Virus record (IMG/VR): IMGVR_UViG_3300044858_002688
Location: 1-25,450 of that record
Strand: one strand, 5' to 3'
DNA: 25,450 bases
Source of the DNA: a virus
Made by a program: the position numbers and the translations under genes. The number at the start of each line of letters is the position of its first letter. Position 1 is the stretch's first letter. Under the pieces are notes generated by a model. That model ran no database searches and was not told the origin of the DNA. It was given only the letters and a program-made list of their open reading frames with translations. Of this stretch, positions 1 to 25,450 are shown piece after piece.

Positions 1-20
1 ACGCCTCTTACCTTAGCCAT
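1..20 (-). CDS. Start of the gene after terL (partial, probably portal)
   Basis: Only the first six codons are inside the window, beginning MAKVRG. The ATG overlaps the terL stop in a TAATG arrangement, the same one-base coupling used by several neighbours, so translation is probably coupled to terL. In most tailed phages the portal gene follows terL; that identity is inferred from position only. Confidence 0.5.
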
Positions 21-1519
21 TATTCAGCAGCTCCAAAATAGGAAAAGGCCACGTTCGCCGCGGCCTTCTCGGGATTCCTTATTGCATAGCGGACGGCGAT
101 TGCAAGTGCCATTACGGCGTCCTGCTCGATCTTCTTGTCATCTAGTTTGTATGCCAAGAGTTGCCTCCGTAGATCTTCCCAGATGCCCCCTCTTGGGAAC
201 TTGATCTGGCCCTTGTCGATGATTGTCTTTAGATCGTTTAGTAGCTCAAGCTTCTTTGACTTGGTCCCACCAAAGTCGAAGTCTCTAAGTGGCTTTATGA
301 TTGAGAACTCTTCGCGGAAGAGCTTCCCGCCCATACCGGTAGAGTCGACTACCGTAGTGCACTGTGCGCTTGAACTGTAAAGGAGATGTCCTTCTCGGAC
401 CATGTTGACGACTGCGGTGATCGTCTGCTTGCCGGAACGCTTCCGGGCCCTAACTCCTTGCATCGCAACGCGCTTTGTGATGTCGATTGTGAGCGCCCAT
501 GTTGCGTCGGACGAAATACCAGGGTCACAACCCTGGACGTAACGGTGAGCCGACTTTGGCGCATCCTCGACCTCCAATGTGCTATCGAAGCAGGCCTCGA
601 CTCCTTGAGACGAGAAGAACGCCTTACGGGACTCGATGAAGTACCCGTCTACGTTCTGAGGGATTAGGTACTCAGCTTGCTGTCTAACGACCGCGTCGAA
701 ATCTTCCTGACGTAGTCCGTATCCGATATTGTCCCTCGTGGACAACCGGAACGATATGAACTGGTCGTCCCTGGTTGGGTTCTCCGGGTTTCCCATCTCC
801 CAGAGATCCGAGTAGTCGTTGTAGCCTTCGGTTGGGGTTCCGATGAAGTGTAGAGGCCCTCCGGTAGACAGACGGCGCAGGTTGAGCACTTCTTGGTAGA
901 TTGTTATCAAGTGAGGCTCGAAAGCTGCCTCGTCGAATGAGATTCCCTGCATGTCCTTGCCCAAGAGCGCCTTCGCCTTGTCCTGGGTCGTTCGGAAGTG
1001 GATGCTGGCCCCGCCCAGAATTGGGTTGAACTTTATCCACAGGTACTCCCCTCGGTACTTCTTTTCAAAGTCGGCAACCTTGCCGAGCTCTTTTGTTAGG
1101 GGGCACCCTCGACCCTTCTGGGCCGGATGCGCACCCTGCAGTATCATTGCAATTTCGCGGTGAACAAGTTCTGCGGTCTCTTGCTGGATTCCGACGTGGT
1201 ACCACTCGTACGGGTCATTGATCCACCTGATCGCATCCGTCTGATCTCCTCCGGCGGGAGGTCTAACCCCGAGTTTGTAGATGGCATGATGAAGACAGAC
1301 AACCGCCATCGCGAGCGTTTTGCCGGCACGATTACCAGCGGAAACGACGGTTGTGAGGTACCTTGGCCTGAATCCGTCATCTGCACGGTCTGCGCAGGCC
1401 TTCCACCATCTGACCTGTCCAGGGTTCCCCTTGATACCGAGCCAGCGAGAAGCAAAGAACTCGACGTCACTGCGACCGCGAGCCAGATCGAGAGCGGCTT
1501 GTCCTTGGACAGAATTCAA
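20..1519 (-). CDS. terL: Terminase large subunit
   Basis: This is the ATPase-nuclease motor that cuts concatemeric DNA and drives it through the portal into the prohead. The N-terminal ATPase domain shows a Walker A motif SAGNRAGKT (about residues 60-68), a Walker B GISFDEAA (192-199) and a coupling motif IGTPT (226-230). The C-terminal RNase H-like nuclease has acidic residues at the expected places: CDPG (D332), VVDSTGMGG (D392) and DAVMALA (D467). At 499 residues the length is normal. The start is a TTG overlapping the TGA of the upstream small gene (TTGA), with a purine-rich AAGGGA just before it. Family assignment is firm; the packaging strategy (cos or pac) cannot be read from this alone. 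Confidence 0.96.
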   Translation of the reverse strand: MNSVQGQAALDLARGRSDVEFFASRWLGIKGNPGQVRWWKACADRADDGFRPRYLTTVVSAGNRAGKTLAMAVVCLHHAIYKLGVRPPAGGDQTDAIRWINDPYEWYHVGIQQETAELVHREIAMILQGAHPAQKGRGCPLTKELGKVADFEKKYRGEYLWIKFNPILGGASIHFRTTQDKAKALLGKDMQGISFDEAAFEPHLITIYQEVLNLRRLSTGGPLHFIGTPTEGYNDYSDLWEMGNPENPTRDDQFISFRLSTRDNIGYGLRQEDFDAVVRQQAEYLIPQNVDGYFIESRKAFFSSQGVEACFDSTLEVEDAPKSAHRYVQGCDPGISSDATWALTIDITKRVAMQGVRARKRSGKQTITAVVNMVREGHLLYSSSAQCTTVVDSTGMGGKLFREEFSIIKPLRDFDFGGTKSKKLELLNDLKTIIDKGQIKFPRGGIWEDLRRQLLAYKLDDKKIEQDAVMALAIAVRYAIRNPEKAAANVAFSYFGAAE

Positions 1520-1833
1520 GATCCCTTCTTCTTCTTATTCTTAAGGCGCTCGCTCATTGCACGAGCCTTGGCCTTAGCGTCCGACTTGCTGCTGGCGCCC
1601 CATGCCTGGAGGCTAAGTAGAAGCCTTGTAGGCTTGCCCTTCTCGTCCCTCTCCGGACCGGGCATGCCGCCCATACGGGCCAGGAACGATGCCCTGCGGG
1701 GGTTATCCCCCTTCTTGACTGGTGCCTTCAAAGTTCCGCCGGTCTCCGCCTTGTAGGATGCCCTGCCCTTGGCGTTTAGGCCACCCTTTGGGTTCTTTCC
1801 TTCTTTTCGCTGCCATGCTGCCGTTCTAGCCAT
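1516..1833 (-). CDS. Small basic DUF6321-like protein
   Basis: A 105-residue, very basic protein with the pattern GGLNAKGRASY, then FLARMGGMPGP, then DEKGKPTRLLLSLQAW, and a Lys-rich C-terminus. I recognise this as the DUF6321-type family found in many aquatic phages; its function is unknown. Its place immediately before terL, overlapping it by four bases, and its charge would suit a small DNA-binding packaging factor, but that is inference. The ATG is preceded by GAGGTGAGG. It overlaps the glycosyltransferase gene upstream by eight bases. Confidence 0.75.
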   Translation of the reverse strand: MARTAAWQRKEGKNPKGGLNAKGRASYKAETGGTLKAPVKKGDNPRRASFLARMGGMPGPERDEKGKPTRLLLSLQAWGASSKSDAKAKARAMSERLKNKKKKGS

Positions 1834-2371
1834 TCCTCACCTCGTTGTGGAAGTACAGTACCTTCGGCACGAACTTCAATGATTTAGACCTTGAGGCTAT
1901 CTTTTCGATGAACGTTCCGTCAGCCTCGTAATGACGGTCCGTGTACCCTGCCTCCCTGGCAAGTGTAGTGCTAACTATGTAGTTGCCAGAGGTTGAACTT
2001 CCGGATCTAAAGTTTGGGGTTGAGGCCTTTGACCACCCACAATAGACTGCGTCGTGTTCTGCCTCCGCCTCAGACATCATCACTTCGATGTACGTCTTGT
2101 CGTATGAGTCGTCATGGTTGAACCAGCCCGTGTAGTCAGATGACGCCAGGTCAAGCCCCTTGGCCCGCTTGTCGTGACCCCAGTCGTTAAGGTTTGGCTC
2201 TGGGTGGAACCTGATCGCCGGATACGCTCTTTCAGCTTCAGAGAGGCTAATATCACTAGCCAGGACAATGATTTCATTAGGGACCCTGGTCTGGGCCAGA
2301 AGGGAGTTGATCGTACGTAGCATTGCTGCCTCGTCCGCATGAGCAGTTACAATTGCTGTGAACGTAGCCAC
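1826..2371 (-). CDS. Short family 2 glycosyltransferase
   Basis: The N-terminus TFTAIVTAHADE and the following helix and strand (PNEIIVLASD) are the nucleotide-binding start of a GT-A fold, family GT2. The metal-binding DXD position is probably NHDD (residues 85-88) after YTGWF. At 181 residues it holds little more than the catalytic domain, with no membrane segment. It would transfer a sugar from an NDP-sugar; the acceptor (virion protein, DNA or cell-wall polymer) cannot be told. It starts with GTG behind AGGAG, and this ribosome site lies inside the 3' end of the cytidylyltransferase gene, which it overlaps by 95 bases. It is next to a nucleotidyltransferase, which supports a sugar-transfer role. 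Confidence 0.82.
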   Translation of the reverse strand: MATFTAIVTAHADEAAMLRTINSLLAQTRVPNEIIVLASDISLSEAERAYPAIRFHPEPNLNDWGHDKRAKGLDLASSDYTGWFNHDDSYDKTYIEVMMSEAEAEHDAVYCGWSKASTPNFRSGSSTSGNYIVSTTLAREAGYTDRHYEADGTFIEKIASRSKSLKFVPKVLYFHNEVRNG

Positions 2372-2789
2372 TGATTCTCCTAATGATATCGCTGCTTGAT
2401 ATTCCCCGAGTGTATGGAACGTATAGCATTTGTATTGATCGTTCGTCTAGCCATTCCTGGCTTATACCTAGCTGGCCAAGGAGTGAGTTGCCGGTCCAGT
2501 CATCTCCGTGAGCTATGTAGATCACTTTGACTCCGGTAAGCGAGTCAATGGTTTTCCCTGTGTCCTCGTCACCGATATTCACAACGACCTTGTCGACCCA
2601 GCGGCAGGCTTGTGCTGCAGCCATCCGCTCAGCGATGTTCATGATCGGCTTTCTCTTGTACCGCTCTGCGAACTCGTCTGAGTTCAGCGATACAATGACT
2701 CTGCCGTAGTCCCTGCACTTTCGTAGGAACTCTGCGTGTCCGTGGTGGAACATGTCAAACGTTCCGCCGACGTACACCCATGTCATCAT
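2277..2789 (-). CDS. Cytidylyltransferase-like nucleotidyltransferase
   Basis: This belongs to the HxGH nucleotidyltransferase superfamily, closest to glycerol-3-phosphate or ethanolamine-phosphate cytidylyltransferases. Visible motifs are VGGTFDMFHHGH (residues 7-18, with the HxGH signature), an RKP segment, and ISSSDIIRRI near residue 135, the usual C-terminal nucleotide-binding signature. It would activate a phosphorylated alcohol or sugar with CTP or a similar nucleotide. The recognisable domain ends at ISSSDIIRRI; the last 30 or so residues are a Cys/Asn-rich tail read in another frame over the start of the glycosyltransferase gene. The start is one of two adjacent ATGs overlapping the previous stop. 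Substrate is unknown. Confidence 0.85.
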   Translation of the reverse strand: MMTWVYVGGTFDMFHHGHAEFLRKCRDYGRVIVSLNSDEFAERYKRKPIMNIAERMAAAQACRWVDKVVVNIGDEDTGKTIDSLTGVKVIYIAHGDDWTGNSLLGQLGISQEWLDERSIQMLYVPYTRGISSSDIIRRISGYVHSNCNCSCGRGSNATYDQLPSGPDQGP

Positions 2790-3274
2790 TCAGTAAGTAG
2801 TTCCGGCTCGACTGGAGTTGCTATTCCCTCTACCACGATTGATCCGCCGAGTATTGATGCCAGGGTCATGGCCAGATCCCTATCTGCGCCCTTCTCCTGT
2901 CGCCTGTCCAGAATTTCCTGTGCCCTTAGCCCCTCCGAGAGGGTGGGCAGAAGCTCGCCGTTTTCTATTGCGGAAAACGTGTAGTCCCGGACTAGGGAGG
3001 CAAGATCGGTTCCGGAGGTTGGCTTCAAAGTTTTCTTTCGCTTCTCCATTACCTTTATCGCAGCGGCCTTAGCCTGCTCGAAGTCTGTGGTTAGATGCTC
3101 TCTCCGATGCTTGCCAAGGGTGATCCGGCTGACGTACTGGCCCTCAGACTCTAGCCAGCTGCTAATCCTAGTATCAGGCATCCCCTCTTTCATTCTTTTG
3201 CCGATCATTTCGGCAAAGGGGCTCCTGCAAACGTGGCAACCGGTGAGTATCGGAGCCAGATCTATGGACTTCAC
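2786..3274 (-). CDS. Unidentified protein with Cys pair and possible helix-turn-helix
   Basis: I do not recognise this 162-residue protein with certainty. The N-terminus has a CHVC pair followed by a helical stretch (SPFAEMIGKRMKEG), then RISSWLESEGQYVS and TLGKHRREHL, which read like a helix-turn-helix of the kind found in small terminases and phage regulators. The rest is helical and charged. No small terminase is otherwise visible, and it lies four genes upstream of terL, so a TerS role is possible but only inferred. The GTG start abuts the holin stop (TAAGTG) and lacks a clear Shine-Dalgarno site, suggesting reinitiation after the holin. Confidence 0.6.
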   Translation of the reverse strand: MKSIDLAPILTGCHVCRSPFAEMIGKRMKEGMPDTRISSWLESEGQYVSRITLGKHRREHLTTDFEQAKAAAIKVMEKRKKTLKPTSGTDLASLVRDYTFSAIENGELLPTLSEGLRAQEILDRRQEKGADRDLAMTLASILGGSIVVEGIATPVEPELLTE

Positions 3275-3568
3275 TTAAATATCGAACTGCTTCTCTTCCG
3301 CTGCCTTATCCTGCGCGGACTTTTCCTTGATCCCGAACGCGCTGTTCTTTGGGTCAAGGAACTTGATCAGCACCTGAAGGCCTGATGCCAGACCTGCGGA
3401 AAGCACTGTTCTAAAGTCTCCCCCAGTGATGTCCAGTAGGGGTATTCCGAGGCCGAGTGCAACTGAGATTGAGACCGTAATAAAAGTACGACCAAACTCA
3501 ATGAGGGCCTCGTCTACTCCCGTGTTGTCAATGATCCAGCGGATGCTTGACTTTATGTCGCTATACAT
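3275..3568 (-). CDS. Putative holin, r1t-like
   Basis: A 97-residue protein with an amphipathic N-terminus, one hydrophobic segment (TFITVSISVALGLGIPLL), a short polar turn (DITGGDF) and a second, weaker one (VLSAGLASGLQVLIKFL), ending in a charged tail. This layout and the FGRTF...ALSAGLAS-type spacing resemble the r1t holin family of phages of Gram-positive hosts. It would form inner-membrane lesions that let the endolysin reach the wall. It directly follows the endolysin gene (nine bases apart), as expected for a lysis cassette. The ATG has AAGGAGT six bases upstream. A second small membrane protein at 4188-4358 could be an alternative or partner holin. Confidence 0.68.
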   Translation of the reverse strand: MYSDIKSSIRWIIDNTGVDEALIEFGRTFITVSISVALGLGIPLLDITGGDFRTVLSAGLASGLQVLIKFLDPKNSAFGIKEKSAQDKAAEEKQFDI

Positions 3569-3577
3569 TGGGACTCC

Positions 3578-4186
3578 TTACTTCCATTCCACGATGACGA
3601 CGTGCTTATGAGGCGCACCGCCCGTGACCTTCTTCTTGCTCGCAGCAATCTGCTTAAGCTGTTCTTCCGTAACTACGACCCCGAACTTCTCTTTGCCCTT
3701 GCCCGAACGCGTGGGACATGCCCACTGCCATCCGTCAACGGCATCCCACCCACCGGCAGTCATGTGTCCGTACCCCTGCGCGATGTGCTTCTTGTCCTTC
3801 TTGAGCCAGTAGTTCTGCCACTTCTTGTGCCACTCGCTGATCTCCACGGGCGGGTAATACACAGCCTGCTGGACCCAGATGATGAGTCCGGCGCCGCGAT
3901 GCGCGGAGATGACGACGTCGTCCCACGACTTGGCGTAGCGTGCCTTGGCACCAAGTTCCTTGGCGGTCTTGATCAGGTCACCGAGGGAGGAGCCGTTGTC
4001 GGACACGCCCTCTTTCTCCACGAACCCTGTTGCCTTTGCCTTCGCCTTGATGCCCTCGCCAGCGGACGGGTCAACGGTGTACTTGGACGCCCACGCGACG
4101 GCAGCTGCCGTGCTGGATGGACCGCAATCGTCTAGGATGCCGCCCTTCTCAACGTGATCGAGTTGTGACTTGACCTTGAACTTCAT
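3578..4186 (-). CDS. Putative endolysin with C39-like cysteine peptidase fold
   Basis: The 202-residue protein carries ILDDCGPSSTAAAVAW (Cys21 in a C39/papain-type active-site helix), and later QGYGHMTAGGWDAVDGW, where H141 and D148 fit the catalytic His and Asp. Proteins like this are annotated as protease-type lysin A in actinobacteriophages and would cut peptide bonds of the peptidoglycan stem or cross-bridge. I see no separate wall-binding domain and no signal peptide, so it depends on a holin. The reading frame is open further upstream, but the ATG at 4186 is preceded by GGAGGG seven bases away and begins the conserved domain, so I chose it. The two flanking genes are small membrane proteins, making a lysis cassette. 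Confidence 0.78.
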   Translation of the reverse strand: MKFKVKSQLDHVEKGGILDDCGPSSTAAAVAWASKYTVDPSAGEGIKAKAKATGFVEKEGVSDNGSSLGDLIKTAKELGAKARYAKSWDDVVISAHRGAGLIIWVQQAVYYPPVEISEWHKKWQNYWLKKDKKHIAQGYGHMTAGGWDAVDGWQWACPTRSGKGKEKFGVVVTEEQLKQIAASKKKVTGGAPHKHVVIVEWK

Positions 4187-4187
4187 C

Positions 4188-4358
4188 TTATTCCCTCCAG
4201 CGTAGTGGCCCTGTGACGAGCCATCCAATGGTGAGCAGCACAAAGAGTGTTGCCATCGTGGTCTGCGTCTGACCCTCTGGCAGGACCACCACCGCAAATA
4301 GGAGACCAAGGACGGTCCAGGCTCCGCTGATGAGGTCGGTAATGATGTTCCTAAACAC
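4188..4358 (-). CDS. Small two-helix membrane protein
   Basis: A 56-residue protein with two likely membrane helices ([17 protein letters not shown] and [15 protein letters not shown]) joined by a short polar loop, and a basic C-terminus (PLRWRE). The GTG at 4358 follows AAGGGGA at good distance; the frame extends upstream without a ribosome site, so the longer version is unlikely. It overlaps the stop of the secreted-protein gene by eight bases and ends one base before the endolysin start. Size, topology and position suit a holin or antiholin, but the family is not recognised. Confidence 0.7.
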
Positions 4359-5415
4359 GTCGGTTCCCCTTTCGGCTAGATGAAGACTGGCTTGCTCCGC
4401 CTCCACCGCTTCCAGTGGTCATTGCTGCCGACGCCGCAATGCTTGCGACCTGGCTTGCAATTACCGCAACCGCGACTGGCTGAGCTTCTTCTTTTTCTTC
4501 TTGGTTTAGATCGCTGCCAATCTCGGTAATAGCTATGAGATTTTCAAATATTTCACCAACTGCTTCCTCAACTGCTTCGACCGCCTCGTCTACACTTGGC
4601 AGTTCGTCAGTTGGCTCAGGAGAGGGCTCAACGCTAGGCTCAGGACTAGGCTCGTCAGTAGGATCAGGACTCGGCTCAGGTTCCTCTGAAGGCTCTGGCT
4701 CGGGCGTCTCTTCGGGTTCGGGAGTCGGCTCTGGTTCTTCACTTGGCTCCGGCTCTACCGAGGGCTCAGGTTCTGGAGTCGGTTCAGGAGTTGGATCAGG
4801 AGTTGGCTCTGGCGTAGGCTCCGGAGTCGGCTCAGGCGTCGGAGTAGGTTCCGGCGTTGGCGTCGGCTCGGGCGTAGGCTCTGGCGTTGGGCTCGGTTCT
4901 GGAGATGGATCAACAGAAGGCTCCGGTGTTGGGGTTGGGGCCGGGCCCACTACCCAGGTTGTGTTGGTAATCTGTAGGAATCCTGCTCCGCAGCAAGAAT
5001 CAGTGCTTAGGATGCGGAATCCAAAGATCCCGCCTGCGGCAATGTACACTGCCTGCGTACCGTTCTGCTGGAGAGAGTTATATCCAGCCTGATCCCAGAT
5101 AGAAAGATCAACCCAGTTCTCGTCGAGAAGCATCTGTGCCCGGTCATAGAACGCACCATCAGTGGTCCAGTATGACCAGTCAAAGGAGACTGTCTCTCCG
5201 AGCGACGAACTGGTCGTCAATCCAGTTACCGTGTTCTGCCACGGATATCCTGGACCTGCGTTATTCGACCCTTGGATGAGGATCGTCCCGTCGGTCAGGG
5301 TGATGATGCCGTTGGAGTCGATCTTCTGATCCCACTCGTCCGTGCCCTCAAGGGCAAGTGTACTCACGGGGGAAAGAAGCAACGTCAAGGCTAAAATGGC
5401 TGCAAGCCTTACCAC
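4351..5415 (-). CDS. Secreted surface protein with Pro-Thr/Ser-Glu stalk
   Basis: A 354-residue protein of four parts. Residues 1-22 are a signal peptide ([20 protein letters not shown]). Residues 23-157 form a compact domain with [15 protein letters not shown] and [19 protein letters not shown], a beta-sandwich pattern I know from exported bacterial surface proteins. Residues 158-272 are degenerate PTPEP/PSEEP repeats, an extended negatively charged stalk. Residues 311-332 are a hydrophobic helix followed by a Gly/Ser spacer and SSRKGNRRV, which looks like a membrane anchor with a basic stop. There is no LPXTG motif. The GTG start has AAAGGAG eight bases upstream. It lies between tail-fibre and lysis genes. 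It is probably displayed on the infected cell; roles such as superinfection exclusion or adhesion are guesses. Confidence 0.85.
4600..4944 (-). repeat. Coding repeat tract (PTPEP-type)
   Basis: A degenerate tandem tract encoding Pro at nearly every second residue, alternating with Thr, Ser and Glu, in the middle of the secreted protein. The units are mostly four to six residues long and vary at the third codon positions, so this is protein-level repetition rather than a recent perfect expansion. Length variation between relatives is expected. Confidence 0.9.
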
Positions 5416-5433
5416 GCTGGGCTCCTTTCTACA

Positions 5434-5472
5434 TTAGCATCCGCAGTCTTGTTCGATCTCCCCCATGGTCAT
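5434..5472 (-). CDS. Mini-ORF of 12 residues
   Basis: Encodes MTMGEIEQDCGC. Its ATG overlaps the TGA of the preceding mini-ORF (ATGA), and GAGGGG lies four bases upstream of the first ATG and ten upstream of the second. It ends 19 bases before the GTG of the secreted protein. Two of its last three residues are Cys. It may be a leader peptide controlling the downstream gene or a genuine micro-protein; no homology is claimed. Confidence 0.35.
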   Translation of the reverse strand: MTMGEIEQDCGC

Positions 5473-5513
5473 TTACCCCTCAATCGGCCCTGGGGCTGGG
5501 GATAGTCAGTCAT
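5469..5513 (-). CDS. Mini-ORF of 14 residues
   Basis: Encodes MTDYPQPQGRLRGK. The ATG overlaps the stop of the 79-residue gene upstream (TAATG) and has AGGAG nine bases before it, inside that gene's last codons. The chain of one- and four-base overlaps (TAATG, then ATGA) copies the spacing of the certain genes around it, which is why I list it despite its size. It could be a leader peptide. Confidence 0.4.
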   Translation of the reverse strand: MTDYPQPQGRLRGK

Positions 5514-5752
5514 TAGCTAGATCTCCTAGAAATCCTTTCAGATAACGGACCCTCTTTTGGATAGAATTCAAATTCTGGATTCGTCATCATTTCAATCCAG
5601 TCCGCTGCCCACTCTTCAGCCTGCTCAAGTGTCCACGGGGTTGCGTCTGGAAAATCTGGTTGAAGAATAATCGGATCTCCATTATGGTTTGGCTGCTCTA
5701 AATCCCAAATTCTTAGGGTGTTTTTCTCGTCAACTTCGTATCTGTATCTCAT
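5513..5752 (-). CDS. Small acidic protein of unknown function
   Basis: A 79-residue soluble protein starting MRYRYEVDEKNTLRIWDLEQ, with a central TPWTLEQAEEWAADWIEMM helix. Proteins of this pattern occur near tail-fibre genes in aquatic phages and may be fibre chaperones or accessory tail proteins; I know no experimental function. The ATG has GGAGGA a few bases upstream. It follows the tail-fibre gene at 5762-7192 by nine bases, so is co-transcribed with it. Confidence 0.75.
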   Translation of the reverse strand: MRYRYEVDEKNTLRIWDLEQPNHNGDPIILQPDFPDATPWTLEQAEEWAADWIEMMTNPEFEFYPKEGPLSERISRRSS

Positions 5753-5761
5753 GGTCCTCCT

Positions 5762-7192
5762 TTATGACGTAATAGATTGATATGATATCGGCAAGAATTC
5801 CACGTCAATAGCACCAGAAGACGTTCTTAAGAACGAGAAGAAGGCGTTTGGGCTGCTGCCAGAAGAAATTATCTCATCAGATCCTTGGTAGTACGTAGCG
5901 CCCTTACCGTTATGGGCTGTCGTTGTATACTCGGTCCAGTTTGTCCCATCAGTCGACACTTTTGCCGTTGCCCCATTATACGCAATCCAGTATTTGTTTA
6001 CGAAATCAATATACGACCCTGTTACGTTTGAACTTGATGTCCAATTTACTCCATCAATTGACTTTGAGCACGTGTTACCGCTTATTGCGATCCATCCACC
6101 AGTGCCGTATGCAGAATCACTAAGATTTGCTCCTCCTGTTCCCGCTGACCTCTGGGTCCAAGATTGTCCATTTGTGCTAGTGTAAAGCGGTGTCCCACTA
6201 TTTTGTGATCCAACTACTACAAAGAGATTATTCCCAAATTTAACAGTTGAATTACCAGCAGCAAATGGACTAGTGTTGGTCCACGTTACTCCTCCGTTCG
6301 TAGAGTATGAAAGTTTTCCTGAGTCGCCAATTATCACGTGGGTTCCATTTCCGTACGTACCCCACCGTATGTGTGTTGTGGAAAATCCAGATGTCCTCTC
6401 TGTCCACGAAGCGCCATTTGGACTTGTGTAAAGATATCCACCTGTACCGCCAACCACAAAAACACCATCACCATAATAAGCAAATAGGAATATTCCGCTT
6501 CCAATACTTGATGTCGAGAACGTTCTGCCATCGCTAGAAATTATAATTGTTCCAATAACGCCAGTATCCGCTGCGACAATTGTTTTCCCGTCGGTTGCGC
6601 ATTGTGTTCCGCTGTTTTGCGGAGAAATTTGCTGCCTTGACCAGTCAATAAATGGAGCCTTTTTAATAATCTTTGTCATATTGCTTGCGGCAGCAACCCT
6701 AACAAACCCATATCCATTTACTGTTGACGTAGCAGAGGATACGACAACGTTAATATCTCCATTTCGAAGGTTTTTTAGCATATATTCGCCAGTAAACGAT
6801 GAGATTGACGATGTGGATACGGTGGTAATTCCAGAAACAAGTTTTCCCTCTCGAGCAGACACCGCCTGAAATGAAGCCCCTCCGCTTCCGTTTGCGGTAA
6901 GGACGTGCCCATTCGTTGCTGAACCTGATGACATAGCTGCAGTTCCAACTGAGGCAGCAGCAATGGCAGCGGCAACGACAGCGTTGCTTGCTAGGATCGA
7001 TGAGTTTACTGATCCAGATGCCAGCGCAGCAGAACCTACGGCCCCAGCAGCAATTGATGCAGCAACAACAGAACCAGACGCAATGGCTGCAGATCCAACT
7101 GCCCCAGCTGCGATCTTGGCCGAGGTTACCGCCCCATCGACAATCTGCGAGGTGTTGACTGAACTCAGTTCAGAGGTTGTGTTAATGCTCAT
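5762..7192 (-). CDS. Tail fibre with Ala/Ser-rich shaft and Asp-box propeller
   Basis: Residues 10-95 are imperfect repeats of the AAGAVGSAALASGSV type, a small-residue shaft seen in trimeric fibres. Residues about 98-115 hold a linker module (HVLTANGSGGASFQAV) that also occurs in the fibre at 8802-9872. The C-terminal half, from about residue 200, has six Asp-box/BNR-like motifs (SSDGRTF, SPNGASW, STNGGVTW, STNGQSW, SIDGVNW, STDGTNW) separated by strands, as in sialidase- or Ycf48-type beta-propellers. It is probably a receptor-binding protein recognising a glycan; enzymatic cleavage is not shown, since Asp boxes are structural. The base composition looks more AT-rich than in the packaging genes, compatible with module exchange. 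Confidence 0.85.
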   Translation of the reverse strand: MSINTTSELSSVNTSQIVDGAVTSAKIAAGAVGSAAIASGSVVAASIAAGAVGSAALASGSVNSSILASNAVVAAAIAAASVGTAAMSSGSATNGHVLTANGSGGASFQAVSAREGKLVSGITTVSTSSISSFTGEYMLKNLRNGDINVVVSSATSTVNGYGFVRVAAASNMTKIIKKAPFIDWSRQQISPQNSGTQCATDGKTIVAADTGVIGTIIISSDGRTFSTSSIGSGIFLFAYYGDGVFVVGGTGGYLYTSPNGASWTERTSGFSTTHIRWGTYGNGTHVIIGDSGKLSYSTNGGVTWTNTSPFAAGNSTVKFGNNLFVVVGSQNSGTPLYTSTNGQSWTQRSAGTGGANLSDSAYGTGGWIAISGNTCSKSIDGVNWTSSSNVTGSYIDFVNKYWIAYNGATAKVSTDGTNWTEYTTTAHNGKGATYYQGSDEIISSGSSPNAFFSFLRTSSGAIDVEFLPISYQSITS

Positions 7193-7446
7193 TCTGGGAC
7201 AACCTCTTCTGTTTCTGGTGCCTCTGGCTCCTCTGGGATTGGTTGCACAAACACATCGTTTACAGAGTCATAGATGTCTCCGATGCCAGCAAACTTTCCC
7301 CTGATCCTTGCGTTGAAACTGGTTTGAACCCACGTTCCATCAAGACCAATGGAGTTTAGAAATGCCTGACCATCGTGTTCGTGGTCGTCACCAACCACAA
7401 CTACATTTGTAACGATTCCGTTTTCAATTTTTGCAAAATGTGCCAT
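7189..7446 (-). CDS. Conserved phage tail-region protein (MAHFAKI family)
   Basis: An 85-residue protein matching a family I recognise from marine and freshwater phages: MAHFAKIENGIVTNV at the N-terminus, then GTWVQTSFN, then RGKFAGIGDIYDSVNDVFVQP, and an acidic Pro/Glu tail. It is usually encoded among tail-fibre genes, as here, but its function is not established; a small virion or fibre-assembly protein is likely. It overlaps the tail-fibre gene downstream by four bases. Confidence 0.82.
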   Translation of the reverse strand: MAHFAKIENGIVTNVVVVGDDHEHDGQAFLNSIGLDGTWVQTSFNARIRGKFAGIGDIYDSVNDVFVQPIPEEPEAPETEEVVPE

Positions 7447-7449
7447 TAT

Positions 7450-8472
7450 TTACTCCCACCACGTTAGAAAGACAATGCCAGAACCACCAGATGCACCGGC
7501 ACGTGCTCCGCCACCCCAAGTTTGTCCGCCAGCACCACCGCCAGTGTTCACAGCCCCATCAGTTGCGGCAGGTGTTCCATTGTTTCCCGCCCCATCTCCT
7601 CCACCGTGGCTTCCCCTGCCACCAACAAAGTTGGATATTTGTCCAACGCTTCCTCCGCCACCACCAAATCCGTTGTATCCAATTCCGCCTCGTGCATCAA
7701 CATTACCTGGAGCAGAGTCTGATGAACCAGCACCTGATCCACCTTGATTTCCTTTTCCGCCAGAGCGAGATAATGAAAGACCATAAGAGCCAGTTTCTGC
7801 ATGTCCAAGAACCCCTCCACCAGCACCACCACGAATGTAACTTGAGCCCCCAACAGCGCCACCACCGCAACCGCCATCTCCTCCGTTTGCGCCAGTTACT
7901 CCAGCGCCAAACCCTCCGCCTTCGGCGGTAAGAAGTGCTCCAAATGTTGTATCTGATCCTTTTGAACCATTTGATTTAGTTGCGGCTCCGCCTGCACCCC
8001 CCGCACCAATAGTGATTGTATATGAACTTCCTGGCGATACTGAAATATAAAGACGTTGCATTCCCCCGGCGCCGCCACCACCACTTCCCGACTGTCCTCC
8101 AGTAAGGTTTGTTCCGCCAGATCCGCCACCGCCACCGAACGCGAGGACCTTTACGGTCTGAACACCAGTTGGAGCAGTCCACGTAGTTGTTGCAGTGATC
8201 TTGATTTGCTTTTGAGTTTTTCCTGACGGAGCAGTCTGAAGCGCCTGGGCAATAGTCAAAGTGCTGCTGACGTTAGTGCTAATGGTTGCTAGGGTTGAAC
8301 TTTGAGAAGATTGATTTGTAGTTACCGTGGAAAGAGTCGCGCTTTGAGAAGATTGATTTGTAAGTACAGTAGAAAGAGTCGCGCTTTGAGAAGATTGATT
8401 TGTAAGTACAGTACTTACATTGCTGTCAATATTTACTAGTAGCGTGTTGTTCCCAGTGGACTCAATTGACAT
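7450..8472 (-). CDS. Glycine-rich tail adhesin
   Basis: A 340-residue protein. Residues 21-62 are three 14-residue repeats (TVLTNQSSQSATLS), followed by a coiled or beta-helical linker. Residues about 97-125 have KQIKITATTTWTAPTG, the typical entry strand of glycine-rich adhesin domains. From about residue 115 to 330 the chain is dominated by Gly runs (GGGGGSGG, SGGGGAGG, FGGGGGSVG), ending GSGIVFLTWWE. This architecture is like phage tail-tip adhesins in which polyglycine-II helices present variable loops to the receptor. It would be a receptor-binding protein. It overlaps the next upstream gene by one base. Confidence 0.83.
   Translation of the reverse strand: MSIESTGNNTLLVNIDSNVSTVLTNQSSQSATLSTVLTNQSSQSATLSTVTTNQSSQSSTLATISTNVSSTLTIAQALQTAPSGKTQKQIKITATTTWTAPTGVQTVKVLAFGGGGGSGGTNLTGGQSGSGGGGAGGMQRLYISVSPGSSYTITIGAGGAGGAATKSNGSKGSDTTFGALLTAEGGGFGAGVTGANGGDGGCGGGAVGGSSYIRGGAGGGVLGHAETGSYGLSLSRSGGKGNQGGSGAGSSDSAPGNVDARGGIGYNGFGGGGGSVGQISNFVGGRGSHGGGDGAGNNGTPAATDGAVNTGGGAGGQTWGGGARAGASGGSGIVFLTWWE
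8287..8412 (-). repeat. Three tandem 42-bp coding repeats
   Basis: Three copies of a 42-base unit encode TVLTNQSSQSATLS, TVLTNQSSQSATLS and TVTTNQSSQSSTLA in the N-terminal part of the glycine-rich adhesin. The first two are nearly identical in DNA, indicating recent duplication; the unit probably sets the length of a fibre stem. Confidence 0.9.
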
Positions 8473-8801
8473 TATGCCACCTCAGATCCGAACGCGGAGA
8501 ACGAGGTCTGCGCGTTTGAAGACTGAACTGTAATTACATCGGATGCATCTCCAGTGATTCCAAGCGTGAAAGCAATTGTTTGGTTTGACGCAAGTGCAGC
8601 GTCGTAAACAAGATAATGCTTTGACTCTTGGGTTGCCCCGTCTGGTCTGACTGAAATTCTTATTGTTCCCGCAGAAGTATTCTGATTACACGCGATAATT
8701 GTGGACACCACGGTCTGCGTTGCGGCAGGCACCGTGTACAGCGTGGTTGCGCTTGCTGCGTTTGGGGTAATTTGTCCTAGAACCTTATATGACGTTGCCA
8801 T
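8472..8801 (-). CDS. Probable minor virion/tail protein
   Basis: A 109-residue protein, all beta in appearance: SYKVLGQITPNAASATTLYTVPAA, then ISVRPDGATQESKHYLVYDAAL and TLGITGDASDVITVQSS. I recognise this type from tail regions of many uncultured phages, where it sits beside fibres; it resembles a small beta-sandwich decoration or baseplate-associated protein. The function is not known. The ATG has GGGAG seven bases upstream and follows the stop of the upstream fibre directly. Confidence 0.75.
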   Translation of the reverse strand: MATSYKVLGQITPNAASATTLYTVPAATQTVVSTIIACNQNTSAGTIRISVRPDGATQESKHYLVYDAALASNQTIAFTLGITGDASDVITVQSSNAQTSFSAFGSEVA

Positions 8802-9872
8802 TTATGCTCCCATCATTAGAAATACTGCGTCAAGCCCGACGCCACCAGAAACTGATCCATTGACCCACTGGCTGGTTGAATCCTGCCAGATGAGGGCCTC
8901 TCCGTCCGCTGGTGACCCAGCATTGACGTCGTGTAGCTCGTTAAGTTCGTAGCCGTTCTGCACCTTGACAAGGATTTCCCCCGTAGAGACGTTTGCCTTG
9001 GTGACCACGCCCAGGTATACCGAGTTGCTCGGCTTTGCTGGAGGATTGGCAAAGGTATACGACCCCGGCGCGTTTCCAAGCCACACGGAATCACCGGCAT
9101 TTGCTGCCGAAGTGTCTACATTTGAGATCTGACCGTTCTCAATGACGTATCCGAAGGCGTTATTTGTCATCGTGTTGGCGGCGATGCCCAAAGTCTTGGA
9201 CGATCCAGCCTCGGTGGAGGCGGTTGCAAGCCCAATCAGGGCGTTCGTGCCGTCTGCGCCAGTGACGTAGACGACCTGACCCTTGGTAATCGTGCTGCCA
9301 GAGGAGTTCTTGACGTAAGTCCGCAGTGCCTCAGAGGTGGTAGCTGCCCCCGCGGTCAGTGCTGTCTGGTCAATGGTGACGGTAATTGCCGTTGTGCCAG
9401 TCGCGGAGATCGGTGACGTGCCAACCACGCTCGTGACGTAGGTTCCTGTTAGGCTGATTGTGGCCTGAGTTCCAGAAACAGCGGCACTGATCGGCGAAGT
9501 CCCGATGATGTTGGTGATCCCCGTGGCGTCGCCAGGGAGAGCTTCCCACGCAACTCCTCCGGACCCATTTGCAGTGAGGACGTACCCGTCTGAAGCAGAC
9601 GTAGATACGATTGAGATTGTTTTCCCCGAGGTGGTTGAAGTTGCGGAGATCGGAAATGCGCCAGATATAGAGGACGCGGAGACGCTGTTCGTAAGAGTCA
9701 GGAACTCGTTGGTGTCAATCCACTCCAGGGACGGCTCCGCTCCCCGTAGATCGGACTCGAACTCCTCGTATAGCTGGTCAGGAATTGAGAACACTGTTCC
9801 GGCCGGTCCTACAATGTCGTAGCCGTTCCAGTGAATGTTTATGTTCCTGCCGACAAACCTAAATGTTGCCAT
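8802..9872 (-). CDS. Tail fibre / virion-associated protein
   Basis: A 356-residue protein in at least three parts. The N-terminal 50 residues (FRFVGRNINIHWNGYDIVGP) look like a virion-attachment domain. Residues 75-200 contain a YVLTANGSGGVAWEALPG module shared with the fibre at 5762-7192 and two copies of an IGTSPISA/VVGTSPISA segment, consistent with a repetitive shaft. Residues about 210-320 have SGSTITKGQVVYVTGADG and GDSVWLGNAPGSYTF, a small beta domain common in aquatic phage structural proteins. It ends QWVNGSVSGGVGLDAVFLMMGA. It is probably a fibre connecting the tail to the distal adhesins encoded next. Confidence 0.82.
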   Translation of the reverse strand: MATFRFVGRNINIHWNGYDIVGPAGTVFSIPDQLYEEFESDLRGAEPSLEWIDTNEFLTLTNSVSASSISGAFPISATSTTSGKTISIVSTSASDGYVLTANGSGGVAWEALPGDATGITNIIGTSPISAAVSGTQATISLTGTYVTSVVGTSPISATGTTAITVTIDQTALTAGAATTSEALRTYVKNSSGSTITKGQVVYVTGADGTNALIGLATASTEAGSSKTLGIAANTMTNNAFGYVIENGQISNVDTSAANAGDSVWLGNAPGSYTFANPPAKPSNSVYLGVVTKANVSTGEILVKVQNGYELNELHDVNAGSPADGEALIWQDSTSQWVNGSVSGGVGLDAVFLMMGA

Positions 9873-10100
9873 CTACTTCTTACTCCGATTCTTGGACTTG
9901 CTCATAACCCGAAGGTTAGACTTGCGGTTGTCCTTTGGATTTCCGTTCTTGTGGTCGATGTCTTTACCGCGGATTTTATTTTCTCCAACAGCGGCCTTGA
10001 CCTTACGTCTAGCTTTGTTGCGCGACGAACGGTTTTCGACCTGCTCGGTCTTACCATGGTACGTATCGTACTCCTTACGGTAATCCCGCGGTTTATTCAT
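9873..10100 (-). CDS. Small HNH-like endonuclease
   Basis: A 75-residue, very basic protein with the HNH-type core KDIDHKNGNPKDNRKSNLRV (about residues 46-65) near the C-terminus: the Asp-His pair, the central Asn of the NGN turn and the final NLR element are all present. Phage proteins of this type nick or cut DNA and sometimes assist packaging; homing activity is another possibility. There is no separate DNA-recognition domain beyond a basic N-terminus. The ATG has GAGGT seven bases upstream. It sits alone between the fibre block and the basic protein at 10174-10935. Confidence 0.78.
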   Translation of the reverse strand: MNKPRDYRKEYDTYHGKTEQVENRSSRNKARRKVKAAVGENKIRGKDIDHKNGNPKDNRKSNLRVMSKSKNRSKK

Positions 10101-10118
10101 TCAATACCTCAATATGGT

Positions 10119-10148
10119 GGGGGCGGGCCCAGCAGCGAGCCCACCCCC
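10119..10148. other. Strong GC-rich hairpin
   Basis: A ten-base-pair stem (GGGGGCGGGC with GCCCACCCCC, one G-U pair on the leftward transcript) and a ten-base loop lie between the basic-protein stop and the HNH start. There is no T run on the leftward strand, so it is not a canonical intrinsic terminator. It could attenuate or stabilise the transcript. Confidence 0.6.
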
Positions 10149-10173
10149 AGGAAGGGCTGGTCGTGGATCCAGC

Positions 10174-10935
10174 CTACATCGCCTTACGTGCGGTGGTCGA
10201 GCGCTTCTTCACTGGAGTCGGAGCCTTTGCGGCTACCGAGGCCTTAGCAGAAGGACTTGCGGCCCCGCGTGGGGCTGCTGACCTAGGTGCTGCTGCCCGT
10301 GGCGCAGATCCTGCGGAAGAAGGCCCTGTGGCGCCTCTAGGGGCAGTTGACCTTGCCGGTGAAGATGCCCTTACGCCAACCCCAACTCGCTCGCTGGCAG
10401 ATTGAGCCATGCGTGCTGTTGCCTGTGACCTTGCTCGTGATGCTGAGCTAACTGCAGACCTGGTGGCAGCACGTGACGCGCCGATTACTTCGCTGCGAGT
10501 ATCTCCTGCGCGAACCCTGGTTACAGATCGGCTACCCTTTTGTCCGGTGCGGACGTACCCGCCCTGTGTGTATGATCCGCCAGCCGAACGAGACATCTCA
10601 GTTTTGGCCATTCCAATAAGACCCTTGCCCTGGCCAATGGCCTCGGACATGGTGTCTCCAGGAAGGACGAAAACTCGTCCGCCTGGCACATTCACGTATC
10701 CTTCGGTGGTAAATGCCCCGCCCCTGTCCCGGAACAGGGTGGGATCATTCGGATCCTTGACGTACCCTGTAGGTGTTCCGCCTGGAGGCGTTCCACCTGG
10801 GGTGGTTCCGGTACCTGTGCCGCCGCCGACGCCGGAGCGCCCCTTAGAACGCACCCGTACGCCGCCGCCGCCGCCGATTGAGCCCTTGATCTGCCTCCGG
10901 CCTCGACCGGCAAGCTTGAATCCCTTTGGTGCCAT
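10174..10935 (-). CDS. Highly basic low-complexity protein (histone-like tail)
   Basis: A 253-residue protein with a Gly/Arg-rich N-terminus (MAPKGFKLAGRGRRQIKG), a GGTPPGGTPTG spacer, a central region with two related YV...GD.R/MSE.IG segments (GYVNVPGGRVFVLPGDTMSEAIG and GYVRTGQKGSRSVTRVRAGDTRSEVIG), and a long Ala/Ser/Arg/Pro/Lys-rich C-terminus like histone H1 tails. The charge suggests nucleic-acid or membrane-surface binding. The family is not recognised. Being early in the late arm, it may be an internal virion protein that condenses DNA; that is inference. The ATG has GGGGGG upstream. Confidence 0.72.
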   Translation of the reverse strand: MAPKGFKLAGRGRRQIKGSIGGGGGVRVRSKGRSGVGGGTGTGTTPGGTPPGGTPTGYVKDPNDPTLFRDRGGAFTTEGYVNVPGGRVFVLPGDTMSEAIGQGKGLIGMAKTEMSRSAGGSYTQGGYVRTGQKGSRSVTRVRAGDTRSEVIGASRAATRSAVSSASRARSQATARMAQSASERVGVGVRASSPARSTAPRGATGPSSAGSAPRAAAPRSAAPRGAASPSAKASVAAKAPTPVKKRSTTARKAM

Positions 10936-10951
10936 CCGATTATCCCCCCTA

Positions 10952-10966
10952 GCCCGCGAAGCGGGC
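10952..10966. other. GCCCGC/GCGGGC hairpin with three-base loop
   Basis: A perfect six-pair stem with a three-base loop lies between the gene ending at 10977 and the ribosome site of the basic protein. On the plus strand it is followed by GAAATTTTT, so it resembles a weak terminator for rightward transcription; on the leftward transcript it precedes the GGGGGG ribosome site. Confidence 0.5.
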
Positions 10967-10976
10967 GAAATTTTTG

Positions 10977-11129
10977 TTACTCAGACTTAGCTGTTTTAGC
11001 GGATTGCTTGAAGTCCTTTGCAGTAGGAGCTCCCTTTGACCCTGGCTTTCTCATCTTCTCGCCAGAGCCGGCCTTAATCCGCTTACGCTTCGCGTTGATG
11101 TTGGCGTAGAGACCCTTCTTGCCAGGCAT
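10977..11129 (-). CDS. 50-residue Lys-rich conserved phage protein
   Basis: Encodes a 50-residue protein starting MPGKKGLYANINAKRKRIKA, then GSGEKMRKPGSKGAPTAKDF. Small proteins with this GLYANI.AKRKRI.AGSGEKMRKPG pattern are common in environmental phages. Its function is unknown. The charge and the disordered character suggest nucleic-acid binding. Its ATG overlaps the stop of the preceding gene (TAATG), so the two 50-residue proteins are probably made together. Confidence 0.8.
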   Translation of the reverse strand: MPGKKGLYANINAKRKRIKAGSGEKMRKPGSKGAPTAKDFKQSAKTAKSE

Positions 11130-11281
11130 TACTTCTTCTTCTTGCCCTTCTTCTTGACCTTGCCGTACTCCATGATCATTTCCTTCTTGGACTCGCCCTT
11201 CTCATGCTTCGCAGCATAGGACTTGGCGGCCTTCTTACCGGCCTTGGTGTATGGGAACTTCTTCCCTTCGATCATCGGCAT
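11129..11281 (-). CDS. 50-residue Lys-rich protein
   Basis: Encodes MPMIEGKKFPYTKAGKKAAK followed by a short helix and a terminal run of Lys (KVKKKGKKKK). The ATG has GGGGGAAG at good distance; the site overlaps the last codons of the metallopeptidase gene. Similar short proteins with GKKFPYT.AGKKAA are frequent next to structural genes in environmental phages. It is paired with the equally long basic protein downstream. The role is unknown; nucleic-acid binding is plausible. Confidence 0.8.
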   Translation of the reverse strand: MPMIEGKKFPYTKAGKKAAKSYAAKHEKGESKKEMIMEYGKVKKKGKKKK

Positions 11282-11282
11282 G

Positions 11283-11681
11283 CTACTTCCCCCCGAAATC
11301 TGGTGTCGGTAGTAGCCCCCCGACTGGGCCGGACAACGCGTCCGCAGCTCGTTCGATCTCTATATCCCAAAACTTGGAGAGTAGCTCATGGGTGGCGTTA
11401 CCCAGGCTTGACTCCAGGCTGTTGATTATTCGCTCGACACCGGCATAGTGCAGGTGGAGCAGCTCGTGGGCCACGATCTTGGCCTGATCCTCCGGCTTTT
11501 CTTTCCAGAAGTCCTCTGAGAGGCGGAGCTTGGCGTGCCAGAGGTAGTCATGGGGCTCGATGTCCGCGTAAGCATCTTCAGCCGATGGATAGTCCTGGAC
11601 CTTTATCTCCCACTGGGAGAGGTTAAGGGCCTCTTTAGCCTCATCGACGTAGAGCTGAGCCTTCTGGAGCCTGGTTCTCAT
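11283..11681 (-). CDS. Putative zinc metallopeptidase-like protein
   Basis: The 132-residue protein contains AKIVAHELLHLHYAG, a classical HExxH zinc site (HELLH), and a later DIEIERAADAL that can give the third, glutamate ligand, as in gluzincins and ImmA-like proteins. The N-terminal half has a strand-rich segment (SQWEIKVQDYPS, AKLRLSEDFW) typical of minimal metallopeptidase domains. Phage proteins of this sort are widespread but not characterised. I chose the ATG at 11681 because AGGAGG lies nine bases upstream; the open frame continues further into the non-coding region but has no such site. It is the first gene of the leftward late arm. Confidence 0.78.
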   Translation of the reverse strand: MRTRLQKAQLYVDEAKEALNLSQWEIKVQDYPSAEDAYADIEPHDYLWHAKLRLSEDFWKEKPEDQAKIVAHELLHLHYAGVERIINSLESSLGNATHELLSKFWDIEIERAADALSGPVGGLLPTPDFGGK

Positions 11682-11712
11682 TGTTACAGCCTCCTGGGCA
11701 CACTGCCCCCTA

Positions 11713-11728
11713 AAGGTATATATACCTT
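11713..11728. promoter_or_regulatory. Perfect 16-bp palindrome, candidate operator
   Basis: AAGGTATATATACCTT is a perfect inverted repeat 32 bases upstream of the metallopeptidase start. It shares GGTATA/TATACC ends with the palindromes at 11745 and 12062, which suggests a repressor or activator site controlling the leftward arm. The TATATA core could also serve as a -10 element. Confidence 0.5.
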
Positions 11729-11744
11729 CTTTGTTTAAGATTCC

Positions 11745-11752
11745 GGTATACC
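11745..11752. promoter_or_regulatory. GGTATACC palindrome
   Basis: An eight-base palindrome whose centre is 28 bases from the centre of the larger palindrome at 11713-11728, close to three helical turns. It is a candidate second operator; alone it is too short to be convincing. Confidence 0.35.
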
Positions 11753-11973
11753 TGTAATAGTCCTCTATATATAAGACAGGTTTTTGGCACTTTTTGCAGA
11801 TTTTTGTACTGATTAAGATTTCTTTAAAAAATATTGAGCTTAGCGTTCGTTTGGGAGGGGGGTACTTTTCACAGGGGGTGTCCAGGGGCGGAGCTAGGGT
11901 GTACCCACGCGTTGGCGGAAATCTATAAATACCCCCGGCGGAGCCCCCCTGTTGGAAATCGCTCATTCCAGCG

Positions 11974-11990
11974 CAAGCACTTCGTGCTTG
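11974..11990. other. Hairpin CAAGCAC-TTC-GTGCTTG
   Basis: A perfect seven-pair stem with a TTC loop in the divergent region. No T run follows on either strand. It is one of two TTC-loop hairpins here; the other is at 12021-12035. Confidence 0.55.
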
Positions 11991-12020
11991 GCTGCCCAGC
12001 CTTGCCAGGCTGTACAGCCC

Positions 12021-12035
12021 CCCTGCTTCGCAGGG
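12021..12035. other. Hairpin CCCTGC-TTC-GCAGGG
   Basis: A perfect six-pair stem with the same TTC loop as the hairpin 31 bases away. The similarity in size and loop suggests a shared role such as protein binding or transcript processing. Confidence 0.5.
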
Positions 12036-12061
12036 TGCGCTTGTCATGGTTGACTTAGCAG

Positions 12062-12069
12062 GGTATACC
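12062..12069. promoter_or_regulatory. GGTATACC palindrome
   Basis: The third GGTATACC in the divergent region, just after TTGACT (12050-12055). If TTGACT is a -35 element, a protein bound here would block a rightward promoter. Confidence 0.35.
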
Positions 12070-12366
12070 AGTCGGATGGTTGTGTAACACCCCTACACGC
12101 TCATGCTCAAGTCGTGCTCAGCAAGCCAGCGCATAGCAACGCAAACATGCAAAGCCATAGTTAACACGATATCACGCTGGCAAAGCAAGCAGGCCCAGCC
12201 CTACGACTAAGCACTCATGCCTTATGAATCGCCAACCAACTCTCTGGAGTTCATGACCCTCCTTCGGCAGATGCAGCCACTCGCTGCCATGTCGTACTTG
12301 TACACGACCACATGCGGCCCAGCCCGAATCAGCCAGTCCCCATAAATGGGGCCCCTCAGGCTGAAC

Positions 12367-12488
12367 GGAAATGTACTGTTGATTGCGCTCGCTACGCTCG
12401 CGGTACAAATTTCCTTTCGGGTGTGCAACAGAGTTGCACAGCCGCTGTGTGGCCGTGCACAATGTCGCCAGGCAGCCAGATGGCTGCC
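12367..12488 (+). promoter_or_regulatory. Structured leader before the SSB-like gene
   Basis: Three inverted repeats follow each other: GGAAATGTAC with GTACAAATTTCC (12367-12414, with a two-base bulge), TGTGCAAC-AGA-GTTGCACA (12422-12440, eight perfect pairs) and GGCAGCCA-GA-TGGCTGCC (12471-12488, eight perfect pairs). The last one ends 12 bases before the AGGAGG ribosome site. As RNA it would form a chain of hairpins that could control translation or stability; as DNA it could be a protein-binding or origin element. Confidence 0.5.
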
Positions 12489-12510
12489 AGTATCGTTAGA
12501 AGGAGGGCAC

Positions 12511-12831
12511 ATGAACAAGGTAGAGTTGGTCGGAACGATTCAGGACAAGACCATGAGTGGTAAGCAGTCGTATGTCTGGAATCCTGCCATTGAAGGGAAG
12601 CCAGCGCTCTTCGTGTTCAACATGGAGATCAGCAATGGTCGCAATGTTGAGCGGGTACGATGCGTTGCGCGTGGTATCAATGCAGAACTGCTCAATGCAG
12701 ATCTCGGACGCTACGCACACATTCACGGTTCAGTAGGTACGGTGAAGTTGGGCATGAACTACCAACAGCAGGTGTTCGTGTCCAGCATTCAGGGTCGAGC
12801 CGAGCAGGCTGAGTCCCACCCGTCAGCATAA
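12511..12831 (+). CDS. Single-stranded DNA-binding protein-like (OB fold)
   Basis: The 106-residue protein begins MNKVELVGTIQDK, the first OB-fold strand of SSB proteins, followed by LFVFNMEIS, ERVRCVARGINAELL and LGRYAHIHGSVGTVK, which match the later strands. It is shorter than host SSB (about 110 residues of OB fold plus a tail) and lacks the acidic C-terminal tip, ending in HPSA instead. It would coat single-stranded DNA during replication and recombination. The ATG follows AGGAGG. It is the first gene of the rightward operon and so probably the earliest or best expressed one. The frame is open upstream but only this ATG has a ribosome site. Confidence 0.75.
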   Translation: MNKVELVGTIQDKTMSGKQSYVWNPAIEGKPALFVFNMEISNGRNVERVRCVARGINAELLNADLGRYAHIHGSVGTVKLGMNYQQQVFVSSIQGRAEQAESHPSA

Positions 12832-12840
12832 CAAGAAGCA

Positions 12841-12868
12841 AGGGGGTAGGCCTTAGGGTCTACCCCCT
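12841..12868 (+). other. AGGGGGTAG/CTACCCCCT hairpin between genes
   Basis: A perfect nine-pair stem with a ten-base loop lies nine bases after the SSB-like stop and just before the next ribosome site. There is no T run, so it is probably a partial terminator or mRNA-stabilising hairpin that uncouples the expression of SSB from the following genes. Confidence 0.6.
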
Positions 12869-12884
12869 ACAACAAGGAGGAAAA

Positions 12885-13064
12885 ATGAAGCGCGAGACTG
12901 AGTACGATGCAAGCCTTGACCCAGCATGGGAGCAGGAGTCGTACTATCACGCAAGCAACCGGCAAGGCTGCTGGGAATGCGGTAGAGTACTAGCGGCAAG
13001 CGCAACAGCCGGCGAACTCTGCAGCCGTTGTGAGGCAGAGAAAGTAGAAGAGGTGTACTCATGA
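12885..13064 (+). CDS. 59-residue protein with two CxxC pairs
   Basis: Encodes a 59-residue protein starting MKRETEYDASLDPAWEQESY, with CWEC near residue 29 and CSRC near residue 46, a likely zinc ribbon or knuckle. The ends are acidic. The start has AAGGAGG six bases upstream, and the stop overlaps the next ATG (ATGA). The family is not recognised. It opens a run of small Cys-pair proteins in this operon. Confidence 0.78.
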   Translation: MKRETEYDASLDPAWEQESYYHASNRQGCWECGRVLAASATAGELCSRCEAEKVEEVYS

Positions 13065-13246
13065 AGGAAACGGTATTCGTATACGCACTAGCAATCGGAG
13101 CAGGCATTGCCCGAGGAATAGCACTAAACAGCATAATCGACGGCTTCATCACAGGTATGGCAGTACTGGGCATAATCGTGTTCACATTCCATATCTGTGA
13201 CACAATCAACGAAGAACTAAGAGCGCACTACACAAAGAGGGGATAA
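13061..13246 (+). CDS. Small membrane protein
   Basis: A 61-residue protein with two hydrophobic segments (VFVYALAIGAGIARGIAL and FITGMAVLGIIVFTFHIC) and a charged C-terminus (NEELRAHYTKRG). It is probably an inner-membrane protein with two helices. It overlaps genes on both sides (ATGA before, TAATG after), so it is translated with them. The function is unknown; early phage membrane peptides often alter host permeability or block superinfection, but nothing here proves that. Confidence 0.72.
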   Translation: MKETVFVYALAIGAGIARGIALNSIIDGFITGMAVLGIIVFTFHICDTINEELRAHYTKRG

Positions 13247-13395
13247 TGAAAACCCGGCAAGCTTACAAATGCGTATACAAGACATGCAGGCGGCTAGGCT
13301 ATATAATCGTCAAAACACATCAATTCGATGTGAGAAAGGGGCTGCATATGTGCAAGAACCACGCAGCGGCTAACGGGCAGTTGATCCTATGGTAG
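13246..13395 (+). CDS. 49-residue basic protein with Cys/His pairs
   Basis: Encodes a 49-residue protein starting MKTRQAYKCVYKTCRRLGYI and later LHMCKNHAAA. The cysteines at residues 9 and 14 and the CxxH near residue 36 could hold one zinc ion. The start is coupled to the previous stop (TAATG), and its own stop overlaps the next ATG by seven bases. It is basic, so nucleic-acid binding is possible. Not recognised. Confidence 0.7.
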   Translation: MKTRQAYKCVYKTCRRLGYIIVKTHQFDVRKGLHMCKNHAAANGQLILW

Positions 13396-13631
13396 AAATC
13401 AGGAGCAAATGCTGGAGGTGCCAAGACAACTTCAAGACAAGCAAAATGGTGCTATGGCATGGATACTGGGGAGCAGTAAAAGGGAGTTACTGCCAAATGT
13501 GCTGGGAAATCTGCATGTCAATGTGGGTAATGACCCAAAACGACAGAGAGGGTTGCCTGGCACTAGTAGATGACATCATCAAGTCAGTAAGAAAGGAGTT
13601 GCAATATGTATCGAACACCGAAACCGTTTAA
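13389..13631 (+). CDS. 80-residue protein with two CxxC pairs
   Basis: The sequence has CWRC at residues 8-11 and CQMC at about 35-38, a plausible zinc ribbon, with aromatic and Met residues between (VLWHGYWGAVKGSY) and a helical C-terminus. It starts inside the end of the previous gene and overlaps the next by 26 bases, where the next gene's AGGAG lies. The family is not recognised. The pair spacing is that of a treble-clef or ribbon. Confidence 0.72.
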   Translation: MVEIRSKCWRCQDNFKTSKMVLWHGYWGAVKGSYCQMCWEICMSMWVMTQNDREGCLALVDDIIKSVRKELQYVSNTETV

Positions 13632-13881
13632 CTGGCAAGCCATGGTAAACATGCAGCCAGAAAAACACGGATGCCCAGGGCCATGCGAAGCATGCCACCC
13701 AACATACGAAAAGCGCATCCGGGTAGTACAACACCAAGATGTGTACCGCAGCGCAATCGTATATGCTCTAAGCAATAGCATTGCGGCAAAAGAAGTAGAA
13801 GAACGCGAACATGAACTAGACTGGGAATACGAGGAGATCGGATGGGAAACAGTGGAGGCATGCAGTGAACCACTATCATAA
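13606..13881 (+). CDS. 91-residue unidentified protein
   Basis: The N-terminal part (MYRTPKPFNWQAMVNM) is followed by HGCPGPCEACHP, a tight cluster of three cysteines and a histidine that could bind a metal. The C-terminal half is an acidic helix (AAKEVEEREHELDWEYEEI). The ATG has AGGAG seven bases upstream. It overlaps the previous gene by 26 bases and the next by 17. The family is not recognised; context suggests an early host-directed protein. Confidence 0.72.
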   Translation: MYRTPKPFNWQAMVNMQPEKHGCPGPCEACHPTYEKRIRVVQHQDVYRSAIVYALSNSIAAKEVEEREHELDWEYEEIGWETVEACSEPLS

Positions 13882-14146
13882 CGAAATCAGCATCGCTGCG
13901 TGCATACCAGACCATGCCGGTACATTCGAATCGGCAAGAGATGCAGTGGAAGACATAAAAGCAATCATAGACGACGAAGACTTCACAATGAAAGTCTGGG
14001 CAGATCCATTTATGGCAGTGTTTAAATGGCCAGGAAAACCATCAGCAATGAACTGCTATGCGTGGGAATGCGCAGAGTTAGAATGTGCAGAGCCAATGAA
14101 AGGGGGTGATGAGAATGGCAAGAAAAAGACTGATCCAGTGCGCTGA
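13865..14146 (+). CDS. 93-residue acidic unidentified protein
   Basis: A 93-residue protein beginning at a GTG behind GGAGG, inside the end of the previous gene. It has a helical stretch (FESARDAVEDIKAIID) and a strand-rich part (FTMKVWADPFMAVFKW), and near the end CYAWECAELEC, another group of cysteines, followed by a charged tail. The size and alternation suggest a small alpha/beta fold. Not recognised. Confidence 0.68.
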   Translation: MNHYHNEISIAACIPDHAGTFESARDAVEDIKAIIDDEDFTMKVWADPFMAVFKWPGKPSAMNCYAWECAELECAEPMKGGDENGKKKTDPVR

Positions 14147-14336
14147 TTGTACAGTGCGCTTCGATCCAGTCCAAACCGGGTTTTACTCGGAGGGTTTCGG
14201 ATACGGGCTATGCGACGAATGCGAATACGCACAGTCAATAGCATTGAGCAGTGTTCAGGACTTCAACCTGGACAGAACAGGAGAGACCAATGGATATTCA
14301 GAAATTGAAAGAACTTCTCGAATCAGCGAGGAGTAA
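14115..14336 (+). CDS. 73-residue protein with zinc-ribbon-like cysteines
   Basis: Encodes MARKRLIQCADC near the N-terminus and GYGLCDEC about 25 residues later, two CxxC pairs that look like a zinc ribbon, then a polar tail. I chose the ATG at 14115 because AAGGGGG lies eight bases before it; GTG at 14106 and ATG at 14109 are in the same frame. It overlaps the preceding gene by 32 bases and the following one by 47, an unusually long overlap at both ends. Confidence 0.68.
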   Translation: MARKRLIQCADCTVRFDPVQTGFYSEGFGYGLCDECEYAQSIALSSVQDFNLDRTGETNGYSEIERTSRISEE

Positions 14337-14736
14337 CTCATATACGGCAAGCAACTCTGCTGAAAACGCAGCATCGTACGCAAAAGATGCAGAGTCAGAA
14401 GCCAATGATCTATACTACGAACTAGACAAGATCGTTGACAATCTCGACGAACTGACTGGCTTCAATCCAGAAGTGCTGCGAGATCTAAGGCTAGTTCAAA
14501 AGAACTTACTCAACGCATCACAACTAGCCGGCAAAGAAATGGACAGAATCATCAATGGTGACGGAGTAGAAGAAGACAAAAGATGGTCATTCTTGAATGC
14601 CATTCTAAACAGAGTCTTCGAGTACAACATCGCAGGTGATTCGTTCGAAAAGTTCGATGAATCGTACGATATCTCGTACGACTTCGGCACAGGCGCGTAC
14701 ATCGTACAGCGCCAGAAGGAGGAGAACAATGGGTAA
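14290..14736 (+). CDS. 148-residue helical protein of unknown function
   Basis: The N-terminal 100 residues are predicted as coiled or bundled helices: QKLKELLESARSNSYTASN, AENAASYAKDAESEANDLYY, LDKIVDNLDELTGF, with Ala/Ser/Glu in heptad-like spacing. The C-terminus is strand-rich (FEKFDESYDISYDFGTGAYI). I selected the ATG at 14290, which follows AGGAGAG; the frame extends 13 codons further without a ribosome site. It overlaps the next gene by eight bases. No family is recognised. Confidence 0.72.
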   Translation: MDIQKLKELLESARSNSYTASNSAENAASYAKDAESEANDLYYELDKIVDNLDELTGFNPEVLRDLRLVQKNLLNASQLAGKEMDRIINGDGVEEDKRWSFLNAILNRVFEYNIAGDSFEKFDESYDISYDFGTGAYIVQRQKEENNG

Positions 14737-15160
14737 GACAATCAAGAGCAAGCTCAGGTGCGTACCGCCACGACTGGCAGATATCAAAGACATCAATGTA
14801 AACATGAGTGGTGAAGTTGATGTAGAGATCCTCAGCAATGCGTTCGAATCGGCAGTAGTCGAGATCGGACGACAGATGTCAAAGAGATACAACAACACAG
14901 ATCACCAAATGGCAACAGTTCGATTCGTTGGTGATCTGCACGAAGCAATCAAAGAACTCAAAAACTACACCGGCTGGGGTGCACGAACAAGGCTCGCAAC
15001 AGATGCAGGCTACAGCACGGGCAGTTGGGATGCAAACGATTGCGGATCAAACAATACAGACTTCGACGATCTCTACGAGAAAGCCGTAGTCACATTCGCA
15101 GTCAATCTCAACCGCACTGCCAAGGCAAAGCCGCAACTCAAGAAGTTGGGAGTCAAGTAA
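14729..15160 (+). CDS. 143-residue protein of unknown function
   Basis: Starts MGKTIKSKLRCVPPRLADIK after GGAGG. It has a strand-helix part (VDVEILSNAFESAVVEIG), then VRFVGDLHEAIKELKNYTG, and a C-terminus with YEKAVVTFAVNLN. The single-Cys start and Lys-rich ends give a basic protein. The frame is open about 30 codons upstream but overlaps the previous gene; the ATG with the ribosome site is preferred. No family recognised. It is followed by a very stable UUCG hairpin. Confidence 0.72.
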   Translation: MGKTIKSKLRCVPPRLADIKDINVNMSGEVDVEILSNAFESAVVEIGRQMSKRYNNTDHQMATVRFVGDLHEAIKELKNYTGWGARTRLATDAGYSTGSWDANDCGSNNTDFDDLYEKAVVTFAVNLNRTAKAKPQLKKLGVK

Positions 15161-15169
15161 CTATCACAG

Positions 15170-15193
15170 GGGGAGGGGCTTCGGCTCCTCCCC
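15170..15193 (+). other. Stable C(UUCG)G hairpin
   Basis: GGGGAGGGGC-TTCG-GCTCCTCCCC is a ten-pair stem (one G-U) closed by C-UUCG-G, the most stable RNA tetraloop class. It ends just before TAGGAGG, the ribosome site of the next gene, and TTTT follows only nine bases later. It may reduce read-through, protect the 3' end of upstream mRNA, or regulate access to the ribosome site. Confidence 0.72.
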
Positions 15194-15204
15194 TAGGAGG
15201 TTTT

Positions 15205-15579
15205 ATGTGCGAAAAATACAACGGTTGGCATAACTACGAAACATGGAATATGAATCTATGGCTTACCAATGATTCAGGATTCTATGATATCGCAGAAGAA
15301 AGAATAGAAGAAATTGCCAAAGACGAGTCAATCAACGAGGGTTACTCAAACCTGGACAAAATGGATGTTACCTACAAGGTATCGCAGTGGCTAGAAGAAT
15401 ATGCAAATGCAATGTGGTTGGATGACTTCCAGTCATGCAACTTCAATCATTCCTATGGGCCACTAGGCGACATCGCAAACGCAGCGTGGAATGAAATCCA
15501 ATGGTACGACATCGCAGAGCACCTAGTGGATGACTGGCTGACAAACAATAAGGAGGTAGCAAATGCCGTTCTCGGATAA
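15205..15579 (+). CDS. DUF7249-like protein (GWHNYETW family)
   Basis: The 124-residue protein begins MCEKYNGWHNYETWNMNLWL, a hallmark of a large phage family (DUF7249-type: GW.NYETW...LW..N). The remainder is helical and acidic (AEERIEEIAKDESINEGYSN, VSQWLEEYANAMWLDDF, HLVDDWLTNNKEV). It is found in many unrelated phages and in some bacteria, but no biochemical role is known to me. The ATG at 15205 follows GGAGG; the open frame upstream lies over the previous gene. It overlaps the next gene by 17 bases. Confidence 0.82.
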   Translation: MCEKYNGWHNYETWNMNLWLTNDSGFYDIAEERIEEIAKDESINEGYSNLDKMDVTYKVSQWLEEYANAMWLDDFQSCNFNHSYGPLGDIANAAWNEIQWYDIAEHLVDDWLTNNKEVANAVLG

Positions 15580-16186
15580 GCCATTAGAATCCGGGCGCAA
15601 CGATGCGCACGGTATCGAATGGGCAGTATATCAAGATCTAGATGTAGATCCAGAGGATCACAAGGCGTTCACTATCATAGGCAGTAGAGGCACTGGCCGA
15701 CACATCAAGACAGATGTGACATGCGACTCAATGGACGAGTTCCAAGCAGAACTCGACTCCGGCAAGTATGTAATGTCATTGCCATTGTACATGCTAGCAC
15801 ATGGAGTAGTCCGTCTCAGCACTGGATCGTTCAGCGATCCATGGGACAGCGGTCAATGCGGCTTCGCTGCACTCACAAAAGAGCAGGCGCTAGATGTAAC
15901 CGACAAGGAAGATCTAGAGTCAATGCTCAGAAACGCAGTAGAAACATTCGACAGCGTAATCAATGGCAATGTAGTAGGCTATGTAATCACTCGCAAAGAC
16001 AAGTGCGCAGCATGCGAAAAAGAGTCGGAAACGCACTTAGACTCATGCTGGGGTTTCGTACTATCCGGCTGGGGTGGAATGGACGGCTTCCTAAAAGATG
16101 AGGTCTATCCGCAGGTAAACTATTGGGTTGATGAGTTAAGTCAACAAGAACACGCAACAGGAACAACAGTAAAATCAGATGACTAG
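15563..16186 (+). CDS. Conserved phage protein with PWDSGQ and DSCWGF motifs
   Basis: The 207-residue protein matches a widespread but uncharacterised family of phage and mobile-element proteins: LPLYMLAHGVVRLSTGSFSD, then PWDSGQCGFAALTKEQ, then VETFDSVINGNVVGYVI, and LDSCWGFVLSGWGG. These motifs occur in the expected order, with an insertion carrying CAAC (residues about 148-151) before the DSCWG motif. The N-terminal 60 residues look like an additional small domain. The ATG has GGAGG seven bases upstream. The function is unknown; its wide distribution suggests a general host-interaction role. Confidence 0.8.
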   Translation: MPFSDKPLESGRNDAHGIEWAVYQDLDVDPEDHKAFTIIGSRGTGRHIKTDVTCDSMDEFQAELDSGKYVMSLPLYMLAHGVVRLSTGSFSDPWDSGQCGFAALTKEQALDVTDKEDLESMLRNAVETFDSVINGNVVGYVITRKDKCAACEKESETHLDSCWGFVLSGWGGMDGFLKDEVYPQVNYWVDELSQQEHATGTTVKSDD

Positions 16187-16200
16187 AAAGGTAGTCACAA

Positions 16201-16353
16201 ATGGGATGGAAGTACGACGAAAAATTCGATAAGCTCACAAAGATCAGATTCGATCAAGAACTAGACAATCGCACAAGCGTCGACAACATATATAAGTTGC
16301 TCGTCGCAATTGCGTTCGCCATAGCAATAATGATCGGAAGTACCAAGAAGTAA
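16201..16353 (+). CDS. 50-residue tail-anchored membrane protein
   Basis: Encodes a charged N-terminal half starting MGWKYDEKFDKLTKIRFDQE, and a C-terminal hydrophobic helix (YKLLVAIAFAIAIMIG) ending STKK. Topology suggests a tail anchor with the N-terminus in the cytoplasm. It is the last gene of the rightward operon and stops just before the terminator. The ribosome site is weak (AAAGG, ten bases away). It has three ATA codons in the membrane region. Confidence 0.7.
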   Translation: MGWKYDEKFDKLTKIRFDQELDNRTSVDNIYKLLVAIAFAIAIMIGSTKK

Positions 16354-16356
16354 AAG

Positions 16357-16391
16357 ATCCCCGGTGCTGAACGCGGCACTGGGGATTTTTT
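16357..16391. terminator. Intrinsic terminator of the rightward operon
   Basis: ATCCCCGGTGC pairs with GCACTGGGGAT (eleven pairs, one G-U) around an eight-base loop, followed directly by six T on the plus strand. On the minus strand the hairpin is followed by CTTTTA, so it may also stop the leftward replication operon, which converges here. Confidence 0.93.
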
Positions 16392-16445
16392 ATACTGCTG
16401 ACCGGACGAAAGCAACCACTATCACGCAGGCGAAGTGGGCGAGGA

Positions 16446-16521
16446 TGGTGGGCCCGCCAGGATTCGAACCTGGGACCGCCGAGATATAAGCTCGGTGCTC
16501 TAACCGTTGAGCTACGGGCCC
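16446..16521 (-). tRNA. tRNA-Ile (anticodon UAU)
   Basis: A full cloverleaf of 76 bases: acceptor GGGCCCG with CGGGCCC, D arm GCTC...GAGC, anticodon stem CCGAG/CTCGG with loop CTTATAT (anticodon TAT), T arm CCAGG-TTCGAAT-CCTGG, discriminator A and an encoded CCA end. UAU reads AUA. In most bacteria AUA is read by a lysidine-modified CAU tRNA, so a UAU tRNA is unusual and would supplement a host poor in AUA decoding. The 5' ten bases overlap the 3' end of the upstream protein gene. Confidence 0.95.
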
Positions 16522-16799
16522 TCGCTGTTCATCAAAAATATTGGAGTGTGATTCCCGACCCAGCCACCGGTGACGTTGAAGTCCATCCACTCCTGAGCTT
16601 CGAGATCGTGGTCGCACTCGCATGCGCTCGCGTACTCGCACTCTGCCCGGAACTGCAAATCCAATTTGGCGAGGCACTTGTTGTAATCGTAGATAGCCAC
16701 CGGCCTGTTGAACTGCGTCCCGAACCCAACGAGGCAATCATCGAATCCGTCGTATAGAATGGCCCCATTTGCCCATTCCGGTGCCTGCAAGTCGTCCAT
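16512..16799 (-). CDS. Conserved phage protein (AILYDGFDD family)
   Basis: A 95-residue protein with PEWANGAILYDGFDDCLVGF, then RPVAIYDYNKCLAKL, and DFNVTGGWVGNHTPIFL. I recognise this order of motifs from many phages and prophages, where it is an uncharacterised protein usually encoded among early genes. A segment between (AECEYASACECDHD) adds four cysteines. The ATG follows GGAGG. Its last codons and its TAG stop are formed by the first ten bases of the tRNA-Ile, so transcript processing to make the tRNA would cut the end of this mRNA. Confidence 0.8.
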   Translation of the reverse strand: MDDLQAPEWANGAILYDGFDDCLVGFGTQFNRPVAIYDYNKCLAKLDLQFRAECEYASACECDHDLEAQEWMDFNVTGGWVGNHTPIFLMNSEGP

Positions 16800-16824
16800 A
16801 AAACCTCCGTATTCCGGTCTCAGA

Positions 16825-16860
16825 AGCCCCAGGAAGCCCGGAAAAGCTCCCCCTGGGGCT
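16825..16860. other. AGCCCCAGG/CCTGGGGCT hairpin between genes
   Basis: A perfect nine-pair stem around an 18-base loop lies between the 96-residue gene and the gene at 16512-16799. There is no T run after it on the leftward strand, so it is not a standard terminator. It may shape the expression of the last protein gene and the tRNA. Confidence 0.5.
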
Positions 16861-16873
16861 AGGCAGCCCCCCT

Positions 16874-17164
16874 TTAATTTGCGAGCCTAAATGCTTCCTC
16901 GTTAACCTCGACCTTGCCGTCAGCTTGGACCTCGGCAAAAGCATGAAGACTCTTCATCAATGTGTTTACCATTGGCCGGTGATCCTTGCCAGCTTTGGCG
17001 AGCTTGGCCACCGCATCAGTGATCATCTCCATGTTCTCAAGGACAGCTTCGTAGCCTTCTTTGAATCCAATCGCATGAGCCTCCGGCATGATGTCCTTCT
17101 CAATCCTGGTGGCCATGCACTGGCATAGACCATGCTCGCAAGCTTCTAACTCGATCCTGATCAT
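16874..17164 (-). CDS. 96-residue helical unidentified protein
   Basis: Begins MIRIELEACEHGLCQCMATR with three cysteines close together, followed by helices (HAIGFKEGYEAVLENMEMI, DAVAKLAKAGKDHRPMVNTL). The start overlaps the dnaB stop (TAATG), and GAGGT lies eight bases upstream, so it is translated with the helicase. It is not a known DnaC-type loader: it lacks a nucleotide-binding motif. The function is unknown. Confidence 0.72.
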   Translation of the reverse strand: MIRIELEACEHGLCQCMATRIEKDIMPEAHAIGFKEGYEAVLENMEMITDAVAKLAKAGKDHRPMVNTLMKSLHAFAEVQADGKVEVNEEAFRLAN

Positions 17165-18453
17165 TATCTTACCTCGCTAAACTTTGCAGTGGGTCGATGG
17201 AACTGTAGCTCAGCCAAACCGGTCGGCCCATTCCTGTGCTTGGCAATCTTAGCATACACGGTCTCGTCGATGTCGTCAAACGCAACGTCGCCCTTCTTCC
17301 AGAGCATCAACACCACGTCGGCATCCTGCTCAATAGCTCCGCTGTCGCGAAGGTCGGACAATCGTGGCTCTCCGGACTCTCGATACTCTGATGAGCGAGA
17401 GAGCTGCGACAACGCAATGACCGGAACGTTCAGCTCGCGTGCTAGCATCTTAAGACCACGGCTGATGTCGCTCACGTCATTGACGCGGTTGCCATCTTTA
17501 GATACGCGGTCCGGACTCATCAGCTGAAGGTAATCGACGATGATGAGATCGACGCCGCGATCAGAGAGTAGTCGGCGGCACTTGGACCGCAGCTCGCCAG
17601 GAGTTGCGGCTGGAGAGTCATCGACGTTGATGTCGGCACGCTCCACCTCATACACGCCGGCAGCGATCCTAGCCAGGTCCATGCCATTGTCGACTCCCTG
17701 TCTAATCTTCTGTAGCGGAACACCACTGGAAGCAGATAGCATTCGAGCACCGATCTGCTCAGAGCTCATCTCGATGGAGAAGATAGCAATCTTCTTTCCG
17801 GTAGCTGCGGCGTTCATGGCCATCGTCGTAGCCAAAGCTGTCTTGCCGACGCTAGGGCGTGCGGCAATGATGATCAGGTCAGACTTCTGCCACCCTCCGG
17901 TGACGCGGTCGATACTGGCGATACCGGTTGGCACACCTGCCCTGCTTTCCCCCGCCGCGATGCGAGCGATGCGGTCGTAGGCACGGCCCACCATCTCTGG
18001 TGCTGTCCAGAACCTACCGCTGCGCTGGCTTCGGCTGGCGGAGAAAAGGATCGACTCGGCCCTGTCCAGAGCTGACTCAGTCGACTCAGGCGAGCTGTAC
18101 CCCAGCTCAGCGATCTTGCGGGCTGCTTCAATCAGCCGGCGGTAGACCGCGTTATCCGCAACGATCTTCGCATACGCCTGCGGATTACCTGCGTATGGAG
18201 TAGATGTCATAGTCTCCGTAATGATGTTAGCAATCCCCGGGTACGACTTGGACTCCTCGTACACTGTGACCTGGTCAATAGGCTCACCCTTAGAATCGAG
18301 GCGCTCGAATGCGCCCCACACCTCTTGGAGTCCTGGGTTGTAGATGTCGTCTCGCTTGATCAGCTCAGACATCTGGCTAAAGATCGACGGATCGATCAGA
18401 ATGCTGCCAACCAGGGCCTGTTCAGCGATCTGGTCATGCGGGGCTACGTGCAT
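17164..18453 (-). CDS. dnaB: Replicative DNA helicase DnaB
   Basis: A 429-residue RecA-fold helicase that unwinds the fork for phage replication. The N-terminal helical domain (DQIAEQALVGSILIDP) is followed, after a linker near residue 150, by the motor: Walker A ARPSVGKTA (198-206), FSIEMS (225-230), Walker B DLIIVDYLQLM (302-312), SQLSR (349-353) and KHRNGPTG (405-412) with the arginine finger. The length is close to that of host DnaB. The ATG has AGGTAG just upstream and overlaps the stop of a small Cys-rich gene. No primase or helicase loader is visible in the window, so the phage may use host proteins or encode them elsewhere. Confidence 0.96.
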   Translation of the reverse strand: MHVAPHDQIAEQALVGSILIDPSIFSQMSELIKRDDIYNPGLQEVWGAFERLDSKGEPIDQVTVYEESKSYPGIANIITETMTSTPYAGNPQAYAKIVADNAVYRRLIEAARKIAELGYSSPESTESALDRAESILFSASRSQRSGRFWTAPEMVGRAYDRIARIAAGESRAGVPTGIASIDRVTGGWQKSDLIIIAARPSVGKTALATTMAMNAAATGKKIAIFSIEMSSEQIGARMLSASSGVPLQKIRQGVDNGMDLARIAAGVYEVERADINVDDSPAATPGELRSKCRRLLSDRGVDLIIVDYLQLMSPDRVSKDGNRVNDVSDISRGLKMLARELNVPVIALSQLSRSSEYRESGEPRLSDLRDSGAIEQDADVVLMLWKKGDVAFDDIDETVYAKIAKHRNGPTGLAELQFHRPTAKFSEVR

Positions 18454-18596
18454 CAGCTACCTCGCTTCTTGCGGGGCTTGTAGCACTTAGGGCAGTAAAG
18501 CATTAGCCCGCCCGAATCATTCTTCATGAGCTCTAGAAGCCCATGCTTCTTGCCCACAGATGGGCAGTAAATCCAGAAATCCTGTACCTCATTCAT
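18453..18596 (-). CDS. 47-residue cysteine-rich KTR-like protein
   Basis: Encodes WIYCPSVGKKHGLLELMK and LMLYCPKCYKPRKKRG, which matches the cysteine-rich KTR pattern (WIYCPxCGxKTR ... LYCPKCK). The second CxxC is intact, but in the first the second Cys is replaced by Val (CPSV), so zinc may not be bound. The stop overlaps the dnaB ATG by one base (TGATG), suggesting coupling. The overlap with the upstream gene is eight bases. The function of the family is unknown. Confidence 0.72.
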   Translation of the reverse strand: MNEVQDFWIYCPSVGKKHGLLELMKNDSGGLMLYCPKCYKPRKKRGS

Positions 18597-18861
18597 CTTG
18601 GCCTCCATTGCACTCTCGATATACTACTCCACCCCAGATGCCGAAGTCATCGGCATAGGATGAGATGCAAGCCCACGACTCGCAATACAGGCAGTTTAAC
18701 GCATAAGTCTTGTTGTCGTCAACCACCAGTCTCAGGAACGTATGGCCGTTGTGCACTGCTCGCTCAACAGCCCAGTCTAGCATCTTGTGAACCTGAGGAA
18801 CATCCCAGTTGCCCCTGTAATAGCGGCCCTGGAACTGCTCCTTATTGTATGCCATATCCAT
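18589..18861 (-). CDS. 90-residue unidentified early protein
   Basis: The protein (MDMAYNKEQFQGRYYRGNWD...) has a helical first half (DVPQVHKMLDWAVERAVHNG) and a strand-rich second half with CLYCESWAC, then FGIWGGVVYREC. The ATG at 18861 follows AAAGGAGG at eight bases, so the 17 further codons upstream are rejected. Four cysteines in the C-terminal half may hold a metal. The family is not recognised. Confidence 0.72.
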   Translation of the reverse strand: MDMAYNKEQFQGRYYRGNWDVPQVHKMLDWAVERAVHNGHTFLRLVVDDNKTYALNCLYCESWACISSYADDFGIWGGVVYRECNGGQDE

Positions 18862-18908
18862 AGATGGCCTCCTTTCTATGGGCATACTAGCAGAGGACCC
18901 AGGGACCG

Positions 18909-19073
18909 TCAAGTCACCTGGGTCTGGTTGATCGACACCTCTGGGCGCTTCTTGCCGACTAGCTCCCAGTAGTCGATGCCATACTTGTCGCAGTAGTCCT
19001 TGAGGGACATACCCTGCTTGATGGCATCGCGCCGGAAGAACTCAGCTGCTGCGTCTTTGGGTTTCTTGTTCAT
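18909..19073 (-). CDS. 54-residue helical protein
   Basis: Encodes a 54-residue protein starting MNKKPKDAAAEFFRRDAIKQ, then GMSLKDYCDKYGIDYWELV, which reads like a small helix-turn-helix: two helices joined by a short turn, as in phage regulators of the MerR/excisionase size class. DNA binding is possible but unproven. The ATG follows AGGAAG closely. It overlaps the upstream gene by 32 bases. Confidence 0.65.
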   Translation of the reverse strand: MNKKPKDAAAEFFRRDAIKQGMSLKDYCDKYGIDYWELVGKKRPEVSINQTQVT

Positions 19074-19239
19074 ACTTCCTGATTATCTCTAACGCTAGGG
19101 CGATCCCCCCGGCTGCGGCATGTGCAATGGTGTCGACGTCGCCGCGAACAATCGAAGAACGTACTGCCTCTATCTGCTCTGCTGTGAACCTTCTGCCGGA
19201 GATGAGGCGCTCCAGCTCAACCTCAGCCCTGCTCGCCAT
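19042..19239 (-). CDS. 65-residue helical protein
   Basis: The chain (MASRAEVELERLISGRRFTA...) is helical, with EQIEAVRSSIVRGDVDTIAH and GIALALEIIRKYEQ. No domain is recognised. It starts with an ATG behind GAGGGA and overlaps the DUF1599-like gene by 17 bases and the next gene by 32 bases. The compact overlap chain supports that it is real. Confidence 0.68.
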   Translation of the reverse strand: MASRAEVELERLISGRRFTAEQIEAVRSSIVRGDVDTIAHAAAGGIALALEIIRKYEQETQRRSS

Positions 19240-19567
19240 CTTTGTCCCTCGCTAGCGTAGACCACTTTTCCTCCCCCAGAGAAATCATGATCATGGCGTA
19301 GTTAGCGATATCTATTAGAGCGTCACGGACCTCAGGCCCGTACCAGTCCTCGTTTAGATTTATCTTACCGCCATCGATGCTGCCGTTCATGGAGTTCCAC
19401 ACCCGGGCGCACTTGTCTGAAGCAAGGCGAGAGAACACCCCATGAGGGCCCAGGGCCTCGATGTTGGTAGGACCGTAGCCGCGCTGCCTGGAGACAAGGA
19501 TCTCCCAGCAATCCCCGTAAAGATTGTAGAAATAATCCTTGAACGACTGCGGGACGTCATACCGCAC
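19223..19567 (-). CDS. DUF1599-like nucleotide-modification-associated protein
   Basis: A 114-residue helical protein with RGYGPTNIEALGPHGVFSRL, KCARVWN and EVRDALIDIANYAMIMI, the pattern of the DUF1599 (nucleotide modification associated domain 1) family and of MazG-like all-alpha pyrophosphatases. These act on, or are linked to, modified deoxynucleotide metabolism in phages. I prefer the GTG at 19567 because GGAG lies eight bases upstream; an ATG ten codons earlier (19597) is an alternative. It is encoded straight after a true MazG, with an eleven-base overlap, so the two may work together. Confidence 0.72.
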   Translation of the reverse strand: MRYDVPQSFKDYFYNLYGDCWEILVSRQRGYGPTNIEALGPHGVFSRLASDKCARVWNSMNGSIDGGKINLNEDWYGPEVRDALIDIANYAMIMISLGEEKWSTLARDKDGEQG

Positions 19568-19898
19568 GGTTGATGCTCCGCTCGCTGCTGAACCCATCAG
19601 GGTACCTGGCCTTGAGCTTGTCTATATTCTGCTGCGCCACGTCTGACATATCCGCGTTGATCGCGCTGCAGATCTCTGCCACATACCACAACACGTCGCC
19701 CAGCTCTTTCACCAACTTGTCCCTGTCGAGCTTGTGCCCATGCCCAACAACTTTCTTAAGGTAATCAACAACTTCGCCAGCCTCCCCGGCCAGCCCAAGA
19801 CCGGCGATGGCAAGCCTAGCCTGGTCGCTGTAAAGGTCTTGGAACGCGCCGGATGTGGCGGAAGAATCTTTCTGGTACTTATTAAAGTCAATGCTCAT
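19557..19898 (-). CDS. mazG: MazG-like nucleotide pyrophosphohydrolase
   Basis: A 113-residue protein with the MazG metal-binding pattern: LGLAGEAGEVVDYLKK (E39 and E42) and KELGDVLWYVAEIC (E65 and D68). It would hydrolyse NTP or dNTP to the monophosphate plus pyrophosphate; in phages such enzymes have been linked to alarmone levels or removal of unwanted nucleotides. It is a single-domain version, as usual in phages. It lies next to a DUF1599-like gene. Confidence 0.9.
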   Translation of the reverse strand: MSIDFNKYQKDSSATSGAFQDLYSDQARLAIAGLGLAGEAGEVVDYLKKVVGHGHKLDRDKLVKELGDVLWYVAEICSAINADMSDVAQQNIDKLKARYPDGFSSERSINRAV

Positions 19899-20097
19899 CT
19901 TCCAACCTCTCTTCTATTGCAGCGGCCGCCTTGCCGCGAGCTATAAATGATACCACGATAAACTTGTGCCGGCAATTGCCACACACGTACATCCTCGCAA
20001 CGTATTGCCTGGCCCCATAAACCAAGAACTTCTTTGCCCTCTTTCGGTGAGGCGATACTGCCTCACTATCACACTGAGGGCAAGTGAAGTGAATCAA
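19888..20097 (-). CDS. 69-residue zinc-ribbon protein
   Basis: The protein (MIHFTCPQCDSEAVSPHRKR...) has CPQC at residues 6-9 and CGNC about 30 residues later, a clear zinc ribbon, with a very basic middle (HRKRAKKFLVYGARQYVARM). It resembles the small ribbons of transcription factors such as NrdR or TFIIS-like domains but has no ATP-cone. The start is TTG overlapping the previous TGA (TTGA). It is a possible transcription regulator. Confidence 0.72.
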   Translation of the reverse strand: MIHFTCPQCDSEAVSPHRKRAKKFLVYGARQYVARMYVCGNCRHKFIVVSFIARGKAAAAIEERLEDEH

Positions 20098-20300
20098 CGC
20101 TTACGGTCGTACGCCAGGGCAAGAATGAGAGCCGCCATTAGACCGGCAAACGGCTGCGGTGCTGTCGTAGCTGCCGCCGCAATCGCCACGAATACCACTC
20201 TCTGCTTTCCTGCGTGATCGCCGACCGGTGCCGTGATCTTATCCATAACTCGCTGGGCGAACTTAGGCTGTTGCTGTACTTCTTCAGGCGTCGTCGCCAT
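20094..20300 (-). CDS. 68-residue membrane protein
   Basis: From the ATG at 20300 (behind GGGAG) the protein reads MATTPEEVQQQPKFAQRVMD, then two short hydrophobic stretches (VVFVAIAAAATTA and FAGLMAALILALAYD) ending in DRKR. It is probably an inner-membrane hairpin. The frame extends 20 codons upstream without a ribosome site. Function unknown. Confidence 0.68.
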   Translation of the reverse strand: MATTPEEVQQQPKFAQRVMDKITAPVGDHAGKQRVVFVAIAAAATTAPQPFAGLMAALILALAYDRKR

Positions 20301-20490
20301 GGTCAACTCCCTTCCAGATCTCAGCTGCAACCTGGGCTGCAACTTCGACTGCTGTGTCATTTCGCTCGCCGTACTCTGAATCGACTTCCTGCGAATCGTA
20401 GATCGTCTGGAGAACTCCGGAGAATATTACTCGCCACTCCATCAACGCCTGGTCGATGGAAGGCTTGCTCTTTGCTTTCTTTGGAATCAT
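20284..20490 (-). CDS. 68-residue acidic helical protein
   Basis: Reads MIPKKAKSKPSIDQALMEWR at its N-terminus, then TIYDSQEVDSEYGERND and VEVAAQVAAEIWKGVDHG. It has no recognised domain. It is encoded directly after rmlC (four-base overlap) and overlaps the membrane-protein gene by 17 bases. The ribosome site is weak (GGAG, nine bases away). Confidence 0.68.
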   Translation of the reverse strand: MIPKKAKSKPSIDQALMEWRVIFSGVLQTIYDSQEVDSEYGERNDTAVEVAAQVAAEIWKGVDHGDDA

Positions 20491-21002
20491 TTCTTCAAAT
20501 CTCCAATGTGCTTAGCGTCGCGGTCCTTGTCGCTAACAAGAAGCTCGACATCGGATATATTCTTAAAGTCCCAGCTGACGCCGCACGTCATCGGGTTGAC
20601 GCCAAACTCAAGTCCTGGCCTATAGACGTCTGAGCACGCATATGTCACGATGGTGCCCTCCTCTAGTGCCAAGAATCCTCTACCCCAATTGTCCGGAGCC
20701 CAAAAGATCTTCCCATCGCCAGCCGTCATATGATGCGTGACCACCTGGCCGAAGTCGTTTGATGTGACGTCAAGGTTTACCGCCACAATCTGTGCTGCCC
20801 CATAAGGGACCCACATAGCCTTGGACATTCCGGTTTGTGCGTGTATGCCGCGTAGCGTGCCCTTTTTGCTCTTGCTCATGTTGACCTGTCGAATAGAACC
20901 GAGAGCGTTCATGATGTCGTCACCGTCTTTAGCTACTTCCTGGAAGAACCCACGTGCGTCCAGGAAGATTCCCTTACTCAATATCTGTGGAATCTGTTCC
21001 AT
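20487..21002 (-). CDS. rmlC: RmlC-like dTDP-sugar 3,5-epimerase
   Basis: The 171-residue cupin has the family's landmarks: FFQEVAKDGD, IRQVNMSKSKKGTLRGIHAQ (the RGLH motif with the catalytic-site His), WVPYGAAQIVAVNLDV, IFWAPDNWGRGFLALEEGT (equivalent to P.G.AHGF..L), and YACSDVYRPGLEFGVNP. RmlC converts dTDP-4-keto-6-deoxyglucose to the L-lyxo form in dTDP-L-rhamnose synthesis. The ATG at 21002 follows GGAGG; a TTG four codons upstream is less likely. The C-terminus is slightly shorter than in host enzymes. RmlD-like and epimerase genes lie 3-5 kb upstream in the same operon. Confidence 0.87.
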   Translation of the reverse strand: MEQIPQILSKGIFLDARGFFQEVAKDGDDIMNALGSIRQVNMSKSKKGTLRGIHAQTGMSKAMWVPYGAAQIVAVNLDVTSNDFGQVVTHHMTAGDGKIFWAPDNWGRGFLALEEGTIVTYACSDVYRPGLEFGVNPMTCGVSWDFKNISDVELLVSDKDRDAKHIGDLKK

Positions 21003-21348
21003 ATTTTCCTCCAAACCATTCTTTAAAGTCGTCCAGTTCTGTTATCACATAAGCCCGGCGCTTGACTCCTGGACCATCAGCGCTGGCAAAGACTACCGCC
21101 TTGAGCTGCGAAGCATTCGGCTTAAGCGACTCAAGAAGCCCCCAAACCTTCTCGGAGAAGTTCGACGGTCCAGACTTGACTTGAATGACCAGCCACTCAT
21201 CGTGTCTGCCCCCATCAGCCTTCCCTCCAAACATTCCCGTACGAGAAATGCCAAGTTCCTTACAGGCCCAGAGCTCAATTGCGTTACCTCTCTTTCGATT
21301 GTTCCTACCGCGCCGCTGGGCTGCAGTAAGAGGACCCTTTATTGCCAT
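20974..21348 (-). CDS. PD-(D/E)XK nuclease, resolvase-like
   Basis: A basic N-terminus (LTAAQRRGRNNRKRGNAIEL) leads into the nuclease core: the conserved Glu in GNAIELW, GGKADGGRHDEWLVIQVKSG with the acidic residue and the Q-V-K version of ExK, and a later KAVVFASADG strand. The layout resembles small Holliday-junction resolvase or VRR-type phage nucleases. It would resolve branched recombination intermediates. The start has GGAGGG eight bases upstream. It overlaps the RlpA-like gene by 44 bases. The exact subfamily is uncertain. Confidence 0.75.
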   Translation of the reverse strand: MAIKGPLTAAQRRGRNNRKRGNAIELWACKELGISRTGMFGGKADGGRHDEWLVIQVKSGPSNFSEKVWGLLESLKPNASQLKAVVFASADGPGVKRRAYVITELDDFKEWFGGKYGTDSTDIE

Positions 21349-21700
21349 CTACCCTCCTGAGAACCACCTTGGCCACTCCATGATGGAGCGGGATTCCAAG
21401 CGCTGTGAATAGTATCGGACTTAGATCGACTAGTCGCTTTCCGGTGCAGCCGGCACAATGGTCGACTACTTTGGCGATGACGCACTTGCCGGTCTTGACC
21501 GAGCATACCTGAATATTGTACGGCGTGTCTTTCCACCTGAATGACTTGACCGCCGCGAAGTTTAGAACCTTGTTTTTGCCACGAGTGTACCAAGGATTGT
21601 TGTAGAGATGACTGGACTTCATTGGCGAGTCGTACCATGACGCCCACCCCCTGTCTTTGTCAGCTGGACCAGGAGGACAGATCGACATGACCACCGCCAA
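21305..21700 (-). CDS. RlpA-like double-psi beta-barrel protein with signal-like N-terminus
   Basis: RGWASWYDSP, AVKSFRWKDTPYN, VCSVKTGKCVIAKVVDHCAG, CTGKRLVDLSP and HHGVAKVVLRRV are the elements of the RlpA/barwin-like DPBB fold, with the conserved Asp-His of VVDHC. Such domains bind or cut peptidoglycan. Before it is a hydrophobic stretch (LAVVMSICPPGPAD), so the protein is probably exported. The start is uncertain: TTG at 21700, ATG at 21688, or CTG at 21715, the only one with a good ribosome site (GAGGAG, five bases) and giving a longer hydrophobic leader. It is odd to find a wall protein inside a recombination operon. Confidence 0.72.
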   Translation of the reverse strand: MAVVMSICPPGPADKDRGWASWYDSPMKSSHLYNNPWYTRGKNKVLNFAAVKSFRWKDTPYNIQVCSVKTGKCVIAKVVDHCAGCTGKRLVDLSPILFTALGIPLHHGVAKVVLRRVDGNKGSSYCSPAAR

Positions 21701-21708
21701 GACCAGCG

Positions 21709-21918
21709 CTACCAGAGCTGCTCCTCGCCTCGATCTTCCTTGGAGATCTCTGCGGCATTAACAGGGTTACGAACCCACATCCAAACGCTCTTGACAATGT
21801 CTGCCGGAACGTGGACGCACCATTCGCACTCCGCGTGATCACGCTTAGAGTACTCGCGGTCCAGGGCGCATCGAGAAGCCTCGATGACAGCCCTGGCGCC
21901 GCTGAACTCTACGCTCAC
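21709..21918 (-). CDS. 69-residue unidentified protein
   Basis: Reads MSVEFSGARAVIEASRCALD, then HAECEWCVHVPADIVKSVWM and a charged tail. The GTG start overlaps the upstream stop (GTGA), typical coupling in this operon. A CEWC pair may bind metal together with C17 and the nearby His. Family not recognised. Confidence 0.68.
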   Translation of the reverse strand: MSVEFSGARAVIEASRCALDREYSKRDHAECEWCVHVPADIVKSVWMWVRNPVNAAEISKEDRGEEQLW

Positions 21919-22307
21919 TTACGCAGTGGCCCAAAGATGAGCGGGCTAGCCTCGACAACATTGAAGTCGACGAAGTATCGCTTGCCATCATCAGAGAGCT
22001 TCTTGTCGCCGCTGTACCGGCCAATGATGTGGATGTGGGGACGCGGGTCACGCGTATCCGACTCCAACTTCTTGGTGTACGAAGCGTAGATCTTCTCGAC
22101 GTGCTCTGACAGAGCCTCGTCGAACACAGTGATCGATGCGTTGATGTAGCGCACGGCTGGCTCCGAACCATTCTTCTTGTTGGCTACCCACCAGTCATAC
22201 TCCGCCGTCTGTGCCTGGCCGCGGAAGGTCAGGGCGTTGACCCCTAGCTTCTCGATGCGCTTTCGTACAGGCGGCTCCTTGCCGAACCAAATGTCAAGTC
22301 GTTCCAT
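21915..22307 (-). CDS. 130-residue unidentified protein, possible OB fold
   Basis: The protein (MERLDIWFGKEPPVRKRIEK...) is strand-rich: ALTFRGQAQTAEYDWWV, RYINASITVFDEAL, PHIHIIGRYSGD and YFVDFNVVEASPLIFGP. The alternation is like a single-stranded DNA-binding OB fold, and the gene lies immediately after the ERF recombinase (one-base overlap), where phages often encode an SSB. I cannot confirm the family. Confidence 0.6.
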   Translation of the reverse strand: MERLDIWFGKEPPVRKRIEKLGVNALTFRGQAQTAEYDWWVANKKNGSEPAVRYINASITVFDEALSEHVEKIYASYTKKLESDTRDPRPHIHIIGRYSGDKKLSDDGKRYFVDFNVVEASPLIFGPLRK

Positions 22308-22828
22308 TAGAAGTCCACTCCTTCAAAATCTGCAGACGCTGTCTTGGCGGGCGTCTTGGCCGCCGGCTTAGCCTCGAAGATTCTAGCAGCTGCATCGGCA
22401 ATTGTCTTGTCGCCGCTGTCATTCTCCGGGTCATCGCCTGTAGGAATCAGGAAAGCGGTCAGGAGTGCGTACTTGAGCGCACCGGTGGCCGCCTTGTACG
22501 CAGCCTTGTCGCTGCTATCCGATCCTGTGCCAATGGACTGGAACGAAATCGTCTCGCCAGTATCTCCATCTGTCAGCGTCCACGTAAATCGAAGTGTAAG
22601 GAGGGTCTGCTTGCCGCTAGGCGTAAGCCCCTCTGCAACAACATCGACTGACGATGGAACCATCGACACGTTGTTCTTTGCCATCTCCTCACGGACAGCG
22701 TCCGCTACGTCGGTGGCCATTACGTACTTGTACCCCTGGGCCTGGTTCGTACCAGACTTGCGGATGTATCCCACTGCCTTCATGATGTCCACGAGCTTGG
22801 CAGCTAGGGTCTTCTTGGCCTCAGCCAT
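22307..22828 (-). CDS. erf: ERF-family single-strand annealing protein
   Basis: The N-terminal domain follows the ERF pattern: KLVDIMKAVGYIRKSGTNQA, QGYKYVMATDVADAVREEMA, LTLRFTWTLTDGDTGET, FQSIGTGSDSSDKAAYKAAT and GALKYALLTAFLIPTGDDPE. It would anneal complementary single strands in homologous recombination. The C-terminal tail (AAKTPAKTASADFEGVDF) is a flexible linker with an acidic, hydrophobic tip, as in phage proteins that bind partners. The ATG has AGGAGG seven bases upstream. It overlaps the 5'-3' exonuclease-like gene by eight bases, giving the classical recombinase-exonuclease pair. Confidence 0.9.
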   Translation of the reverse strand: MAEAKKTLAAKLVDIMKAVGYIRKSGTNQAQGYKYVMATDVADAVREEMAKNNVSMVPSSVDVVAEGLTPSGKQTLLTLRFTWTLTDGDTGETISFQSIGTGSDSSDKAAYKAATGALKYALLTAFLIPTGDDPENDSGDKTIADAAARIFEAKPAAKTPAKTASADFEGVDF

Positions 22829-23477
22829 TTGTACCTCCTAGACATTCCGTCCGCCAATTGCACCATCCACACGGCCACTTCCGTGTGTCGGCCTCTGGCA
22901 ACCGTGGCGGTTTCCGGTCGCCGTAGTAGTCTAGCACATTCAGGATTCTCCTGGCTCGGTCCGCCCACGACGGCACGTCCACCTGGAACTCGAGGATATC
23001 GTAGTTTTCTTTGTCGACGTACACGACCCACGCTTCGATGTCCTCAGCTCCAATGAGCCGGGCATATGATGCCACCTGTATGGCATGCTCCGGCTTTGGC
23101 TCCCTGAGCCTGATGAATCCCTGGTGCTTAATGCTCTTGAACTCAAGGACTACCACCTTCCCGCTTTCTAGCTGGAGCAGGGCGTCGATGTTTCCAGCGA
23201 AATCGAACTCGTCAGATACCACCGGAACCTCGAATCTAATCCTGTCTCCGTACGCCTCGCGCAGTGCCTTCTCCAGGAAGTCACCAACCGCATTACCCAT
23301 TGCAAATACTCGCAGGGTGTCATCGGTAAATGGCTCCGAAGCAGGCACGCCGTTGGCTGAGTACCAGTGCGCCCGGACGCATCCACCAAGAAGGCTGCCT
23401 CGCCACTTTCTCTTAGACGGCCTACCGACCTCGTTACGGTCCCTTAGAACCTGGTCGATCTTGTCCTTAACGTACAT
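22821..23477 (-). CDS. Cas4/RecB-like exonuclease with 4Fe-4S cysteines
   Basis: A 218-residue PD-(D/E)XK nuclease. The core has GNIDAL (D98), VVLEFKS (E112, K114) and QVASYARL (Q134, Y138). Four cysteines, C33 in GGCVRAHWY and C203, C206, C212 in CGWCNWRTEC, are placed as in the 4Fe-4S cluster of Cas4, AddB and phage exonucleases. It should degrade double-stranded DNA ends to give single strands for the ERF protein. No cas genes or CRISPR arrays are visible. The ATG is preceded by GGTGG. It is the first gene after a hairpin region at 23502-23554. Confidence 0.9.
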   Translation of the reverse strand: MYVKDKIDQVLRDRNEVGRPSKRKWRGSLLGGCVRAHWYSANGVPASEPFTDDTLRVFAMGNAVGDFLEKALREAYGDRIRFEVPVVSDEFDFAGNIDALLQLESGKVVVLEFKSIKHQGFIRLREPKPEHAIQVASYARLIGAEDIEAWVVYVDKENYDILEFQVDVPSWADRARRILNVLDYYGDRKPPRLPEADTRKWPCGWCNWRTECLGGTNG

Positions 23478-23501
23478 ATCGCCACCTAGTCTCAGATAGT
23501 T

Positions 23502-23554
23502 GAGGGCTCCTGCGGAGACCTACGCAGGAGCCCTCGTAGAAATTGGTCTCTACG
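23502..23554. other. Two adjacent hairpins upstream of the nuclease gene
   Basis: GAGGGCTCCTGCG and CGCAGGAGCCCTC form a perfect 13-pair stem with an eight-base loop (23502-23535); next to it CGTAGA and TCTACG pair (23535-23554). There is no T run on either strand. The 88-base gap is one of the few in this arm. It may hold an attenuator, a processing site or a promoter for the recombination genes. Confidence 0.6.
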
Positions 23555-23565
23555 ACCATATTCTC

Positions 23566-24510
23566 TCACGGATTTTTGTAGTTGTCAAACCACGTCCGCA
23601 ATTGCTCTAGCCTGGTGGGGTACGGCTTACCGTAAGCCAGAACTGAAGACCGAACGCCGGCCATTGCACCAATGTCCCCTACCCTAAGAAGGGGTGCCAG
23701 CTCAGCTGAGATACTGTTATACCTTGAGCAGTCCATCGCGTAGTCGCGCTTGTCCGGCTCTTTGGATTCCGACCAATCAACGTCAATGGCAAGGTAGAAT
23801 GCAACAGCCTTGGCGATATCGCTGACCGTCGTGTTCTCTGCCCCAACGTTGACCACCCGGTTCATCCATAGGCCAGATCTTCCGGCCAACATCATTGTCC
23901 GCGCAGCATCAGCCACGTGGAGCATTGGTCGCCTGGCCTGTGCTTTGGGCCGGATAACCCCAGAGTGAATCCCCTCGTGCATAAACGCGTTAACTACGAT
24001 GTCCCTACGGAAGTTGGGTGACCCGCCCCACAGTGTGCCCATGCGCAATATGGAGTACTCCCAGTGACTCCTCACGACCTTCTCCGCCTCAACCTTGCTC
24101 ACTGCATACGCGGTAAGCGGGTTGAACGGGTACCTCTCATCGGCAATGTCCGTAGACGGGATCGCCCCGTAGACAGATGCCGAGGAGGCAAGCACGTGAC
24201 GTGCGTCCGGGTACCTGGCGCATAGCGCATCAACCAGAACGACGTTAGTCGCGTGAGTTAGGTCTGCGTAGGCATCCCCCATTGGATCGTTGGATATAGC
24301 CGCCAGATGGTAAACAACGTCGTACCTGGTGTCACCCATGTCCTTGATCGATGCGTACTGTGCGTCCACATCGTATACCATATCCTCTTTGATTAGGGTG
24401 GCAACTTGCATCCCATTGTCAAGACCGTGAACGTTGTGACCGTGCATCTTGGCCATGTTTGTTAGCACTGACCCTAGATACCCAAGGTTACCTGTGATTA
24501 AGATATTCAT
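23566..24510 (-). CDS. NAD-dependent sugar epimerase/dehydratase (extended SDR)
   Basis: The Rossmann motif TGNLGYLG (6-13) and the catalytic pieces SSASVYG (Ser110) and YAVSK (Tyr135, Lys139) identify an extended short-chain dehydrogenase acting on an NDP-sugar, related to GalE and RmlB. At 314 residues the length is right. YHLAAISNDP and RPMLHVADAARTM are also typical. The exact reaction (epimerase, reductase or dehydratase) cannot be fixed. Its start overlaps the rmlD stop by four bases, and it stops before a hairpin region, so the two are one sugar unit. Confidence 0.9.
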   Translation of the reverse strand: MNILITGNLGYLGSVLTNMAKMHGHNVHGLDNGMQVATLIKEDMVYDVDAQYASIKDMGDTRYDVVYHLAAISNDPMGDAYADLTHATNVVLVDALCARYPDARHVLASSASVYGAIPSTDIADERYPFNPLTAYAVSKVEAEKVVRSHWEYSILRMGTLWGGSPNFRRDIVVNAFMHEGIHSGVIRPKAQARRPMLHVADAARTMMLAGRSGLWMNRVVNVGAENTTVSDIAKAVAFYLAIDVDWSESKEPDKRDYAMDCSRYNSISAELAPLLRVGDIGAMAGVRSSVLAYGKPYPTRLEQLRTWFDNYKNP

Positions 24511-25364
24511 CGTCTATCCTCTGCTCGAACCGTCCCCTTCAGGTACTCTTCCAAAGCAAGCGCCCAGTGTCTAGGACGGGGCAGCTTGGTGTTTGAAAGA
24601 GCGCCGAACTTGGGGCGAAGTATGTCGCTCCTTACAGATCCGGTTACTTTTACCTTCGACTTTAGAACCTCAAAGATGTACGCCGTAAAGTCCTTCCAAT
24701 TGGTTGACCCGCCATTGACCGCATGGAATATCCCGGACATCCCTGGCTCGGTAGCCACGTCCAGGATAATACCGGCCACGTCAGGAAGGTACGTTGGTGA
24801 GAAATGTTGATCCGTTGGCATGTCCAGCCCGCCAGCAGCAATGCCCTTGGGGACAATCGTGTCCACAAAGTGCGGCCGCTCCGGGCTTGGGTATATGCCC
24901 CAGGGCGAGGCGATCCTTACGACCGCCCCACCCAATGCTAGGACCTCCCGCTCGCCAGCTGCCTTGGTAGCCCCGTAGACACACATAGCGTCGGTGGGGT
25001 CGTCTTCTTTGCGCTTACTATCATGCAAGCCTCGGAAGACGTAATCCGTAGACAAAAAGACCTGCCTGGGCCCCTTCTGAGATAGGAGCCTAGGCAGGTC
25101 GATATTTATTTTCCGGGCGAGTTCTGAGTCTTTTTCGCACGCGTTTAGATCACGGAACGCAGCCGTGTTGATCACAACGTCGCAGTCGGCAACAGCGAGG
25201 ATCAAGTCCTCCTCGTCCACCCACGTCCGGTTGGGATCAAATGCACGTTTAGAAACCGTAGGCCCATCGGCACGGCCGATGAGTACGACGTCAAGCCCTG
25301 TTTCCTTAGCTTCGGCAACGATGTGTTGGGCGACTTGGCCGCTGCCGACCACGCCCACTCTCAT
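24507..25364 (-). CDS. rmlD: RmlD-like dTDP-4-dehydrorhamnose reductase
   Basis: A 285-residue reductase-type SDR. It has a Rossmann start VGVVGSGQVAQ, VINTAAFRDLNACE (the family usually has NaaAyt.vd.aE), VFLSTDYVF (105-110), YGATKAAGE with Tyr130 and Lys134, SPWGIY and FHAVNGGSTNWKDFT, all in RmlD order. It would reduce a 4-keto-6-deoxy sugar with NAD(P)H, the last step of dTDP-L-rhamnose synthesis or a related sugar. The ATG overlaps the previous stop (ATGA). Neither RmlA nor RmlB is certain here; the SDR gene next door could act as the missing enzyme. Confidence 0.88.
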   Translation of the reverse strand: MRVGVVGSGQVAQHIVAEAKETGLDVVLIGRADGPTVSKRAFDPNRTWVDEEDLILAVADCDVVINTAAFRDLNACEKDSELARKINIDLPRLLSQKGPRQVFLSTDYVFRGLHDSKRKEDDPTDAMCVYGATKAAGEREVLALGGAVVRIASPWGIYPSPERPHFVDTIVPKGIAAGGLDMPTDQHFSPTYLPDVAGIILDVATEPGMSGIFHAVNGGSTNWKDFTAYIFEVLKSKVKVTGSVRSDILRPKFGALSNTKLPRPRHWALALEEYLKGTVRAEDRR

Positions 25365-25450
25365 CGGTGCATTACGTGAACGAGCTTCTTTAGCTTTCCG
25401 AACACGTCCCTAAGGACCAATACGTCTGCTTCGCAATGTTCGATAATCAA
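25361..25450 (-). CDS. C-terminal end of a gene, possible 3'-5' exonuclease domain
   Basis: The last 29 residues are visible (EHCEADVLVLRDVFGKLKKL is the main part). The CEADVLV...R...F pattern resembles the third exonuclease motif of DnaQ-like and DNA-polymerase exonucleases, where an Asp binds metal. It could be the end of a polymerase or a free exonuclease; only the full gene, outside the window, can tell. The stop overlaps the rmlD start (ATGA). Confidence 0.5.
   Translation of the reverse strand: MIIEHCEADVLVLRDVFGKLKKLVHVMHR

Follow-up and report, generated by a model that had tools for sequence, protein, structure and literature searches.

A conserved operon of small putative zinc-finger proteins in uncultured tailed phages

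A run of seven small genes with paired cysteines (A to G, positions 12885-14336) lies in the DNA of an uncultured virus and raises the question of whether these overlapping frames are real genes, whether their cysteines form metal sites and what their products may do in infection. The window, that is, the whole stretch of DNA analysed here, has 25,450 nt and corresponds to positions 1-25,450 of the IMG/VR record IMGVR_UViG_3300044858_002688. Its genes were picked by us from the open reading frames (ORFs), giving 42 proteins in all. The terminase and SSB labels were assigned by eye, those of MazG, ERF and DUF7249 correspond to Pfam matches, and that of dnaB to a match to annotated helicases. 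The rightward genes relevant to this question are the following:

12511..12831, + strand: SSB-like gene, 106 aa, an ORF, taken here to open the rightward operon
12885..13064, + strand: gene A, 59 aa, C29-x2-C32-x13-C46-x2-C49 (CWEC/CSRC)
13061..13246, + strand: gene B, 61 aa, a small protein, hydrophobic and membrane-like, with one Cys and no Cys pair
13246..13395, + strand: gene C, 49 aa, C9-x4-C14 ... C36-x2-H39 (CKNH)
13389..13631, + strand: gene D, 80 aa, C8-x2-C11 ... C35-x2-C38 (CWRC/CQMC)
13606..13881, + strand: gene E, 91 aa, H21, C23-x3-C27-x2-C30-H31 and C86 (CPGPCEAC)
13865..14146, + strand: gene F, 93 aa, four Cys, no CxxC and no conserved metal site
14115..14336, + strand: gene G, 73 aa, C9-x2-C12 ... 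C33-x2-C36 (CADC/CDEC)
14290..14736, + strand: gene H, 148 aa, lacking Cys; identity to close relatives 71-91%, order kept
14729..15160, + strand: gene I, 143 aa; 49-85% identical in close relatives, order kept
15205..15579, + strand: gene J, DUF7249 protein (HNYETW), matching PF23907 above the family cut-off (E 2.8e-10)
15563..16186, + strand: gene K, 207 aa, a conserved CxxC and one more conserved Cys

Genes A to G are consecutive rightward frames overlapping by 4, 1, 7, 26, 17 and 32 nt, and they are followed in the same direction by H, I, J and K, with an overlap of 47 nt between G and H. The last codons of F cover the start of G as well as its likely ribosome-binding site. The cassette belongs to a rightward block. 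The leftward blocks are separate from it, one containing the terminase-like gene and another dnaB, MazG and ERF; a tRNA-Ile (TAT) gene (16446-16521, - strand) was found between the two converging gene blocks.

The cassette was rich in cysteine, which made up 26 of its 506 residues (5.1%) as against 69 of 6863 (1.0%) in the remaining window proteins that were included (Fisher P 5e-10). It contained seven CxxC motifs, a number reached in 0/5000 proteome-wide shuffles (mean 0.08), and shuffling each protein's own residues gave a mean of 1.1 (P 0.0002). The count of CxxC-bearing proteins was only mildly unusual (4/7 in the cassette vs 10/42 overall, P 0.04), because other genes of the window carry the motif too. 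The sequence-only reading from which this work started had claimed that five of the seven overlapping genes bear Cys metal-ligand pairs, and we found the frames, the overlaps and the motifs to be as described, with an enrichment above chance. It had also placed two further Cys-pair proteins around dnaB and mazG, and both Cys proteins, which lie beside dnaB, were real and conserved in close relatives: m2 (16874-17164, - strand) carries CEHGLCxC, and m4 (18589-18912, - strand) a conserved CxYC, its third Cys being replaced by Ser in the contig L002. Further small Cys-pair proteins were seen in the contigs L005 (7090-7452) and L030 (246-449 and 3472-3612), located ahead of the cassette in both contigs and after K in L030.

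Relatives of the cassette were found in seven IMG/VR contigs. Scanning IMG/VR with D yielded six of them (D identity 79-95%), and a profile scan with E added one distant contig, referred to as L030 or, when the same contig was fetched again, as L036, in which D was 46% identical. Profiles of D, G and C detected no IMG/VR contig beyond the first six, and the single-sequence scan with A found none, though L005 carries a diverged relative of A. Neither tblastn searches of annotated phages nor sequence searches of the PDB, both with A, D, E and G, returned relatives or anything credible or significant, respectively; a scan of GTDB genomes with E gave just one 9-residue chance match, and the cassette proteins scanned had no significant match in Pfam, PHROGs, NCBIfam or PADLOC. 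The earlier statement that no homologues are recognised was thus right for named families, but IMG/VR contains relatives. A tblastn search of annotated phages with the terminase-like gene recognised by eye (20-1519, - strand) found no match, so this phage group looks remote from described phages.

The order C-D-E-F-G-H-I-J-K recurred in the relatives up to the limits of each contig. The SSB-like gene, for which no Pfam or PHROG match was obtained, was 35% identical in L005 and likewise preceded the cassette there, and K was 81-96% identical in close relatives and 59% in L036. Weak relatives of K were also observed in ten known phage records, with hosts including Moorella, Erythrobacter, Sphingobium, Bacillus and Rhodobacter, and the N-terminal part of J matched many Synechococcus phages.

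Paired Cys/His ligands, four per protein, were conserved throughout the seven or eight sequences compared for C, D, E and G, and in the two compared for A. In C the four positions were invariant in seven sequences, and in L030 the first Cys was shifted by one with the other three aligned; in D they were likewise invariant in seven sequences, L030 having His in place of C35, a swap that leaves metal binding possible. H21, the four Cys and H31 of E, and the four ligand Cys of G (51% identity in L030), were invariant in seven sequences including L030. Since four Cys and two His are conserved in E, the set that would hold the metal in this protein is ambiguous. At identities of 35-57%, L030 kept complete ligands in E and G, three Cys plus His in D and three columns in C. 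Gene A was 35% identical in L005 with its four Cys kept; this was its single relative, and A was absent from the matches in L003, L004, L006, L007 and L036, while an apparent tail of an A gene was seen by eye at the edge of L002. Gene B was 75-77% identical in L002 and L005 by BLAST, its single Cys (C46) was not conserved, and a similar-looking hydrophobic ORF was recognised by eye at the same position in L003, L004, L006 and L007.

Non-conserved cysteines had been named beforehand as one of two observations that would speak against the reading. Such positions exist, because F retains only C69 of its four Cys in L030 (C13, C64 and C74 are lost) and the non-ligand C42 and C56 of D vary among relatives, but the ligand Cys themselves are conserved. 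The metal-ligand reading is thus well supported for C, D, E and G, whose ligands are kept while spare Cys are lost; the pattern points to metal sites in these four proteins, and for A it depends on one relative. From the type of motif, the metal is likely to be zinc.

Selection was estimated as dN/dS by the Nei-Gojobori method on codon alignments, where ranges correspond to two sequence sets. Median values were 0.13 for B, 0.14-0.15 for C, 0.13-0.21 for D, 0.09 for E (the lowest of the cassette), 0.31-0.32 for F and 0.18 for G, and if anything they are too high, because overlapping frames lower dS. The demand that the frames be maintained by purifying selection was borne out for those with several relatives (median dN/dS 0.09-0.32). 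The members of the cassette are real genes in a conserved order; the proposed ligand positions are kept in relatives, and the frames with several relatives evolve under purifying selection.

Within the same sequence set, dnaB had a pN of 0.030 and a pS of 0.52, and C to G had pN of 0.105-0.22 and pS of 0.42-0.62, so that, with synonymous divergence comparable, the proteins C to G have changed 3.5-7 times as fast as dnaB while staying constrained. Such a rate is as expected for non-core genes and fits an accessory or host-facing role; however, it does not single out genes of this kind, because J (pN 0.28) and m2 (0.25), outside the cassette, change even faster. The region also recombines, as L007 resembles L003 in C, E and F (93-98% identical) but L002 in G (95% identical). 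In L002 (about 1130-1680) and L007 (about 2500-3040), F and G were separated by an inserted RadC/JAB gene (PF04002, E 1e-35 for the L007 copy), and the codons at the end of this gene match the tail of F, which holds the likely ribosome-binding site of G. A role in nucleic-acid processing has been proposed for the RadC domain (PMC5512222). Fast change and the RadC insertion would suit an accessory region for host interaction, and equally well an ordinary weaker constraint.

These data bear on the proposal of the sequence-only reading that the genes form an early cassette in which each mini-protein inhibits a host RNA polymerase, nuclease or defence protein, a possibility that we hold only tentatively. 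Consistent with it are the small size and overlap of the genes, their separation from the structural block, a protein evolution that outpaces dnaB at similar pS, the RadC/JAB gene of two relatives and the coming and going of genes like A. Host RNA polymerase is known to be bound by small C4 zinc proteins, TraR and lambda Orf73 among them (PMC9239242). On the other hand, constraint on E, D and G is fairly strong (dN/dS 0.09-0.21), with no obvious arms race, and neither a known inhibitor family nor a PADLOC model was matched significantly, the sole defence-family match being a weak one of gene A to a Cas10 model (E 0.033). Early timing received no support from a promoter scan, in which no sigma-70-like site was found ahead of the operon and the total number of sites was not above that of shuffles. 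Growth inhibition on overexpression would be weak evidence for takeover, because in mycobacteriophage Girr about 28% of genes have this effect (PMC11075535).

The TraR/DksA proteins and lambda Orf73 resemble the cassette products in being very small, encoded by phages or plasmids and built on a C4 zinc finger (PMC9239242), and gene A has, by eye, an acidic D..DPA stretch ahead of its finger. However, the C4 finger of TraR/DksA has the form CxxC-17-CxxC (PMC9239242), and the loop has 13 residues in A and 10 in its L005 relative. The DxxDxA motif reads DASLDPA in A (DxxxDxA), which is one residue too long, and KALDPA in L005, where only DPA is kept. The Pfam DksA/TraR finger gave no match to A at E up to 1.

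One or more of the proteins might instead regulate the phage itself, switching on its late genes or its translation in the manner of Ogr/Delta or Com, which we regard as unlikely. Com, from phage Mu, is a small protein with a zinc finger, and the best PHROG match of gene A was a weak, sub-threshold one to the translational regulator PHROG 6417 (E 0.014); no mom-like gene was recognised alongside. Ogr, which activates late promoters, has a zinc finger of the arrangement CX2CX22CX4C (PMC3931495). Like the cassette products, the Ogr/Delta proteins of P2-like phages are small and have four zinc ligands, and their loop of about 20 residues has its counterpart in D and G. The spacings of C, D and G are similar to that of Ogr but not the same, being CX4CX21CX2H, CX2CX23CX2C and CX2CX20CX2C, respectively. 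No Ogr or Com family match rose above threshold, Pfam yielded no match to Ogr/Delta, and five separate fingers in one operon exceed the need of a single regulator.

Gene D could also be a diverged endonuclease VII (His-Me finger) in a cassette for DNA processing. Its layout, CxxC ... G-x-V-x-G-x2-CxxC, resembles the zinc core of this family (PF02945), its alignment to T4 gp49 covers the four zinc ligands and the G-x-V-x-G stretch, three relatives of D had sub-threshold PF02945 matches (best E 0.04), and C of L003 weakly matched the zinc loop of a His-Me endonuclease (E 0.016). Nevertheless, the best PF02945 score was 14.3 bits, compared with a Pfam gathering cut-off of 23.6, and 8/150 column shuffles in which the ligands were fixed equalled the score of the D profile. 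In an alignment with nine endonuclease VII sequences the catalytic Asp-His and Asn were absent from D, and the His of D in the G-x-V-x-G stretch is Leu in L030. A PF02945 search across viral records gave no match. With the catalytic residues missing and a score not clearly above ligand-fixed shuffles, we rejected this identity for D and consider the DNA-processing explanation of the cassette highly improbable.

In profile comparisons D was not similar to G, nor C to D, so that common descent of these pairs was not supported, and the AlphaFold2 models of D and G (mean pLDDT 54.5 and 48.1, respectively) were too poor to use. Because these pairs show no kinship, no fold was obtained and the TraR features are missed, the cassette is read here as several separate zinc mini-proteins. 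A stronger version, in which these are several new and unrelated families, each directed against a different host enzyme or defence system within a conserved takeover island that swaps genes, seems to us rather doubtful.

The explanation we prefer, to which we give a probability of roughly one half, is that a group of uncultured tailed phages shares a conserved operon encoding small zinc-finger mini-proteins, which may be adaptors in transcription or nucleic-acid metabolism. In this reading each of A, C, D, E and G would fold round one zinc ion held by four Cys/His ligands and would be a compact protein- or nucleic-acid-binding adaptor working in infection rather than a part of the virion. Their most likely targets would lie in transcription or nucleic-acid metabolism, as with TraR/Orf73, Ogr and Com in other phages.

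For C, D, E and G the alignments now provide ligand positions tested by conservation, which makes these proteins candidates for expression and metal assays. For now they exemplify a common situation, that of small phage Cys-pair proteins with no assigned function; if any one of them proved to bind a host enzyme, it would be a new family of small inhibitors.
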